Assembly (NCBI GenBank): GCA_903906515.1
Contig: CAIVKO010000156.1
Location: forward strand, 1 to 64,000
Direction: 5' to 3'
From: Akkermansiaceae bacterium
GTDB taxonomy: Bacteria > Verrucomicrobiota > Verrucomicrobiia > Verrucomicrobiales > Akkermansiaceae
Length of the DNA: 64,000 nucleotides
Within the stretch, counting starts at the first letter, position 1. Each line of letters begins with the position of its first letter. Below, in pieces: positions 1 to 64,000 of this stretch. Under the pieces are notes generated by a model. That model saw only the letters and a list, made by a program, of their open reading frames with translations, searched no databases and was not told the DNA's origin. The translations under genes and the position numbers were made by a program.

Positions 1-12
1 CCCATCTCTCTC

Positions 13-3000
13 ATGATCAAGTGGATTCTACAAAAAATCGTCGGCAGCAAAAACCAGCGCGAAGTGCGCCGCATCCGCCCGACGGTGGCCCGCATCAATG
101 AATTTGAGGAGGCCCTCCAGCGCCAACCGGAAGAGACACTGTGCGAGAAAACCGCCGAATGGCAGGCTTATTTCGCCCGCTACCACGCCTTGGATGCCCC
201 GGCGAAACCGATGATCGAGCGCATGGGACCCGAGGAACTCCGCGCCACGGCCGAGGCCTTGGAACTCCGTATTGCTCCATTGCGCGAGGAATTCCCGGCG
301 CTGCCAGCATCGGTAGAGGCCGATGCCGAATCCATCGAAGCCGCGAAAGCCGCCTTCCACGAGGCCGAACTGGAATTCCCACGTTCCCGCGCGAAACACC
401 TCGAAAAAATCCTCCCTGAAGCCTACGCGGTCGTCAAAAACGCCGCCCGCCGCATGTCCGGCACCACCATCACCGTCAATGACCACCCGATCCTCTGGGA
501 AATGGTCCATTTCGACGTCCAGCTCATCGGCGGCGTCGCCCTGCACCGCGGAATGATCGCGGAAATGCAAACCGGTGAAGGTAAAACCCTCGTCGCCACC
601 CTGCCGGTTTACCTCAACGCCCTGACCGGCCTCGGCGTCCATATCGTCACCGTCAACGACTACCTCGCGCGTCGCGATGCCGACTGGATGGGTGCGCTCT
701 ACAAGTTCCTAGGCCTCACCGTCGGCTGCATCCAAAACCAGATGCCCCCATGGGAACGCCGCGCGGAATACGCCTGCGACATCACCTACGGCACCAACGC
801 CGAGTTTGGTTTCGACTACCTGCGCGACAACGGCATGGCCTCGACCAAGGACGAACAAGTCCAACGCGGCCACTACCTCGCCATTATTGACGAAGTGGAC
901 TCTATCCTGATCGATGAAGCCCGCACGCCGCTCATCATTTCCGGCCCGTCCGCACATTCGTCCCATCAGTTCGACAAATACAAGCCGCTCGTCGAGCAAT
1001 TGGTCAAACGCCAGACCGCGCTCTGCAACGAGATCGCGACCGAAGCGAAACAATTGTTAGAAGCAGGCGACAAGGATGGCGCGGGACGTGCGCTCTACAA
1101 ACTCAAACTCGGCCAACCGCGCAACCGCCAGCTCATGCGCTTCATGGAAGAACCGGAAATGCGCCGCCTTGTGGAAAAAGCCGAACTCGCCTTCCACCAG
1201 GACGCCCAGAAAAAGGAACTCTTCGAAATGAAGGAGGAACTCTATTTCGTCATCGACGAAAAAGGCCACGACTCCGACCTCATGGAAATGGGCCGCGAAT
1301 ACCTCTCACCCGGCGATCCGGAATCCTTCACCCTGCCGGATCTCGGCACGCTCTACGCCGACATCGATACGGACCCAGCCCTCAGCGTCGAGGAGAAATC
1401 CGCCGCCAAGGACGCCCTGCAAGTCCGCATGGACGCCCAAGCCGAGAAGATCCACAACATTTCCCAACTCCTCAAAGCCTACTGCGTTTACGAGAAGGAC
1501 GTGCAATACGTCGTCAAGGACAACAAGGTCATCATCGTCGATGAAAACACCGGTCGAGAAATGGCCGGTCGTCGCTGGTCGGACGGTCTGCACCAGGCCG
1601 TCGAGGCCAAGGAAGGCGTGGAAATCGAGAAGGAAACCCAGACCTTCGCCACCATCACCATCCAGAACTATTTCCGCCTCTATCAAAAACTCGCGGGCAT
1701 GACCGGCACCGCCGAAACGGAAGCCGCCGAGTTCCATGACATCTATCGCCTCGACGTGCTGCCGATCCCGACCAACGCGCCGAACGTCCGCGTGGACGAG
1801 AACGACCAGGTTTTCAAAACCCGCCGCGAGAAGTTCAATGCCGTGGTTTCCAAGATCGAGGAAGCCCACACCAAAGGCCAGCCCTGCCTCGTCGGCACCG
1901 CATCCGTCGAGTCGTCGGAAACCCTCTCGCGCATGCTGAAGCGCGCGAAAATCCCGCACTCGGTCCTCAATGCCAAGTTCCACGAACAGGAGGCTGAAAT
2001 CGTCTCGCAGGCCGGTCAATTAGGCTCGGTCACCGTTTCTACCAACATGGCCGGCCGCGGCACCGACATCAAGCTCGCCACCGGCGTCCCCGAACTCGGC
2101 GGGCTCTTCGTCATCGGCACCGAGCGCCATGAATCACGCCGCACCGACCGCCAGCTCCGCGGCCGTTGCGCCCGCCAAGGCGACCCCGGCCGTTCGCAAT
2201 TCTTCATCTCGTTCGAAGACGACTTGATGCGCAACTTCGCCGCCGCCGACCGCATGACTTCCATGATGGAACGCTTCGGCATGAAGGAAGGCGAAGCCCT
2301 CGAACACTCGTGGCTCAATAAATCCGTCGAAACCGCCCAGAAGCGCGTCGAACAACGCAACTACACATGGCGCAAGCGCGTGCTGGATTTCGACGACGTG
2401 ATGAACATGCAGCGCGAGGTCGTTTACGGTTATCGCAACGAAGTTCTAACCACCGAAGTCCCGCGCGATCTCGTCACCGAAATCATCGAGCAGACGATTC
2501 CGGCCAAGGTCAACCTTTACCTAACCGACCGCGACGACGCCCAAACCAATTTCGTGGAACTTCGTCAGTGGGTCAACACCACGCTGCCGGTACGCGTCAC
2601 GGAGGAGGATTTCTCGGAAGCCCCGAACGAGGAGGCGATTTCCGCCATGCTCGTCGGCCGGGTGAAGGAAGCCTACGAAAACCGCACCGGCAACCTGCCA
2701 ATGGAAGTTCTCGACCAGGAGGAGCGCCGGATGGTGCTCGTGGCCATCGACAAGCAATGGCAGGAACACCTCTACAACATGGACGCCCTGCGCGAAGGCG
2801 TGGGCCTGCGCGCCCAAGGCCAGAAGGACCCGCTCGTCGAATACAAGAACGAGGCCTATAACCTCTTCGTCACGCTGATGGATGCAATCAAGCAGGAAGC
2901 CCTCCAGAACCTGTTCCGCTCCGCGGCCAATCTGGAAGCCTTCCTCAAACAACTCCACAGCCAGCCCCAGCAACTCCACGGCGGCGAAGAAGCGCTTTCC

Positions 3001-3174
3001 CAGAACAACGTCGGCATCGACCCATCCACCGTCCCCTCACCCGAAGGCACCACCCTCAAGCTCAACTTGCCCAGGCGCAAACCCAGCTTCGATATCGAGA
3101 CCACCGGCCGCAACGCCCCCTGCCCTTGCGGCTCCGGCAAGAAGTTCAAGCAGTGCTGCGGTAGAGAAGCGTAA
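13..3174 (+). CDS. secA: Protein translocase subunit SecA
   Basis: ATPase motor that drives Sec-dependent export through SecYEG at the inner membrane. The Walker A motif QTGEGKT lies at residues 186-192 and the Walker B stretch DEVD at 293-296. The C-terminal zinc-binding/SecB-type motif CPCGSGKKFKQCC is at 1037-1049 (Cys1037, 1039, 1048, 1049). At 1053 residues it is about 150 longer than the E. coli protein. The extra sequence lies mostly around residues 320-490, inside the preprotein cross-linking region. The ATG at 13 starts the conserved N-terminus; no Shine-Dalgarno is visible in the few bases upstream. Identification is certain. Confidence 0.98.
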   Translation: MIKWILQKIVGSKNQREVRRIRPTVARINEFEEALQRQPEETLCEKTAEWQAYFARYHALDAPAKPMIERMGPEELRATAEALELRIAPLREEFPALPASVEADAESIEAAKAAFHEAELEFPRSRAKHLEKILPEAYAVVKNAARRMSGTTITVNDHPILWEMVHFDVQLIGGVALHRGMIAEMQTGEGKTLVATLPVYLNALTGLGVHIVTVNDYLARRDADWMGALYKFLGLTVGCIQNQMPPWERRAEYACDITYGTNAEFGFDYLRDNGMASTKDEQVQRGHYLAIIDEVDSILIDEARTPLIISGPSAHSSHQFDKYKPLVEQLVKRQTALCNEIATEAKQLLEAGDKDGAGRALYKLKLGQPRNRQLMRFMEEPEMRRLVEKAELAFHQDAQKKELFEMKEELYFVIDEKGHDSDLMEMGREYLSPGDPESFTLPDLGTLYADIDTDPALSVEEKSAAKDALQVRMDAQAEKIHNISQLLKAYCVYEKDVQYVVKDNKVIIVDENTGREMAGRRWSDGLHQAVEAKEGVEIEKETQTFATITIQNYFRLYQKLAGMTGTAETEAAEFHDIYRLDVLPIPTNAPNVRVDENDQVFKTRREKFNAVVSKIEEAHTKGQPCLVGTASVESSETLSRMLKRAKIPHSVLNAKFHEQEAEIVSQAGQLGSVTVSTNMAGRGTDIKLATGVPELGGLFVIGTERHESRRTDRQLRGRCARQGDPGRSQFFISFEDDLMRNFAAADRMTSMMERFGMKEGEALEHSWLNKSVETAQKRVEQRNYTWRKRVLDFDDVMNMQREVVYGYRNEVLTTEVPRDLVTEIIEQTIPAKVNLYLTDRDDAQTNFVELRQWVNTTLPVRVTEEDFSEAPNEEAISAMLVGRVKEAYENRTGNLPMEVLDQEERRMVLVAIDKQWQEHLYNMDALREGVGLRAQGQKDPLVEYKNEAYNLFVTLMDAIKQEALQNLFRSAANLEAFLKQLHSQPQQLHGGEEALSQNNVGIDPSTVPSPEGTTLKLNLPRRKPSFDIETTGRNAPCPCGSGKKFKQCCGREA

Positions 3175-3217
3175 TTAGTCCTTGCCAGCAGTCCAATTGC
3201 GGCTTAAAGTAGTCCGC

Positions 3218-4555
3218 ATGGAAGACCAATTTGAACAAATCATCCGGGAAAAGATCCTCTCGGCAATCGATGCTTCCCTGCCTACGCTCACCCGACGCGA
3301 TGCGGTAATTCCCGACATCAAGGGCAAAGCCATGGCGGTCATTGGGATGCGGCGCGCCGGAAAAACCAGTTTCCTCCACCAGTGTCGCGCCGATTTAATC
3401 GCCGCCGGACGCACTCCCGCCAAACTGCTTTACTTCAATTTCGAGGACGAGCGCCTTGGCGAAATGCAAACAAGCCAACTCCATCTGATTCCCGACATCC
3501 ATCTACGGCTATTTCCGGATCCGGCAGGTGAACCTATCACATTATTCCTTGATGAAATCCAACGGGTTTCAGGCTGGGAAGTTTTCGTTCGCCGCCTGCT
3601 AGACACTCCCGGCTACGAACTTTTTCTCTCCGGGTCATCTGCCAAACTCCTCAGTCGTGAAATGGCCACCTCCATGCGTGGCCGGGCATGGGAAATCGCT
3701 ATCCAACCTTTCTGTTTCCATGAGTTTCTTCTCCATCACGGGCACGATATTCCGCAAAATCCTGGCACCCTCACCAGCCAGAAGAACGCAACTCTCGACA
3801 ACCGCTTCGCCCGGTATCTGGAAATCGGCGGATTTCCAGAAGCACAGAACCTCATTCCGATCACTCGCCGTCAACTTCTCCAAGGCTACATCGACGTCCT
3901 TCTTCTCCGCGATGTGATTGAGCGCCATGCCGTCGCCAATATCACGGCACTCCGCTGGCTCGTGCGCCGATTGTTAGGCAGTCCGGCAGGATTGTTTTCG
4001 GTCACAAAATTCTCCGCTGATCTAAAATCCCAAGGCATTCCGATCAGCCGCGAAAGCCTTTACGATTTTCTCTCCCACTTGGAAGACGCCTTCCTTCTAC
4101 AAACCGTGCCCATCGCGACGGATTCGGAAAAGCGCCGTCAAGTGAACCCACGCAAAGTCTATCCGGCGGACACCGCACTCATTCCCGTCTTTGACCGTAG
4201 CGGCAAGGCGAACACCGGTCACTTATTGGAAACCTCCGTCTTCATCGAACTCCAACGCCGACGCGCCGAAGTCGCCTATATCAAAACGACTCACGGTTAT
4301 GAAGTCGATTTTCTCGCTCGCTATCAAGACGGCTCGGAGGAACTGATCCAAGTCTGCTCTTCAGTGGAAGACTCGGCTACCCTAGCCCGCGAAGTCCGCT
4401 CACTCCAAGAATCGGCAGCACTGTATCCCACGGCCCGCCAACTCATCCTCACGCTGGAATCCCGCCTACCATTTCCATCCGCTCCGCCCGCAATCACCAT
4501 CCAGCCCGCCTGGCAATGGATGTTGGATTTTTCTACTGCGCTACATAAGGCGTAA
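3218..4555 (+). CDS. AAA ATPase with DUF4143-type C-terminal domain
   Basis: Putative ATP-binding protein of the AAA_14/DUF4143 family; its cellular role is unknown. The N-terminal half carries a P-loop GMRRAGKTSF and a Walker B-like LFLDEIQ. The C-terminal half has the family pattern around RKVYPADTAL followed by a nuclease-like YEVDFLAR segment. I chose the ATG at 3218 (MEDQFEQ) because an upstream in-frame TTG at 3182 would add twelve residues lying directly behind the secA stop. It is convergent with the protease gene at 4561, with 5 bp between the stops. Such proteins often occur singly and are readily transferred between genomes. The family is clear; the function is not. Confidence 0.85.
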   Translation: MEDQFEQIIREKILSAIDASLPTLTRRDAVIPDIKGKAMAVIGMRRAGKTSFLHQCRADLIAAGRTPAKLLYFNFEDERLGEMQTSQLHLIPDIHLRLFPDPAGEPITLFLDEIQRVSGWEVFVRRLLDTPGYELFLSGSSAKLLSREMATSMRGRAWEIAIQPFCFHEFLLHHGHDIPQNPGTLTSQKNATLDNRFARYLEIGGFPEAQNLIPITRRQLLQGYIDVLLLRDVIERHAVANITALRWLVRRLLGSPAGLFSVTKFSADLKSQGIPISRESLYDFLSHLEDAFLLQTVPIATDSEKRRQVNPRKVYPADTALIPVFDRSGKANTGHLLETSVFIELQRRRAEVAYIKTTHGYEVDFLARYQDGSEELIQVCSSVEDSATLAREVRSLQESAALYPTARQLILTLESRLPFPSAPPAITIQPAWQWMLDFSTALHKA

Positions 4556-4560
4556 GGCCC

Positions 4561-5481
4561 TCACTCTTTCTTGAACAAGGCGCGGATCGACTCCACCGGC
4601 ACACAGTTTCTGATGACCATCTGGAGATCGCCCTTCTCGGGTGCATTCGGCGCTCCCTTCCCGGTCGCATTCGGCGCTTTCTTCAGATTGACGCTGGTGT
4701 AGATGGAACGGGTGGAGTTCACCATGCCGACAACTTCGCCGTCGCTGTTGAACACCGGACCTCCGGATGAACCTTTCGCATAGTCTGCCGTGACTGTCAT
4801 CCAGGGAACTTTCGGCAATTGAGGAGCCGCCGCAGCCAGCGCGTATCGGGAAACCGAACCCTCGGTCCTGACAAATAGGTTGCCGTTGGGATTGCTGATG
4901 ATGGACACCGGCTTCCCGACATCGGCAGCCGCACCCATTTTGAGGGGACGCATCCCCTCACCCTTGACCCGGAAAATGGCGATATCCGTGGCCACATCGT
5001 AACCCAGCAATTCGGTGACGGGATAAGCCTTCCCCTCGCGGTTGATCACGCCCATTGCAGCGCCTTTCGCTCCTCTGAAAACATGCGCGTTGGTCACCAT
5101 CAGACCGTCCTCGGACAAACACCAGGCCGTTGCCGAGCTTCCCTGATGCCAATGCTCACATTTTCCACATTTGTAGATCGTATCGATCAGGAAAACCGAC
5201 TGACTCAGCGTTTCATAATCGGCAGCGGTCGGCTTGGGCGGGGAGGGTTCCTGGATTTCCAACTTCAACTGATTGGACTTCATCGCCTTCTTGGCGAGAT
5301 CATCCGCAGACGGCACCCCCTCCTTGCCCACGGCTTCGGCAGTTGATTTCACAAGAGTTTCCGTGATTTTCTGATCATCGATCACCGGTGGGGCCGCATG
5401 GACTCCGTGAACGCTTGTGAGGAAAATAGCAAGGAAGGCGGAGAGGCCCGGACAAAGGACATGCTGAAATTTCATCTGCAT
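4561..5481 (-). CDS. Secreted trypsin-like serine protease
   Basis: A 306-residue exported protease with an N-terminal signal peptide ending near VHGVHAA (residue 30). The trypsin-fold catalytic triad is readable: His133 in VTNAHVF, Asp166 in ATDIAIF and Ser239 in GSSGGPV. A CxxC pair at Cys105/Cys108 followed by EHWH could bind a metal or form a disulphide. It lacks the PDZ domains of DegP/HtrA, so it is better called an S1-family protease than a DegP homologue. The start codon at 5479-5481 has a second ATG two codons in. It faces away from rpsB, so the 189-bp gap up to rpsB probably holds both promoters. Confidence 0.85.
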   Translation of the reverse strand: MQMKFQHVLCPGLSAFLAIFLTSVHGVHAAPPVIDDQKITETLVKSTAEAVGKEGVPSADDLAKKAMKSNQLKLEIQEPSPPKPTAADYETLSQSVFLIDTIYKCGKCEHWHQGSSATAWCLSEDGLMVTNAHVFRGAKGAAMGVINREGKAYPVTELLGYDVATDIAIFRVKGEGMRPLKMGAAADVGKPVSIISNPNGNLFVRTEGSVSRYALAAAAPQLPKVPWMTVTADYAKGSSGGPVFNSDGEVVGMVNSTRSIYTSVNLKKAPNATGKGAPNAPEKGDLQMVIRNCVPVESIRALFKKE

Positions 5482-5591
5482 TCAGCGACACCAAAAGGCC
5501 CGAATGTTTGAAAATTGAAGCATTTTTCCTTGCCAAGCCACTGGCATTGCCATACGCCGTGCGCCCCCGGTTACGCCGCTATCCGACCAAC

Positions 5592-5627
5592 GAAGATCCC
5601 CGGGGAATCCACATGCGGCGGGTCTTC
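5592..5627 (+). promoter_or_regulatory. Possible rpsB leader hairpin
   Basis: In the untranslated leader of rpsB, GAAGA-T-CCC (5592-5600) can pair with GGG-TCTTC (5620-5627). Ribosomal protein S2 operons are often autoregulated through their leaders, so this could be such a structure. The match is only a generic hairpin and I do not recognise a described motif. Confidence 0.3.
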
Positions 5628-5670
5628 AAGAATCGCCCGACCTGAATCAAGGCGGGAAACCAATAAACAC

Positions 5671-6354
5671 ATGATCAACGAACTCATCAATGAGATGGTG
5701 GACGCAGGCGTCCACTACGGCCACCAAACCAAAAAATGGAACCCGCGCATGAAGCCCTTCCTCATGAAGGACAAAGGCGGAATCTACATTATCGACCTTG
5801 AAAAAACCGTGCAATGCCTCGACAAGGCCGCGGATTTCCTCGGTGACCTCGCCGGCAAGGGCAAAAAAGTCCTCTTCGTCGGCTGCAAACGCCAGGCCCA
5901 GGACGCCATCCGCGAAGCCGCGGAAGCCACCGGCCAACACTACGTCAACCACCGCTGGCTCGGCGGCATGCTCACCAACAGCCTCACCGTGCGCAAGTCG
6001 GTGGAACGCCTCAAATACCTCGAAAACATCGAGAAACAACCGGAGTTCAAGGCCATGTCCAAAAAGGAACTCGCAGCCCTCGGTCGCGAACGCGAAAAAC
6101 TCCTGCGCAACCTGCGCGGCGTGCGTGACATGGACAAGAAGCCGGACGCCGTGGTGATCGTGGACTCCGCCCGCGAAACCATCGCCGTCGCCGAAGCCCG
6201 CCGCCTCAACATCCCGATCGTCGCCTTGGTCGATACGAATGCCGATCCGGCACTCGTGCAATACCCGATCCCCGGCAATGACGACGCCATACGCTCGATC
6301 CGCATCATCCTCCAGAACCTGGTGGACGCGATGGTCGCAGGCCGCAAAAACTGA
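5671..6354 (+). CDS. rpsB: 30S ribosomal protein S2
   Basis: Structural protein of the small ribosomal subunit, 227 residues, near the short end of the family range. The N-terminus MINELINEMVDAGVHYGHQ and the block HRWLGGMLTN are diagnostic, as is PIVALVDTNADP near the end. The ATG at 5671 is chosen because the open frame upstream of it has no S2 similarity. It is followed by tsf, the standard rpsB-tsf order, with a hairpin terminator between them. Confidence 0.97.
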   Translation: MINELINEMVDAGVHYGHQTKKWNPRMKPFLMKDKGGIYIIDLEKTVQCLDKAADFLGDLAGKGKKVLFVGCKRQAQDAIREAAEATGQHYVNHRWLGGMLTNSLTVRKSVERLKYLENIEKQPEFKAMSKKELAALGREREKLLRNLRGVRDMDKKPDAVVIVDSARETIAVAEARRLNIPIVALVDTNADPALVQYPIPGNDDAIRSIRIILQNLVDAMVAGRKN

Positions 6355-6369
6355 TTGCTCCCATTTATC

Positions 6370-6406
6370 GCGGGTGGCTTGTCGGATGACAGGCCTCCCG
6401 CTTTTT
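6370..6406 (+). terminator. Intercistronic terminator/attenuator rpsB-tsf
   Basis: A GC-rich stem made of GCGGG-GGC-TGTC (from 6370) and GACA-GCC-CCGC (to 6401), with a GGAT loop, runs into TTTTT at 6402-6406. It lies between rpsB and tsf. Partial termination here would give more rpsB than tsf transcript, as described for the same operon in other bacteria. Confidence 0.7.
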
Positions 6407-6436
6407 CACCAACACCTCACACGATTATTATCTACC

Positions 6437-7303
6437 ATGATTACCGCCGCTATCGTCAAAGAACTCCGTGATAAAACCAACGCCGGCATGATGGACTGCA
6501 AAAAGGTCCTCAGCGAAACCAACGGCGACATCGAAGCCTCCATCAAGCTGCTGCGCGAGCGTGGCATCGCCAAAGCCGGTGCCAAGGCCGACCGCCTCGC
6601 CAAAGAAGGCGTCATCACCGCCCGCCTGTCCCCAAACGCCGACTCCGGCATCATTCTGGAAGTCAATTGCGAGACGGATTTCGTTTCCAAAAACGAGAAT
6701 TTTCAAGCATTCGTCGCACTGATCGCCGACAAACTGGCATCCGCCAAAGCTGCCGACCACGCCGCTGCGCTGGCTGTCAACATGGGCGAGTATGACCTTG
6801 AAAACACCGTCAAGGCCAAGGTCGTGGAAGTGGGTGAAAACCTCCAATTCCGCAAGTATGTGCGTTACGATGCCGCTCCAGGTGGTGTCATCGCATCCTA
6901 CATCCACCTCGGTGGCAAGGTCGGCGTGCTCATCGAAGTGGGCACCACCAAGGCCGAAACCGCCGGCACCGACACCTTCAAGGAACTCATCAAGGATCTC
7001 ACCCTGCACATCGCCGCCAGCGCGCCCAAAGGCCTGTCACGCGACGACATTCCGGAATCCGTGGTGGAAAACGAGAAGGACATCTTCCGCGTCCGCCTCG
7101 TGGCCGAAGGCAAACCCGCCAACATCATCGATAACATCATCAAGGGTCAACTCGGCAAATTCTTCGCCGAAAGCTGCTTCCTTGAGCAAGGTTTCGTAAA
7201 GGACCCGGACATCAAGATCAACGCCCTGCTCGAAGCCAAAGGAAAGGAACTCGGCGATACCCTCACCGTGACCCGCTTCGTACGCTTCGCCCTCGGCGAG
7301 TAA
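6437..7303 (+). CDS. tsf: Translation elongation factor Ts
   Basis: Nucleotide exchange factor for EF-Tu, 288 residues. The N-terminal UBA-like domain includes RDKTNAGMMDCKKVL, the EF-Ts signature, followed by the ILEVNCETDFV signature around residue 75. The ATG at 6437 gives the canonical start (MITAAIVKELRDKT). An open frame runs further upstream through the rpsB-tsf spacer but has no family similarity. A strong terminator follows the stop. Confidence 0.97.
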   Translation: MITAAIVKELRDKTNAGMMDCKKVLSETNGDIEASIKLLRERGIAKAGAKADRLAKEGVITARLSPNADSGIILEVNCETDFVSKNENFQAFVALIADKLASAKAADHAAALAVNMGEYDLENTVKAKVVEVGENLQFRKYVRYDAAPGGVIASYIHLGGKVGVLIEVGTTKAETAGTDTFKELIKDLTLHIAASAPKGLSRDDIPESVVENEKDIFRVRLVAEGKPANIIDNIIKGQLGKFFAESCFLEQGFVKDPDIKINALLEAKGKELGDTLTVTRFVRFALGE

Positions 7304-7326
7304 TCGTCCGCGATCCGCTACATTTC

Positions 7327-7363
7327 AAAAACGCCCGTCTCCCCCGTGGAACCGGGCGTTTTT
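7327..7363. terminator. Bidirectional rho-independent terminator
   Basis: AAAAACGCCCG (7327-7337) pairs with CGGGCGTTTTT (7353-7363). The A run and T run make it usable in both directions, ending tsf from the left and the vapC-like gene from the right. The gene arriving from the right has its stop codon at 7363-7365, touching the stem. Confidence 0.85.
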
Positions 7364-7800
7364 CATGTCAATAGTGGATTCCATACCTTCTCAAAATCGA
7401 AGGACTTGAAGTCTTTCACATTCGCAGTCGCAAGCTTGCTGACACCGTGGTGCCGCAGAGTGAGTGCCAATCGAGCATCAATGATTTGCCGGAATCCCGC
7501 CTTGGTTTCGGCTGCCCATTTCCATAGGTGGGAGGAGATCTTCGGGTCATAGTCAACGCAACGCCACAGGGGATTGGATTTCAGGGCTTGGCAGTATTCG
7601 GCCGCTTCCTTCGCCGTGTATGGTTTCACAAAAATGGCTCCATTGCGCAACTGCATGTAAAGCTCTACCAATACCAACTCACAGACCACGAACTCATCCT
7701 CCGCAGATTCCAATGCTTCAAAAAAATCACGGGCTTTCGCGTGATGTGGTGAATCGGGATCGGCCGAGTGGATGAACAAGTTGGTGTCGGCAGTCAGCAT
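7363..7800 (-). CDS. PIN-domain toxin, VapC type
   Basis: A predicted ribonuclease toxin of a type II toxin-antitoxin pair, 145 residues. Expected PIN-fold metal ligands are visible: Asp5 in MLTADTN, Glu46 in VLVELY and Asp108 in IIDARLAL. It starts 3 bp after the stop of the ribbon-helix-helix gene at 7804, the usual antitoxin-first order. VapC enzymes typically cleave tRNA or rRNA; the target here cannot be read from sequence. It ends inside the tsf terminator hairpin. Confidence 0.85.
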   Translation of the reverse strand: MLTADTNLFIHSADPDSPHHAKARDFFEALESAEDEFVVCELVLVELYMQLRNGAIFVKPYTAKEAAEYCQALKSNPLWRCVDYDPKISSHLWKWAAETKAGFRQIIDARLALTLRHHGVSKLATANVKDFKSFDFEKVWNPLLT

Positions 7801-7803
7801 AGA

Positions 7804-8058
7804 CTAAGGGGCTTGGAATCGGTTTTCAATCGCAACTGCCTCGCCTTTCACCGAAGCGGGGTCCACAAGGTGACCGCCGCTGCCTCTCAATACAGGCATC
7901 TTCCATGGTTTGGCCGCAGGCTCAGCCTCCGGGCAGCTCATCACGTAAATTTCCATACCACGCCTGATCACCTCTGCCACGGAAATGTCTCTGACTTGGG
8001 CGATACGACGCAACCGCCCAAAGAGCGGCTCTGGCAGCTGAATTTGAGTTCTCGTCAT
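7804..8058 (-). CDS. Ribbon-helix-helix antitoxin of the PIN toxin
   Basis: An 84-residue protein beginning TRTQIQLPEPLFGRLRRIA, a CopG/RHH-type DNA-binding strand and helix, followed by a second helix VAEVIRRGMEIYV. The proline-rich C-terminal half probably wraps the toxin. It sits directly upstream of the PIN toxin with a 3-bp gap, so the two should be co-expressed and autoregulated. The role is inferred from domain type and position. Confidence 0.8.
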   Translation of the reverse strand: MTRTQIQLPEPLFGRLRRIAQVRDISVAEVIRRGMEIYVMSCPEAEPAAKPWKMPVLRGSGGHLVDPASVKGEAVAIENRFQAP

Positions 8059-8134
8059 TGCGACAATCTAATGTCAGCATGGGATTGCTGTCAATTGGAT
8101 TCTTACTCCCGCAGAAATCAGGTGGCTCGGTCCG

Positions 8135-8587
8135 TCATACTGGCACTACGAGACCTTCAGCCTCAGCGAGTTGTCTCTGGTTCGCATCAAAAGTTAGGAA
8201 ATGTTTCAAACCCAGATGCTTTGCGGTAGCGAGATGAATAATGTCCATCGGGCGGTGTCCCCCTTTCATGGTGTGGGAGGCCGACAGCGTCTCGGCAATG
8301 CTATGGACGTCGGGCCATTCTACTGACACCAATGTCAAGGCGCCTGCCTTCACATTCGCAGCCAGCACTTCAATCATTCGCTCGGCTTCCGATTTTGAAA
8401 AACCCTTTGTCTTATCGCGCTGGTGGCGAAATACTTGAAATCGGGCAGATTGCCGGAACTCCCACAGGACTTGTGAAGACACAACGATATCTCCATCGAT
8501 CTGCTCCATAAAAGCATCCGCACGCTCAGTGTTGTCCTGTTCCCGGTAAAGGGCACAGAGGAACGAGGTATCGCTAAAATAGCGCAT
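8135..8587 (-). CDS. PIN-domain toxin of the second TA module
   Basis: A 150-residue PIN protein, not closely similar to the neighbour at 7363. Putative metal ligands are Asp6 in YFSDTSF, Glu43 in VLWEFRQ, Asp115 in RPMDIIHLA and Asp134 in TFDANQ. It begins 1 bp after the Phd-type antitoxin stop. The RPMDIIHLA block is typical of VapC proteins paired with Phd/YefM antitoxins. An endoribonuclease toxin is the likely role. Confidence 0.85.
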   Translation of the reverse strand: MRYFSDTSFLCALYREQDNTERADAFMEQIDGDIVVSSQVLWEFRQSARFQVFRHQRDKTKGFSKSEAERMIEVLAANVKAGALTLVSVEWPDVHSIAETLSASHTMKGGHRPMDIIHLATAKHLGLKHFLTFDANQRQLAEAEGLVVPV

Positions 8588-8588
8588 C

Positions 8589-8843
8589 TTACTCTTCCCC
8601 CTCCAATTCCGCAGCTCGCATTTCGGCCACTTCGTCCGCGCTGAAGCGTCGTCCTTTCCAAATAGCTTGGCGCTGAGCTGCGAAGTCGATCCGGGGCGAT
8701 CGGGTCGGAGCGGCCTTCACGATGGGCAAGAGCGTGGCGTATGGTTTGCCACGCTTAAGGATTTCCACGGATTCCCCGTTATCCAACCAAGAGGAAACGC
8801 GGCGAAAGTGATTTCGCAAATCTGCGGTAGTGCACGTGTTCAT
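8589..8843 (-). CDS. Phd/YefM-type antitoxin
   Basis: An 84-residue protein starting MNTCTTADLRNHFRRVSSWL with the typical Phd core ESVEILKRGKPYATLLPI. It should bind DNA through its N-terminus and neutralise the downstream PIN toxin through its C-terminus. An open frame continues upstream of the ATG at 8841-8843, but the Phd domain begins here. A perfect palindrome also overlaps this start, which fits an autoregulated promoter. It is translationally close to the toxin (1-bp gap). Confidence 0.85.
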   Translation of the reverse strand: MNTCTTADLRNHFRRVSSWLDNGESVEILKRGKPYATLLPIVKAAPTRSPRIDFAAQRQAIWKGRRFSADEVAEMRAAELEGEE

Positions 8844-8860
8844 GATATATGGATATATCA
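8843..8860 (-). promoter_or_regulatory. Palindromic operator at the Phd start
   Basis: TGATATAT-GG-ATATATCA is a perfect 8-bp inverted repeat with a 2-bp spacer whose first base overlaps the antitoxin ATG. It is AT-rich in GC-rich surroundings. Phd proteins bind short palindromes next to their own gene, so this is the likely autoregulatory operator. Confidence 0.6.
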
Positions 8861-8901
8861 CATTACCGAAGATCAGCAACTCATTTTTTACGGTATACTG
8901 T

Positions 8902-9813
8902 TCACGCTTTGAGCCAGTAGAGCACGGCCATTCTAACGGCGATGCCGTTTTCGACCTGGTCGTTGATGAGGGAGCGTTCGTAATCCATGACGGCATCGCA
9001 AAGTTCGACGCCGCGGTTCACGGGGCCGGGGTGCATGATGTAGAGGCCGCGGTCGCGAATGTCGGCGAGGCGGGCTTCGGTGACTCCGTAGAGTTTGTGA
9101 TATTCCCGCACGCTGGGGAAAAATTGCACGTCCTGGCGCTCCATCTGGACGCGCAACAGATAGACGACGTCAGGCCCCCAAGCCATGGCCTCCTTGTAAT
9201 CGGTGAAGCGGCGGATGTTCTCCGGTCCGGTGCGTGGCACGAGCGTGCCTGGCCCGAGGTAGGCCACTTCCACCCCGATTTTTTTCAGGATCGTGCTGGT
9301 CGAGCGGGCGACGCGGGAATGCAGGATGTCACCGACAATAAGGACTTTCTTGCCAGTGGGATCGGGGAACTGCTCTTTGAGCGTGAAGGCGTCCAACAGC
9401 GCCTGCGTCGGGTGGGCGTGGGCACCGTCGCCGGCATTGATGACGCAGGCCTTGGTGAGGCGGGCGATGGTGCCGGGCAGGCCGGACGCCTTGTGACGTA
9501 CGATGACGTAGTCGGTGCGCATCGCCTGAAGGGTCTCGATGGTTTCCCTAACCGACTCACCCTTGGTGATGGACGAGTGGGCGACATCGAAGTTCGTCAC
9601 ATCGGCCGAGAGGCGCTTGGCGGCGACCTCGAAAGACGAGTGGGTGCGGGTCGAGGGTTCGTAGAAAAGCATCAGCACCGATTTCCCCTTGAGCGCCGGA
9701 ACTTTTTTCACCGAACGGGTGAAGAGCTCCTTGAACGGAACCGACTGTTCGAGAATGTGGTCGATTTCCTTCCGGTCGAGCGACACGATATCTAACAAAT
9801 CTTTACGGGCCAT
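8902..9813 (-). CDS. pyrB: Aspartate carbamoyltransferase catalytic subunit
   Basis: Second step of de novo pyrimidine synthesis: carbamoyl phosphate plus aspartate to carbamoyl aspartate. It has 303 residues. The carbamoyl-phosphate loop STRTH is at residues 54-58, HPTQALLDAF lies in mid-protein and HPGPVNRGVE near the C-terminus. The ATG at 9811-9813 (MARKDLLDIV) is preferred over one 17 codons upstream, which would run deep into the preceding gene. The chosen start still overlaps the upstream membrane-protein gene by 11 bp. It is the last gene of a purD-pyrR-orf-pyrB run; no pyrI lies beside it. Confidence 0.95.
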   Translation of the reverse strand: MARKDLLDIVSLDRKEIDHILEQSVPFKELFTRSVKKVPALKGKSVLMLFYEPSTRTHSSFEVAAKRLSADVTNFDVAHSSITKGESVRETIETLQAMRTDYVIVRHKASGLPGTIARLTKACVINAGDGAHAHPTQALLDAFTLKEQFPDPTGKKVLIVGDILHSRVARSTSTILKKIGVEVAYLGPGTLVPRTGPENIRRFTDYKEAMAWGPDVVYLLRVQMERQDVQFFPSVREYHKLYGVTEARLADIRDRGLYIMHPGPVNRGVELCDAVMDYERSLINDQVENGIAVRMAVLYWLKA

Positions 9814-10549
9814 GCTGGAGTGTGAGTTGGGGAAAGTAGTGGAGGGTGGCGAAAACCGCGACAAAAACCGCAGCCATGGCGATGAATGCGGAGTGGTGGC
9901 GGGAGTAAGGATTGCGGATGAAAATGATCATGGCGAGCAACAACGCAAAAGCGAGGCAACCTGCGGTAACTTCCAACTGGAACTCGTAGTAGTAGAAACC
10001 AACCGCCCCGATGATGGATACCAGATAACCGGGCACCAGCAGCGCCGGATGGGCAAGAGTGAGGTTCGGGGCGGCCACGGGTTTCAGCAGGGAAAGAGCT
10101 TCGCGGTGGCGGAGATCCGCGAGTTCCTTATCGCTGTGCCGCTGGAAAGGAAGTAAGGATTCTGCGGAAACAGGGAGTTTTTTGGGAGGCGGGATCGGTG
10201 CTTGCTCGGACTTGCGCAGCGAGCGGACACGTCTGAGAGATTGGGTGGCCGGCGGCGTTGGATCGGGGAAATCGTCAACCAACTCGAGCACAGAGGCAGC
10301 GGAGATTTTGACCGAGTGCTTGAAAGAATGGGACGGGTGGGCTTCCTGCGGACGCTGTTCTTCCTGTGGCGTCACAATCCTCACAGGTTGCTCGGGATGC
10401 ACCAAATCAGCTTGATGAGTGGTGGGGACTATCTTATCCACCACTTCCTGATCTGCGGAAGATTCCTCTGGAATAGCCGGAATACCCAGAGTTTCGCGGA
10501 GCTGTGCGATCTCCTCGACGGATTTTTTGCGCTGTGGCAGCAGGCTCAT
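9803..10549 (-). CDS. Unknown membrane protein between pyrR and pyrB
   Basis: A 248-residue protein I do not recognise. The first about 165 residues are hydrophilic and rich in charged residues and proline, with no visible motif. The C-terminal third has three hydrophobic segments (around LLVPGYLVSIIGAVGFYYY, LAFALLLAMIIFI and FIAMAAVFVAVFATLHYF). This suggests a cytoplasmic tail anchored by three helices. Its start overlaps the pyrR stop by 4 bp (ATGA) and its end overlaps pyrB by 11 bp, so it is translationally coupled inside a pyrimidine operon. A role in uracil or nucleotide handling is only a guess from position. Confidence 0.7.
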   Translation of the reverse strand: MSLLPQRKKSVEEIAQLRETLGIPAIPEESSADQEVVDKIVPTTHQADLVHPEQPVRIVTPQEEQRPQEAHPSHSFKHSVKISAASVLELVDDFPDPTPPATQSLRRVRSLRKSEQAPIPPPKKLPVSAESLLPFQRHSDKELADLRHREALSLLKPVAAPNLTLAHPALLVPGYLVSIIGAVGFYYYEFQLEVTAGCLAFALLLAMIIFIRNPYSRHHSAFIAMAAVFVAVFATLHYFPQLTLQHGP

Positions 10550-11079
10550 GGGGTTTCTTTTTGGACGACCCGTATCTGGTCCAGACCGTCCGTCCCTTCG
10601 AGCGATACCAATACATGATCGTGACGGCAGGTGTCGAGAGATATACCCACATAATCCGGCTGGATCGGCATTTCACGGTGGCCGCGGTCGATGAGCACGG
10701 CGAGTTCGACCTTGGCCGGGCGCCCGTAATCGGACAAGGCATCGAGCGCCGCACGGATGGTGCGGCCGGTGAAAAGCACGTCATCCACGAGAATAATGTG
10801 CGCGCCTTCGACCGTGAATGAAATATCACTTTCCTGAAGAGCCGGATTTTCGTGGAGGTGCTCGAAATCATCGCGATAGAGCGAAATATCGAGCACGCCG
10901 AACGAGAGCTCCCGGTCATCGGTGGAAAGCCGGTTGAGGACGCGCTCGGCCACTTCGTCGCCACGACTGCGGATGCCGACCAAGGCAAGCGGTTGATTCG
11001 GGTTTTTCGCACGGATCGCGTCGGCAAGACGTTCGATTCCCTTGGAGATATCTTCGGCGGTTAAGTTGAGCGGTTCCAT
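10546..11079 (-). CDS. pyrR: Pyrimidine operon regulator / uracil phosphoribosyltransferase PyrR
   Basis: PyrR proteins bind uridine nucleotides and the pyr mRNA to control attenuation, and have weak uracil phosphoribosyltransferase activity. The 177-residue sequence carries the PRPP-binding signature ILVDDVLFTGRTIRAALD and the type-I PRTase hood. It starts 9 bp downstream of purD and overlaps the next gene by 4 bp. No anti-terminator/terminator pair is obvious immediately upstream, so where it acts in this operon is unclear. Confidence 0.93.
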   Translation of the reverse strand: MEPLNLTAEDISKGIERLADAIRAKNPNQPLALVGIRSRGDEVAERVLNRLSTDDRELSFGVLDISLYRDDFEHLHENPALQESDISFTVEGAHIILVDDVLFTGRTIRAALDALSDYGRPAKVELAVLIDRGHREMPIQPDYVGISLDTCRHDHVLVSLEGTDGLDQIRVVQKETP

Positions 11080-11088
11080 GATGGGGAT

Positions 11089-12342
11089 TCAGTCGAAATT
11101 GAGGATGCCGACATCGCGGCGGCGTTGAAGACCGGGGAAATCGATGAGATCCGTGGCGGCGTGGGCTTGGGTGACGGCATCCTGACGGGTGGCGGCCCCA
11201 GCCACCACGGCCAGCACGCGGCCACCGTTGGTTTCCCAATTTCCTTGGGGATTTTTACGGGTTCCGGCGTGGTAAACCCGGAAATCGCCGGTATTTTCCA
11301 GACCCGTGATGACGTCACCATTGCGCGAGGTTTCCGGGTAACCGGCGGATGCAAGGATCACACACACGCTCCAGCCATCGTCGAATGAAATCAGATCGCC
11401 GCGGAGGTCACCTTTTGCCCCAGCAAGGCAGAATGCCGCCAAATCGCCTTTGACCAGAGGCATCACCGCCTGGCACTCGGGATCCCCGAAGCGGCAGTTG
11501 TATTCGATAATCTGTGGTCCGGTGGGCGTAAGCATCAGACCGAAGTAGAGGAACCCGCGGTAGGGCAGGCCTTCGCTACCGAGCCCGGCGACGGTCGGTT
11601 GCACGATTTTCTTTTCGATCTGCTCCAGCATTTCCAGCGATACGAGTTGTCGACTGGCCACCGCGCCCATTCCACCGGTGTTAGGGCCGAGATCGCCGTC
11701 GAGTGCGCGCTTGTAATCGCGCGCCGGCGTGAAAATGAGGTATTGATCGTCCACGATCGCCGCGAAAACCGAAACTTCCGGGCCAGTCAGGCATTGTTCG
11801 ACAAGCACGCGTCCCGACCCGAAGCGGCGTTGAGTGAATACCTCGTCCAAAAAGGCCATAGCGGAAGCTTCATCCGGACAAACAGCGACGCCCTTGCCGG
11901 CGGCAAGCCCATCGAATTTGAGGACGGTTGGGTATTCTCCGGCGATGGCGGCCACGGCTTCTGCGAGCGTATCGGTGGCGGTGGCGCGGGCGGTCGGAAT
12001 CCCGTTGCGCACGAGGAATTGTTTCGCAAACTCCTTGCTGGCTTCCAATTGCGCCGATTGTTTGGGCGGCCCCCAGCACGGAATGCCGTGCAATTCGCAA
12101 AGATTCGCCAATCCCTCGCCCTTGACCAGATAGCTTTCCTCCCCCGCCACGCAAAGGTCGATGGCATTGGATTTCATCCATGCGACGAGCGATTCCAAAC
12201 CATCCGCAGGGATAGGTTTGGCGATCTCAAAAATCGCATCGCTGCCGGGAAAACAAAACAATTCTGGGTTTCCCGGCGATTCCGCCAGTGCCCTCACCAG
12301 CGCGTGTTCGCGCCCACCTTTGCCTACTACCAGTATTCTCAT
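11089..12342 (-). CDS. purD: Phosphoribosylamine-glycine ligase
   Basis: ATP-grasp enzyme of purine synthesis that joins glycine to phosphoribosylamine. It has 417 residues, a normal length. The N-terminus MRILVVGKGGREHAL and the GARS blocks (FDGLAAGKGV, PNTGGMGAV, YNCRFGDPECQ) are all present. It leads an operon with pyrR and pyrB, joining purine and pyrimidine genes on one probable transcript. The ATG at 12340-12342 is unambiguous although no Shine-Dalgarno precedes it. Confidence 0.96.
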   Translation of the reverse strand: MRILVVGKGGREHALVRALAESPGNPELFCFPGSDAIFEIAKPIPADGLESLVAWMKSNAIDLCVAGEESYLVKGEGLANLCELHGIPCWGPPKQSAQLEASKEFAKQFLVRNGIPTARATATDTLAEAVAAIAGEYPTVLKFDGLAAGKGVAVCPDEASAMAFLDEVFTQRRFGSGRVLVEQCLTGPEVSVFAAIVDDQYLIFTPARDYKRALDGDLGPNTGGMGAVASRQLVSLEMLEQIEKKIVQPTVAGLGSEGLPYRGFLYFGLMLTPTGPQIIEYNCRFGDPECQAVMPLVKGDLAAFCLAGAKGDLRGDLISFDDGWSVCVILASAGYPETSRNGDVITGLENTGDFRVYHAGTRKNPQGNWETNGGRVLAVVAGAATRQDAVTQAHAATDLIDFPGLQRRRDVGILNFD

Positions 12343-12390
12343 CCGCCGCAGTTTTCACCGAATCGGTGGAAAGACTCAACATCAATCCGC

Positions 12391-12421
12391 AAAAAAAGGA
12401 CGGACACGGAGTCCGCCCTTT
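12391..12421 (-). terminator. Rho-independent terminator of rpmB
   Basis: On the minus strand, AAAGG-CGGAC pairs with GTCCG-CCTTT around a short ACGGA-type loop and is followed by seven T (12391-12397 read as A on the plus strand). It separates rpmB from the purD operon. Confidence 0.85.
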
Positions 12422-12459
12422 GGAATCGCTATGTTTGAAAATAAGTGGAAACCGGTGCC

Positions 12460-12723
12460 TTAGATGAGGCCGGCTTTCTTGAGGGTGTTGAAGGCACCAT
12501 TCTTGTTCATGGTCTTCAGGGCGCGGCAGCTCAGCTTGAGGCGCACGAAGCCATCGAATTCCGGAACCCAGATGCGCTTGGTCTGGAGGTTTGGCGAAAC
12601 GGTGCGCTTCACGACTTTGGTAACGTGACGACCGATACCGCCCTTTTTCTTGGCCAAGCCAGAACGATGGATTTTTCCACCGGAGCGGACTTGGGTTCCT
12701 CTAATGCAGCAAATACGAGCCAT
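12460..12723 (-). CDS. rpmB: 50S ribosomal protein L28
   Basis: Small large-subunit protein, 87 residues. It starts MARICCIRGTQVRSGGKIHR, with the L28 core RRT/KRTVSPNLQTKRIWVPE in the middle. The ATG at 12721-12723 is the family start; the open frame further upstream is non-homologous. A terminator follows. It is alone, without rpmG beside it. Confidence 0.93.
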   Translation of the reverse strand: MARICCIRGTQVRSGGKIHRSGLAKKKGGIGRHVTKVVKRTVSPNLQTKRIWVPEFDGFVRLKLSCRALKTMNKNGAFNTLKKAGLI

Positions 12724-12805
12724 AATTGAAAGTTTTGTGGGGTTGCGGGGCGCGAAGAATGGCCGCGAAATCCGCCCCGTCAAGACGAATCCTACCAAAT
12801 TTCGA

Positions 12806-13777
12806 TTAATTCTTCAATCGGTGGTGGCGCAAGCGGTCCACCCAGCCCTCGATGTCTCTGAAAATCACCTCACGTTTCTCATCATACATCAGCAAATGAT
12901 AAGCAGCCGGGTAGTTTCGGTAGGTTTTCGAAGTATCCTCTGGAATCCGGGCGACGAAGCCGCGGACGTCGGAGTCGTTGTTGAAATAATCCTGCCCCCC
13001 GTGCAACACAAGCACCGGAGAGCGGAAATTTGTGGCACAATCGTTCATGCTGCTGATCAGATTGGTCAGCGCGCCGATCAAGCGGAGCGTGTGCTGCTCG
13101 ATGTTGTAGGAGTTCTTTTTCACCTGCTCATTGTGGTGGGACGTCTGGGTCATCTGCACATCCTTCCCACCCGAGAGTGTCTCTAGGGAAACCCGCGCCA
13201 ACGGCAGAGTGGTGGCCGCCACCTGCACCAATCCCGGGGTCCACGCTGGAATATCGTCGCGGAACCGGACAATCGGAGAGGAAAGAATCAACCCGTCGCA
13301 TGGAGGGGCGTTTGACGGTGCCTCGCGCCATGCATGGGCGGCTATCAAGCCCCCCATGCTCTCGCCAAACCAAATCACTTTGGCGTCCGGGTGCCGTTCC
13401 TGAACGAGCTGGGTGAAGGCGAACAAATCGCGATACCAATCCTTCGCATCACCGATATCCCCGCGCCGCGAGTGAATGGGATCGCTGCCCTGGCCGCGGA
13501 CTTCATAGGCGTAGAGCCCGGTTTTCGGTTGGTGTACCAACAGGTGGTTTCCCAGATTTGCATAGTCAATCGAGGCCCCGCAAAACCCATGGATGCCGAT
13601 GATGATGATGTCCGGTTCGGTTTTATCCGATATCCATTTTCGGTAGCCGAACGTATCCGACTTGGCACTCGTCCCGTTCTGGTAATTCACCAGGGTATAT
13701 GACGGCCCACACGCACCCAACATCGCCGCAAACGCACATGCGGCAAGGATCGGCAATCGGCTGAAACGTCGTGTCAC
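12806..13777 (-). CDS. Alpha/beta-hydrolase lipoprotein (monoacylglycerol lipase-like)
   Basis: A 323-residue lysophospholipase/monoacylglycerol-lipase-type hydrolase. The N-terminus RLPILAACAFAAMLGAC is a type II signal peptide with a lipobox ending at the LGAC cysteine, so the enzyme should be lipid-anchored in the envelope. The nucleophile elbow is WFGESMGG; an acid is likely in LVLHGGQDYF and the histidine in YPAAYHLLMYD. The substrate is unknown, but membrane-lipid or acylglycerol turnover is the usual role of the family. It lies 82 bp upstream of rpmB on the same strand. Confidence 0.85.
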   Translation of the reverse strand: MTRRFSRLPILAACAFAAMLGACGPSYTLVNYQNGTSAKSDTFGYRKWISDKTEPDIIIIGIHGFCGASIDYANLGNHLLVHQPKTGLYAYEVRGQGSDPIHSRRGDIGDAKDWYRDLFAFTQLVQERHPDAKVIWFGESMGGLIAAHAWREAPSNAPPCDGLILSSPIVRFRDDIPAWTPGLVQVAATTLPLARVSLETLSGGKDVQMTQTSHHNEQVKKNSYNIEQHTLRLIGALTNLISSMNDCATNFRSPVLVLHGGQDYFNNDSDVRGFVARIPEDTSKTYRNYPAAYHLLMYDEKREVIFRDIEGWVDRLRHHRLKN

Positions 13778-13950
13778 GCCCGAACTCTCGCAGATGAAAG
13801 GCGGGAATGCAACAATCTAGGGCCATGAGCATCCGCGATTCGGAATCGGAGCGCAGCAGAGATAGCCGGAGGCAAATCACCTCTCCCTGAATTTTAGCCC
13901 TCCTCCCTCGCAACAACCGCAGCTAAAACGAAATCTTCGGCCAAAAGAAA

Positions 13951-13982
13951 TCTTGGCAAAGCGGGTGGAAAAACTAAACTCG
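13951..13982 (+). promoter_or_regulatory. Promoter-like block shared with 15096-15127
   Basis: TTGGCA (13953-13958) and TAAACT (13975-13980) are 16 bp apart and resemble -35/-10 boxes. The 32-bp block matches the one at 15096-15127 in 27 positions, and both stand upstream of small genes of unknown function. An 11-codon micro-frame (MKTAMTSHFE, 13989-14021) starts 9 bp after the -10 box. Confidence 0.45.
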
Positions 13983-14038
13983 AAAAACATGAAAACTGCC
14001 ATGACCAGCCATTTTGAGTAAACTCTGAAAATCCTGTT

Positions 14039-14962
14039 ATGACGACATACACCACTCACAAACATACCCGCAAAATGCTGGCGACGGCATTGCTCACCTT
14101 GCTGATCCATGGCGGCCCCGCTTATTGCGCCGAAGCAGAATGGCCGGACGGATTCGCGGTTGATCAAGACTCCGTCTCGCCCGATGGCCGGTTCGGCGTG
14201 CTCCTTCCTTCCCGCGAAAAAGTCGAAGATCTGGATGAAGACAAGATCCAGAATTTCCTCGTGAATCTCAAGACCCGGCAGAAGCTAACCGTCATCCGTC
14301 GCACACACTATTTCCCAGGCGAAAACCATCGTGGACTCTCTGTAGCATGGGCGGGGGATTCGAGCTGGGCCGTCGTCACCTACGAAGAGCGATACGGTTT
14401 TGAAACCATCACCGCCATCGACACACACGGTTCCAAATGCCGCCAAATCGATCTAGGCGGACATGTGCAGAAAGCGCTCAACTCCGCGATTGCCGGGCAA
14501 AGCGGAAATTCCGGGAGCTCGGGTTATGGCACCGCGTATTTCCGGCCGGGAGCCGGCCGCGAAATCCTGGTCCGTGCCACCGCCCTTACCAATCCAAAAC
14601 TCTATCCCACCGACGAGCAGCATTTCGCGCTGTTTCAGGGAACATTCAACCCGGACTCCGAAAAGTGGACGCGCTCGGAAGCCAAACAGATCGATTCAAT
14701 CGATGATTTTGAAGCCGCCTTCTCGGCAAGAGTTGACGAAGGGATAGTCTTCGCCGATATGGAGAATCGTCTGAAATGGTATGACAACCGCCTGAATGAA
14801 GTTTATAGTGCCGTCCGGATCGTTCTTACCCCTGAACGCTTCGCCAAGGTCAAAAAGGAACAGATCGCTTGGTTGAAAAAGCTCGAAGCCACCGAGTTGA
14901 ACGGACAAAAAATCGAAACCATCAGCGAGCGCATCAAAGAACTCCAAAAGCTGGTCTGGTAA
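14039..14962 (+). CDS. Exported protein with LprI/DUF1311-like C-terminus
   Basis: A 307-residue protein with a signal peptide (cleavage near GGPAYCAEA, residue 31). The middle is a beta-rich region with no recognised motif and a glycine/serine linker SGNSGSSGYG. The last about 75 residues (WYDNRLNEVYSAVRIVL ... EQIAWLKKLEA) match the LNxxY ... QxxWLK pattern of LprI/DUF1311 domains, first described in lysozyme inhibitors. Envelope location is likely; inhibition of lysozyme is only a family-based suggestion. It follows the promoter-like block at 13951. Confidence 0.65.
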   Translation: MTTYTTHKHTRKMLATALLTLLIHGGPAYCAEAEWPDGFAVDQDSVSPDGRFGVLLPSREKVEDLDEDKIQNFLVNLKTRQKLTVIRRTHYFPGENHRGLSVAWAGDSSWAVVTYEERYGFETITAIDTHGSKCRQIDLGGHVQKALNSAIAGQSGNSGSSGYGTAYFRPGAGREILVRATALTNPKLYPTDEQHFALFQGTFNPDSEKWTRSEAKQIDSIDDFEAAFSARVDEGIVFADMENRLKWYDNRLNEVYSAVRIVLTPERFAKVKKEQIAWLKKLEATELNGQKIETISERIKELQKLVW

Positions 14963-15095
14963 CAGAATGGCAATAAAGCACCCGGTTTACACCTGAATCG
15001 GGGCATCAATCGTGCTCACGAAACCCGGCTTGTGCCACCTTGGTATGAAAAACTGCGATGGAAATGATTGCACCCAAACAACCTGACAAAAACAA

Positions 15096-15127
15096 CCTTG
15101 GCAAAGCGGGTGGGAAAGCTAGGCTCG
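15096..15127 (+). promoter_or_regulatory. Second copy of the promoter-like block
   Basis: TTGGCA (15098-15103) and TAGGCT (15120-15125) with a 16-bp spacer, 27 of 32 positions identical to 13951-13982. It precedes the unknown gene at 15156 by 28 bp. Confidence 0.45.
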
Positions 15128-15155
15128 CAATAAGTGAGGGCGCAGTAACAGCAAA

Positions 15156-15617
15156 ATGAAAACCATCAGAACCGAATACCAAAGGCTTGTTGACCTTGCC
15201 AGCGCCAGTGCCGGATGGAAGGAGATAGAACGCGCATGGAGCGTCGCGACCAATCTAAAGTTTGTGGATGGAAAACTGCTCTGCAAGGGCGAATCAAATG
15301 GTTCCCTGATCAAAGGTTTCGCGATCGATCCCGTCACCAAGCGATGCATGATAAGCTGTGCCACATATCACTCCCGCGCCTATTTGGACATGGTGGACTG
15401 GATCACGAAAAATGAATCCAACATCGACATTGACGCGGCCATGAGCAGACCGATCAAAGGCTGGACCGGGACGATTCTTGATTTTGAATTCCCATGCATT
15501 CTGATGGGAGACCCCCGTCTTTTTTCCGACAGGCCACTGCTCGAACTGGTGGAAGAAGCGATCCTGAGTCAAAACGTCGGATTGCCTCTCAACAAACTGT
15601 ACATCCAAAACCACTGA
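15156..15617 (+). CDS. Unknown small cytoplasmic protein
   Basis: A 153-residue protein I do not recognise. It has no signal peptide or membrane segment. It starts MKTIRTEYQRLVDLA and contains three well-spaced cysteines and two tryptophans in an alpha/beta-like pattern. The stop lies 4 bp from the convergent pyrF stop. It uses the same promoter-like block as the gene at 14039, so the two may be co-regulated. No function is proposed. Confidence 0.6.
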   Translation: MKTIRTEYQRLVDLASASAGWKEIERAWSVATNLKFVDGKLLCKGESNGSLIKGFAIDPVTKRCMISCATYHSRAYLDMVDWITKNESNIDIDAAMSRPIKGWTGTILDFEFPCILMGDPRLFSDRPLLELVEEAILSQNVGLPLNKLYIQNH

Positions 15618-15621
15618 AATT

Positions 15622-16416
15622 TTACAATCCCGGGAACGCGGCGGCGATCTTGTCGGACCAGTCCTTGGCACGCTCGGCGAATGTCCGGTCATCGCCGGCG
15701 TAGAGAATCCCGCGGGAAACGTTGATCACGTCCGGAGCGGTGCGTGCTGCGGCAGCCAGTGAGGCGAGATCCCCGCCCTGCGCCCCAAGCCCAGGCACCA
15801 ACAAGGGAGCGTCAGGGATTTTTTCGAGCACATCGGCCGCATTGGTTAGACCGACCACGTATCCGACGTCGGTCTTGCGCCCTTCCGCCAGCGCGCGATC
15901 GCCCAGTGCGGTGACCAGTTGGAAAACCGAACGTCCGTCGGCAAGCCGCTGGCGCTGAAAATCCGCCGATCCGGCATTGGAGGTGACGGCTAACAAATAG
16001 ATCCCCTTCCCTTCCCAATCGAGGAATGGCTCGATCGAATCGTATCCAAGAAACGGATTGAGGGTCACCGCGTCCACATTCCAACCGCCGAAATATCCTT
16101 GCGCATAGTATTTCTGGGTCTCGCCGATATCGCTGCGCTTGGCGTCGAGAATGACCGGAACATCGTCGGGCATTTTTGCGAGCATGTCCTCGAGCAGGCG
16201 GATGCCCTCGATGCCCATCGCTTCAAAATACGCCATGTTCGGCTTGTAGGCGGCAGCATATTCGGACGTTTCGTCGATGACTTTTTCGAGAAACCCGCGT
16301 GCGGCGGCAGCCCCACCATCACCGGGCCGTGGATCGAGCCCGACACACAGGCGTGATCCGGTTTTCAAAATCCGTTGCTGAAGTCGTTCGGCGTAGCGCA
16401 TGGCGCGATCATGCAA
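15622..16416 (-). CDS. pyrF: Orotidine 5'-phosphate decarboxylase
   Basis: Final step of UMP synthesis. The 264-residue sequence is the longer PyrF type 2 form, with the catalytic block DAKRSDIGET at 91-100 (Lys93 as the key lysine, Asp91 and Asp96 alongside) and a phosphate-binding LVPGLGAQGG near the C-terminus. The ATG at 16414-16416 is used; an alternative ATG five codons in is possible. It is divergent from the YgiQ-type gene, sharing a 73-bp promoter region. Confidence 0.94.
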   Translation of the reverse strand: MHDRAMRYAERLQQRILKTGSRLCVGLDPRPGDGGAAAARGFLEKVIDETSEYAAAYKPNMAYFEAMGIEGIRLLEDMLAKMPDDVPVILDAKRSDIGETQKYYAQGYFGGWNVDAVTLNPFLGYDSIEPFLDWEGKGIYLLAVTSNAGSADFQRQRLADGRSVFQLVTALGDRALAEGRKTDVGYVVGLTNAADVLEKIPDAPLLVPGLGAQGGDLASLAAAARTAPDVINVSRGILYAGDDRTFAERAKDWSDKIAAAFPGL

Positions 16417-16489
16417 ACCACCGGGATTTCCGAAAGGGCAAAATGCCGAGGCTTGCAGGCGGCCAGGGACTTGCTATGGCTTGGTCCGC

Positions 16490-18268
16490 ATGAGCAAGGC
16501 CGGAAAAACGGGAAACAAGCGTGATCCGCAGCAGATGCAGGGATTTCTGCCGACCACCCGCCGCGAAATGCAGGCGCGCGGTTGGGACGAACTGGATGTG
16601 CTGATCATCACCGGCGATGCGTATGTGGACCATCCTTCGTTTGGCGCGGCGATGATCGGACGCGTTCTGGAATCGGAGGGACTGCGCGTCGGCATCATCG
16701 CCCAACCGGATTGGAAGAACATCGAGTCCATCCAAGCGATGGGTACGCCGCGTCTGATGGTGGGCGTGACCGCCGGCAATCTGGACTCGATGCTGTCGAA
16801 TTACACGGCGGCCAGACACAAGCGGAAACTCGATGTTTACAGCGAAGGCGGAGTACCGGGACGAAGGCCGAACCACGCGGCCGTGGTCTATTCCCAGATG
16901 GCACGCAGGGCGTTTCCGGGAATACCAGTCGTCCTCGGCGGCATCGAGGCCAGCATGAGACGGGTGGCGCATTACGATTATTGGGAGGACAAGCTGCGTC
17001 CGTCGATCCTCACAGACTCGAAGGCGGACGTCCTGGTTTACGGCATGGGAGAACGGGCGATCCGGGACATTGCCGGACGTTTGCGTTGTGGAAACCCAGA
17101 CCTCGGAAGAATCCGAGGAACCGCAGTGCTGTGGGGCGGCAAGGCGAGCGCGGCGGCGGATTTCAGCAGCAGCGTGATCCTGCCATCGTGGGAGGAATTG
17201 CAGCAGGATCCCAAGTTGTTGTTAAAACTCACACGGGTGACGGAAGCCCAGCAGACGCCGTATTGCGGAAAACGACTGGTGCAAATGCACGGCAACCGCG
17301 CGGTGGTCATGGAACCGCCCGCGATGCCGGTTGACGGAGCGGAACTGGATGCCCTCTACGAATATCCATTTCAACGACTGCCGCATCCGGACTACACCAA
17401 ACCGATACCGGGATTCGCCACCATCAAGGACTCCGTGATCGTTTCCCGCGGATGCGCGGGGGGCTGCACGTTTTGCGGGCTCGGACTGCATCAGGGAAAA
17501 TTCCTGTCGAGCCGCAGTGTGGATTCGGTGCTGGATGAAGTGCGAAAAATGAGCGACTCCGATACCTTCCGCGGCACGGTTTCCGATCTCGGCGGACCGA
17601 CCGCCAACCTATACGCGGCTCGCAACGGCCATGTCGACGCCTGCCAAACCTGCCACCGGCCGAGTTGCTTGTGGCCGTCGATCTGCCCGCATTTCGAGAT
17701 CAACGAAGGGCCGGGGCTCGATATGTTACGCCGAGCGCGGCAGGTGCCCGGAGTGAAACACATCTTCGTGCAGTCCGGAATCCGGATGGATGTAGCTGTT
17801 AGAACACCCGGTTACATGAAGGAACTCGTACAACACCACGTTTCCGGGCATTTGAAAGTCGCTCCCGAACATCTTCACCCGGATGTCCTGCGCCGGATGC
17901 GCAAGCCCGCCGGAGATTTCCCGGCATTCATGCGCCAATTCGACGATCTCAGCAAGGAAGCGGGAAAAAACCAGTATCTCGTGCCGTATTTCATCTCCAG
18001 CTTCCCCGGTTGCACCGAAAAGGAGATGGGCGTCGTCGAGGAATTCCTGAAAAAGGAAAAATGGAATCTCCAGCAAGTGCAGGATTTTATCCCACTGCCG
18101 ATGACCGCATCCGCCGCGATGTACCTGACCGGACTGGACATCAACACCGGCATGCCGATCCCCGTGGCCCGCAACGCCGGTGACCGCGAAAAACAAAAAC
18201 GCATGCTCCACCCGAATCCAACCGCAAAGGGCCGCCCCGCACAACCGGATCTCGATACCGTGGACTGA
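16490..18268 (+). CDS. YgiQ-family radical SAM protein
   Basis: A 592-residue member of the YgiQ (UPF0313) family of radical SAM proteins, whose reaction is unknown. The N-terminal domain (DVLIITGDAYVDHPSFG) resembles a cobalamin-binding-like fold. The 4Fe-4S/SAM motif Cys322-x3-Cys326-x2-Cys329 lies in GCAGGCTFCG. A long C-terminal part includes a second cysteine group (CQTCHRPSC). I chose the ATG at 16490; the open frame upstream has a low-complexity, non-homologous start. Its last 94 bp recur at 20924-21017. Confidence 0.9.
   Translation: MSKAGKTGNKRDPQQMQGFLPTTRREMQARGWDELDVLIITGDAYVDHPSFGAAMIGRVLESEGLRVGIIAQPDWKNIESIQAMGTPRLMVGVTAGNLDSMLSNYTAARHKRKLDVYSEGGVPGRRPNHAAVVYSQMARRAFPGIPVVLGGIEASMRRVAHYDYWEDKLRPSILTDSKADVLVYGMGERAIRDIAGRLRCGNPDLGRIRGTAVLWGGKASAAADFSSSVILPSWEELQQDPKLLLKLTRVTEAQQTPYCGKRLVQMHGNRAVVMEPPAMPVDGAELDALYEYPFQRLPHPDYTKPIPGFATIKDSVIVSRGCAGGCTFCGLGLHQGKFLSSRSVDSVLDEVRKMSDSDTFRGTVSDLGGPTANLYAARNGHVDACQTCHRPSCLWPSICPHFEINEGPGLDMLRRARQVPGVKHIFVQSGIRMDVAVRTPGYMKELVQHHVSGHLKVAPEHLHPDVLRRMRKPAGDFPAFMRQFDDLSKEAGKNQYLVPYFISSFPGCTEKEMGVVEEFLKKEKWNLQQVQDFIPLPMTASAAMYLTGLDINTGMPIPVARNAGDREKQKRMLHPNPTAKGRPAQPDLDTVD
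18175..18268. repeat. 94-bp direct repeat, copy 1 (3' end of the ygiQ-type gene)
   Basis: Identical to 20924-21017 except for two bases. It consists of the last 31 codons of the YgiQ-type gene, ending exactly at its stop codon. Confidence 0.95.
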
Positions 18269-18270
18269 GC

Positions 18271-18345
18271 CGGGCGCTGCACCAGCGACTGGGCATCAGC
18301 GAGCAGATCCTCATCCCGGAGGAAGGCGTGGGCATCGAGTGGTGA
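18271..18345 (+). pseudogene. 3' remnant of a HigA-like antitoxin/HTH gene
   Basis: Immediately after the ygiQ stop, 25 codons in one frame read RALHQRLGISEQIL ... GIEW followed by TGA. The pattern RALHxxLGI...xIL is the usual C-terminal end of HigA-type helix-turn-helix antitoxins. Nothing resembling the rest of such a protein precedes it; the ygiQ tail is there instead. It looks like a leftover from a rearrangement. The assignment rests on a short stretch. Confidence 0.45.
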
Positions 18346-18392
18346 GAACAGCCACGAAAGACGTGCGTGCCGGGCTGCGTAGGATTTGGGTT

Positions 18393-20921
18393 GTGAATTT
18401 CTCTAGACCCAAGCATTTCTCATATCTTTGCCCGGCGGCGGCATGGTTTTTCCTGACGGCCCCCGTCCCGGCCGAACCGGCATCGTGGATCGAGGATTGG
18501 CGACGGGAACCGGATGCCGTGGCGCTCCAACGCGACCACCCGGTGGAATCCGACTGGCTGCGGCAGGACTGCGGGGCGGTGGATCCGCGAAAGGTGGACG
18601 CCGCGATGATTGAACGGATGCTGGCCAATCTAACGGATTACCCACCCGCACTGGCCTCCGATGCCAAAGCTGTGGCTAAATCCGGAGCACCCGCCGGGGA
18701 TCCTGGATGGTTGGACATCTACGCACGGGTCTGCGAGGCGAGGCGAGACACACGCCTGAAAAAGCTGGCAGCCACGGCCCCGAGGATCGCCTTCGTGAAG
18801 CGGCGGGTCATCCGGCCGTCGTTTTTCGCCTACACCGAAGGTCAGTCGGACGCGCAGGATGAACGGCATTTCCTGCCAGGATCCAAGCTGTGCCTGCTCT
18901 CGGTGAAAGGCGGACGCACGACCGTGACCGACCTACTGGACAGCCCGACCGGAGTCATCCGCGACCTGGCGGTGTCATGGGACGGAGGACGTCTCGCTTT
19001 TGCCTGGAAGAAATCCCTCAACGAGGACGACTACCATCTCCACGAGCTAGATCTAACTAAAAATTCCCTACGTCAGGTGACCCACGGTGTGGGAGTGGCC
19101 GACTACGAGCCCGCCTATCTGCCCAACGACGACTTCATCTTCTCCTCGACGCGCTGTGTGCAGACGGTCGATTGCTGGTGGACGGAGGTCAGCAACCTCT
19201 ACAGCTGCGACCCGAACGGGCGCTTCATCCGCCGGCTTGGTTTCGATCAGGTTCACACCGTCTATCCGCAGGTGCTGGACGATGGCCGGGTGACCTACAC
19301 CCGCTGGGATTACAACGACCGGGGTCAGGTGTTTCCCCAGCCGCTTTTCCAGATGAATCCGGACGGCACCAACCAGTCCGAGTTTTACGGCAACAGCTCG
19401 TGGTTTCCCACCACCATCGCGCATGCCCGTGGCATTCCGGGCACGTCCCGTGTGCTGGCCATCCTCTGCGGACACCACACGAGCCAGGCGGGAAAACTCG
19501 CGATCATCGACCCGGCGGCGGGCAGGCAGGAGAACCAGGGGGTGCAACTCGTTTCTCCCGTGCGCGAGACCAAGGCCGAGCGGATCGACGCCTATGGCCA
19601 GCAGGGAGAGTTGTTTGCCTATCCGTTTCCACTGGACGAGAACGAGTGGATTGTCTGTTATTCTCCGGACGGTTGGAATCTTCCCAAAGGCCGCAACGGA
19701 AAGGCGGAGTTCGGGCTTTACTGGATGGACCGTGACGGCCGTCGCGAACTGCTGGCATCAGACCCAGATATTCCGTGTCTGCAACCGGCCTCTCTAACAC
19801 CACGCCCCCGTCCCGCCGCCCGGCCGAGTGTGGTCAACCACGAGATGGACACCGGAACCTATTACATGCAGGACATCTATCAGGGACAGGGACTCAAAGG
19901 GGTCCCGCGCGGCACGATTCGGAAAATGCGCGTGGTCGCACTGGAGTTCCGGCCCGCCGGCATCCGTTTCAACCAAAGCAGCGGACCGGGTGGCAGCGCG
20001 CTGGTCAGCACACCCGTGGCTGTGGGCAATGGCACTTGGGACGTCAAACGCGTGCTCGGCGAAACACCGGTGCACGAGGACGGCTCTGCCTATTTCGAGA
20101 TCCCGGCCCGGACTCCGGTCTATTTTCAGGCACTCGATTCCAAAGGCAGGGCGGTGCAGACGATGCGCACATGGAGCACGCTGCAACCTGGAGAAACCGC
20201 ATCCTGCATCGGCTGCCACGACAACAAAAACCGCGCTCCTTCCACCGCTCCTTCCACCGCTCCTTCCGCCGCCACCCTTGCCCTGCGCGAAGGCCCGCGC
20301 AAGCTCGACCCCTTTCACGGCCCGCCGCGCGGATTCAGTTTCATCCGTGAGATCCAGCCGATCCTCGACCGCAAATGCGTGCGCTGCCACAACCTGCGCG
20401 AGCCGGTGCTTGCCATGGCCTCGGGCAATCGACCGCCGCCGCTCGAACAAGCAACCGACCTGCGCACCACGTCACCTGACCAGGCGTTCAGTTTGAGCGG
20501 TGAAACCGTGCGTGACGAACACGCCGGCCGGGCGTGGAGCGACTCATACCTCGTCCTCACCCAAGCACGGCGCGATGGCAAGGGTGACAAGGGACCGTTC
20601 CGCGGAAAACCGGATGGATCGATGGTTTCCTGGCTGGGCTCCCAATCCGTGCCCAGCCCGGTTCCTCCGGGCACTGCGGGTTCCACCACCAGCCGCTTGC
20701 TGGATTTGTTTGAAAACAATCACCACGAGGTAAAGCTGTCCCGCGAGGAATACGAGAAAATCGCTTGTTGGATCGACCTTTTCGTTCCCTACGGCGGCGA
20801 CTACACCGAAGCCAACATCTGGAACGAGAAGGAGCTTGAGAAATACCGCCGCTACGAGAGCAAACGCCGGAAGTTCGACGAATTGGAGCTCGATGCGTTC
20901 CGGAACCGGCCATCACCCTGA
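18393..20921 (+). CDS. PD40/dihaem protein related to hydrazine synthase alpha (HzsA-like)
   Basis: An exported protein of about 842 residues. The proposed GTG start at 18393 gives a signal peptide ending near PVPAEPASW; no ATG is available in this part. Residues from about 130 to 420 contain TolB/PD40-like propeller repeats (DGGRLAFAW, YLPNDDFIFSSTR). Two CxxCH haem-binding motifs are at Cys605-His609 (CIGCH) and Cys662-His666 (CVRCH), separated by a linker with a 12-bp unit repeated three times (20235-20270). Many planctomycete and verrucomicrobial proteins with this layout are called HzsA-related, but nothing here indicates anammox. It is bracketed by the 94-bp repeats. Confidence 0.75.
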   Translation: MNFSRPKHFSYLCPAAAWFFLTAPVPAEPASWIEDWRREPDAVALQRDHPVESDWLRQDCGAVDPRKVDAAMIERMLANLTDYPPALASDAKAVAKSGAPAGDPGWLDIYARVCEARRDTRLKKLAATAPRIAFVKRRVIRPSFFAYTEGQSDAQDERHFLPGSKLCLLSVKGGRTTVTDLLDSPTGVIRDLAVSWDGGRLAFAWKKSLNEDDYHLHELDLTKNSLRQVTHGVGVADYEPAYLPNDDFIFSSTRCVQTVDCWWTEVSNLYSCDPNGRFIRRLGFDQVHTVYPQVLDDGRVTYTRWDYNDRGQVFPQPLFQMNPDGTNQSEFYGNSSWFPTTIAHARGIPGTSRVLAILCGHHTSQAGKLAIIDPAAGRQENQGVQLVSPVRETKAERIDAYGQQGELFAYPFPLDENEWIVCYSPDGWNLPKGRNGKAEFGLYWMDRDGRRELLASDPDIPCLQPASLTPRPRPAARPSVVNHEMDTGTYYMQDIYQGQGLKGVPRGTIRKMRVVALEFRPAGIRFNQSSGPGGSALVSTPVAVGNGTWDVKRVLGETPVHEDGSAYFEIPARTPVYFQALDSKGRAVQTMRTWSTLQPGETASCIGCHDNKNRAPSTAPSTAPSAATLALREGPRKLDPFHGPPRGFSFIREIQPILDRKCVRCHNLREPVLAMASGNRPPPLEQATDLRTTSPDQAFSLSGETVRDEHAGRAWSDSYLVLTQARRDGKGDKGPFRGKPDGSMVSWLGSQSVPSPVPPGTAGSTTSRLLDLFENNHHEVKLSREEYEKIACWIDLFVPYGGDYTEANIWNEKELEKYRRYESKRRKFDELELDAFRNRPSP

Positions 20922-20923
20922 AC

Positions 20924-21017
20924 CGCCGGTGACCGCGAAAAACAAAATCGCATGCTCCACCCGAATCCAACCGCAAAGGGCCGCCCCGCACAACCGGATC
21001 TCGATACGGTGGACTGA
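20924..21017. repeat. 94-bp direct repeat, copy 2
   Basis: Second copy of the 3' end of the YgiQ-type gene, with two substitutions (one changes Lys to Asn, one is silent in the original frame). It starts three bases after the stop of the HzsA-like gene and still ends with the original stop codon, but no ygiQ body is attached. Confidence 0.95.
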
Positions 21018-21095
21018 ATAACCCGAAGAAAGAAGTTTTTTCACCGCCAAGACGCCAATTACGCCAAGCCATACTGATAAATTAGTAATTGTCCG

Positions 21096-21148
21096 CCCCC
21101 CCCCCTTTGAATTGCGGATGATTGTTGTTGACAGTGCTGGGGGGGGGG
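21096..21148 (+). promoter_or_regulatory. C10/G10 homopolymer pair with embedded -35 box
   Basis: Ten C at 21096-21105 and ten G at 21139-21148 are complementary and 33 bp apart. Between them TTGACA (21128-21133) is a consensus -35 box. With a 17-bp spacer the -10 position is 21151-21156 (AGATGT, weak), so the G10 tract would lie inside the spacer. Slippage in it would change promoter spacing for the operon starting at 21166. The tracts could also be sequencing-error prone. Confidence 0.5.
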
Positions 21149-21165
21149 AGAGATGTTTTTAAATT

Positions 21166-21870
21166 ATGATTTTCGGAAGGTATCTCCCTAAGCCTGTTCG
21201 CGCCTTAGTAGGTTGCAGTATATGGGGCATGGCAGGTCTTAGTTTAGCGGGATCTCTGGAAGATTACATATCGCATCCTCCGGCCGTTGATAACCCGCCA
21301 TGGCGTGAGGGATGCGAACCATCGGTCGCCATTCCAAGGTGGCAGAAGCAGCTCAAGGAAGCAAAAACAGACACCGACCGGGCCATTGCGGTCGGAAATC
21401 TGGAAATCACGGCGGCTCGTATGGCGACATTGCCTGTAGCTCAAGCTGCAGCCATGGAGCTCATGGATCAACACGTGATGCCAAATGTGGAGGTGACCAA
21501 GTCCGTGGACCGCACGCTGTTTTGCTCATGGCGTAGATTAATGCTGGATTGTGCTAACGTCTACAAGAAGCTTGGAAACATCAAGGCTGAGCGCAGATGC
21601 CTTGAGATGTACATCGAAGGAGTGGATCTACCTCAAGATCGAGATTTCGGGTTGTACCTTCTAGCTCATCACATGGCAGCCCAAGAGAATTATGCTGAGG
21701 CGATCCAGACAATACAGAAGGTCCGCGATGACGGCCACATGTCGGAAAGCAAGAAATTCATCATACCCAAATGGTCGAAAAAATTAGCACTAAAGAAAGC
21801 AGATGAGGCCAAAAAACTAAAATCTTTACCTACTTCCGATCCATCCAAAAACGAAAAATTACAACAATGA
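21166..21870 (+). CDS. Secreted protein, first of an AT-rich trio
   Basis: A 234-residue protein that I do not recognise. Its hydrophobic N-terminus (VRALVGCSIWGMAGLSLAGS) looks like a signal peptide. The rest is mostly helical, with TPR-like spacing around YKKLGNIKAERRCLEMYIEG and HHMAAQENYAEAIQTIQ, then a lysine-rich tail. The stop overlaps the next start by 4 bp (ATGA at 21867-21870). Codon use is clearly more AT-rich than in flanking core genes, suggesting recent acquisition. Confidence 0.65.
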   Translation: MIFGRYLPKPVRALVGCSIWGMAGLSLAGSLEDYISHPPAVDNPPWREGCEPSVAIPRWQKQLKEAKTDTDRAIAVGNLEITAARMATLPVAQAAAMELMDQHVMPNVEVTKSVDRTLFCSWRRLMLDCANVYKKLGNIKAERRCLEMYIEGVDLPQDRDFGLYLLAHHMAAQENYAEAIQTIQKVRDDGHMSESKKFIIPKWSKKLALKKADEAKKLKSLPTSDPSKNEKLQQ

Positions 21871-23519
21871 TAAAGATCATAAGAAATGGTTCAAGGCAGG
21901 CTCTAGGTTTGTTGGTTAGCCTAGCAATATTCTTATCCGCGCAAACACATGCAGACGATATCTCCGTGGTTATCGAAAACCTCAGCGCGATTGACGGATT
22001 AGCTGATGTCGGCACGCTTTTGGATACGGTGAATAACTATGCTCATGCCACTGATAACAAATTGGGGTATCAGAGCACTAAGAAAGGCGATTATAAAACC
22101 TTCATAGGTAAGTGGCGCGCGCCGACCTTGCCGCAAGATCTGGCTGGAAAGTATATCTATGGACTGGCGTTGCTCTCGGATGATGGCTGTAATGTGACAA
22201 TCAATCAAAATCCCGTGCTTTCACTGCTTGAGACGCCGATTGCTTTGCCTGATACCGGGAAATCTTTAAACGTTTTGAATGTCAGGATTGAGCCTGAAAC
22301 TGAAGTGGATATCAACCTAGATTACTCAAATGTGAAATACACGCCGCGTGAAGGCAGTCCCGACATTGATGGCTGCACGTTGTTTGTTTATCTCAAGGCT
22401 TCTAGGGATGTGAAGCTGGAAAGCGTTGGTTTCAGTGGGGGCCACAATTTGTGCTGTGATGACACCTTGTTACCGTATTTATCCCCACAATGGAACGATA
22501 TTGATGGGAACGGTGTGCCCGATCTTTCATCGCTTTCTGATCGTAACGATTCGATTGCTTACACAAAGAAGACTAGGCCAAGTATAGAGGCGGCTTTCAA
22601 GGTGGGCGCGATGCAGCCGGAGTCTATATTTGAAGTTAAAGCCTATGCTTCCAATGGCATGCGGATTCCACCAATTCAGGTTCAGGTGATAAATGGAAGA
22701 GCAGTTCTCCCATTTACACCTGTAGTGAATGGGAACGGTGAAGTTGCAAATTGGACGGATTTCATAAAAATCTATCGAAAGAGCGATAGCACTGGATGGA
22801 GAATCGATTGGTCTTATCAGGTTGATGGTGGTGGCTGGACCAGGTTTGCGACGAGCATGCACCAAGTCTATCTGACTGCATCGGCACCAACTGTCGCCAG
22901 TAATCAGGAAACACTCTTTTATTACGCATGTAACAAGCCGGATGGAGACACGGGTGTAAGTGGAAAAGATGTGGCCCACAAGATTTATGCTGACTTCAAG
23001 ACATTGGAAATGAAGCGAGTAGATCGTTTTTCGGGAATTCCCAGTGGAAATTATATGACGTTTTACCCTTACGGCAATGTGACCAATGTGGTGAGCGCCG
23101 GGACGGGAATTTGTGGCGGATGGGCTGATTTTTTCAATGATACATTGAAAGTGCATGGATATCCTGTAACGAGGATAGGTGTTTACGGACATGATATTAT
23201 CTTCAGCGATGATCAGAAGCATCCGAGTTCATGTTGGGTGCCGAAAGGTAATCCGAAAAAAATGGATGGTAACAGTCCCAGATCAGGCCAAGGACACTCC
23301 AACGCCGCTTTTGCATCATGGTCAGAGCATGCGATTTCATCCGCTTTTGACCAATATTATGATCCATCTTATGGCATCGGTCCCGCCTCTTCTAAGTCTG
23401 AATATGAAGATCAGGCTATCGAGTGGTATGCCTACCCTATCATTGATCATAATGGTGTAAATATTGGGCACTACGAACCAAGAACCCAAAAATCTGCAGA
23501 AAAATTGAAATACAAATAA
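21867..23519 (+). CDS. Secreted protein with a transglutaminase-like C-terminus
   Basis: A 550-residue exported protein with a signal peptide ending near SAQTHAD (residue 30). The first half looks like beta-sandwich material with a DIDGNGVPD calcium-loop-type motif. The C-terminal third has the order Cys416 (GICGGWADFF), His488 (SEHAISSAFDQYYDPS) and Asp499. This matches the Cys-His-Asp arrangement of transglutaminase/papain-like folds, though overall similarity is low and His477 is an alternative. A protein-crosslinking or cleaving role is inferred, not shown. It is the middle gene of three with tight spacing and AT-rich codon use. Confidence 0.6.
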   Translation: MIKIIRNGSRQALGLLVSLAIFLSAQTHADDISVVIENLSAIDGLADVGTLLDTVNNYAHATDNKLGYQSTKKGDYKTFIGKWRAPTLPQDLAGKYIYGLALLSDDGCNVTINQNPVLSLLETPIALPDTGKSLNVLNVRIEPETEVDINLDYSNVKYTPREGSPDIDGCTLFVYLKASRDVKLESVGFSGGHNLCCDDTLLPYLSPQWNDIDGNGVPDLSSLSDRNDSIAYTKKTRPSIEAAFKVGAMQPESIFEVKAYASNGMRIPPIQVQVINGRAVLPFTPVVNGNGEVANWTDFIKIYRKSDSTGWRIDWSYQVDGGGWTRFATSMHQVYLTASAPTVASNQETLFYYACNKPDGDTGVSGKDVAHKIYADFKTLEMKRVDRFSGIPSGNYMTFYPYGNVTNVVSAGTGICGGWADFFNDTLKVHGYPVTRIGVYGHDIIFSDDQKHPSSCWVPKGNPKKMDGNSPRSGQGHSNAAFASWSEHAISSAFDQYYDPSYGIGPASSKSEYEDQAIEWYAYPIIDHNGVNIGHYEPRTQKSAEKLKYK

Positions 23520-23524
23520 TCATT

Positions 23525-24394
23525 ATGATGAAAACGACCGTCTTCGCACTGCTGTTTGGATTCTTTTGCTTCGCTTGTGAGGCACGCTCTGCCGATGTTG
23601 CCGGGGGGGAGGGGTTGGGATCTGGGGAGCATTTCCCCTATGATTTGAAGATTTGGAAGGGCAAGGAACAGCTTGTAACAAGGCTGGCAAAGAAGAGTGA
23701 GGTGTATGAGTTCGTACGCGTGTCTAAAGAAGAGTTTCAGGTGAGGCAATCGGGTGATGCCGGTGAGATCTTTTTCAGATTCAATACCGAATTTTTAGAT
23801 GGTGGCGTGATTTTGGCAAACGGCAGGCTTGTCGACCTGTTGAAAACTCAAGAAACGGTTTCTGCATTGATGTATGGTGATCAGGGCTACTTCCTCATTG
23901 AAGCCACTAAGAATGCACCGGAACTAAAAAGAGGGCAGATCTATATCATTCCAAAACCCATTAGAGTTCATCATTGGAATCGTACCTTTCTAGCGAGGTC
24001 AACGGACTACTATCAGGATTTGATGGAGGTTCGCTATCCACTTTCCGAAAAAATTGCATCTGCTAGCCTGCTAGAATCACGCAAGATCGAATTTGTCTAC
24101 AGAGATCAGAACGGCAAAAAAGGGGTCGCAGACGTTTTCCACTTCAAGGGGGACACCCTTTTCAAGAATGGCAAGGAGCTCAGAAAGGCGGTGGTTTTTG
24201 AGTTCATTGGTAATGAAAAGTCTTGGCTCAGCGGGTTGGAAAGCGCATTACATGATAAGGACTCGCGAGCGAAACATCAGAAATATTATGACAAGGATGA
24301 ACTTCTATTGGCATTTTCAAATGCTAGTAGTACTGAGATTCACAAGAAATTAGTGACTCTTGTGGAGGAGTTGTATGGTCAGACCAAGAAGTAA
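23525..24394 (+). CDS. Secreted protein, third of the AT-rich trio
   Basis: A 289-residue protein with a signal peptide (FALLFGFFCFACEARSA). The FFCFAC segment might be a weak lipobox, but the +2/-3 context is poor. The mature part is a mix of strand and helix with many lysines and no motif I recognise. It starts 5 bp after the previous stop. As all three proteins of this operon are exported and share base composition, they probably act together outside the cytoplasm. Confidence 0.6.
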   Translation: MMKTTVFALLFGFFCFACEARSADVAGGEGLGSGEHFPYDLKIWKGKEQLVTRLAKKSEVYEFVRVSKEEFQVRQSGDAGEIFFRFNTEFLDGGVILANGRLVDLLKTQETVSALMYGDQGYFLIEATKNAPELKRGQIYIIPKPIRVHHWNRTFLARSTDYYQDLMEVRYPLSEKIASASLLESRKIEFVYRDQNGKKGVADVFHFKGDTLFKNGKELRKAVVFEFIGNEKSWLSGLESALHDKDSRAKHQKYYDKDELLLAFSNASSTEIHKKLVTLVEELYGQTKK

Positions 24395-24553
24395 TACAGG
24401 CGATTCAAATCTTTCCGGTCCTTTTGGTTTTTTCAAACAACGATTCCAAGCGTAAAGCCCCCAACTTCGGTAATCATCAACTCAGTCCTGCTTGCGTTCC
24501 ATCTTCCGCTCTGCTTTCCTTTGCCTCCACCCGCAAGGATTCCTCTTCTTCCC

Positions 24554-26137
24554 ATGTTCTATCTCACCACCGCCATCGACTACACCAACGGCTCTCCCCA
24601 CATCGGCCATGCCTACGAAAAGGTGCTGGCCGACGTGATCACCCGCTACCGCAGACTGCGGGGCGACGAGGCGTTTTTCCTAACGGGCGTGGACCAGCAT
24701 GGTCAGAAAGTCCAACAAACCGCCGAAAAGGAAGGCGTGAACCCCGCAACCTTCGTCAAACGCACGACCAAGAAGTTCCTCAATCTCTGGGAAAAACTCG
24801 ACGTCAAATACGACGGCTGGGCGGAAACCATCGATCCCCGCCACAAGGCCTGCGTCCAAGCCATCCTCACCACCCTCAAGGACCAGGGCCAACTCTACAA
24901 ACACGCCCACTCCGGCCACTACTCGGTGCGCCAGGAACAATTTCTATCAGACCGCGACCGCGACGAATCCGGCGAATTCGGACCCGAATGGGGCGAGGTG
25001 GTCGAACTCAAGGAGGAGAACTGGTACTTCAAGCTCAGCGATCACACCGACTGGCTCAAAAGCTACCTCGAAGCCACGGCCGACGCCATCATTCCCAGCT
25101 TCCGGAAATCCGAACTGCTCAACGCGCTCGAACGCAACTCCGGCACCGACCTCTGCATTTCCCGCCCGAAGGAACGCCTGCGCTGGGGCATCGAAATCCC
25201 CTTCGACCCCGACTTCGTGACCTATGTCTGGTTCGACGCGTTGATCAACTACATCTCCTTCGCCGGTTACCGCGCCGCACCGGACGCCGATCTGCCGGAT
25301 TTCTCCAGCCTCTGGACCACCGACGAACGCCCGGTCCACATCATCGGCAAGGACATCCTCGTCCCCGCCCACGGCATTTACTGGCTCTGCATGCTCCATG
25401 CCATGGGCTTCGCGGATGCCGAAATGCCGCGTCTGTTAGTCCACGGCTGGTGGAACATCCGCGGCGAGAAAATGAGCAAGTCGCTCGGCAACATCGTCGA
25501 TCCCGCAGAGCTTGCCGAAAAATTCGGCGTCGAGGCGCTTCGATACTACCTCGTGCGCGACATCGTCACCGGCAAGGACTCGGATTTCGATGTCGAGCGA
25601 CTCATCATGCTCTACAACACCGAGCTCGCCAACGAACTCGGCAACCTCTGCAACCGCGCCCTCAACATGAGCCAGCGCTTCACCGAAGGCGTGATCACCC
25701 GCGGCGGTATCTTTTCCGATGAAGACCTCGCCCTGCAAACCTCTCTAGCAGAATCCACCGAAGCCTACCGCACCGCGATGGATGAGTTCGATGTTTCCAA
25801 AGGCCTCGAAGCCCTCAGCAGACACGTCGTTCATTGCAATCAATACGCCGAACGCATGAAGCCATGGGAACTCAACAAGGACCCGGAGAAAAAAGACCGT
25901 CTTGCCACCGTGCTTCAGCATCTGGCTGAAAGCGTCGCCCACTGCACCGTCATGCTCTCCCCCGTCCTCCCCGAGGCCGCGGCAAAACTCGCCGCGCAGT
26001 TGAATCTGCCGTTTCTAACTGAATTATCGCTCTCCGATCTCCACTGGGGGCTGCTTCCGGAAGGTCACACCATCGGCAAACCCAAACCGGTGTTCCCGAA
26101 AATCGTCCTCGATGAGGAAAAGCCGGAAGTGAAGTGA
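24554..26137 (+). CDS. metG: Methionyl-tRNA synthetase
   Basis: Class I aminoacyl-tRNA synthetase, 527 residues. The HIGH motif is HIGH-like His16-Ile-Gly-His19 (SPHIGHAYEK) and the KMSKS motif is at 306-310 (EKMSKSLGN). The short form lacks the C-terminal tRNA-binding EMAP-like domain, and the zinc-knuckle region is reduced. The ATG at 24554 gives the family N-terminus (MFYLTTAIDYTNG); the open frame upstream is proline-rich and non-homologous. There is no Shine-Dalgarno (CTTCTTCCC precedes the ATG). Confidence 0.96.
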   Translation: MFYLTTAIDYTNGSPHIGHAYEKVLADVITRYRRLRGDEAFFLTGVDQHGQKVQQTAEKEGVNPATFVKRTTKKFLNLWEKLDVKYDGWAETIDPRHKACVQAILTTLKDQGQLYKHAHSGHYSVRQEQFLSDRDRDESGEFGPEWGEVVELKEENWYFKLSDHTDWLKSYLEATADAIIPSFRKSELLNALERNSGTDLCISRPKERLRWGIEIPFDPDFVTYVWFDALINYISFAGYRAAPDADLPDFSSLWTTDERPVHIIGKDILVPAHGIYWLCMLHAMGFADAEMPRLLVHGWWNIRGEKMSKSLGNIVDPAELAEKFGVEALRYYLVRDIVTGKDSDFDVERLIMLYNTELANELGNLCNRALNMSQRFTEGVITRGGIFSDEDLALQTSLAESTEAYRTAMDEFDVSKGLEALSRHVVHCNQYAERMKPWELNKDPEKKDRLATVLQHLAESVAHCTVMLSPVLPEAAAKLAAQLNLPFLTELSLSDLHWGLLPEGHTIGKPKPVFPKIVLDEEKPEVK

Positions 26138-26339
26138 ATCGGCCGCCCGGGGCAATTCGTCCGCGACATTCTCCTCACTTGCGCGACCTCATCTAGACAA
26201 CATGGGGCGGTGATCTGTTCCGCTGACCTTAAATTTTTTTTCGGATCTCCGAAACTCGAGCCATCTCCCGGGGTTTCAGTTCGTGTCGCGGGTGCCCTCG
26301 GGGGTGCCGCACCCCAATAATCCGACAATTCCAACAACG

Positions 26340-27473
26340 ATGATCGAGCGCCTCGGGACCTGCATGAGATATCGATGGATTGCGCTTTTCTTCATTTTAA
26401 CTGCCTCAAGCATCAAGGCCGGGAGCCCGTTTCTGGACATGATGTTCAGTTACACCACCACGAACGATATTGTTTATGGAACCGGGAATTTGGGCTATCC
26501 GACGACGACCGGCACGATGTATCTGAAGCTTGATCTTTGCCGACCCACCGGGACGGGGCTTCCTGCGCTGTTACCGGGCCTGATTGTAATTCATGGTGGG
26601 GGGTTCACGAGTGGAGATAAATCAGATTTCAATCAGGTGAAGTGGTGCCAGATGTATGCCGCGCGGGGTTATGTCGTGGCTACCATCAACTACCGGCTCA
26701 CGGGGGATAATCCATCGGCCGAAACGGGCGCGGGAGACAACGCCATTTTGCAGGGGCGGGCAATGAATGCCGCAGTGCAGGATGCTGCGAAGGCCGTGCG
26801 TTGGATGCGCGCCAATGCGGCGACCTACCACATTGACCCGACGCGCATCGCCATAGAAGGCAGCTCGGCGGGGGCGATCACGGCATTGTTTGAAGGCTAT
26901 CAGGAAACGGACGTCGTGGGGACGAATGCCCAAGTGCGGGCGATCGTGGATTTATGGGGCGGGTTGTATGGCAGTGAGTCTTTGGTGGATGCGAATGATC
27001 CACCGGTCTTCATCGTCCACGGAACGGCTGATACTACCGTGCCCGCGGTCCATTCGTATAATCTCAAAAACCGATGTGACGTGGTCGGCTTGCCTTATGA
27101 ATTTTATCCGATCCAGGGCGCAGGGCACGGGCCTTGGTCGAATTTTTGGAACGATGTGGTCAACGGCAAAACGATTGAACAGCATTGTGCCGAATTTCTC
27201 TTCCATCATCTCGGGTTGCTGTCCCTGCATCCCGTCGCTGCTACGACCCTCAAGGATTGTTACCTGAATCAAAGCACCGGCAAGATGCACATGGCTTGCG
27301 ATTCTGACGCCAATTTCCTGTATCAGGTGGAAGCCAGTAGCGATATGCAGACGTGGAGCACCAATGGAATGCCGGCGGCTGTCCCGGGCAATGGCTCAAA
27401 CCTGATTCTCACCCCCTCCATCACCGCCACGCCAAAGCAGTTTTTCCGCGTAAGTGTGAAGCCCGGCTTCTAA
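26340..27473 (+). CDS. Secreted alpha/beta-hydrolase (carboxylesterase-like)
   Basis: An exported esterase of the BD-FAE/carboxylesterase type, about 377 residues from the ATG at 26340; an ATG at 26364 is an alternative. A signal peptide (YRWIALFFILTASSIKA) is followed by the oxyanion motif HGGGF, the nucleophile elbow GSSAG and a histidine in GAGHGPW. The last about 75 residues (YQVEASSDMQTWS ... KQFFRVSV) form the small C-terminal module often appended to secreted verrucomicrobial proteins. The substrate is unknown; hydrolysis of acetyl or feruloyl esters on polysaccharide is a family-based possibility. Confidence 0.8.
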   Translation: MIERLGTCMRYRWIALFFILTASSIKAGSPFLDMMFSYTTTNDIVYGTGNLGYPTTTGTMYLKLDLCRPTGTGLPALLPGLIVIHGGGFTSGDKSDFNQVKWCQMYAARGYVVATINYRLTGDNPSAETGAGDNAILQGRAMNAAVQDAAKAVRWMRANAATYHIDPTRIAIEGSSAGAITALFEGYQETDVVGTNAQVRAIVDLWGGLYGSESLVDANDPPVFIVHGTADTTVPAVHSYNLKNRCDVVGLPYEFYPIQGAGHGPWSNFWNDVVNGKTIEQHCAEFLFHHLGLLSLHPVAATTLKDCYLNQSTGKMHMACDSDANFLYQVEASSDMQTWSTNGMPAAVPGNGSNLILTPSITATPKQFFRVSVKPGF

Positions 27474-27515
27474 TCTGAATAGGCGAGATCACATCATTCG
27501 CAACACGGGCACCCC

Positions 27516-27544
27516 TTGACACAATGGGTTTTCAAAACTAGACG
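27516..27544 (+). promoter_or_regulatory. Candidate promoter of the SHD1 metalloprotease
   Basis: TTGACA (27516-27521) with a 17-bp spacer to TAGACG (27539-27544). A transcript starting about seven bases later would begin at the GTG start codon at 27550, so the mRNA could be leaderless. Confidence 0.4.
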
Positions 27545-27549
27545 GAAGT

Positions 27550-28737
27550 GTGCGCGCATATTTCACCACCGTCTGGTTACTGGTCGCTCTGGGCATCGCC
27601 CATGGCCAGCAACGGACATGGACCGACTCGCTGGACCGCAAGATCGAGGCCACCATGATCCGGTTGGACGCGCAGTCTGTGGTGCTCAAACTCGCCAACG
27701 GCAATGAAGTGAAATACCCGCTGGAAAAGCTCTCCGCAGCCGACCAGAAATACGCCACCGAACAAGCGAAAGCCATGGCAACCAGCGCGGCCGTGGCCGC
27801 CAATGCAAATGCCCCGGCCGTCAGCTTCGATGGTTCATGGCCGAAGCGTGTGACCTTCAGTGAGGACCCGGAAATCAAAGTCATCACCAGTGATGCCGAT
27901 GCCAAATCCTTCATCTATGAAAGTGCCAACTACCGTTATACCTCCGACGTCAGGCTGGCCAACTCCGTGGTCAAGGGATTCGCGGTGCTCTTCGAGGCCA
28001 CCCACCTCTATTGTCGCACGTTGCCGATTCATCTCGACGGCGGTAGCAAACATGAGGGCAAATTTCAAATCTTCCTGTTTGCCGAATACAACGACTATGT
28101 GAAAGCCGGTGGTCAGCAGGGAAGCGCCGGGGTGTTCACGTCTAACGGAGGATCACGCGTGCTGGTGCCGCTGGACAGTCTGGGCGTGCGCAAGGTCGGC
28201 AGCGGCTATGCATTCGATCGCGACAAGGCTAACAAAACCCTGCCCCACGAACTGACCCACCAACTCACGCCAAACGCCTATTTCCAGAAAGGTGCCATGG
28301 GCTGGTTCACCGAAGGAACCGCCGAATATATCGCCGCCACGCCATACCGCTCCGGCATCTACAACGTGCAAAGCAATCTGAGACCCATCATCGAATATGT
28401 CACCGCTTATGGGCGTGGCAACACGGGCGGCCGCGCACTCGGCAAGGACATCGTCCTGCCGCCGTTGAAAAACTTCATGCTGATGGACTACGCGGCTTTC
28501 ATTTCCAATCCCCAGGTAAACTACGGAACTTCCCTTTTTCTAACAACATACTTTTTCCAGATGGACGGCAACGGCGACGCCGCACGCATGAAAAATTTCC
28601 TCGCCGCATTGCGGGAAGGAAAATCCGGCGAACAAGCGCTGGAAAAATTGCTCGACGGCCGCAGCTACGAGGAAGTCGAAAAAGAGTTCAGCAAAGCATG
28701 GAGCCGCCGTGGCATCGATTTCAGCTTTGGAAAATAA
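27550..28737 (+). CDS. SHD1-domain zinc metalloprotease, exported
   Basis: A 395-residue secreted protein starting at GTG 27550, with a short signal peptide (FTTVWLLVALGIAHG). Residues about 20-70 (RTWTDSLDRKIEATMIRLDA ... LEKLSAADQKYA) form an SLA1-homology-1 domain, common in planctomycetes and verrucomicrobia. The C-terminal domain has the gluzincin pattern His233-Glu-x-x-His237 (HELTH) followed by WFTEGTAEY, where a glutamate should be the third zinc ligand. The target is unknown. It is likely periplasmic or extracellular. Confidence 0.8.
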   Translation: MRAYFTTVWLLVALGIAHGQQRTWTDSLDRKIEATMIRLDAQSVVLKLANGNEVKYPLEKLSAADQKYATEQAKAMATSAAVAANANAPAVSFDGSWPKRVTFSEDPEIKVITSDADAKSFIYESANYRYTSDVRLANSVVKGFAVLFEATHLYCRTLPIHLDGGSKHEGKFQIFLFAEYNDYVKAGGQQGSAGVFTSNGGSRVLVPLDSLGVRKVGSGYAFDRDKANKTLPHELTHQLTPNAYFQKGAMGWFTEGTAEYIAATPYRSGIYNVQSNLRPIIEYVTAYGRGNTGGRALGKDIVLPPLKNFMLMDYAAFISNPQVNYGTSLFLTTYFFQMDGNGDAARMKNFLAALREGKSGEQALEKLLDGRSYEEVEKEFSKAWSRRGIDFSFGK

Positions 28738-28769
28738 CGGATTTGACCACCCGGCCCAGGCTGACCCGA

Positions 28770-28908
28770 AGGCAGGGACTCGACCTCCGGGCGGTCCAGA
28801 GCATGGATAGCGAATGCTTGGAGAATGAGCAGATCCTGCGAGCCAAAGCATTCACAAAATCATTCTCATCTCATGCACGCGGACCGCACGGAGTGACGGT
28901 CCCTGCCT
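28770..28908. repeat. Palindromic repeat element, copy 1
   Basis: The left end AGGCAGGGAC...GGTCC and right end GGACC...GTCCCTGCCT are imperfect inverted repeats of about 28 bp. The interior has nested arms (GAATGCTT/AAGCATTC and GAGAATGA/TCATTCTC). The whole 139 bp could fold into a long hairpin. It resembles a REP or miniature mobile element and has no coding capacity. It fills part of the 344-bp gene-free gap before queG. Confidence 0.8.
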
Positions 28909-28932
28909 CGTATAGCGCGATCCACGAGCGCA

Positions 28933-29072
28933 AGGCAGGGACTCGACCTCCGGGCGGTCCAGCGCATGTGGGGCGCATGGCTTAGTGAATGAGTCGATCT
29001 CTCGATCTATGGCATTCGCTGAATCATACTCACCTCATGCACGCGGACCGCACGGAGTGACGGTCCCTGCCT
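28933..29072. repeat. Palindromic repeat element, copy 2
   Basis: Direct repetition of the element at 28770: the outer arms are nearly identical, while the interior has diverged (AGTGAATG/CATTCGCT pairing instead). The two copies are 24 bp apart. The gap holds no other recognisable feature. Confidence 0.8.
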
Positions 29073-29081
29073 TTTCGGTTT

Positions 29082-30116
29082 TCAGATTGAACCCGACTCC
29101 CGAATCCGTGTCACGGCCCAGCTCGCGTGCTCGGCGATCAGCGGGTCGGGGTCAGCGGCTGCTTTTTCCAGCGCGGGCAGATCATCCGCAGTGCCTGTGT
29201 TGCCCAAGGCCACACAGACATTGCGCAGAAATCGCGAGCGCTTGATGCGCTTGATCGGCGACTTCGCGAAAAGGGTGCGGAACGCATCGTCATCGAGATC
29301 CAGGAAGTCCCGGAGCTGTTTTTTAAAAACCTCGCCTCTCGCAGCAAACGCCATTTCCCTGGACTCCTCGGCAAATCGATTCCACGGACAGGCGTCCAGG
29401 CAATCGTCGCAGCCGTAGATCCGATCGCCGATTGCTTCGCGGAACTCCATGGGAATCGGACCTTTGTGTTCGATCGTCAGATACGAGATGCAACGCCGCG
29501 CATCCAACTGCCGAGGCGCGGTGATCGCCTGCGTCGGGCAGGCGGTGATGCATCGCGTGCAGGTCCCGCAGTGATCGCCGAATGGCGGGTCCGGTGTGAG
29601 TTCGAGTGTCGTGAGAATTTCCGCTAGAAAAAACCAGGTCCCCAACCGACGATGGATCTGCATGGTCGATTTCCCATTCCAACCAAGTCCCGCAGTGCTG
29701 GCAAAGTCCCGCTCAAGCACCGGACCGGTATCGACGTATGGTTTCTGAATACCGCCGAGGCTTTGCATCTTCACATCAAAATCCCGGAGGCGATGTTCGA
29801 TGAGATCATGGTAATCATCATTCCACGCATATCGCGCGATGCGGTATCCACCGGGATGCTCCTCCGGAAACGGGATTTCTCCGGGGTAATAATTCAGCGC
29901 CAGACAAACGAGTGATTTCGCGCCCTCCAGCACAATCCGCGGATCACACCGACGTTCGGGACCACGTTCCAACCACTCCATTTCCCCGTGCATCCCCTGC
30001 CCGATCCAATCGTGAAACACCGCAGAGTGACCCGCGACATCCGCGCGGGCGATCCGGCAATCGTCGAACCCTGACTCTTTTGCCCAGGATTTGATCCGCT
30101 CTTCGATACGGCTCAT
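29082..30116 (-). CDS. queG: Epoxyqueuosine reductase
   Basis: Last step of queuosine synthesis: cobalamin-dependent reduction of epoxyqueuosine in tRNA. It has 344 residues. Two 4Fe-4S clusters are served by Cys183, 186, 189 and 193 (CGTCTRCITACP) and by Cys209, 236, 239 and 243 (CDDCLDACP). The C-terminal about 50 residues look like HEAT repeats, as in the QueG family. Its ATG overlaps the aroK stop by 4 bp (ATGA), so the two are co-translated. Confidence 0.95.
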   Translation of the reverse strand: MSRIEERIKSWAKESGFDDCRIARADVAGHSAVFHDWIGQGMHGEMEWLERGPERRCDPRIVLEGAKSLVCLALNYYPGEIPFPEEHPGGYRIARYAWNDDYHDLIEHRLRDFDVKMQSLGGIQKPYVDTGPVLERDFASTAGLGWNGKSTMQIHRRLGTWFFLAEILTTLELTPDPPFGDHCGTCTRCITACPTQAITAPRQLDARRCISYLTIEHKGPIPMEFREAIGDRIYGCDDCLDACPWNRFAEESREMAFAARGEVFKKQLRDFLDLDDDAFRTLFAKSPIKRIKRSRFLRNVCVALGNTGTADDLPALEKAAADPDPLIAEHASWAVTRIRESGSI

Positions 30117-30667
30117 GGACGATTAGAAAAATGATAGCGGGCGCACTCCAGAATGCCCGTTGCCAACTCGCCGGAATCAAGTCCGCCGGTATCCAGTTTG
30201 AGATGGGCGGTTTCCTGATAGAACGGACGCCGCGCCTCCATCATGTTGCGGATTATCACCTCCGGATCCTCATCCGTCAGCAACAGCGGCCTCGTGCGGT
30301 TTTTCCGGGTCCTTTCCAGAATCACTTTGATCGGCGCGTCCAACCATACGACATATCCGAGATTTCGAATCAGGCCCCGGTTATCCTCCCGGACTACCAC
30401 TCCACCTCCGGTCGAAATGATCCGCCGGGGTGCGTCGGGCTCGCCCAGCTCTTTCAACAACGCAGTCTCCATGTCACGGAACGCCTGTTCTCCCTCGTCG
30501 GCGAAGATGCTGGTGATCGGTTTTCCCGCCCGCTGCTCGATAATCTGATCCATATCCGCCAACGGAAACCCCAGCCGCTGGTGCAACTCGCGGCCCACGG
30601 TCGACTTTCCACATCCCATGAAACCGATGAGAACAATATTCTCAGGGGGGGCGACGGATGAACTCAT
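30113..30667 (-). CDS. aroK: Shikimate kinase
   Basis: Phosphorylates shikimate in aromatic amino acid synthesis. It has 184 residues with P-loop GFMGCGKST at 15-23, the shikimate-binding DMD and the block STGGGVVVRE. The RxxR/lid region (RTRPLL) is present. It is divergent from the Sua5/TsaC gene and overlaps queG by 4 bp at its 3' end. Confidence 0.95.
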   Translation of the reverse strand: MSSSVAPPENIVLIGFMGCGKSTVGRELHQRLGFPLADMDQIIEQRAGKPITSIFADEGEQAFRDMETALLKELGEPDAPRRIISTGGGVVVREDNRGLIRNLGYVVWLDAPIKVILERTRKNRTRPLLLTDEDPEVIIRNMMEARRPFYQETAHLKLDTGGLDSGELATGILECARYHFSNRP

Positions 30668-30751
30668 GCCCGCAGCATAGTGTTTTCACCAGACGAAGGA
30701 ACAGAAAATTTGAAGTTCGCATCCCGCTCGATTCCATGCCACGACTTCCGC

Positions 30752-31777
30752 GTGCCCGAGACCCGAATCCTCCAAGCCATTGATGACGACATGAAAGACG
30801 CCGTGCGCGAGGCCACCGCCTTGCTGCGCGCCGGTGAAATCGTCGCCCTGCCCACCGAAACCGTCTATGGCCTCGCCGCAGATGCCTTGAACCCGTCCGC
30901 CGTCGCCAAGGTATTCGCGGCCAAGGAACGCCCGTCGTTCGACCCCCTCATCGTACACATCGCCTCGCGCGGGGATTTGAAAAAAGTCGCCATCGTCCCA
31001 GCGGAAATCGCGGAAACCGTGGCCAAACTCACCGCCACCTTCTGGCCCGGACCACTCACGATCATCCTGCCAAAACACCCGGACATCCCGGATCTCGTCA
31101 CCAGCGGGCTGCCCACCGTCGCCGTCCGCCAGAGCGCCCACCCGGTTTTCCGCGCCATCAACAAGGAACTCGACCGCCCGATCGCCGCACCCAGCGCCAA
31201 CCGCTTCGGCCGGATCTCGCCAACCTCGGCATCCGCCGTGATGAAGGAACTCGGCGGCCGCATCCCGCTCATCATCGATGCCGGCGCCTGCGCCGAGGGC
31301 GTGGAAAGCACCATCATCTCGATCGAACCCCGCGATGGAAAAAAACCGGTTTTCCGCCTCCACCGCGCCGGCCCCATCACCAAGGAACAACTCCAGGAGT
31401 TCGGAAAAGTCGAAAAAGTGAAGGAAAAAACCGGCGACCTTCCTCACGCGCCCGGCCAACTCCCGAGTCACTACGCACCGCTCACTCCGTTTATTTTGTT
31501 AGAAAATCCGGAGGATTTCAAACCGGAACCCGGAAAAAAATACGGCCTCATCAGCTACCGCGGCGAGGACGACAGCCCCTATGTCAACTTGCACGACTGG
31601 GAAACCGTCGAGTCCCTCAGCCCCGGCAGCGGAAAACTCGCGGAAGCCGCCATCCGACTGTTCTTCGTCATGCGCCTGATGGACGAAGCCGGGCTGGACG
31701 CCATCATCGCGGAACCCGTCAGCGAGACCGGCCTCGGCGTGGCCATCATGGACCGCCTCCGCCGCGCAGCGGGCTGA
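30752..31777 (+). CDS. L-threonylcarbamoyladenylate synthase (Sua5/TsaC family)
   Basis: Makes threonylcarbamoyl-AMP for the t6A modification of tRNA. The YrdC core is clear: ALPTETVYGLAADA, KERPSFDPLIVHI, FWPGPLTIIL and AAPSANRFGRISPT. A C-terminal Sua5 domain follows the linker PGQLPSHYAPLTPF. The start is uncertain. GTG at 30752 gives MPETRILQAIDDD and fits the family; GTG at 30680 would add 24 unsupported residues, and ATG at 30791 would cut into the first strand. Confidence 0.9.
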   Translation: MPETRILQAIDDDMKDAVREATALLRAGEIVALPTETVYGLAADALNPSAVAKVFAAKERPSFDPLIVHIASRGDLKKVAIVPAEIAETVAKLTATFWPGPLTIILPKHPDIPDLVTSGLPTVAVRQSAHPVFRAINKELDRPIAAPSANRFGRISPTSASAVMKELGGRIPLIIDAGACAEGVESTIISIEPRDGKKPVFRLHRAGPITKEQLQEFGKVEKVKEKTGDLPHAPGQLPSHYAPLTPFILLENPEDFKPEPGKKYGLISYRGEDDSPYVNLHDWETVESLSPGSGKLAEAAIRLFFVMRLMDEAGLDAIIAEPVSETGLGVAIMDRLRRAAG

Positions 31778-31886
31778 ACGGAAAATCCAAGCCGATCCAA
31801 CAACTGTCTCATACGACTGCAAGCTGCTTCGCTCCTTGGCTTTTTGTTCTGCCCCCCCAGAAAAAATCGCGCCCTACAACGTTGAA

Positions 31887-31915
31887 TTGACAAGCCCGTC
31901 GGAAATGTGCAATTT
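31887..31915 (+). promoter_or_regulatory. Candidate promoter of the CBS-domain gene
   Basis: A consensus -35 box TTGACA (31887-31892) lies 45 bp upstream of the ATG at 31938. A 17-bp spacer leads to CAATTT (31910-31915), a weak -10. The gene begins after an A-rich leader. Confidence 0.35.
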
Positions 31916-31937
31916 TCGATCATAGAAAGAAAAAACC

Positions 31938-32387
31938 ATGGAAATTCACGGAACCGTCAGAGACATTCTGCAAAGCAAAGGAGCCGAGGTTTGGACCACC
32001 GGCACTCACCAAACAGTGTATGAAGCCGTCCGCCTGATGGGTGAGAAAAACATCGGTGCACTGGTCGTCGTCGAGGATGGCGAAATCATCGGTGTGTTTT
32101 CGGAACGCGACTACAGCCGCAAGGTCGTTCTCCAAGGACGCACCTCCCAAAACACGCTCGTCGGTGAAATCATCAACCGTCCGGCTGTCACGGTGGAGAG
32201 CAAGGACAACATCGAGAAATGCATGCAATTGATGACATCCTCCAGAATCCGCCACCTGCCTGTCGTCGATGACGGCAAGCCGGTCGGTCTAATTTCCATC
32301 GGCGACCTCGTGAGCTGGGTGATGCACTCCCAACGTCACACGATCCTACAATTGCAGGGATACATTTCGGGTGAGTATCCGGGTTGA
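31938..32387 (+). CDS. Tandem CBS-domain protein
   Basis: A 149-residue protein made of two CBS domains (about 10-65 and 75-135), with the typical GVFSERDYSRKV and GLISIGDLVSWV ends. Such stand-alone pairs usually bind adenine nucleotides and regulate a partner, which cannot be named here. No signal peptide is present. The purine-rich stretch AGAAAGAAAAAACC before the ATG is the nearest thing to a ribosome-binding site. Confidence 0.88.
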   Translation: MEIHGTVRDILQSKGAEVWTTGTHQTVYEAVRLMGEKNIGALVVVEDGEIIGVFSERDYSRKVVLQGRTSQNTLVGEIINRPAVTVESKDNIEKCMQLMTSSRIRHLPVVDDGKPVGLISIGDLVSWVMHSQRHTILQLQGYISGEYPG

Positions 32388-32434
32388 GGTAAGTCCTTGA
32401 TTATCACGAACCCACCCCCCAAGCTCCAGTCGTG

Positions 32435-33211
32435 ATGCGATTTGCGGTGCTTGGCAGTGGCAGTGGTGGAAACTCGGCGGTGGTCGAGTGCGGTGGTGTG
32501 CGCCTGTTGATCGACGCCGGCCTCAGCGCCAAACAACTCAACCTCCGCCTCTCGCAAATCGGGGTCGATCCGGCATCATTGCATGGCATCCTGCTGACCC
32601 ATGAACACGGCGATCACATCAAGGGCCTCAAGGTTTTCCTCAAACAAAATCCCATCCCGGTTTTCGCAACACCCGCCACACGTAAGATCGTTAGAGAATC
32701 CGGCGTCGACGGAGGTGTTTGGAAATCGTTCGAAACCTCGCAGGTTTTTAAAATCGCCGATGTCGAAATCCGGAGTTTTTCGGTCCACCATGACGCGGTG
32801 GATCCCGTTGGATTTGTGATCGGCCATGACTCACAGCGTATGGGATTCGTCTCGGACGTCGGCCACGTGACGCGCAGCATGGTGGATTGCCTACACGGTC
32901 TGCACGGCTTGTTCGTCGAGGCGAATTACGATGAGGAAATGCTCGCGGCGGATACCAAACGGCCGTGGTCCACCAAGCAACGGATCAGCTCGCGCCACGG
33001 TCACCTGTCCAACAACCAGGTCGCCGCATTGATCGAGGAAATCGTCCACCCCGCGCTCGGCCGCGTGGTGTTAGGCCACCTGAGTTCGGACTGCAACAAG
33101 CCGGAAATCGCGCTGCGCAATCTGCGCGCCTGTCTGGAAAATCTTGGCCATCACCACGTGGGACTGCACTGCGCCTGCCAGCACGAACCGACGGAGTGGT
33201 TTGTGCTGTGA
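32435..33211 (+). CDS. Metallo-beta-lactamase-fold hydrolase, YycJ/WalJ-like
   Basis: A 258-residue MBL-fold hydrolase. It starts MRFAVLGSGSGGNS, characteristic of the YycJ/WalJ group. The metal-binding motif THEHGDH is present, with further ligands near FSVHHDA, GFVSDVGH and LGHLSSDCN. Family members have been linked to DNA or cell-wall maintenance, but the exact reaction is not settled. A GTG immediately before the ATG is an alternative start. Confidence 0.85.
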   Translation: MRFAVLGSGSGGNSAVVECGGVRLLIDAGLSAKQLNLRLSQIGVDPASLHGILLTHEHGDHIKGLKVFLKQNPIPVFATPATRKIVRESGVDGGVWKSFETSQVFKIADVEIRSFSVHHDAVDPVGFVIGHDSQRMGFVSDVGHVTRSMVDCLHGLHGLFVEANYDEEMLAADTKRPWSTKQRISSRHGHLSNNQVAALIEEIVHPALGRVVLGHLSSDCNKPEIALRNLRACLENLGHHHVGLHCACQHEPTEWFVL

Positions 33212-33295
33212 AGCTCCGCAGGTGGAATCCTCAGTGGATTTTGGAAACTGTGCCGCCTTGACATGGCTGGCCTTACTGATCATCACTTGCTGGCT

Positions 33296-34042
33296 ATGAA
33301 AAAACGTGGTCTCGCCGCACGCATCCGTAATGGAGGAATCCTTCAATGGTCCACCGTGTGCATCCTCGCCGGACTCACGGGGTGCGATTCGAAATACACC
33401 GCCACTCCCAAGGACGAGCAAATGGCCGCCCTGCAAAAGAAACTCGAAGCCGTGGACGCCGAAAAATCCCGCCTGATGACCGGTGAGGTGGCTAACAACT
33501 TCGAACTCCCCGGAGTGGGCTTCTATCATGCCGAGGCGCGAGATTTTTTTCCCTACCCGTTCGGCCAGGAAAAAGACGGAAAATGGTATGTCAACGGCCA
33601 GTGGCAGGAATTCGCTCCGGGCGAGGCCCATGTCACCGCCAGCCGACCAACTCCGGAAGCGTTGAAAAAAGTCGAGTTGGCACTGGCGCGCGAACAAGAA
33701 CTCATCGCCAAGGAAAACTCAGGCAATTCCGGCAACTCCGGAAATTCATCCACCCCACGCTCCAGCTCTGGATTCGGCAGCGCTCTCATGATGTATTGGC
33801 TGCTTTCTGGAAACCGTGGTTCTTATATGCCCGGCGCGGGATTCCGCCAAGCCGAGTCCCAGACCGGCCTCTGGCAACAAGGCTTGGCCCGGGACCGAGC
33901 GACGGTCAGCAGCTACGCCTCGTCCAATCCAGGATACAGCAGGATGGTCGCCCAGAGCAAGTCCACCGGCAAACCCGTCAGCGCCGGAAGCTCGGTGCGC
34001 GGTGGATTCGGCTCTAGCTTCAAATCAAGCTCAGGAAGTTGA
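33296..34042 (+). CDS. DUF1190 (YgiB-like) lipoprotein
   Basis: About 248 residues from the ATG at 33296; an upstream ATG at 33263 adds 11 residues. A lipoprotein signal peptide ends at LAGLTGC. A helical segment and a low-complexity SGNSGNSGNSS linker lead to a Gly/Ser-rich C-terminus (MYWLLSGNRGSYMPG ... RGGFGSSFKSSSGS). This matches YgiB/DUF1190 proteins, which sit next to ygiC in enterobacteria. The YgiC-like gene follows here 25 bp downstream, supporting the assignment. Confidence 0.75.
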   Translation: MKKRGLAARIRNGGILQWSTVCILAGLTGCDSKYTATPKDEQMAALQKKLEAVDAEKSRLMTGEVANNFELPGVGFYHAEARDFFPYPFGQEKDGKWYVNGQWQEFAPGEAHVTASRPTPEALKKVELALAREQELIAKENSGNSGNSGNSSTPRSSSGFGSALMMYWLLSGNRGSYMPGAGFRQAESQTGLWQQGLARDRATVSSYASSNPGYSRMVAQSKSTGKPVSAGSSVRGGFGSSFKSSSGS

Positions 34043-34067
34043 GCCATCGGACGAGGATTTGAAATTT

Positions 34068-35225
34068 ATGTTAGAAGCCATCAAACGACGCGCGATCCGC
34101 CTCGAACACAGCCAGCCCCGGCACGACTGGGTCCGCCGCGTGGAAGAATCTGGATTGATCTGGCACGGAGCCGGCGGCGATTCCTATTGGAACGAGGATG
34201 AACACCTCGTCTTCACCCTCCAAGCCGCTGAAACCCTGGAAGACGCCGCCACCGAACTCCACTCGATGTGCCGCAATGCCTGCGAGGAAATCATCAAACG
34301 CGATTGGTGGCACCGCCTCGCCATCCCCGAGGCGGCCATCGGCATGGTCCAATCCTCATGGGCCTGCGGCGATTTCTCCCTCTACGGACGCTTCGATCTG
34401 GCATGGGACGGCTCCGGCACGCCAAAGCTGTTAGAATACAATGCGGACACCCCCACATCGCTGTTGGAAGCCTCCGTGATCCAGTGGGACTGGCTGCTGG
34501 ACTGCCACCCGGATTGCGACCAACTCAACTCGATCCACGAGGCACTCATTTCGCAGTGGCAGTCGATTGTAAATCCTTTCATTCACTTCGCCTGCGTGTG
34601 GGACATGCTTGAAGACCGCCAGACCATCGCCTACCTCGCCGAAACCGCCGAACAGGCGGGAAAATCCGTGGAACTCATGGACATGGAGGAAATCGGATTC
34701 TCACCGGAAGGACGATTCACCGACACCAACGAACGAGCGATCGATCGCTTGTTCAAACTCTATCCATGGGAGTGGCTCGCCAACGAGCCGTTCTTCGCGG
34801 AGATCCATCAGGAACGCAGCCGCTTCACCGAACCCGCATGGAAGATGATGCTTTCCAACAAAGGCCTGCTTCCCATTCTCTGGGACCTTCATCCAGGCCA
34901 CCCGCTGCTGCTCCCGGCCGCACACAGCAGCGATGACCTTCTCCGCATGGGAGTGGACAAATGGGTCGAAAAACCCCACTACGGACGCGAAGGCGGCGGC
35001 GTTACCATCGTGGAACGCGGCGAACGCGTGGCCACCGGCACCGGCGAGGCGGAACCCGGTCCCCTCATCTATCAAAAGCAAGCCAGCCTGTTCCAAGCAA
35101 ACGACCGCCACTTCGTCTGGGGGCTCTGGATGGTCGGCGACGAATGCCGCGGCCTTTCCGCCCGCGGCGACCGCTCACCCGTCACCGGCAACCTGAGCCG
35201 GTTCTATCCACACCGGATCGCTTAA
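34068..35225 (+). CDS. Glutathionylspermidine synthase-family ATP-grasp protein (YgiC-like)
   Basis: A 385-residue ATP-grasp enzyme similar to E. coli YgiC/YjfC. Recognisable blocks are YGRFDLAWDGSGTPKLLEYNADTPTSLLEA, WEWLANEPF, LLPILWDLHPGHPLLLPA and KPHYGREGGGV. The family resembles glutathionylspermidine synthetase, but YgiC itself does not make that product, so it probably ligates an unknown peptide or amine. The ATG at 34068 is chosen because the longer open frame overlaps the lipoprotein gene. The pair is likely an operon. Confidence 0.85.
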   Translation: MLEAIKRRAIRLEHSQPRHDWVRRVEESGLIWHGAGGDSYWNEDEHLVFTLQAAETLEDAATELHSMCRNACEEIIKRDWWHRLAIPEAAIGMVQSSWACGDFSLYGRFDLAWDGSGTPKLLEYNADTPTSLLEASVIQWDWLLDCHPDCDQLNSIHEALISQWQSIVNPFIHFACVWDMLEDRQTIAYLAETAEQAGKSVELMDMEEIGFSPEGRFTDTNERAIDRLFKLYPWEWLANEPFFAEIHQERSRFTEPAWKMMLSNKGLLPILWDLHPGHPLLLPAAHSSDDLLRMGVDKWVEKPHYGREGGGVTIVERGERVATGTGEAEPGPLIYQKQASLFQANDRHFVWGLWMVGDECRGLSARGDRSPVTGNLSRFYPHRIA

Positions 35226-35423
35226 TAGACTTTGAGAAACACTCTGTTCTTTCCTTAGAGCGGAGAACGTTCCGGGCTACCCGGGGGTGCGCGAATTTAA
35301 ACTTTTCCAGTGGGCGAGACGCCACCCTCCTTGAGGCATCCGGTTAAATGAAAGGCTCGTGAAAATTCGGTGAAGACTTGGAAACGACTCGCAGAAGACA
35401 GGGATTCGGGTGAATCTTCGCTG

Positions 35424-36134
35424 ATGCAAATTCCTCAAAAATCCATCCGTTTCGCAGTGATCGTGGGCATGGCTCTGATGATCGGGACCTTTCTCTATCC
35501 GGTGCACAACCGCATGCTCGAACTTGGATGGTTCGCGGGCTTGATCCTGTTGTGGTTGGCAACGCTGGCATCCCTGAGCGCAAGAAAAACACTCAGGATC
35601 ATCGTGTTTTTTCTACCATTTTCAGCAGCGATTCCGTTTGTTTTGCCTGAAAAAAAGATCGATCCGGATGTGTTGTGTGCGCGCTATGTCGAGCGGTTGC
35701 AGGCATACGACGGCACGCGCTACGTCTGGGGTGGCGAGAGCTCCTTGGGAATCGACTGCTCGGGATTGCCCCGAAAGTCATTGCGCGACGCGCTTTTGGA
35801 ACAAGGGTGGCGGAACGCGAATGGTGCGGCCTTCCGCATGTGGCTGTCGCATTGGTGGCATGACACCAGTGCGTTTGCGATGAGCCAGGGATACCGTGGC
35901 TTCACACGGCCGCTTGGAATCAAGGGCCAACTCTGGAATCTGGCGGATTCACCCATACGTCCGGGGGACCTGGCGGTGCGCGGTGATGGCGGGCACGTGG
36001 TCGTTTATCTTGGCAACCGCGAATGGATCGAGGCGGATCCCAATCGTGGCAAGGTGCATCGCTGGATTTCCAGCCCTTCAGACGGCGGATGGTATGAAAA
36101 CATGACCGTCCATCGATGGGTGGGTTGTGAATGA
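35424..36134 (+). CDS. Membrane-anchored NlpC/P60-like protein
   Basis: A protein of about 236 residues. Two or three hydrophobic N-terminal helices (FAVIVGMALMIGTFLYP, WFAGLILLWLATLASL, IIVFFLPFSAAIPFVLP) are followed by an NlpC/P60-type domain: Cys112 in YVWGGESSLGIDCSG and His191 in GDLAVRGDGGHVVVYLG. It is a predicted cell-wall or amide hydrolase facing the periplasm. GTG at 35370 would add 18 residues; the ATG at 35424 directly precedes the first helix. It is convergent with ftsY, 6 bp apart. Confidence 0.75.
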   Translation: MQIPQKSIRFAVIVGMALMIGTFLYPVHNRMLELGWFAGLILLWLATLASLSARKTLRIIVFFLPFSAAIPFVLPEKKIDPDVLCARYVERLQAYDGTRYVWGGESSLGIDCSGLPRKSLRDALLEQGWRNANGAAFRMWLSHWWHDTSAFAMSQGYRGFTRPLGIKGQLWNLADSPIRPGDLAVRGDGGHVVVYLGNREWIEADPNRGKVHRWISSPSDGGWYENMTVHRWVGCE

Positions 36135-36140
36135 GTCAGA

Positions 36141-36992
36141 TCACAAAATCTCTCGGACAAACAATTCCTTTTCAAAAATCGAGAACGATTCGGGCTCCTC
36201 GCCGGTGCCGAGAAACCGCGGAGAAATGCCGAGTTGGTCGTGGATGGTCACGGCGATGCCGCCTTTTCCCGAGCCGTCGAGTTTGGTGACGATCAGGCCA
36301 TCGAGCGGGCTGGCCTTGTGGAATTCCTTCGCTTGTTGGAGAGCGTTAGATCCGGTGGTGGCATCCACCACTAACAAAGTCAGGTGTGGCGCGCTTTCGT
36401 CCTGTTTGGCGAGCGTGCGGCGGATTTTCCCCAGTTCCTCCATCAGATTGTGGCGGGTGTGGATGCGCCCGGCGGTATCGCAAATGAGGAAATCCGTCTG
36501 CGCGGCGATGGCTTTCTGGTGGGCGTTGAAACACACGGACGAAGGGTCGGCGTTCGGACTGCCCTTGACGACGGTTAGATCCAGACGATCGCCCCAGCGC
36601 TGGAGTTGCTCCACGGCAGCGGCGCGGAAGGTGTCGGCGGCGGCGAGAATCACCGAATGGCCGCGGTTCTTGAGCCACAATCCCAGTTTGGCGGACGATG
36701 TTGTTTTTCCGGTGCCGTTCACCCCCACCACGAGGATCACGCAGGGTTTTCCATCGGCTCGTGGAGTTGGTGGCGCAGAATCCTCGGGCAGCCGTTTCGA
36801 GAGCTGCTTGCGGGTCGTTTCCACCACGTCATCCGCGGAAATCACCCGACCCAGGTCGCGGAGTTCATCGATGATCGCGGTGGTCAGGCGGATACCGAGA
36901 TCCGAGGCGATCAGATCGGCCTCGATATCGTCCCAATCGATTTCCGCGCGATTGGTGATCTTGTTGAATAGGGATTTGAAAAAGCCAGCCAT
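36141..36992 (-). CDS. ftsY: Signal recognition particle receptor FtsY
   Basis: SRP GTPase that docks translating ribosomes at the membrane. The NG domain is complete: P-loop GVNGTGKTT at 90-98, DTFRAAA, DTAGR and TKLDGSGKGG. At 283 residues it lacks the long acidic A domain of E. coli FtsY and starts with an amphipathic helix (MAGFFKSLFNKI) suited to membrane binding. It is last in a minus-strand run with the YdjM-like, EI24 and amylase genes. Confidence 0.95.
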   Translation of the reverse strand: MAGFFKSLFNKITNRAEIDWDDIEADLIASDLGIRLTTAIIDELRDLGRVISADDVVETTRKQLSKRLPEDSAPPTPRADGKPCVILVVGVNGTGKTTSSAKLGLWLKNRGHSVILAAADTFRAAAVEQLQRWGDRLDLTVVKGSPNADPSSVCFNAHQKAIAAQTDFLICDTAGRIHTRHNLMEELGKIRRTLAKQDESAPHLTLLVVDATTGSNALQQAKEFHKASPLDGLIVTKLDGSGKGGIAVTIHDQLGISPRFLGTGEEPESFSIFEKELFVREIL

Positions 36993-37046
36993 GGGTGCGC
37001 GGAGAGATTACCCATGGCGCGGTTACGGTCAATGGGATAGACCACT

Positions 37047-38156
37047 TCATTCCTCCACCAGAAGGAATTCCGGGAGTTTCCCGGTCAACCCGGCTAGCCG
37101 TGGATTTGCCTCCCACGCCTCACGGTTTCCGAATGCGCGGGACCAGGAGCGTCCGAACATCGCGATCGAATCGGTGTGGATTGGTACAATGTGCCGCAGT
37201 TTGTCGCCTCGTGCATCCGGCGTGATGTCCCAGGCGAATGGCAAGCGGCTGTCCACCATGCCCTTTTTTTCTCCCCAAATTCGCTCCTCGGAAAATCTCA
37301 TATCCCCGAGCCACGCGCCACGGGCGTGGGGGCGGGCGATCCACCAGGCGTCGGTGAAATCCATTAGGTTTCGGACTTCCCTCATGTTTTCCATGCCAAC
37401 CAGCGCCTCGCTTCCTTTCGGATAAACTGTCCATCGGATAGGTGTGGCGTGACGCTCGAAAATGCTGCGGTATCCCACCAGAAATACATCGCCACGGTCC
37501 ACCACCGAGCGCCAAAGGAGGATGTTGAATGGGACAGGTGCCTCCATCCGGCGCTGGCACTTAACCCCACGCCTCGCCAGATCCGCATCGAATCCGGCGG
37601 ATACCAGGAATTTCATCGCCACACAGAACGCCACATAACCCGCCGCCAAACCGATGCCCCACGCATTCACCCGACGTCGCTGCGGAAGTTGTTTTTTTGT
37701 CCGCAAAAACGCCAGTCGAACCAAAGCCACCGCCATCGGCAGCGTGAACAAGGGATCGATCTGCCCCATCAGGTTGAACGCCACGATTTTCACGGGAAAT
37801 GGCCAGAAAACCGCGACTCCGCCGACTGCAAAACAATCGATTAAAACATGCATACTCCACACCGCGAGGAGGAACCATGCCCCAGTGCCCTGGGTGATTT
37901 TATCCTTCTTCCAAAGTTTGGCCAACCACCGGGCGGATGCCCAGGAAACGACGACCATTACCAGCAGCGAGTGGCACGGCCCGTGCATCCACCAGAGATT
38001 CGCTGCTGTATCCAAAAACAAACTCCCGATCAATTCCAACAGATCCGGCAACACCCCGGCCACGGCACCCCACGCCAGCGCACGGTTTCCCAATCGCTTC
38101 CCCAGCATCAACTCTCCGACGCCCGCTCCGAGCACTGCATGTGTGATCCAATCCAC
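37047..38156 (-). CDS. YdjM-like membrane-bound metal-dependent hydrolase (DUF457)
   Basis: A 369-residue inner-membrane protein. The N-terminus MDWITHAVLGAGVGELMLGKRLGNRALAWG and the block GVLPDLLE are typical of YdjM/DUF457 proteins, as is HGPCHSLL, with a second histidine in WSMHVLIDCF. About five hydrophobic helices lie in the first 210 residues; the C-terminal about 160 residues are soluble. A hydrolase function is predicted from conserved His/Asp residues only. It lies 54 bp upstream of ftsY. Confidence 0.8.
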   Translation of the reverse strand: MDWITHAVLGAGVGELMLGKRLGNRALAWGAVAGVLPDLLELIGSLFLDTAANLWWMHGPCHSLLVMVVVSWASARWLAKLWKKDKITQGTGAWFLLAVWSMHVLIDCFAVGGVAVFWPFPVKIVAFNLMGQIDPLFTLPMAVALVRLAFLRTKKQLPQRRRVNAWGIGLAAGYVAFCVAMKFLVSAGFDADLARRGVKCQRRMEAPVPFNILLWRSVVDRGDVFLVGYRSIFERHATPIRWTVYPKGSEALVGMENMREVRNLMDFTDAWWIARPHARGAWLGDMRFSEERIWGEKKGMVDSRLPFAWDITPDARGDKLRHIVPIHTDSIAMFGRSWSRAFGNREAWEANPRLAGLTGKLPEFLLVEE

Positions 38157-38183
38157 GGCGTGAGCTTGAGCGGGAAATCCGAT

Positions 38184-38954
38184 TTAGGAAAGCGCAAGGT
38201 CATCCGACGATACCACTTTTTGATTAAAACGTGCGTGCAGTAGTGAATTTTCGCGTCGCCATACGCGGTGGACCATCCATGACGTAGCGAGCAACGGGGC
38301 GCAGATGTTCAGGCCGGGCACCACAAAAATCAGGGCCAAAGTCAGCCCGCCGCGCATCATCGCCCAACGCTCGGATCGATAGAGGCTTTTGGCCTCGGCC
38401 AGTGGGACATGGCGCACCGCGATCACTTGAAAATACTCGCGCGATAGTAGAAACGAGTTGAGCACCGCGTAAACCACGATGTAGAGCACCGGAATGAAGC
38501 AGAATGGCAACGCCAGCAGATTCCAGCCGATCCCGCGAATCAACACCCGCAGCGAAGAATGAACCTGCTCGACTAACGAAACATGGCGCGGCACGGGGGC
38601 CTCCGGGTAATAGCGACGTTCGATCCGGTCTGCCAGCGGCTCCAGAAACATACCGGCCACGGCGGTCACGATGAGAGGAAACGTGAACCAACCGATGACC
38701 ATCACCAGAATGGACCCCATGCCGCGGAGCAACCATTCGCCCACAATCGTGTCGGCAAACCACCCATGATGCAGCCAATCGATCTGCCCCACCAACCACC
38801 ACGCCAACCATGCAAACCCGAAAAACACCAGCAAGGTTCCCGCCAGACTCAACAACATGACCCACCACGCGAACGGCTCGCGCAGCACTCCAAACGCCAA
38901 CGCCAGATCGCCAAGCTCGTGTTTCACAGTACGTGTAGTCGCTGGTATCGGCAT
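38184..38954 (-). CDS. EI24/CysZ-like membrane protein
   Basis: A 256-residue multi-spanning protein of the EI24 family, which includes the sulphate permease CysZ. Long hydrophobic segments are at about 28-55, 75-105, 145-170 and 215-235, with the conserved ERRYYPEAP loop. The transport substrate is unknown and no sulphate genes are nearby. It starts 16 bp after the amylase stop, suggesting co-transcription. Confidence 0.75.
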   Translation of the reverse strand: MPIPATTRTVKHELGDLALAFGVLREPFAWWVMLLSLAGTLLVFFGFAWLAWWLVGQIDWLHHGWFADTIVGEWLLRGMGSILVMVIGWFTFPLIVTAVAGMFLEPLADRIERRYYPEAPVPRHVSLVEQVHSSLRVLIRGIGWNLLALPFCFIPVLYIVVYAVLNSFLLSREYFQVIAVRHVPLAEAKSLYRSERWAMMRGGLTLALIFVVPGLNICAPLLATSWMVHRVWRRENSLLHARFNQKVVSSDDLALS

Positions 38955-38970
38955 GAATTATTTGTTAGAT

Positions 38971-40818
38971 TCATTCACCCGGAAAAATTTCCAACAGCAT
39001 GGCCGAGCACGGTGCCAGATCCGGCAGGGCAAGTCCGGTTTCCTCCAGATCCGCCTGGGCTACGCTGCTGGACCAGTCGGAATCCAGCTGATCACGGAAC
39101 AACCATCTCGCATCGCCGGTGCGGCCGAGAAACATCCGCGCATCCTTTGGAATCCGGATTTTCACGCCGCGCAGGGTTTCTGCGCCATGGAAATTGGCAA
39201 CGATCAGAAACGCCTGACCGCTCTTGGTATCGCGGCGGAGAAATGCATACAGCCAGTGACCGGATACCGACTCATCCCCCACCCTGCCGAATGCCGGGTT
39301 GTATTTGTTAGCGTGATTGAGTCCGTAAAACTCACCGGCGGTGAAAGCACGGGCCTTGGTCGTCCGGATGAGTTTTCCATACCAGGCACGCAGGGATTTT
39401 TGCTCGTCTGATAGAAGACAACCATCGTATTTCCCGTGGTTCACCCATTTGATAAATTCCGGCATCGACCCGTAATCGAAAATCGATGTGCGCGCGTTAT
39501 CGCGAGTCGCCGGATCGCCCACTTCCTGACCATGATAGAGCATCTGCGGGCCACGCCCCATGGCGAAAAGCACGGCGGAAACGGGCTTGCCCACCTTCAT
39601 GCCGAGCCCACCCCACTCCATGGGACTGGCGAGGCGGACCTCATCGTGGTTTTCGGCATAGCGCAGCGATTTATGAAACCGCTTGCCGGTGAACGTGAGT
39701 GGGTCCAGATCGTTCGCCCATTTTCCGGATTCATAAATCCCCTCCAGCACGTCATAACTCGGATCGTCATACACCGCATCGAATCCGGCCTTGAGCAACT
39801 CATCGAGCACATGCCCGTTGGTGAGCTTCGCGGGATCATTGTCGTAGGCCTCGGCGGCGAAAAACACCTTGGAATCGCGGCTACGGCAGCGATTCACCAC
39901 CCAGCGCCAGAACTCTATCGGGATCATGTGCGCCATGTCCACGCGGAAGCCGTCCACACCCATGGCCTGCCAATATGCGAGGATCTCATCCATCGTGCGC
40001 CATGTCTTGGGAACCTCCGCAGGCGGTGCCGCAGGTCCGGGAAGATGCCCGGTGCCGCGACCGGTGGTGAAATCATGGCCGTAGTTGAGCTTCACCGTCT
40101 CATACCAATCATTAACGGATGGTGCCCAGGTCACTGCGTTATTCCCGGTCACACGTCCGAACGAAGTCTCCGCCGCGAAAAGCCCGTCGCAACCGGGCTT
40201 GCCGGCAGTCGGAAGCCTGAGCGGCGGCCCGCCACCGGGGTGGCTGGAATGCAGATAGAAAAAATGGTTGTCGCGATGGAAAAACTCATCATGCCGGTCG
40301 TCCGCACCGAATGACAAATCCGGACGAACATCCGATGCATACGAACGCGCGACGTGGTTGGGCACAAAGTCGATGATCACCTTGAATCCGTGATGTTTGC
40401 AGCGTCCTAACAATTTCTTGAATTCATCCAGCCGACTGTCCGGATCCAACGCGTAGTCCGGGCAGACATCGAAGTAATCCTTGATGGCATAGGGGCTGCC
40501 GGCGATGCCTTTCAGAATATCCGGGTCGTCCGCGGGACGGTTGGGATAGGCGGTTCCGCTCGCCTGCTCCAGCACACCGGTGAGCCAGAGGTGGGTGAAA
40601 CCCATGGCATTGAGGGAATCCAGCGCCGCGGGCGTGATGTCGGCGAATTTTCCGCAGCCGTTCTCGGCAAGCGTGCCATTGGCTTTGCAGGTCCCGTTGG
40701 TATTGCCGAAGGTGCGGACCATCAATTGATAGATCACGGGGCGGGAATTATCCACTGCACAGCTGCTGGCATTCATTGCCAAGATAAAAACATGAAAAAG
40801 CAGGATTTGCCAAGTCAT
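38971..40818 (-). CDS. Secreted GH13 alpha-amylase
   Basis: An exported alpha-amylase-family glycoside hydrolase, about 615 residues from the ATG at 40816-40818; an ATG ten codons upstream is less likely. A signal peptide (ILLFHVFILAMNASSCA) precedes the barrel. GH13 regions are present: DFVPNH (region I), GFRVDMAH with nucleophile Asp294, AAEAYDNDP with acid/base Glu323, and AENHDE with His391-Asp392. A C-terminal beta domain follows. It should act on starch-like or related alpha-glucans outside the cytoplasm. It follows a small membrane-protein gene on the same strand. Confidence 0.9.
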   Translation of the reverse strand: MTWQILLFHVFILAMNASSCAVDNSRPVIYQLMVRTFGNTNGTCKANGTLAENGCGKFADITPAALDSLNAMGFTHLWLTGVLEQASGTAYPNRPADDPDILKGIAGSPYAIKDYFDVCPDYALDPDSRLDEFKKLLGRCKHHGFKVIIDFVPNHVARSYASDVRPDLSFGADDRHDEFFHRDNHFFYLHSSHPGGGPPLRLPTAGKPGCDGLFAAETSFGRVTGNNAVTWAPSVNDWYETVKLNYGHDFTTGRGTGHLPGPAAPPAEVPKTWRTMDEILAYWQAMGVDGFRVDMAHMIPIEFWRWVVNRCRSRDSKVFFAAEAYDNDPAKLTNGHVLDELLKAGFDAVYDDPSYDVLEGIYESGKWANDLDPLTFTGKRFHKSLRYAENHDEVRLASPMEWGGLGMKVGKPVSAVLFAMGRGPQMLYHGQEVGDPATRDNARTSIFDYGSMPEFIKWVNHGKYDGCLLSDEQKSLRAWYGKLIRTTKARAFTAGEFYGLNHANKYNPAFGRVGDESVSGHWLYAFLRRDTKSGQAFLIVANFHGAETLRGVKIRIPKDARMFLGRTGDARWLFRDQLDSDWSSSVAQADLEETGLALPDLAPCSAMLLEIFPGE

Positions 40819-40869
40819 GGTTTCGCAGAATCCGGATTCCGGGCGCATTGCCCAACAATCTCCTACCTT

Positions 40870-41148
40870 TCAGCGGTGCTTTTCCCGCTCCTCGCGGAAT
40901 GACGCCAGCGCATTATACACCGCGAACAACATCACCATACATGAAAGCAGCGCCAAACCACCCCACCACAGCAGGAAAATCCACAGATTTTTCGCCAGCC
41001 AGCCATCTACCAGCCACAGCCCGGCCGCAATCTGCAAAAACGCGACCATCACCATCCGCCCGAGTATCCTGCGCCGCGCGGCACGATCGTGAAGCACCGC
41101 CCGTGCGATCAACTTGCTGTCATTCCAATCGGAGTTGCCGTCCGCCAT
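40870..41148 (-). CDS. Small two-helix membrane protein
   Basis: A 92-residue protein with two hydrophobic helices (MVMVAFLQIAAGLWLVDGWL and LWIFLLWWGGLALLSCMVMLF) and charged ends. I do not recognise the family. It lies 51 bp upstream of the amylase gene on the same strand and may be co-transcribed with it. Confidence 0.6.
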   Translation of the reverse strand: MADGNSDWNDSKLIARAVLHDRAARRRILGRMVMVAFLQIAAGLWLVDGWLAKNLWIFLLWWGGLALLSCMVMLFAVYNALASFREEREKHR

Positions 41149-41229
41149 GCGTCGATTCCATCCTGTCCGGCACCACCTTCCAAGCGCGAAATACAGAGGA
41201 TGCGGGTGAGATGCCGCGCGCCTCTACGC

Positions 41230-41267
41230 AAAGGCAGGGACGTCCACGGCGGGCCAGCCCTACCTTT
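41230..41267. repeat. Hairpin repeat related to the 28770 element
   Basis: AAAGG-C-AGGG pairs with CCCT-A-CCTTT around an 18-base GC-rich loop. The left arm AGGCAGGGAC is the same as the end of the elements at 28770 and 28933. It lies just downstream of the desaturase gene and could also act as its terminator. Confidence 0.5.
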
Positions 41268-41311
41268 TCTCCACGTCCTCCGCTCCTCAGCGTTCCGATC
41301 CACCCCAACAT

Positions 41312-42436
41312 TCACGCCGTCTGTACACTTGCCATGCGACGGATTTCCCGGACGATGTGGCGGGTTTCGCTCTGCCAATGCCGCAGCACACCACGTGACA
41401 ACTCGACTCGCTCCGCCACGGCTTTTTCGAGTTCGTGGTAATTCGCGGTGAGTCGTTCGATCATTTCCTGGGCGGTCTCGCAGGCGCGCCGGGCGCATCC
41501 AGCATCCGGGGCACACAGGCCGGCCAGGTGTTTTTCCGCAGTGAGGCGGGCCTGACGCATTTCAGCTAACAGAATGCGGCTGTCAGGCACCGAGCGGAGT
41601 CCATCGACCAGACCGACTTTGGAGAGCAACCAGATCGTCCATTTGGTAGGGTCCCACTGCCAAGGTTTCACTCCATTGCGATAGTCGTGCTGGAATTCGT
41701 GGTGATAATTGTGATAGCCCTCACCAAAGGTGAGAAATGCCATAATCGCGCTGTCGCGGGCGCTGTGGTCGGACGAATACGGCTGGCGACCAATGGTATG
41801 GCAGAGCGAGTTGATGAAAAACGTGCAGTGCTGCGCCACCACGATGCGGGCGACTCCGGCAATCAGGAAACCACCCAGCGCTCCGGTCCACGGGTTCATG
41901 CCATTGTAGTGATTCCAAACATACCCCAGCGCCGTGGGAATGATCAACCCGACCACCAGGCCGATCCATTGCACAAAACGATGCTGCCACATCACCCACT
42001 TGTCCTTGCGCAGGTCATTGACGTTGTCCATCGGCGGCTCGGGATTGAGTTTGAAAATCAGCCAGCCAATGTGCGCCCAGAAAAATCCTTTGGAAATATC
42101 ATAGGGGTCGTCGTCGTGATCGACGTGTTTGTGGTGGCGGCGGTGGTCCGACGCCCAGTCGAGACAGGAATTCTCGAACGCACAGGCCCCGAAAACCAAG
42201 GTGATCAAGCGCACCGGCCATTTCGCCTTGAACGAAATATGGGAAAATAACCGATGATAGCCCACCGTGATGCTCATCATCGTGGCGGTCAGATAAAATG
42301 CAAACATCCCGAATTGGAACCAATCGATACCGAATTTCACGAGATAAACAGGCAGCCCAACCAAGGCAATCAAGGCGGTTCCGATGAGAAACGAACTGGT
42401 AATCCAGTTCACACGGTCAAATGGGATTCGATACAT
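41312..42436 (-). CDS. Acyl-CoA/fatty-acid delta-9-type desaturase
   Basis: A membrane di-iron desaturase of 374 residues. The three histidine boxes are HRLFSH, HRRHHKH and HNYHH (in GEGYHNYHHEF), with four hydrophobic helices around them. It introduces a cis double bond into acyl chains, probably to adjust membrane fluidity. The C-terminal about 85 residues (RQARLTAEKHLAGLC onward) are a soluble helical extension longer than usual. The ATG at 42434-42436 (MYRIPFDRVNW) is the family start. Confidence 0.9.
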   Translation of the reverse strand: MYRIPFDRVNWITSSFLIGTALIALVGLPVYLVKFGIDWFQFGMFAFYLTATMMSITVGYHRLFSHISFKAKWPVRLITLVFGACAFENSCLDWASDHRRHHKHVDHDDDPYDISKGFFWAHIGWLIFKLNPEPPMDNVNDLRKDKWVMWQHRFVQWIGLVVGLIIPTALGYVWNHYNGMNPWTGALGGFLIAGVARIVVAQHCTFFINSLCHTIGRQPYSSDHSARDSAIMAFLTFGEGYHNYHHEFQHDYRNGVKPWQWDPTKWTIWLLSKVGLVDGLRSVPDSRILLAEMRQARLTAEKHLAGLCAPDAGCARRACETAQEMIERLTANYHELEKAVAERVELSRGVLRHWQSETRHIVREIRRMASVQTA

Positions 42437-42638
42437 AGGGGGGCAGTGTTTGGCAGAATCGGGGCGCAATCGAGCGTCCGCAATGACTGAGACTTACTTC
42501 TAGCCCTGCTCGTATCACCGCGCAACCCCCCTTTTTTCAAAATTCCGGCAGGTTCTCTCTTGACAAGGCGGAGCAAATCCCCGATCAAACGCCTCCCCGA
42601 CCCTCTGTAGGACCGACCAAACCAACCAAAATCATCGC

Positions 42639-42866
42639 ATGCGTGGAGTGACAATGAAAAAAGGAGAGCCCGTTGACCGTGCTCTCAAACGCCTCAAGAC
42701 CAAACTGGACGCCGAAGGCATCCTCGAAGAAATGCGCCGCCGCCGCGCATTCGAGACTCCCACAGAGCGCAAACAGCGCAAACTCCGCACCGCTTCCAAG
42801 CGCAACAAAATCCGCTGGCGCTACTCGAACGCCCCAGCAGTCGACCGCTCCGAAACCGCTGAATAA
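42639..42866 (+). CDS. rpsU: 30S ribosomal protein S21
   Basis: A 75-residue, very basic protein. KKGEPVDRALKRLKTKLDAEGILEEMRRRRAFETPTERKQRK is a clear S21 pattern, with the longer basic tail of non-enteric forms; the longest stretch I rely on is PVDRALKRLK. The ATG at 42639 fits the family length. TTGACA at 42560-42565 is a possible -35 box, with no strong -10. A terminator follows. Confidence 0.9.
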   Translation: MRGVTMKKGEPVDRALKRLKTKLDAEGILEEMRRRRAFETPTERKQRKLRTASKRNKIRWRYSNAPAVDRSETAE

Positions 42867-42894
42867 TTCTCCAAGGTTCTACAGACCGGAACTG

Positions 42895-42923
42895 AACGGG
42901 TGCCAAAACGGCACCCGTTTTTT
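42895..42923 (+). terminator. Rho-independent terminator of rpsU
   Basis: AACGGGTGCC (42895-42904) pairs perfectly with GGCACCCGTT (42910-42919) and is followed by a T run. It lies 29 bp after the rpsU stop. Confidence 0.9.
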
Positions 42924-42980
42924 ATGGATGCAGGATAAAAATGTTGTGCTACCTAAAACAGGGGTGCCATGGGTTACCAA

Positions 42981-43160
42981 CACAAGGAGCGGCGGACTCC
43001 GCTCCGCCGTTGTGCATGATGTTTCCATGAATGCGAGCAAAGCGCTTCTCATGCTCTACCCATGGGCGCAGGCGGATCGGAATGCAGAGCGAGCGATAGC
43101 GAGCCTACTCAAATCGCGAAGCGCACTCCGCATGGCCGAAGGCAATCCGCCTCTCCTTTA
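42981..43160. repeat. Palindromic intergenic DNA
   Basis: A compact hairpin at 42981-43014 (CACAA...TTGTG ends enclosing GGCGGA/TCCGCC). It is followed by a longer imperfect palindrome from about 43072 (AGGCGGAT) to about 43160 (ATCCGCCT). There is no coding signal in this roughly 280-bp stretch between the rpsU terminator and the small gene at 43207. The structure resembles REP-type repeats, but no second copy is in the window. Confidence 0.5.
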
Positions 43161-43206
43161 ATTTTAGTCCCACACCCGCTTTTTGATAAAAAAGGGACTT
43201 TCCGGC

Positions 43207-43380
43207 TCAGGCCATCACCTTTTTCACGGCACGCGGTTTGGGATGCGTGCGCTCGTAGGGAGACTCACCTGCGGCGAGGCGATAAACGCGTTCGGCCCTG
43301 GTGCGAATGGCTTGCTGGATCAGATAACCGGCGTAAACAGCGGTCGCGGTCATCAACGTGATTCTTTCGAGATTCTTCAT
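43207..43380 (-). CDS. Small single-helix membrane protein
   Basis: A 57-residue protein starting MKNLERITLMTATAVYAGYL, with one hydrophobic segment and a basic tail ending KPRAVKKVMA. The short start at 43378-43380 is preferred because the region upstream in frame looks random. The family is not recognised. The remaining 176 bp up to 43557 hold no visible feature other than its probable promoter. Confidence 0.5.
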   Translation of the reverse strand: MKNLERITLMTATAVYAGYLIQQAIRTRAERVYRLAAGESPYERTHPKPRAVKKVMA

Positions 43381-43556
43381 AATCTTGATGGGTATGGATG
43401 AATAGTCGCCCGCAAGAGAGGGCGGACAAATCACGCCCATCCCTCGGGGGCACATGCAAGTTAGAAAACCCTCCGACAATAGCAAGCATGAATCCGCATA
43501 ATTTTTCCGAGGATTTTGATTCCCACGGCCTTGGCATCCTGTGATGCTCTGCGGCG

Positions 43557-46310
43557 ATGTTGGAACGTGTTTTTCTCGGGTGGGACCGGCCGTTTTTGAT
43601 GCGGGCGGCGGATTGGTTGCTGGCCCGGCGTGATGAACTGCCGCACTGGCTGATCGTGGTGCCAACCTCGCAGGCGGGCCGAGCCCTGAGAGCCGCCATG
43701 GTTGAAATGGCAGGCTCCCTGCTTACGCCTGGATTCACGACCCCGGGAGCCTTGCTCAAAACCCCGGATCCGGAGGTGGCGGACGATTGGGTGGAGCGAG
43801 TGGCCTGGATGGAAACCCTGGAAAATGTCGCGGATTGGTCGATCTATCAGGATTTATTCCCAGAACCTCCGGAAGGCGACGGTCATTGGTCCGCCGGCCT
43901 CGCCGCGGAAATGGTGAAAGTCCGCCACTCCCTCCAGGAAAACGGCCATACCTTGTCATCTGCGGCAAAATTTCTCTCAAACAGTGTAGAATCCGGACGC
44001 TGGGAGGCCCTTGGCCAACTGGAATCGTTGATGGAACAAACCCTACGCACGTGGGGACACAAGAGCCGCAGCCGGGTGCTTGCCGGCGGCGTGTCCATTC
44101 CTCAGGGAATCACCGGCATCGTGCTGGCGGGAATCACCGAAATGCCGCCTCTCGTCGAACGCTGTCTGTTGGCATGGAACGGCCCGATCACCGCCTTGAT
44201 CGGCGCACCAGAGGTGGAAAGCATCAATTTTTCCGAAACCGGAAGACCACTGGCATCATGGACAGAACGCATCATGCCATGGCCGGAGGGAGCCGCGGGC
44301 TCGGTGATCCTGGCCGCCGACCCGCGCCAGGAGGCGGCGGAAGCCATGCGCCTGGTCGCGGAAATGAAAACCCCATCCAACGAGGTGGCTCTGGGAACGG
44401 CCGATGCTGAAAACGGCGGAGAAATCGCCGGAGTTTTCACCCGCGCCGGATGGACCGCCTTTCACCCGGCGGGCACCCCGCTGACCACCGGCCTGGCACG
44501 CTGGCTCAAGTTGTGGTCCGCATGGCTGGGTGACCCGTCATTCGCCACTCTAACCGACATGATCGCGTTGCCCGAAACCGGATTGCTGACCGGAGGATCG
44601 CGGGCATTGCTCAGCGAAAGCCTTTCCCGACTGCGCAACGATTGGATGATCGCCCGCCCTGATGATCTTCGCCACCGGATGCGAGCTGCGGATTTCCGCT
44701 CGGATGCCCAACGCATCTCGGCGGATCGCGTGCTTGCGGCGGTGGAAGCGCTGGAAACATGGCAGCGCGATTTCCTAACCGGTGATTTCGCCGCCACCAT
44801 GAAGAGGCTGCTCGGGCTTCTGGGAGAAACCTGTGAGGACAATCGCAACCAAGCATACGCGATGTTCGACTGGCTGGATGCCGCCGCCGGGATGATGCGG
44901 ATGTTGGATAGGCGGCCATCGTTCTGGATCGATCTGATGCTGGAAAACGTCCCCTGCCCTGCCCCGCTACCGCCGGATGGCCGGGTCATCGATGTCCAAG
45001 GGTGGCTGGAATTGTTTTTCGAACCGGGCAGGCATCTGGTTCTCTGTGGCATGAACGAAGGCAAGGTCCCGGCACGCAATGCCGGCGATCCGTGGCTCGG
45101 CGAGGCTGCCGCAACACAACTCGGATTGATCGGCAACTCCGATCGCGCGGCGAGGGATGCGTTTCTCTATCAGGCAATGCTGGAGGCGCGTCGCGAGGAT
45201 GGAAGAGTGGAAGTGATCTGCGCAAAATCCGGCAACGGCGGTGAATCGCAGCTGCCCTCAAGGCTGCTGTTGGCAGCAACGCGCGAGAATCTGCCGGAGC
45301 GTGTGAAGTTTCTCTTCCGTGGCATCGAACCGCCGGAGGCTGGCCTGCGCTGGCATGCGGATTGGAAATGGCAACCGCGCGATGTGCCAATCCCCGATCG
45401 TCTCGCGGTCACCTCGCTAAGGACCTACCTCGCCTGCCCATTTCGTTTCTATCTAAAACACGCATTGAGAATGCAGGTACCGGAACCATCGCGCCTGGAG
45501 TGGAACGCACGGGACTTCGGCAACGTCGCCCACGACGTTCTCGAACGCTGGGGCCGCGATACCGAAGCCCGCGATCTTTCGAAACCCGAAGCCCTAACCG
45601 CTTGGTTGTCTGCGGAACTCGATCGCGTCGTGACGGAGAATTTCGGCAAACGCATCCCGCTCTCCGTGCGCATCCAGACCGAGGCCCTGCGTCAGCGCTT
45701 CACCTGGCTCGCCCGCGCCCAAGCCAGCTCGCGCGAGGAAGGATGGAAGGTCATGGAAGTGGAACAGGAATTCCAAATCCCCATCGGAGACACCACCATC
45801 ATCGCAAGGATCGACCGCATCGACCGCCATTGCGAACACGGCCAACTGCGCGTGATCGACTACAAAACCGGGAAAATCATAGCTCCGGAAGCCGCCCACT
45901 GGAAAAAGACAAGCGCCCGCACCACCCTGCCCGAGCACTTGGGTGCGGACAGCCCTGCGCTTTTCTCCACAGAGGACAATAAGGGGAAAGCAGCGGATTT
46001 CAGATGGACCAACCTCCAACTCCCGCTTTACGTCGCCGCAGTGGAGGCACGTGAAAAATCCGCTCCGGTCCCTTGTTATTTCCAACTCGGTTCCACCGAG
46101 GCCGATGTTAGGATCGACCCATGGCATGAGTTCTCCGCAACCGACCTTCAGTCGGCCCTCACCTGCGCGGAATGGATCATCGGCCAAATCAAAGCATCGG
46201 TTTTCTGGCCGCCCGCCGCAAAAGTGGACTACGATGACTTCGAAGATCTTTGCGCCGGAAGAAATCCCGGTGAAATGTTCCTACCCGTCTCCCTACCGAT
46301 TCAAGCATGA
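43557..46310 (+). CDS. PD-(D/E)XK nuclease, AddB/RecB-like
   Basis: A 917-residue protein with a degenerate helicase-like N-terminal two-thirds (WLIVVPTSQAGRALR; no clear Walker A) and a RecB-type nuclease at the C-terminus. The nuclease motifs are visible: LACPFRFYL (Cys627), the histidine in FGNVAHDVLERW, IARIDRID and DYKTGK at 768-773. This layout matches AddB-like subunits of recombination helicase-nucleases. No addA lies beside it. The last codon overlaps the next gene's ATG by 4 bp. Confidence 0.8.
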   Translation: MLERVFLGWDRPFLMRAADWLLARRDELPHWLIVVPTSQAGRALRAAMVEMAGSLLTPGFTTPGALLKTPDPEVADDWVERVAWMETLENVADWSIYQDLFPEPPEGDGHWSAGLAAEMVKVRHSLQENGHTLSSAAKFLSNSVESGRWEALGQLESLMEQTLRTWGHKSRSRVLAGGVSIPQGITGIVLAGITEMPPLVERCLLAWNGPITALIGAPEVESINFSETGRPLASWTERIMPWPEGAAGSVILAADPRQEAAEAMRLVAEMKTPSNEVALGTADAENGGEIAGVFTRAGWTAFHPAGTPLTTGLARWLKLWSAWLGDPSFATLTDMIALPETGLLTGGSRALLSESLSRLRNDWMIARPDDLRHRMRAADFRSDAQRISADRVLAAVEALETWQRDFLTGDFAATMKRLLGLLGETCEDNRNQAYAMFDWLDAAAGMMRMLDRRPSFWIDLMLENVPCPAPLPPDGRVIDVQGWLELFFEPGRHLVLCGMNEGKVPARNAGDPWLGEAAATQLGLIGNSDRAARDAFLYQAMLEARREDGRVEVICAKSGNGGESQLPSRLLLAATRENLPERVKFLFRGIEPPEAGLRWHADWKWQPRDVPIPDRLAVTSLRTYLACPFRFYLKHALRMQVPEPSRLEWNARDFGNVAHDVLERWGRDTEARDLSKPEALTAWLSAELDRVVTENFGKRIPLSVRIQTEALRQRFTWLARAQASSREEGWKVMEVEQEFQIPIGDTTIIARIDRIDRHCEHGQLRVIDYKTGKIIAPEAAHWKKTSARTTLPEHLGADSPALFSTEDNKGKAADFRWTNLQLPLYVAAVEAREKSAPVPCYFQLGSTEADVRIDPWHEFSATDLQSALTCAEWIIGQIKASVFWPPAAKVDYDDFEDLCAGRNPGEMFLPVSLPIQA

Positions 46311-46765
46311 ACTCCGTGGAAATACGTCAACTCGAAGTTTCCGAACTCGATGATGCCGCACGTTTGTTAGGTATCCTCAATCCGGACATCCCCCTGCCCG
46401 TCGTGAGCGAACGCCTCGCGACCATGACGGCCGATCATCCGCACTATCAAATCGCCGGTGCATTTTCTGACGGAAGGCTCGTCGGCGTCTGCGGGGCTTG
46501 GGTTTACACCAAAATCTGGTGCGGTCGGCATCTCGAAATCGACAATCTCGTAGTGGACCCCGAGCTACGAGGATCGGGGATCGGCACACATTTCATCCGT
46601 CACTTCACCGCCCTTTCCCGCGAGCTTGGTTGCAACTCGATGACGCTGGACAGCTACGCCAGCAACCAAGCCTCACACCGCCTCTATCAACGTCACGGCT
46701 TCGAGCCGTGGAGCATTCATTTCGTCAACCCGATCGGAAATTGGAAGGGCATCGACCCCACGTGA
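46307..46765 (+). CDS. GNAT-family N-acetyltransferase
   Basis: A 152-residue acetyltransferase. The acetyl-CoA-binding segment is VVDPELRGSGIGTHFIRHF, followed by the typical LDSYASNQASHRLYQRHGFE. The acceptor is unknown. It overlaps the nuclease gene by 4 bp (ATGA) and the following glycosyltransferase by 4 bp (GTGA), so the three genes are coupled. Confidence 0.88.
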   Translation: MNSVEIRQLEVSELDDAARLLGILNPDIPLPVVSERLATMTADHPHYQIAGAFSDGRLVGVCGAWVYTKIWCGRHLEIDNLVVDPELRGSGIGTHFIRHFTALSRELGCNSMTLDSYASNQASHRLYQRHGFEPWSIHFVNPIGNWKGIDPT

Positions 46766-48942
46766 CCGTAGCCATCGTCCACTATCATCTCGGCCCTGGC
46801 GGAGTCTCCCGTGTCATCGCCGACGCCTCACGCGCCCTGACGTCCGCCGGAGTTCGGCACGTGGTCTTGATCGGTGATGGGGAAACCGTGGCCCGGGCAT
46901 CCTGCCCGGAGCCTTCTAGCCCACCCACCCGCACCATCCCAGGCCTAGGCTACCTGCCGACCCCCGGAACGCTAACCGCATCCACACTGACAAGCAATCT
47001 CCGCGCCGCCGCATACGACGCGCTCGGCGGCCCTCCAAAAATCTGGCATTTCCACAATCACTCGCTCGGAAAAAACGTGCTGATCGCCGAGGTTGTCACA
47101 CTGCTCGCCATGGAAAACGAGCGGATCGTGCTGCAAATCCACGACCTCGCGGAAGACGGCAGACCGGAGAACTGCCAGATCATTTCCAACAACAGCAGGA
47201 TCTATCCATTTTCACCGCGCATTCAATACGCATTCCTCAACTCGCATGATCTCCAGATCTTCACCAACGCAGGACTCCCTAGGAAAAACGCATGCATCCT
47301 AGCGAACCCCATCACCCCGTCCTTAACTCCATCATCAACCAACAACAAGCAATCCCCTCCGCTGCTTTTCTCACCCGTGCGGGGCATCCGCCGCAAGAAC
47401 CTTGGCGAACTCGTATTTCTATCAGCCCTGGCACCCGAAGGAACACGCGTCGCCATCAGCCGCGCCCCGCTCGATCCAGCCGCACTGGCTATCCATGACA
47501 GATGGAGCCGGTTCGCGCGTCGCCAGGGATTACCGATCGGCTTCGGGGTGACAGACCGTTTCATGCCCGCACCCGGTGCATCCGCCGGTTTCGAGTCGTG
47601 GCTTTCACACGCCACACACATCATCACCACCTCGGTTTCTGAAGGATTCGGACTGCCATTTCTCGAAGCCGCCGCGTATGGAAAACCGCTGATCGGCAGG
47701 AATATCAAGCACCTCACAAACGATCACGCGGACCATGGAATCCGCGCCGGCAATCTCTACGACCAATTGCTCATCCCCGTGGATTGGATCGACTTCACCA
47801 TTCTCCGCGATCATCTCAAAACAACCCTCGAGCGGAATTACCGCTGCTACGAACGCCACCTTTCCAATGAAACCATCGCAGCCAACTTCGCCGCCCTCAT
47901 TCACGATGGCTGGTTGGACTTCGGCAATCTGCCAGAACCCCTGCAACAGGGAGTGATCGAACGTATGAAAGACCCAGAAAGCCGGAATGTCCCGCTTGTG
48001 AAACTGGGTAATGAAACCCACCCCGCAATCGATTGGTTGGCCGCCGCCATTGAAAACCGCACACCCACGGCCACTCCGGATCAATTGGAGCCATACTCGA
48101 TTGAATCCTATCAGAAAAAACTCACGGCCCTTTACACCCGTCTTTCGCGCAGGGTTGCCTCAACCGTACGATTTGTCCCGCCGGAGAAAATACTGACCCA
48201 CTTTCTTGCGCCGGATGCATTTCATTTCCTGCTTTCCTCCATCGGCCCAGCCGCACATCCACCTCCCTATCGTGCGGTGGTTTTCGACATCTACGGCACG
48301 CTGCTCATCGCCCAGGAAGGCGGCGTGAAGCCCGATCCCGATGCGGACCCGATGCTGCGCGAAATTCTCAAAAACGCCGGCTACACACCACCCGAGTCAC
48401 CTAGCACGGAGTTGCATGAAGCGGTCCTCCGCCACCATGCAGCAGCAGATGTCCCCTTCCCCGAAATCGACCTCCGGATTTTGTGGCGGGAATTACTCTC
48501 ACTGGAGCCCGGAACCGACCTCACCGAGTTGATCGAAACCCTCGAAAACGCATGGCACCCCACGAGACTCATGCCCGGAGCGGAGCAATTCATTGGTCGT
48601 CTCGCCAGATCCGGCATCTCGCTCGGACTTCTTTCCAACGCGCAGTGCAACACACTCGCATCGCTTGGCGGCATCGCCGAATTGTTCGCTCCGGAACTCA
48701 CCATCCTTTCCTTTCAACACGGCATCGCCAAACCATCGCCGGAACTCTTCCAAATTCTAACCGACCGCCTTGCAGGCCGCTGCATCTCACCGGAGGAGAC
48801 GCTCTACATCGGCAATGATCCCATCCGCGACATCACACCCGCCGCCGCGCATGGCTTCCAAACCGCCCTTTTCACCGGTCACCCCGAATCCCTCCGGCCC
48901 GGTGATTGCAAACCGGACCTCACGCTCACCGCATGGCCATGA
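46762..48942 (+). CDS. Glycosyltransferase-HAD phosphatase fusion
   Basis: A 726-residue two-domain protein starting at GTG 46762, which overlaps the GNAT stop. Residues 1 to about 470 look like a GT4-type glycosyltransferase: VAIVHYHLGPGGVSRVIADA at the start, and EGFGLPFLEAAAYGKPLIG from Glu294 as the donor-binding block. Residues about 505-726 form a HAD hydrolase: Asp509 in VVFDIYGTLL, LSNAQ and GNDPIRDI. Sugar transfer coupled to phosphate removal (as in trehalose or glucosylglycerol synthesis) is one possible reading, not shown. Residues 42-52 (TVARASCPEPS) come from an inserted repeat. Confidence 0.75.
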   Translation: MTVAIVHYHLGPGGVSRVIADASRALTSAGVRHVVLIGDGETVARASCPEPSSPPTRTIPGLGYLPTPGTLTASTLTSNLRAAAYDALGGPPKIWHFHNHSLGKNVLIAEVVTLLAMENERIVLQIHDLAEDGRPENCQIISNNSRIYPFSPRIQYAFLNSHDLQIFTNAGLPRKNACILANPITPSLTPSSTNNKQSPPLLFSPVRGIRRKNLGELVFLSALAPEGTRVAISRAPLDPAALAIHDRWSRFARRQGLPIGFGVTDRFMPAPGASAGFESWLSHATHIITTSVSEGFGLPFLEAAAYGKPLIGRNIKHLTNDHADHGIRAGNLYDQLLIPVDWIDFTILRDHLKTTLERNYRCYERHLSNETIAANFAALIHDGWLDFGNLPEPLQQGVIERMKDPESRNVPLVKLGNETHPAIDWLAAAIENRTPTATPDQLEPYSIESYQKKLTALYTRLSRRVASTVRFVPPEKILTHFLAPDAFHFLLSSIGPAAHPPPYRAVVFDIYGTLLIAQEGGVKPDPDADPMLREILKNAGYTPPESPSTELHEAVLRHHAAADVPFPEIDLRILWRELLSLEPGTDLTELIETLENAWHPTRLMPGAEQFIGRLARSGISLGLLSNAQCNTLASLGGIAELFAPELTILSFQHGIAKPSPELFQILTDRLAGRCISPEETLYIGNDPIRDITPAAAHGFQTALFTGHPESLRPGDCKPDLTLTAWP
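46885..46917. repeat. In-frame half palindromic element in the GT-HAD gene
   Basis: Thirty-three bases that match 52466-52498 inside hrpA in 32 positions. In both genes the reading frame is the same, giving TVARASCPEPS. Only the right half of the palindrome seen in hrpA is present here. Confidence 0.85.
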
Positions 48943-49055
48943 TGATGAAAAATCCTCCGTTTGCCATTGCCTGATTCCGTCCCCCCTGCCAGCATTCTCC
49001 CAATCCCAGCGATTTCCATAAAATCACCCGCAACCCATACAAAAGGACCATTGTC

Positions 49056-50249
49056 ATGAGCATGTTCGACACCATCGGAAAATCGACCGACCAGACCGGC
49101 CGATCGGAAAACACTTTGAAAAAACTGGAGCGCATGAACAAAGCGCTCCGCCATGAAGAACCCGACCGTGTGCCCATCAGCGATTTTTTCTGGGGCGGCT
49201 TCACCAAACGCTGGCGCGAGGAACTCGGACTGGCCGCAGACGCCAGCCCATACTTCCACTATGACCTCGACTGGATCGTCACGGTGCCTAACATGGACCC
49301 GTGGATTCGCCCGTTCGAGACTCTCCACGAATCCCCCGAGGAAATCACGGTCAAGACCGGATTCGGCGCGATCATGCACAAGCATTTCACCTATCCCATG
49401 CCGGAAATGCGCGCATGGGATATCGATACGTTCGAAAAACTGGAACAGGCGGAGTTCGATGACCCGCGCGACCCCAGGCGGTTTTACGAACCCGGCGACA
49501 ACCAGATCGCCGGTGTCGGCGACGGCTTCGAACGCAACTCGCCGGCATGGATTGATACCGTAAAATCGCTGCGACCGGATTTCCCGGTTTACGGCAGCAT
49601 CATCGAAGTCAGCGAATGCCTGACCCGGCTTGTCGGCCAGGAAAATGCCATGCTTTGGATGGGCGAGGAACCCGAACGCATGGGCGAAGCGATCAACCGC
49701 ATCGGCGCGTTTTACTACGAAATGGCCAAGGCGGAAATCGAAGCGGGCAAGGGACTGCTAGACGGCTTTGTGATCTGGGGCGACGTCGCCTATAAGAACG
49801 GCATGTTTTTCTCACCCAATTACTGGCGCGAGTTTTTCAAACCCTGGGTGGCGCGCATCACCGAATACGCCCACGCAAATAACCTGCCAGTGATCTATCA
49901 CGGCTGTGGCAACGTGCACACCATCTTCAAGGATTACATCGATATCGGGATCGATGCCTACAACCCACTCGAAGTGAAGGCAGGCATGGACTGCGTCGAA
50001 CTGCGCCGCCAATATGGCCACAGCATCGGTTTCTGCGGCAACAGCAACATGCAGGTCTGGGAAAGCGGCGATCTCGACGCCATCCGCCGCGAGGTCATGC
50101 GCAAACTGGAAGCCGCCCGCGGTGGCGGCTACATTTTCCAGTCCGACCACTCTGTCAGCAGCGCCGTGTCCGGACAAACTTACGATTTCATCATAAAACT
50201 CGTGCGCGAATACGGAAAATATCCGCTCCAACTCGACAATCCCGCCTGA
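49056..50249 (+). CDS. Uroporphyrinogen decarboxylase-family protein
   Basis: A 397-residue member of the URO-D superfamily, but not HemE: the haem-enzyme N-terminal RxPVWxMRQAG signature is missing. Related non-haem members act as methyltransferases or occur in sugar catabolism clusters. Conserved elements include DGFVIWGDVAYKNGMFFSP, YHGCGNVHTIFKDYIDIGIDAYNPLE and IGFCGNSNMQ. The AAAAGGA upstream of the ATG is one of the few convincing Shine-Dalgarno sequences in the window. It is followed 33 bp later by rhaM, suggesting a role in deoxy-sugar use. Confidence 0.8.
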   Translation: MSMFDTIGKSTDQTGRSENTLKKLERMNKALRHEEPDRVPISDFFWGGFTKRWREELGLAADASPYFHYDLDWIVTVPNMDPWIRPFETLHESPEEITVKTGFGAIMHKHFTYPMPEMRAWDIDTFEKLEQAEFDDPRDPRRFYEPGDNQIAGVGDGFERNSPAWIDTVKSLRPDFPVYGSIIEVSECLTRLVGQENAMLWMGEEPERMGEAINRIGAFYYEMAKAEIEAGKGLLDGFVIWGDVAYKNGMFFSPNYWREFFKPWVARITEYAHANNLPVIYHGCGNVHTIFKDYIDIGIDAYNPLEVKAGMDCVELRRQYGHSIGFCGNSNMQVWESGDLDAIRREVMRKLEAARGGGYIFQSDHSVSSAVSGQTYDFIIKLVREYGKYPLQLDNPA

Positions 50250-50282
50250 CCTCCACCCAACCAAAATCCCAACCCACCTCAC

Positions 50283-50621
50283 ATGAAACGCTACGGATCC
50301 GTCATCGCATTGAATCCCGACAAGATCGAAAAATACAAAAAACTCCACGCCGCCGTCTGGCCGGACGTGTTGAAGATGATCAAGGACTGCAATATTCGGA
50401 ACTACTCGATCTACCTGCGCCAACTCGACGACGGCCAGCATTACCTATTCAGTTATTTCGAATACACCGGCACCGACTACGCCGCCGACATGGCAAGGAT
50501 GGCCGCGGATCAGACCACGCAAGAATGGTGGGCCTGCTGCATCCCCTGCCAAAAACCGCTTGAAAACCGCGCCGAAGGCGAATGGTGGGCCAACATGGAA
50601 GAAGTGTTCCATCAGGACTGA
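50283..50621 (+). CDS. rhaM: L-rhamnose mutarotase
   Basis: A 112-residue protein that interconverts alpha and beta anomers of L-rhamnose (or L-fucose). The family pattern is complete: MKRYGSVIALNPDKIEKYKKLHAAVWPDV (the catalytic His lies in LHAAVWP), NYSIYLRQLDDGQHYLF and a WW pair near the end. It pairs with the URO-D-family gene upstream. No rhamnose isomerase or kinase genes are in the window. Confidence 0.92.
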   Translation: MKRYGSVIALNPDKIEKYKKLHAAVWPDVLKMIKDCNIRNYSIYLRQLDDGQHYLFSYFEYTGTDYAADMARMAADQTTQEWWACCIPCQKPLENRAEGEWWANMEEVFHQD

Positions 50622-50803
50622 GTCCTACGAACCTACGGATGGTTTCACACCGCGCGCCGACATTCGAACAAACTCGTAGACGTGACCACGGTCGCGAAGA
50701 GGGTTCATGTTGCCGAGAAATATATCCCGCGCCATAAAACCATGGCGTTTCGGGCTTTTCCAATCGCGTCATGCCGGATAGTCCTGCCTCACGGCGGATT
50801 GTC

Positions 50804-53800
50804 ATGTCGGAATTTTCAGGAAATTGGAACTACCCCAAGGAACTCCCGGTTGTCGAACACCGGGAGGAAATCCTTGATGCCCTGAAATCCAACCAGGTGA
50901 TCGTTGTCGTCAGCGACACCGGCTCTGGAAAAACCACCCAGCTTCCTAAAATGGTTGCGGAGGCAATGGGCCCAGAGGGCGGCCGCATCGGCTGCACCCA
51001 ACCCCGCCGCATCGCCGCAGCCAGTGTCTCAAAACGCGTGGCGGAGGAACTGCGCGTGCCACTCGGCGGCTTCGTCGGATACCAAGTCCGCTTCGAAGAC
51101 AAGACCACCCGCGACACTCGGATCAAGTTCATGACCGACGGCATCCTCCTCGCCGAAACCCAAGGCGATCCCGAACTTCTTCAATATCAAGTGCTTATAC
51201 TCGATGAAGCTCATGAACGATCGCTTAATATAGACTTTTTATTAGGTTATTTAAAGCAACTGCTTAAAAAACGAAAAGACCTCAAGCTCGTGATTTCTTC
51301 GGCCACCCTCGATGCCGGATCGTTCGCCGCGTTTTTCGAAATGAACGGTCAGCCCGCACCGGTGATCGAGGCCCCTGGCCGGATGTTTCCGGTGGCGGAG
51401 TTTTTCCTACCGCCGATGGAGGACGAGGACCTGCCGCAGCACGTCGCGCGGGCGGTCGATTGGCTGGGCAGCGTGGAACCGCATGGCGACATGCTGGTTT
51501 TCCTGCCGGGAGAGCGCGAAATCCGCGAATGCGCCGATGTATTGGAAGGCTGGAAATTTCCACATACCGAGGTGCTGCCATTGTTCGCCCGTCTCGGCCT
51601 GGCCGACCAACAACGGGTGTTCAATCCGGGAAACCTCCGCCGAATCATCCTCGCCACCAACGTGGCGGAAACCTCACTCACCATCCCTCGGATTTCCTGC
51701 GTGATCGACTCCGGCGTCGCCCGAGTGAACCGCTGGAGCCCGGGAAAAGGTGTGCAGCGCTTGCAGATCGAGCCAGTTAGCCAGGCCAGCGCCCGACAGA
51801 GAAAAGGCCGTTGCGGCCGCGTGCGGGATGGCGTCTGCCTGCGCCTCTACGAGGAAAACGAATTGGAGGAGCGCCCGGAATTCACCGACCCAGAGATCCG
51901 CCGCAGTTCGCTCGCCGGCGTGATCCTGCGGATGAAATCGCTGGGCCTTCCGGAGATCGAAGAGTTTCCGTTTCTCGACCCCCCATCGCCCAAGGCAATA
52001 TCGGAAGGCTACCGCACGCTGCGCGAGGTGAACGCCCTAGACCGCGAGAAGAACCTAACGGATTACGGTCGTCGCATGGCGCGCCTGCCGGTAGACCCGC
52101 GATTGGGGCGGATGTTGATCGAGGCGAAAAAGGAAAATTGCATTGCGGAAATGCTGCCGATCATCGCCGCGCTGGAGTCCAATGATCCGCGCGAACGCCC
52201 ATCGGAAAAAACCCGCGAGGCAGATGCCGCGCATGCCCGCTGGAAAGATGGCGAAAGCGATTTCATCGGTATTCTGAGAATGTGGAAGGATGTCTCTAAA
52301 TTCCGTGATGGCCGCCGCGGATGGAAACGCAACGCCCTGCGGAAATACTGCACCGGAGCATTCCTCAACGCCCGGCGCGTGATCGAGTGGGCGAATGTGG
52401 CGGATGAGCTGGAGGAATTGTTAGTGCGCGAGTGGAAGATAGGCGGCGGGCAAGATGCCCGCGCCACCGTGGCCCGGGCATCCTGCCCGGAACCTTCTTA
52501 CCCCTACGCCGCCATCCACCGATCCCTGTTAGCCGGCGTCCCCCGGCAGTTCGGTTTGTGGGACCGTGAGAGCAAATCCTATCGCAGCGCGTCCGGCGGA
52601 TTTTTCGCGGTGTTTCCCGGGTCTGCCTTGTTTGGACTGCCCAAACGCTGGGAATGGGTGGTGGCCATGGAACTGGTCGAAACCTCGCGGCTGTGGGCGC
52701 GGCGGGTCGCGCGCATCGATCCGGAGTGGGTCGAGCAAGTCGCCCCGCACCTGTGCCGGAGTCGCTATGGAGAAGCGCATTGGGACGAAGCCCAAGGCGC
52801 GGTCTATGGCAAGGAAACCGTGATCTGCGGAGGACTCCATGTCATCGTGGGACGGCGCGTGCATTACGGACGGGTCGATCCCAAAGTGGCCCATGCCGTG
52901 TTCCTGCGCGAAGGATTGTTAGGCGGAGGACTGCGCAAGCGCGGGCGCTTCGTCGATCACCTGGAAGAAATGCGCGATGCCATCGGCGAGATCGAGCAAA
53001 AGCTCAGAAGGCCCGGCGGATTGTGGAGTGAGGATGCCATCCTGCGATTTCTTGAACGCACGATTCCGGAGAACATCCACACCGCGTCGGCCTATCACAC
53101 ATGGATCACGCAACACGAGGACGCCTTGATGCTTGGCCTCACGGATGTGCTCGACGAGGATGTGGGCGCTCTCGGATTGGAAGGGTTTCCCGATACGCTG
53201 CACCATGATGGAGAGGACTATCAGATGTATTATCACACCGCTCCCGGCCAACGCGACGATGGCGTCACACTCGGCCTGCATGTGGATCAACTGCCTAAAC
53301 TCCCGGCATGGCTGCCAGGCTGGGGCGTTGATGGAAACCTGCTGGAGCGTGCGGAAATCCTGCTACGCTCGCTACCGAAAGACTACCGACGCGCCTGCCA
53401 ACCGATCGGCCCGGTGGCGGAGGGGTTTGCGGACCTGTGGAGTTACGCGCCCAAGGACAGCTCGCTTTTCCAGGCTCTATCCGATTATGTCCGGGAAAGA
53501 ACCGGCGCGGTCGTGCCCGTGGACGAGTATGATTCAACCAAACTCCCGCCCCACCTCGTCACCAAGATCTGGGTCTGCGACGACGATGGCACGGAACTCG
53601 CAATGGGCGAGGACGTCGCGGTCTTGAAACTCCAACTCGCCGACCGGATGCGCGTGCGTTTCGAAGCCGCAGCGAATGCTGAAATCGAACGATCTGGCAT
53701 CAGCTCGTGGGATGGTGAAAAACTTCCTGAACGCATCGAAACACCGGGTGGACCGGCATTCCCCGCACTGGTGGACGAGGGCAAAAGTGTCGGCGTCAGA

Positions 53801-54538
53801 GCGTTCACCAACGCCGCCGAGGCTGCGGAGTCCCAGCGCGCCGGCGGAGCACGCCTGCTCTGGATCGCTCATACGGCACAAGTCGATCACCTCAAAAAGA
53901 AGTTTCCGTTAGGTCTCATGGCCAAAGTCGAACTTCCGCGACTCGGCACCGGCGGCACCTCGTTGGAGGATCTCATTTTGTTAGCAGCCGAAGGTGCCGC
54001 GGGCGGGGTGTTCCCCACATCGCCGGATGCCTTCCGCGCCCTCAGCGAAAAAGCACGCGGTCGTTGGCACGAGGCGGCCACCGTGATCGGGAAAAGCCTG
54101 GATGAAATCCTCGAAATCCTGCCCGAGATCCGCATCTGGATCGCAGCCCACCGCAAGGACCGCAATCTCGGCGAAATCGCCGAAGACCTCGACGAACAAC
54201 TCACCTGGCTCTTCCGCCACCGTTTCGCCTGGCGGGCAGGATTTTCCGGACTCCGCGACTACCCGCGCCGCCTGCGCGCCATCCGCTCGCGGATCGGACG
54301 CATCAACTCACTGCCCATCGTCAAGGACCTGGAAAAACTGCAACGCCTCCGCCGCCACTGGCTGCCATGGTTCCAACGCTGGACTGCGGATCCTGACAAC
54401 CCGAACCTATGGCCGCACGGCTGGGCACTCGAAGAACTCCGCATCTCACTCTTTGCACCGGACATCCCCTGTAACACCAAGGTATCCGAAAAACGTATCG
54501 AGGAAATGTGGAATTCTATCAAACGTTCAGGTCAATGA
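50804..54538 (+). CDS. hrpA: DEAH-box ATP-dependent RNA helicase HrpA
   Basis: A large DEAH-box helicase, about 1244 residues. P-loop GSGKTT is at 40-45, DEAH at 134-137, SAT follows, then the helicase C-terminal, HA2 and OB regions and the DUF3418 C-terminus typical of HrpA. It probably remodels mRNA or stalled translation complexes. I prefer the ATG at 50804; one 11 codons upstream (50771) is possible. Two oddities: residues about 549-565 come from an inserted palindromic element, and codons around the DEAH box (51191-51280) are strikingly AT-rich. It is convergent with hsdR, 28 bp apart. Confidence 0.93.
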   Translation: MSEFSGNWNYPKELPVVEHREEILDALKSNQVIVVVSDTGSGKTTQLPKMVAEAMGPEGGRIGCTQPRRIAAASVSKRVAEELRVPLGGFVGYQVRFEDKTTRDTRIKFMTDGILLAETQGDPELLQYQVLILDEAHERSLNIDFLLGYLKQLLKKRKDLKLVISSATLDAGSFAAFFEMNGQPAPVIEAPGRMFPVAEFFLPPMEDEDLPQHVARAVDWLGSVEPHGDMLVFLPGEREIRECADVLEGWKFPHTEVLPLFARLGLADQQRVFNPGNLRRIILATNVAETSLTIPRISCVIDSGVARVNRWSPGKGVQRLQIEPVSQASARQRKGRCGRVRDGVCLRLYEENELEERPEFTDPEIRRSSLAGVILRMKSLGLPEIEEFPFLDPPSPKAISEGYRTLREVNALDREKNLTDYGRRMARLPVDPRLGRMLIEAKKENCIAEMLPIIAALESNDPRERPSEKTREADAAHARWKDGESDFIGILRMWKDVSKFRDGRRGWKRNALRKYCTGAFLNARRVIEWANVADELEELLVREWKIGGGQDARATVARASCPEPSYPYAAIHRSLLAGVPRQFGLWDRESKSYRSASGGFFAVFPGSALFGLPKRWEWVVAMELVETSRLWARRVARIDPEWVEQVAPHLCRSRYGEAHWDEAQGAVYGKETVICGGLHVIVGRRVHYGRVDPKVAHAVFLREGLLGGGLRKRGRFVDHLEEMRDAIGEIEQKLRRPGGLWSEDAILRFLERTIPENIHTASAYHTWITQHEDALMLGLTDVLDEDVGALGLEGFPDTLHHDGEDYQMYYHTAPGQRDDGVTLGLHVDQLPKLPAWLPGWGVDGNLLERAEILLRSLPKDYRRACQPIGPVAEGFADLWSYAPKDSSLFQALSDYVRERTGAVVPVDEYDSTKLPPHLVTKIWVCDDDGTELAMGEDVAVLKLQLADRMRVRFEAAANAEIERSGISSWDGEKLPERIETPGGPAFPALVDEGKSVGVRAFTNAAEAAESQRAGGARLLWIAHTAQVDHLKKKFPLGLMAKVELPRLGTGGTSLEDLILLAAEGAAGGVFPTSPDAFRALSEKARGRWHEAATVIGKSLDEILEILPEIRIWIAAHRKDRNLGEIAEDLDEQLTWLFRHRFAWRAGFSGLRDYPRRLRAIRSRIGRINSLPIVKDLEKLQRLRRHWLPWFQRWTADPDNPNLWPHGWALEELRISLFAPDIPCNTKVSEKRIEEMWNSIKRSGQ
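51191..51280 (+). other. AT-rich patch inside hrpA
   Basis: By count, 29 of these 90 bases are G or C, while the flanking parts of the gene are strongly GC-rich. The stretch encodes the DEAH motif region with codons such as TTA, ATA, CTT and AAA that are rare elsewhere in the gene. The reading frame and protein motif are intact. Confidence 0.85.
52448..52498. repeat. In-frame palindromic element in hrpA
   Basis: Two 18-base arms, 52448-52465 and 52471-52488, pair in 16 of 18 positions around a 5-base loop and are followed by ten more conserved bases. The element is read through in frame (GQDARATVARASCPEPS). The right half recurs at 46885-46917. Confidence 0.85.
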
Positions 54539-54566
54539 CCCGACGCATCCCAACCAGGATATGAGT

Positions 54567-57500
54567 CTAATCCGCCACCGGAATCGAATCGTAAATCGAC
54601 TTCGAAAGCACCGCAAAGGCTGCGGAACCGAATTCCTTATCGTCCATATAGCGGGTCACGATCTTGTCATTGTCCGCCATGCGCTGGATCATGAGGTCTT
54701 CGAGAAGTTGGCGCAGGCCGAGTTGGAATTTGTCGAAGGGATTTGCCTGCCGGAGCTTGACGACCTGGTCATTGGCAGAGGCCTTTTCCCGGATCTGCTC
54801 GAAGAAGAATCGATCCTCCTCGTCGAAACTGGTTCCAAAGCGCTCGTTGAGCACCTGAATGATTTCGGATAGCGGTGCTTTCTCTTCCTTGGATTTGCCG
54901 GTGCCGACATCAGTCGGGCTTTTGACTCCTTCCGGCTCGCCTTCGCGCAAGGTGATCTCACCGGAGTAGATCCGCTGCAAGCGATAGTATTGCAGGCCCA
55001 CTTCATCGCCGATCTTCACACGGCCCATGTCGCGGTCGAGCGGTAGATGCGGGAGAAGGAAGCGGCCAAAGCTATAAAGCATCTCCAGCAACGGATCGCC
55101 ATATGGAATGATCTGACTCATGAACGAGTAGATGTTCACAAAACCACTCAGCTTATCACGGAATTCGCTGCGTTTCGCATCATCTTCCAGCGCCTTGAAA
55201 CGGTCCACCGCCGGTTGGAGATGAAGCTGCATCCCCGCATGATCCTGCGGCGATTGCCGCGCCACCGGTTTATAGAAGATGCGGCAATACGCCTCCACCT
55301 CACTCCAGTGATAGATCTGGGCAGCATCGAGCTCATGCTTAATGTTTTCCAACTGCTGCGGATCGGAGCCTTCCTGCAAGCTCGTCGCGTCGTAGTAAGG
55401 TTTGAACGCCTTGTAAATATCCTCTGCCTCGTTAACGAAATCCAAAACAAACGGGTTCTCCTTGCCTGGAATCTTCCTGTTCAGGCGGGAAAGCGTTTGG
55501 ACGGCTTGCACTCCATCGAGCCGCTTGTCCACATACATCGCGCAAAGCAAGGGCTGATCGAATCCCGTCTGATATTTGTTCGCCACCAGCAGAACCTGAT
55601 AGTCCGGCGATGCGAACCGCTCGGGAAGTTGTCGCTCGCTGATCGCCTTGCCGGTCACGGAATCCGTGTTCATTCCCGGTTCGGTGTATTCCAAACCGCT
55701 TTCCGGATCCTTGACTGTGCCGCTGAATGCCACCAGCGGATGAATGTCGGTGATCTTATTTTTTGATAGATAACGCTCGAATGCCTTCATGTAGCGCACG
55801 GCGTGGAGCCGTGACGAGGTGACGACCATTGCCTTGCCGTTTCCTCCAAGCTGGTGACGCACTTTGTGGCGGAAGTGCTCCACCATCACCTCGGTTTTCT
55901 GTTCGAGGTTGTGCGGATGCAAGCTCATGAACTTAGCCAGCGCCTTCGCCGCTTTCTTCTTCGGCAAATCCGGATCATCCTCGATGGCTTTCACCAAGCG
56001 GTAATAGGTAGCGTAGGTGGTGTAGTTTTTCACCACGTCGAGGATGAATCCCTCCTCAATCGCCTGCCGCATCGAATAGAGACAGAATGCTTCGGGTGTT
56101 CCGGAGGGACCGGGCCGCCCGAACAATTCCAGCGTCTTGCCCTTCGGTGTGGCGGTGAAGGCGAAGAAACTCAGATTCGACTGCCGTCCACGCGATTGCA
56201 TCACCTGATTCAGTCGATCTTCCCAATCCGGCTCCTCCTCGCTGTTCTCCGTTATGGCTGATGCTCCGAGGATCGCCTTCAACTCCCTCGCCGTTTCGCC
56301 GGTTTGGCTGGAATGCGCCTCATCCACGATGAGCGCGTAACGCCGCTTGGCGATCTCCGCCTCCCATGCCTTCGCCTGTTCCCTTTCCAAATCAGTAGCT
56401 TGATCCTGACTCTCCGCCCCGGCAGCATGGAGCAAACCGCGCAGCACGAAGGGAAACTTCTGCAAGGTGGTGATGACGATCTTGGTGCCGTCGATCAAAG
56501 CCGCCGCAAGTTGTTTGGAATCCTGATCTATCGCCTTCACCACACCCTGCGCATGTTCGATTTGATAGATCGCATCCTGAAGTTGGCGGTCGAGCACCTG
56601 CCGGTCTGTGATCACTACCACACAATCGAAAACCTTCGCATCATCCTTGTCATGCAGACTCGCGAGTCGATGGGACAACCATGAAATTGTATTCGTTTTT
56701 CCGCTCCCTGCGGATTGTTGGATCAGATAGTTGAACCCCGGACCTTCAAAGCGCGAGGTAGTCACCATCCGGCGCACGGAATCGAGCTGATGGTAGCGTG
56801 GAAAAATCATCGTCTCCCGTGTCACAACGCGATGCCCGCCCCGTCCGTCTTCCACCTTCTCATCCTTCTTCTCGATGAACATGAAGTGGCCAACGATATC
56901 GAGAAAGCTCTCGAACCGGAGCACATCCTCCCAGAAGTAGCCGGTGCGGTATCCGGATTCATGCTGTGGATTACCGGCACCGCAAACGATCTTGCCCGGA
57001 TCGCTGCCACGATTGAAGGGCAGGAAAAACGTCTTTTCGCCCGCCAACCGAGTCGTCATGTGGATTTCGTCCGAATCCGCAGCGAAGTGAACCAGCGCCC
57101 GCTTCTTGAAATCGAACAAGGCCATACGAGGATCGCGATCCTCCTTGTATTGGCGCACTGCGTGTTTCCAGTTCTGTCCCGTGCCGGGATTCTTCAATTC
57201 TATCGTTGCAACCGGCAGACCGTTGATGGCAAGCACCATGTCCAACGTGCGGTTGTCTCCGGGATGACAGGGCACCTGCCGCGTCACCGTCAACCTGTTC
57301 TTGCCATACTGCTCCAGCACCTCGTAGTTCGCGCCGTGTGCAGGCTTGAAATAGGCGAGCCGGAAAGTCTTCCCGTAAAATTTGAAACCGTGCCGCAGCA
57401 CATGGAGAGAACCCTTCGCGTCCAGCTCCTTCACCAGCGCGGCCAGCAACATGGATTCCAGCCCAGCGGCGTGCAGCTTGCGCATTTCACCCCACAATTT

Positions 57501-57656
57501 TGGTTGGGTTTCTTCGATGAACGCGAACACCTGCGCCGGAAACAAAGCCCGTTCCTTGTCCCACTCTGAGTTCGTACCGGACTTCCAACCGCCCTTGCTG
57601 AGCAGGATTTCCTCAACGTAGGATTCGAAGGCGCGTTCGTTGGTTTGGGAGGGCAT
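54567..57656 (-). CDS. hsdR: Type I restriction enzyme subunit R
   Basis: Motor-nuclease subunit of a type I restriction-modification system, about 1029 residues from the ATG at 57654-57656; that start sits 5 bp after the preceding gene, and a longer start would overlap it. The nuclease residues are Asp139 (TLDMVLAINGLPV), Glu153 and Lys155 (TIELKNP). The translocase P-loop QSAGSGKT ends at Lys320 and DEAHSSQTGE is the helicase motif II. The length and C-terminal helical domain match the EcoR124-like subgroup. The modification gene hsdM is not in the window and should lie beyond 64000. Confidence 0.95.
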   Translation of the reverse strand: MPSQTNERAFESYVEEILLSKGGWKSGTNSEWDKERALFPAQVFAFIEETQPKLWGEMRKLHAAGLESMLLAALVKELDAKGSLHVLRHGFKFYGKTFRLAYFKPAHGANYEVLEQYGKNRLTVTRQVPCHPGDNRTLDMVLAINGLPVATIELKNPGTGQNWKHAVRQYKEDRDPRMALFDFKKRALVHFAADSDEIHMTTRLAGEKTFFLPFNRGSDPGKIVCGAGNPQHESGYRTGYFWEDVLRFESFLDIVGHFMFIEKKDEKVEDGRGGHRVVTRETMIFPRYHQLDSVRRMVTTSRFEGPGFNYLIQQSAGSGKTNTISWLSHRLASLHDKDDAKVFDCVVVITDRQVLDRQLQDAIYQIEHAQGVVKAIDQDSKQLAAALIDGTKIVITTLQKFPFVLRGLLHAAGAESQDQATDLEREQAKAWEAEIAKRRYALIVDEAHSSQTGETARELKAILGASAITENSEEEPDWEDRLNQVMQSRGRQSNLSFFAFTATPKGKTLELFGRPGPSGTPEAFCLYSMRQAIEEGFILDVVKNYTTYATYYRLVKAIEDDPDLPKKKAAKALAKFMSLHPHNLEQKTEVMVEHFRHKVRHQLGGNGKAMVVTSSRLHAVRYMKAFERYLSKNKITDIHPLVAFSGTVKDPESGLEYTEPGMNTDSVTGKAISERQLPERFASPDYQVLLVANKYQTGFDQPLLCAMYVDKRLDGVQAVQTLSRLNRKIPGKENPFVLDFVNEAEDIYKAFKPYYDATSLQEGSDPQQLENIKHELDAAQIYHWSEVEAYCRIFYKPVARQSPQDHAGMQLHLQPAVDRFKALEDDAKRSEFRDKLSGFVNIYSFMSQIIPYGDPLLEMLYSFGRFLLPHLPLDRDMGRVKIGDEVGLQYYRLQRIYSGEITLREGEPEGVKSPTDVGTGKSKEEKAPLSEIIQVLNERFGTSFDEEDRFFFEQIREKASANDQVVKLRQANPFDKFQLGLRQLLEDLMIQRMADNDKIVTRYMDDKEFGSAAFAVLSKSIYDSIPVAD

Positions 57657-57661
57657 GAGAA

Positions 57662-58153
57662 TTAGCGGGCAAGGACGAAACGAGCTTTTTCTTTGCGAAG
57701 GAGATCGAAGGTATTCATCCACTCCACACCGAGTGCATCGCAGACGTTCGGCACTTTCACCTTCTTGCTATCCGTGCCAACCCTGGTCTCGTGGGTAATC
57801 ACGGTATGGCCGTGCGCCGCCGCATGGGCGATCAGGAATGGATCCGCCTTCGCGAAAAACTTCGCCCGGCTTTTTTCATCGTATGGCTGCTTCATCACCC
57901 ACGCGGCTACCTTCTTCATTTGCTCAATGGTAGCGACATCCGGGGCAAGAAATAGGCCGGAGGCGGTGTTGACTACCCAATCTGCCAATTCATCAGTTCC
58001 ATCCGTGAGCTCTTGTCCAATCCTCTGAATACTGAACACATCACCCGCCGCGTGTCTCGCCATGATCCACTCCCAGAAGCCCGGACATACCGTGAAGTCA
58101 TAGTACCCGTTCTTGGCCTCGATGAAGGTATTTGAATCTAACAAGTAACTCAT
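57662..58153 (-). CDS. DUF4411 PIN-like protein
   Basis: A 163-residue protein of the DUF4411 family, with a PIN-type start (MSYLLDSNTFIEAKN, Asp6) and further acidic residues in KADPFLIAHA and VPNVCDALG. It is probably a metal-dependent ribonuclease acting as the toxin partner of the ImmA-type gene before it. The two genes share one base (TGATG), so they are translationally coupled. This pair is often seen near restriction systems. Confidence 0.8.
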   Translation of the reverse strand: MSYLLDSNTFIEAKNGYYDFTVCPGFWEWIMARHAAGDVFSIQRIGQELTDGTDELADWVVNTASGLFLAPDVATIEQMKKVAAWVMKQPYDEKSRAKFFAKADPFLIAHAAAHGHTVITHETRVGTDSKKVKVPNVCDALGVEWMNTFDLLRKEKARFVLAR

Positions 58154-59307
58154 CAGACGGAGAATTTTAGGGTTCGGGCGAATTCGCGGAAAGTGGACAT
58201 CTTCTTCATGTCCAGCAGGGACATCGCTTCCCGAAACAAGGTCTTACCTTCCAGCGTACTCGCGATCAGAGCCGTTGCGAAGCGCCTGCCTATCTTGTTC
58301 GGCTGGCTCTTGTAGAAATCTCCGCCGGAACTCTTTGGCTCTTTCCGGTAAGCTTCGATGCGGCTTTCATACCAGCCCCTGAATTCCTTCTTAGAAATCA
58401 TACCCGCATCATACAGCCGCCGGATGATGACCAGTTCGCTCACCCGATAATGGCGACGTAGCGCCTCCACCACCTGTTCCGGGCTCCCGACAAGCCTGCC
58501 TAGACGTTCCTTCAGCTCCGCCAGCGGCACCAGATACTCGGCCGCCACTGCATTACAGAACCACTCCACCCGCTGTTGTTCCGGAACCAAAGTGTCGTCC
58601 AGATTCGAGAGCGCGGACTCACCCGCCCAAACGTGGGCCAGTTCATGAGCGAGGGTGAAAATCTGTGCCGCCTTGAAATCCGCCCCATTCACAAACACCA
58701 GTGGTGCGTGGGCATCCACCAACGCAAATCCCCTGAACTCCTCGGGGTCCAGCTTCCGGTGGGTATTATTACCTACGATCCCGGCCCGCACCACAAGGAT
58801 ACCTGCGGCTTCCGCCGCCTCGGAAAACTCCCGGATCACCCCATCAAGCGTGTTCTCGCAGCTGGTGGACGGATGAAAACGCAGTTCACGACGGATCGCA
58901 GCAGCCGCAGTAGTCACCGTTGTGCCTACCGGAGTGCTGCCGACCATGGAAAGAACTGGTTGCTCATCGCCCAAGAGGTATTCGCGGAACCACTCCTGGC
59001 GACGCTGACTTTGGTAAATCACCTCCAGAAGGTCCGGGCTTGGTCGCACCGCAGGTTTGCTGCCCACCGTCCGAAAATCCGGGATCGGCAGCTTTTCATC
59101 CGGCGGCTCTGGCAGAAAAAGGTAACCAAAAGGCGTGTAGGTCACATGCGCTAGTTTCTCCGCTTGTTTCAGGGTCAGACGCCCGCTCGTCTCCCAATCC
59201 ACTACCTTTTCCACCTGCACACCCATCTTCTCCCCCAACGCCTCTTCCGTGAGCCGCGCCCGAAGGCGCGCCCATTCCAGAAGGTGGGGTTGGAGGTCGA
59301 TAGTCAT
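58153..59307 (-). CDS. HTH plus ImmA/IrrE metallopeptidase regulator
   Basis: A 384-residue protein. The N-terminus (about 10-60) is an XRE-like helix-turn-helix (LRARLTEEALGEKMGV ... TLKQAEKLAHV). The middle is an ImmA/IrrE peptidase with the zinc motif His221-Glu-Leu-Ala-His225 in TLAHELAHVWAGES. Such proteins act as antitoxins or as phage-induced protease regulators. A perfect AAAGATCTTT palindrome 48 bp upstream may be its operator. It is coupled to the DUF4411 gene. Confidence 0.85.
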   Translation of the reverse strand: MTIDLQPHLLEWARLRARLTEEALGEKMGVQVEKVVDWETSGRLTLKQAEKLAHVTYTPFGYLFLPEPPDEKLPIPDFRTVGSKPAVRPSPDLLEVIYQSQRRQEWFREYLLGDEQPVLSMVGSTPVGTTVTTAAAAIRRELRFHPSTSCENTLDGVIREFSEAAEAAGILVVRAGIVGNNTHRKLDPEEFRGFALVDAHAPLVFVNGADFKAAQIFTLAHELAHVWAGESALSNLDDTLVPEQQRVEWFCNAVAAEYLVPLAELKERLGRLVGSPEQVVEALRRHYRVSELVIIRRLYDAGMISKKEFRGWYESRIEAYRKEPKSSGGDFYKSQPNKIGRRFATALIASTLEGKTLFREAMSLLDMKKMSTFREFARTLKFSV

Positions 59308-59354
59308 GTCTTTCGGGAAAGCAAAGTATCTTAGTCGCTTAGAGGCGGCAACAC

Positions 59355-59364
59355 AAAGATCTTT
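59355..59364 (-). promoter_or_regulatory. Palindrome upstream of the ImmA-type gene
   Basis: AAAGATCTTT is a perfect 10-bp palindrome in the 62-bp gap between the second caspase gene and the ImmA-type gene. It is a candidate operator for the latter's HTH domain. Confidence 0.35.
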
Positions 59365-59369
59365 ATCAA

Positions 59370-60134
59370 CTAAACTGAAACAGCGAACGGAAATATCAGC
59401 CCCTGTGGCTTGTATTCTGGCGTTTGTTGAGGAGGCATTTTTCTCGCTGCATGGTCATGGGCTGCACGGGTCGAGTGAATCTCCCCAACTCCACCTGCTT
59501 GTTGCCATAGGTCGGCTGATTGCAGAAGCAAGCTGGTATAGAAACCACCCGCCTTGGGATTCTCCCCGGCAGCTTCTCCCTTCGAACACGCCAGCATTTC
59601 TACAATTCCCACTTTGGAATCCAAGAGTGCGCGACGCCAACGGACACTATGATCGAACCTTTTCGGGAGCTTACCTTCCTTCGCCGCAAATTTTGTAATC
59701 TCGCCTTGCCGAGAATTTGCAATGACAGATCGCCCTCGTTCAGCACCTTCAACCAAAAGCTGCTTTGCAGCAAAACTATATTGAGTCGCCGCTTCGACAC
59801 CGCGGCACGAGTCCACGACCATTGAACCTTTCTCACCGCGCGGTTTGAGTCGCGATATCGGGAAACTCTTAAAACTATCATTGAGAACAATCGAGCCATC
59901 ACAACCGTGACCCGAAAACGCCACAAAACAGTATTTGTCTTTATGATCCTCTAGATGCTTTTCAAGAACTGAGGAAAGAGGTTTGGTCAGAGGGATAATC
60001 TCACTGTCTTCCCATGCGCCTCCTAGTTCACTCTTAAGGAAATTGATCCAGTTCTTTTGGTCAACACGCGCGCCAGGGAGATCGGATTCCCCCACAACGT
60101 TGGAAGATTCAATAATAATAGCTTTACGGCTCAT
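59370..60134 (-). CDS. Caspase-like protease (second of the cassette)
   Basis: A 254-residue protein of the bacterial caspase/metacaspase (C14) type. The catalytic dyad is readable: His76 in VAFSGHGC and Cys110 in MVVDSCRG. The end QQTPEY ... FPFAVSV is shared with the first caspase gene (61035). N-terminal similarities (SRKAIIIESS, FLKSELGGAWEDSEI) also show the two are paralogues. It has no signal peptide. Its start overlaps the membrane-protein stop by 11 bp, so it is the third gene of a coupled set. Confidence 0.85.
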   Translation of the reverse strand: MSRKAIIIESSNVVGESDLPGARVDQKNWINFLKSELGGAWEDSEIIPLTKPLSSVLEKHLEDHKDKYCFVAFSGHGCDGSIVLNDSFKSFPISRLKPRGEKGSMVVDSCRGVEAATQYSFAAKQLLVEGAERGRSVIANSRQGEITKFAAKEGKLPKRFDHSVRWRRALLDSKVGIVEMLACSKGEAAGENPKAGGFYTSLLLQSADLWQQAGGVGEIHSTRAAHDHAARKMPPQQTPEYKPQGLIFPFAVSV

Positions 60135-61038
60135 CTTGTGTTTTTGTTAGGTTGTTCGAATACTGGGAAATCATCCTGGGAATCAGTCTTTCTATAAAGC
60201 CAGAGGCCAATCCAAGCACAAAAACCGAATACGCATCGGAAGTGATTTCTTTCAAAGACGGAGGAACATGCACGGATCGCGAAAGCGCAATCGCAACGCC
60301 ACCAAAGATCATTCCTGCGAGAAGTTTTGTGAAGATCTCAACCAAGTGAATCCAAGGTCCAGAAGCAGAATCCCATGCACCTTTACCGGCTGTCTGCACT
60401 AAGGACAAATATGCGCCAAGGAATCCTCCCAGTAATCCAAATCCAACACCATTTGAAACATCAATTGCCTCGATGAGCTTGGGCCAAAAGATGACCGATA
60501 GAACGATGGCTATCCCGAAAAAGAAATGAGAACTCAGCAAAGACCAGTATCTGGAGCGCTCCGTCGTTCTTGCTTTAAGGAAATCGGAAGCTTGCTGCGC
60601 GATGGTGGAACACTCCTTCGAGTTTACCTGAATCGCGCAAACAATTGCCTGCCCAACAAGCCTCTTCAACTCCAAGACTTGCTCGTGTGGTAGGTGCTTG
60701 CAGCGTCGCGCTCCCACGGCTTCCGCTAAAGCAACTGCCTTTGATGCTTCAGGCGTTAAATTCTTGTTGGAGATCCAATCAACCGCCAATTCGTGGTCGA
60801 TGAAAACGATAAACCTTTCGTCAGGTGCCTCGTCCTTCGAATCTTGATCCGGCTCCCATTGTTCGTGGATTAGTTCATAAACGCGCAACTGGCGTCCAGT
60901 CCAATGTCCCCTTATCTCTCGATTCAGCGCTTTCCTCTCACGCTCATCGACAAGAGTCCGCGGACAGAACCAACTGCACCATAGAAACCGGAGCTTAAAG
61001 CGAAATCTAACCGATTTTTGGTAAAGCGATGGTTTCAT
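60124..61038 (-). CDS. Four-helix membrane protein between two caspases
   Basis: A 304-residue protein that I cannot assign to a family. The N-terminal about 160 residues are soluble and charged, including a DERFIVFIDHELAVDW segment. Four hydrophobic helices follow at about 164-186 (HFFFGIAIVLSVIFW), 197-215 (GFGLLGGFLGAYLSLV), 230-252 (KLLAGMIFGGVAIAL) and 270-288 (SVFVLGLASGFIERL). The ATG at 61036-61038 overlaps the first caspase stop by 4 bp; a longer frame runs inside that gene. Its position between two proteases suggests it is their substrate, anchor or membrane effector, but that is inference. Confidence 0.75.
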   Translation of the reverse strand: MKPSLYQKSVRFRFKLRFLWCSWFCPRTLVDERERKALNREIRGHWTGRQLRVYELIHEQWEPDQDSKDEAPDERFIVFIDHELAVDWISNKNLTPEASKAVALAEAVGARRCKHLPHEQVLELKRLVGQAIVCAIQVNSKECSTIAQQASDFLKARTTERSRYWSLLSSHFFFGIAIVLSVIFWPKLIEAIDVSNGVGFGLLGGFLGAYLSLVQTAGKGAWDSASGPWIHLVEIFTKLLAGMIFGGVAIALSRSVHVPPSLKEITSDAYSVFVLGLASGFIERLIPRMISQYSNNLTKTQDEP

Positions 61039-61745
61039 ACTGAGACTGCAAATGGAAAGTGGTGGCGCCTCCGTCCGCCGTGATATTCGGGATGCTGCTG
61101 AGGGTGGGTCTTTTGTAATCCGGCTGCTCCTATCTGAACAGCCTCGTTTATTGTCAAAACACCCTGGTGCCTTTCTACCCAAATCCTAGCGCCGCGGATC
61201 AAATACTGACTGAACGATTTCTTGTCCTCAGCCGATGTATTGTCTCCGGTGGAATAAATAGTGACAGCGCCCATTTCAGCCTGATTCAAGACTTTCTCGT
61301 ATGCTGGGCGTGCAAGAAAGGCTGCGTATGCATCTTCTAATGAAGCCTCTTTTCGGTGTTCCATGATGCCCTCGACATTTTCGCCACGAGTCCTGCAGCA
61401 ATCGAGCACCAGACAAAATCTTGGCGTGCCGGGGTTTAACTCGCGTTCTGATACTGTTTCTTCCGAAGCCAGAAAAAGATGGAGTTCCGACCACGGAAGT
61501 TCGGTTTTAATAGTGCACCCGTGCCCAGCAAACACAATCATCGAAAAATCGAGATTTTTAGCCCGATCAATTTCATTAAGAAGGGAAGATTTATCCAACA
61601 TGGAAGCATTAAGAATTTCAGATTCCATCCAGGCTCCGCCCACTGAACTTCTGAGAAATTCATTCCACGAATGGACATCGGAAGCAACGAATTGGAGTGG
61701 ATCACTGGGCGGTGATGCTCCGATTAGGATAGCTTTTCGGTTCAT
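61035..61745 (-). CDS. Caspase-like protease (first of the cassette)
   Basis: A 236-residue caspase-type protein starting MNRKAILIGASPPS. The dyad is His75 in VFAGHGC and Cys117 in VLDCCRTR (Cys116 beside it makes an unusual double cysteine). The C-terminus QQHPEY ... HHFPFAVSV matches the other caspase. The ATG at 61743-61745 is chosen because the 17 codons upstream are not similar to the paralogue. It follows the FRG gene by 28 bp and overlaps the membrane-protein gene by 4 bp. Confidence 0.85.
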   Translation of the reverse strand: MNRKAILIGASPPSDPLQFVASDVHSWNEFLRSSVGGAWMESEILNASMLDKSSLLNEIDRAKNLDFSMIVFAGHGCTIKTELPWSELHLFLASEETVSERELNPGTPRFCLVLDCCRTRGENVEGIMEHRKEASLEDAYAAFLARPAYEKVLNQAEMGAVTIYSTGDNTSAEDKKSFSQYLIRGARIWVERHQGVLTINEAVQIGAAGLQKTHPQQHPEYHGGRRRHHFPFAVSV

Positions 61746-61773
61746 AAATTTTTTATTTTGGAAAATTATTGTA

Positions 61774-62769
61774 TCAGCACTTTCCGTCAATCTCAAATAC
61801 CCGGTATTTCAGCCACTTGGCGATACCGTCAAGGTCGGGAAATAGCTGTTTGTCGAAAACCCCATACTGATCGAGACGCCGCCGGATTTCGTCGTGGGCT
61901 TCGTGCTTGATGATAATTTCCAAATAATCCTTCTCTTCCAGAGCCTTTAACGGCTGATGGCATGCCAGTAAAACTCCATCCTGCGCACGGATTCGAGGGG
62001 AAACGTGCGGCGGGTCGTAGATCACGTTCTCGGTGATCTTGAAGGGTGAATCGCGGCGTGACGAAACAGCGGACCGTCGCACGGTCACAATTTGCGAACT
62101 GCTTGTCCCCGCTTCATTCGCTTTGTATTCGAAATCTTCAAATTCGGGAGCGGCTTCCTCTTCATAGAAAATGTCACGCTCTGATTCCGCTGCGTGTTCC
62201 TCTGCCAACCATTCTTCATAATCATCATCCGAAAATTCGACGGCATCCGCATCCACACCGCTAAGATCGTGCACTTCGGGTGGCAGCGTAAACAGATCTC
62301 CAACAGGCTTGATTGATTCCTCCTCGTCACGGCAGAAGTCATTGTAGCGGCCCGGTTCGCTTGTCAGAACATAGACCGCGCTGTCCAACGGCTTGCCGTC
62401 GTCGTCGAATTTCGTTTGGCGGGCAGAAAAGTAGAGTGCTACCAGCGGGTTGGTCGTCCAATCCATGAAGCGCGTCGGCAGGCCGTGATGTTGGGCAATC
62501 GCCAAGGCTTCCCAATCGTTGCGTGGGAGGTGCCGCACATAGGAAAGAACGTGATTGGTAAAGACATCCAATACCTCCCGCTCCGTCTGATCCCGTTCAA
62601 TAAGTGAACGTGATTCGAGTTTGGTATAGCGACCAATTGATGGCTTGAGCGGATAACCCGCACTAACCAATTGGCTCTGACCTCGGAAATAGATGCGCTC
62701 ATTCGGTAGTTCTTTGCGTACCGTAGAAAGGTATTCTTCGAAGCTCTCAATGATGAATGGGGTACTCAT
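61774..62769 (-). CDS. FRG-domain protein
   Basis: A 331-residue protein with an FRG domain: IYFRGQSQ at 26-33, PLKPSIGR and AQHHGLPTRFMDWTTNPLVALYF at about 92-114. A very acidic stretch (about 170-215) follows, then a C-terminal part. FRG proteins turn up in anti-phage gene clusters, but their biochemical activity is not settled. The start overlaps the hsdS stop by 4 bp (ATGA), placing it firmly in the restriction operon. Confidence 0.85.
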   Translation of the reverse strand: MSTPFIIESFEEYLSTVRKELPNERIYFRGQSQLVSAGYPLKPSIGRYTKLESRSLIERDQTEREVLDVFTNHVLSYVRHLPRNDWEALAIAQHHGLPTRFMDWTTNPLVALYFSARQTKFDDDGKPLDSAVYVLTSEPGRYNDFCRDEEESIKPVGDLFTLPPEVHDLSGVDADAVEFSDDDYEEWLAEEHAAESERDIFYEEEAAPEFEDFEYKANEAGTSSSQIVTVRRSAVSSRRDSPFKITENVIYDPPHVSPRIRAQDGVLLACHQPLKALEEKDYLEIIIKHEAHDEIRRRLDQYGVFDKQLFPDLDGIAKWLKYRVFEIDGKC

Positions 62770-64000
62770 GTTGGGATCTCCTTCCTCACATCAATCTTCC
62801 CCGTCACCGCCGCAGTGATCAGGGCACTGCGGTATTCCTGCAAGCGCTCCACCGCCTCTTCCACCTTCGCCACCAGACCGTCCAGCTTGGAGGTCTCGGT
62901 GTCGAGGTAAACGGCGATGGCGGTTTGTTCGGGGAGCGGAGGATAGGGAAAAGGCAGCTTGCCTATCCCTTCTTGTGTCATGGTTGGAATCGTGCTGCCG
63001 GTGTTGTGCAGCGGAATCACGTCTTGGACCACCTTGCTGAAAACGTAGTAGAACAGGTAACGCTTTGAGCACTTCACTTCTTTGAAGATCATCAACTGAG
63101 GATTGACCGTCATCGGCACTGGAACCGATTTGACGAACGCTGTTTTCCCGAGGGTTGAGCCGGTCTTCACCATGATCACGTCTTCAGGCTGAACTTGAAT
63201 CTCCGGTGACTCGTGATACTTCTCCCAGCTCAGCCAAGTGCATTTGTCTAGGCTCACTACACCGTCGGACATGTTGCTCGGGCTCATTGAAATTGCACCT
63301 TCTCCTTCGTAAACAAGGTCGTCGATTGAGTAGCCTCTGAATCCTATTCTCCCGAAAAGAGTGGAGATTTCCTTGAGTCGCTTCACTTGCCAATGTTTCG
63401 GAATGTCATCCAGCCAAGGATGCCCTGAACTCTTCATCTTCAGGTTCACTGGCAATCCTGCGGCTTTGGCGGCAGCGGGCGGCAGACCGCGGGTAACGGT
63501 ACGGGAGATGAGAGCGGAACGTTTCTCCTTGAGCCGCTCAATCAATTCCCGCTTCTTCGCAACCAAGATGTCGATGCGCCGGGTTTCGCGGTCGAGATAG
63601 GCGGTGATGGCGCGTTGTTCGGGAAGACTGGGGAATCCAGCCACGATTGAACCCACCGTATCTGTATTTAGATTCAATTGAGTGCCTAGTTTTCCAAGTC
63701 CACGATAGGGCTCACCACTGGCGAAAAGGTAATACATAAACTTTACGTCGCCTTTGTAGCGCGGAAAGTGAACGAAACCGTCGTGAATACAGCACTTGAT
63801 ATTTGTGATGCACGGTTTGCCAACGGAGCCGGCGATACTTAGGAAAATTGCGCCGGGATTCAGTTTGACGCTCAGCGAGCTACCTATCCGAGAAAGTTTC
63901 TGTTCCGTTGAGCTCAGGTATGCGCCTGCCGAGGTCACATCTGATATTCTCACCCACGAGTATTCACCTTCATCGTCATCAAAGTAGACAGGATCGTCGA
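62766..64000 (-). CDS. hsdS: Type I restriction specificity subunit S, 5' end beyond the window
   Basis: At least 411 codons, open to the window edge, so the start lies beyond 64000. The segment DDDEGEYSWVRISDVTSAG (reading up to about 63990) is typical of HsdS N-terminal target-recognition domains. Two such domains are separated by a repeated linker: PEQRAITAYLDRETRRIDILVAKK and PEQTAIAVYLDTETSKLDGLVAKV, each followed by a coiled coil ending in EKRSALISRTVTRG or EYRSALITAAVTGK. The two domains determine the bipartite DNA site, which cannot be read from sequence. Confidence 0.95.
   Translation of the reverse strand, partial: DDPVYFDDDEGEYSWVRISDVTSAGAYLSSTEQKLSRIGSSLSVKLNPGAIFLSIAGSVGKPCITNIKCCIHDGFVHFPRYKGDVKFMYYLFASGEPYRGLGKLGTQLNLNTDTVGSIVAGFPSLPEQRAITAYLDRETRRIDILVAKKRELIERLKEKRSALISRTVTRGLPPAAAKAAGLPVNLKMKSSGHPWLDDIPKHWQVKRLKEISTLFGRIGFRGYSIDDLVYEGEGAISMSPSNMSDGVVSLDKCTWLSWEKYHESPEIQVQPEDVIMVKTGSTLGKTAFVKSVPVPMTVNPQLMIFKEVKCSKRYLFYYVFSKVVQDVIPLHNTGSTIPTMTQEGIGKLPFPYPPLPEQTAIAVYLDTETSKLDGLVAKVEEAVERLQEYRSALITAAVTGKIDVRKEIPT

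Follow-up and report, generated by a model that had tools for sequence, protein, structure and literature searches.

The window, the whole 64,000-nucleotide stretch of an Akkermansiaceae genome analyzed here, contains two genes on its forward strand that carry copies of one small palindromic element, classified below as a REP: hrpA, encoding a DEAH RNA helicase (positions 50771-54538), and the gene of a GT-HAD protein (46762-48942). Read directly from the sequence, the hrpA element (52442-52499) is a tail-to-tail pair of hairpins with a 1-nt spacer and the junction CCAC-C-GTGG. Its left unit (52442-52467, forward strand; GGCGGCGGGCAAGATGCCCGCGCCAC) ends in CCAC and contains the hairpin GCGGGCA-AGA-TGCCCGC (52446-52462). 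The right unit (52469-52499, forward strand) starts with a GTGG tag (52469-52472), followed by the hairpin CCGGGCA-TCC-TGCCCGG (52474-52490) and by a conserved tail that contains CT dinucleotides. The units are inverted relative to each other, and each by itself makes a hairpin with a 7-bp stem and a 3-nt loop. The GT-HAD gene holds a single unit on the same strand (46885-46917; GTGG at 46888-46891, hairpin at 46893-46909), identical to the right hrpA unit at 32 of 33 bases and read in the same frame. Folded as single-stranded DNA, both hairpins of the hrpA copy form separately (z -3.6), and the GT-HAD half copy gives a z of -4.0. Within the 64-kb window, the core GGCATCCTGCCCG is matched perfectly at exactly two places. 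The dimer is translated without stops as GQDARATVARASCPE in HrpA, and its second half as TVARASCPEPS in the GT-HAD protein. A preliminary description of this DNA had claimed a palindromic element lying in frame within two unrelated proteins, with its right 33 bases recurring in equal frame with one mismatch, and both claims are borne out. Its "18+5+18" hairpin gives a fair account of the palindrome, but overlooks that each arm is itself a hairpin. The shared peptide in the two proteins would be due to a small mobile DNA hairpin that landed in both genes.

Comparison with relatives supports the insertion of this element. In HrpA, the insert comprises residues 558-577, between the Pfam domains HA2_C (442-499) and OB_NTP_bind (582-660), and E. 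coli HrpA shows a gap opposite it when the two are aligned. The peptide is carried at the same place by 2 of 24 HrpA relatives and is absent from the other 22; the HrpA element is therefore an insertion, and the alignment that the preliminary description had called for does not reveal a peptide common to all homologs. On the 25-row HrpA tree, the trait requires two changes of state, which may represent two arrivals, or one arrival followed by losses. The named HrpA relatives put the genome close to Akkermansiaceae and Luteolibacter. Two HrpA relatives (L051:4092-4922 and L069) also share an extra insert of about 40 residues (ERESPDSHAHEGRRKRVKPQSP...) ahead of the REP dimer. In the GT-HAD protein, of which Pfam at 1e-5 detects only the HAD part (503-698) and for which a PDB search at 0.001 gave no match, the insert starts at residue 42, after LIGDGE. 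This peptide was found in none of the 28 readable GT-HAD relatives (29 aligned, L097 being unreadable there). Inspection by eye of the site DNA in nine relatives identified a clear, diverged double hairpin in four (L077, L078, L079, and L088) and a decayed one in L082, indicating that the GT-HAD site was used more than once, or drifted. In an AlphaFold model of the HrpA segment (mean pLDDT of 52.5, too poor to show the surface loop expected in the preliminary description), the insert falls within a low-confidence stretch (116-137). We propose that both inserts lie in variable protein stretches where an in-frame peptide is tolerated.

The genome-wide search suggested in the preliminary description uncovered a dispersed family. 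The palindrome core CGGGCANNNTGCCCG has 48 copies in the 4.48-Mb genome versus none for the reversed control, which excludes chance, and a 76-bp query yielded 56 matches. The loci retrieved from this genome contain 36 REP sites, single or dimeric, and the GTGG tag is present in many of the listed copies beyond the two in the window. Further in-frame REPs occur in a ClpB-like AAA gene (L028), a GT11 glycosyltransferase (L010), a vWA protein (L009), and a PurL-type protein with AIRS_C and GATase_5 domains (L027); among the genes of this genome with in-frame REPs, insertion was judged against relatives for HrpA and GT-HAD only. At the genus level, at least one core was found in 48 of 73 genomes, and at least 20 cores in nine. 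At another locus of the same genome (L013, C99:1-5000), REP copies at 1503 and 3451 lie near the starts of two different genes, for a NuoE-like protein and a PQQ-propeller protein, within nearly identical surroundings (KKEEAMADPHQRGVGQ[ND]ARTT), as if a longer unit including the start codon had been copied.

A candidate enzyme for this family is encoded on contig C35. Seven Y1_Tnp matches were detected in the genome, and two such domains lie on C35 in a single 1425-aa open frame that constitutes the C-terminal part of the methionine synthase MetH. The first of these transposases, a REP-associated tyrosine transposase (RAYT) at metH site 1, is bordered by REPs matching the HrpA copy. Close relatives of this RAYT, 71 to 80% identical, occupy the same site in three other genomes of the genus, and the four genomes with a close RAYT at metH site 1 (G000, G108, G111, and G113) contain 48, 41, 22, and 219 REP cores, respectively. 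Among the 69 remaining genomes, five have at least 20 cores; Fisher's test for the association gives 1.2e-4, a value that overstates it, since the genomes are related and kinship was left uncorrected. For the five core-rich genomes without a close metH site-1 RAYT (G070, G089, G090, G109, and G112), another enzyme or a loss must be assumed. The same core borders the metH site-1 RAYT in three of the four genomes (G000, G108, and G113), with seven cores at the G113 metH locus, whereas the G111 RAYT has no GGGCA...TGCCC core beside it and ends in the variant GGGCG-TCC-CGCCC. In G113, which has 42 Y1_Tnp matches, no cores were found in the flanks retrieved at 16 other RAYT loci (flanks of 15 to 1552 nt, 3 of the 16 loci being incomplete). 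The closest solved relative of the RAYT is TnpArep (4ER8), a weak match (E 0.023). Taken together, these data make the metH RAYT the likely cognate enzyme of the window REPs. In G113:C115 (L144) and G108:C24 (L177), REP units have been amplified into tandem arrays next to the RAYT; the frame stays open through them, and MetH and IspG contain long repetitive peptides as a result.

On these features, the window repeat is best filed as a GTGG-tagged REP of the GTAG superfamily. Its 7-bp stem falls within the range of this superfamily (mostly 6 to 9 bp, with a short loop, here of 3 nt); the unpaired GTAG-type tetranucleotide at one end is present as GTGG, differing from the commoner GTAG; the copies are numerous (48 cores), and both single and dimeric sites occur among the 36 in the loci retrieved; and the RAYT flanked by a matching repeat corresponds to a REPtron. 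The CT dinucleotides of the tail could serve for cleavage, as TnpAREP cuts single-stranded REPs at CT. The system shares with known REPtrons the HUH and YI..NP motifs of the transposase and the REP hairpins on both sides, and with the REPs of S. maltophilia the perfect stem and 3-nt loop, as described in the parts of PMC6006769 and PMC8266576 on which we draw. It is also reminiscent of Opitutus terrae, a verrucomicrobium for which the sections of PMC3733652 used here report many intragenic REPs: GTGG is the tag in the majority of GTAG-20 units, and GTAG-19 forms tail-to-tail dimers with a 1- to 2-bp spacer. The present repeat shares the phylum and the short hairpins with the O. terrae REPs (GTAG-17 to -20), the GTGG tag with GTAG-20, and the dimers with GTAG-19, a likeness by description; those sections concern REPs within genes, whereas here whole RAYT genes lie in frame within host genes. 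Judged from its sequence features, the small window element belongs to an already known REP type.

Two other origins of the element have to be weighed at this point. The kinship with Rickettsia palindromic elements that the preliminary description had suggested is understandable, since those too are palindromic, dispersed, and found in frame within coding sequence (PMC3733652, in the sections used here), but it is not borne out. According to the same sections, the Rickettsia repeats carry a CGTC tag, lack associated transposase genes, and are set apart from the GTAG REP/RAYT superfamily, whereas the present repeat has GTGG in place of CGTC, forms tail-to-tail dimers, and borders a RAYT. We therefore consider it very improbable that the window copies belong to the Rickettsia palindromic elements, or that they are an unrelated MITE mobilized by a DDE transposase. 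Lower still stands the idea that the repeated peptide is ancestral, or arose by chance from low-complexity DNA; the sequence is GC rich and the linkers involved are variable, but the empty reversed control, the HrpA relatives without the peptide, and the two changes on the HrpA tree rule it out. The REP identity of the window elements and their insertion are very likely.

It is probable, and we hold this with good confidence, slightly reduced by the variant ends in G111, that the window elements are REP copies dispersed by a RAYT, with the C35 metH RAYT as the likely enzyme. In the mechanism we propose, a REP, a GTGG-tagged perfect hairpin of 7 bp with a 3-nt loop found singly or as a tail-to-tail dimer, would be spread by a RAYT. 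The C35 RAYT, which is bounded by matching REPs and is itself inserted in frame at metH site 1, would cut and move the window REPs as single-stranded DNA, and the split host enzymes would still work. Both the mobility of RAYT and REPs and the function of the fused enzymes are what we infer from these arrangements. As an alternative source of the HrpA dimer, we considered the deletion of a RAYT from between two REPs. Since the metH element reads GTGG-hairpin-RAYT-hairpin-CCAC, such a deletion would leave GTGG on the outside, whereas the HrpA dimer has GTGG inside, and this origin is disfavored.

Residence of a RAYT inside a host reading frame is widespread in the genus. With the C35 metH RAYT as the query, relatives were found at 1e-8 in 66 of 73 genomes, and 97 of 150 among the matches listed lie in open frames of at least 400 aa; since this query is itself an in-frame RAYT, in-frame relatives are favored, and the census covers insertions along the host strand. 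The loci retrieved contain 96 in-host RAYT domains in 52 of the 73 genomes, located in ispG (34, two sites), metH (27, two sites), leuS (18), carB (5), hsdR-like genes (4), alaS (2, partial RAYT), and 6 other hosts. One minus-strand ispG RAYT (L135, G063) is missing from this count and from the RAYT tree, the identity comparisons, and the analyses of insert ends and selection given below; L225 was left out for a flank that is not protein-like, and the ispG locus L189 has its N-terminal flank out of frame. At the class level, relatives were found at 1e-15 in 93 of 286 genomes, and 40 loci, chosen for their long frames and hence uninformative on frequency, include as hosts valS, clpB, dnaE, sua5, priA, a DinG-like helicase, SNF2, and a glycosyltransferase, labels assigned by eye from the flank sequence. 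In the glycosyltransferase (L293), the insert occupies a place in the N-terminal domain that looks similar to that of the window GT-HAD element.

Several further hosts deserve mention. Besides housekeeping genes, restriction-modification genes (hsdR types and DNA methylases, labeled by motif or by eye) frequently host in-frame RAYTs, among them L133, L139, L204, L210, L212, L222, L224, L256, L259, L264-L266, L269, L274-L276, and others. The alaS genes of L135 (plus strand, G063:C87) and L145 (G084:C211) contain an in-frame partial match to the RAYT profile, covering positions of about 90-186 only, which may represent another RAYT lineage or a decayed RAYT. At L288 (G350:C330), two nearly identical tandem RAYTs and REP-coded repeats share one frame, with upstream sequence that is not protein-like.

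In the fusion proteins scanned with Pfam, which include nine class-level loci (L255, L258, L268, L270, L271, L285, L287, L290, and L293), host domains were detected before and after the insert, or spanning it. At 1e-6, Pfam recognized Y1_Tnp in 12 of the 17 fusions, the ispG fusion of the genome studied here (L126) being among those without a call, and no intein (Hint) domain appeared among the matches at 1e-6 in these 17 proteins. At the DNA level, 90 inserts with 150 nt or more on each side were compared; in 82 of them, the sequences before and after the RAYT form an inverted repeat whose score exceeds the 99th percentile of a null built from other sites (medians of 26.75 and 8.5). In the examples inspected, the insert ends are themselves hairpins with loops such as TCC, TCT, and TTC, often behind GTGG, and their stem sequences vary between sites.

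The RAYT family is under purifying selection. Both HUH histidines are kept in all 143 RAYTs, and the Tyr of YI..NP, which we take to be the catalytic tyrosine, in 141 of 142, so that these proteins show the HUH motif and tyrosine of Y1 transposases. The dN/dS values are 0.04 to 0.28 in 19 of 22 pairs, with two of the 19 dS values above 1.8 and near saturation; of the other pairs, one is identical and two are saturated.

The RAYTs group by the site they occupy. On a tree of 143 RAYTs, built without the two partial alaS rows, the site label changes 30 times, versus a mean of 97 after shuffling (0 of 200 shuffles as low); in this tree and in the comparison of host and RAYT identities, L186, an ispG2 insert, carries the ispG1 label. 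The carB, metH site-1, DinG, clpB, and sua5 RAYTs each make up one side of a starred branch, and those of metH site 2 one side of a weak branch (64). leuS requires four changes, of which at least three are forced by starred branches, and the restriction-modification rows are scattered over the tree: the nine of them require 8 changes, a number as low as which is reached in 64 of 500 shuffles. By our reading of the 73 genomes, 35 carry a RAYT at ispG site 1 and 33 have the site empty, with 5 undetermined, the empty count taking in scarred genomes and G104, which has a site-2 RAYT only. Fourteen genomes have no ispG match at 1e-40 other than the full fusion, which is therefore probably functional there. 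Some empty ispG alleles (G070, G075, G113, and G109) retain, by eye, an in-frame scar, which is either a REP or the start or end of a RAYT.

On a 45-row host tree (seven ispG rows being dropped for missing motifs), ispG occupancy changes 12 times; shuffling gives a mean of 14.7, and 42 of 500 shuffles need no more than 12 changes. Using the rows with long flanks, RAYT and host distances are uncorrelated for ispG (rho 0.08, 27 rows) and leuS (rho 0.01, 14 rows) and moderately correlated for metH site 2 (rho 0.50, 9 rows). Among eight ispG pairs with a host distance below 0.06, the RAYT distance exceeds 0.40 in three and is below 0.15 in five, indicating that both replacement and inheritance occur. 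In G120 and G061, the ispG host parts are 98.3 and 96.7% identical and the RAYTs 44.3%; the metH values for these two genomes are 98.5, 95.3, and 54.5%, and those for leuS in G110 and G078 are 97.1, 98.0, and 50.9%. The reverse case is found in G081 and G122, whose metH inserts are identical within host flanks that are 92.4 and 91.3% alike in protein. Their DNA is identical over the insert, 20 nt to its left, and 40 nt to its right, where the first mismatch stands (the second follows at about 63 nt), and host DNA farther out is 68 to 98%, mostly 70 to 90%, alike. A short co-conversion would fit this pattern, and homologous recombination alone could also produce it.

Could the fusions be assembly or binning artifacts of metagenome-assembled genomes? 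Many of these genomes are fragmented, several REPs lie at contig ends, and the one-contig genomes G036 and G103 have no fusion among the matches listed; against this, the one-contig genomes G076 (in metH) and G060 (in ispG) do have fusions, which moreover are seen again in dozens of genomes, their frames unbroken and with signals of selection, so that artifacts can hardly account for them. A more serious alternative is domestication: the in-frame RAYTs would be host domains passed on by vertical inheritance and performing a cellular role in the split enzymes, with the REPs as by-products. The purifying selection, the recurrence of sites across the class with RAYTs grouped by site, the five close ispG pairs with close RAYTs, and the metH site-2 correlation would agree with domestication, and TnpAREP is termed a domesticated transposase in the part of PMC8266576 consulted. 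However, vertical inheritance sits poorly with the nearly even split of ispG site 1 into occupied and empty alleles, with the repeated changes of its occupancy, with the three close ispG pairs carrying distant RAYTs and the lack of correlation in ispG and leuS, with hosts 95 to 98% alike holding RAYTs 44 to 55% alike, and with the existence of deletion scars. We consider domestication unlikely.

We lean instead toward a reading in which the RAYT/REP systems of Verrucomicrobiae are site-dedicated, in-frame homing elements. Inteins and homing endonuclease genes lie in frame in conserved genes, form site-dedicated clades, are patchily distributed, swap between alleles, evolve under purifying selection, and decay. 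The in-frame placing, site clades, patchiness, swaps, selection, and decay described here would parallel them. The differences are that inteins have a Hint splicing domain, whereas none was detected in the 17 fusions and the insert seems to remain part of the protein, and that homing genes encode an endonuclease, whereas the enzyme here is an HUH transposase. In this life cycle, each RAYT lineage would be specific to a single site of a single gene (metH, ispG, leuS, carB, clpB, sua5, the DinG-like helicase, and others), would invade empty alleles horizontally, and would remain translated as a passenger domain without splicing. In-frame deletion would then reduce it to REP scars, opening the site to reinvasion. 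Residence in a gene that may not be disrupted would protect the transposase, and the small window hairpins would be the nonautonomous side of the RAYT/REP cycle. On these comparisons of genes and trees, the balance tips modestly in favor of such a homing-like cycle.

RAYTs are usually described as stand-alone, domesticated genes of unknown benefit. The known REPtrons, in the accounts drawn on here, are genes of their own, whereas in the present system the open frame runs on beyond both ends of the RAYT and joins it to the host protein at recurrent sites. We found no report of in-frame RAYTs at dedicated sites in housekeeping genes in the open-license literature. One RAYT survey discarded unexpectedly long proteins, according to the portion of PMC6006769 used here, and in-frame fusions may have been hidden in this way. 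If the homing-like reading is correct, these RAYTs would represent a new strategy for selfish elements, which would reside in frame in indispensable genes and do without splicing of the intein type. RAYT/REP movement would become testable on alleles of a single gene that are naturally occupied, empty, or scarred, and the in-frame RAYTs would supply many natural domain insertions for protein engineering.
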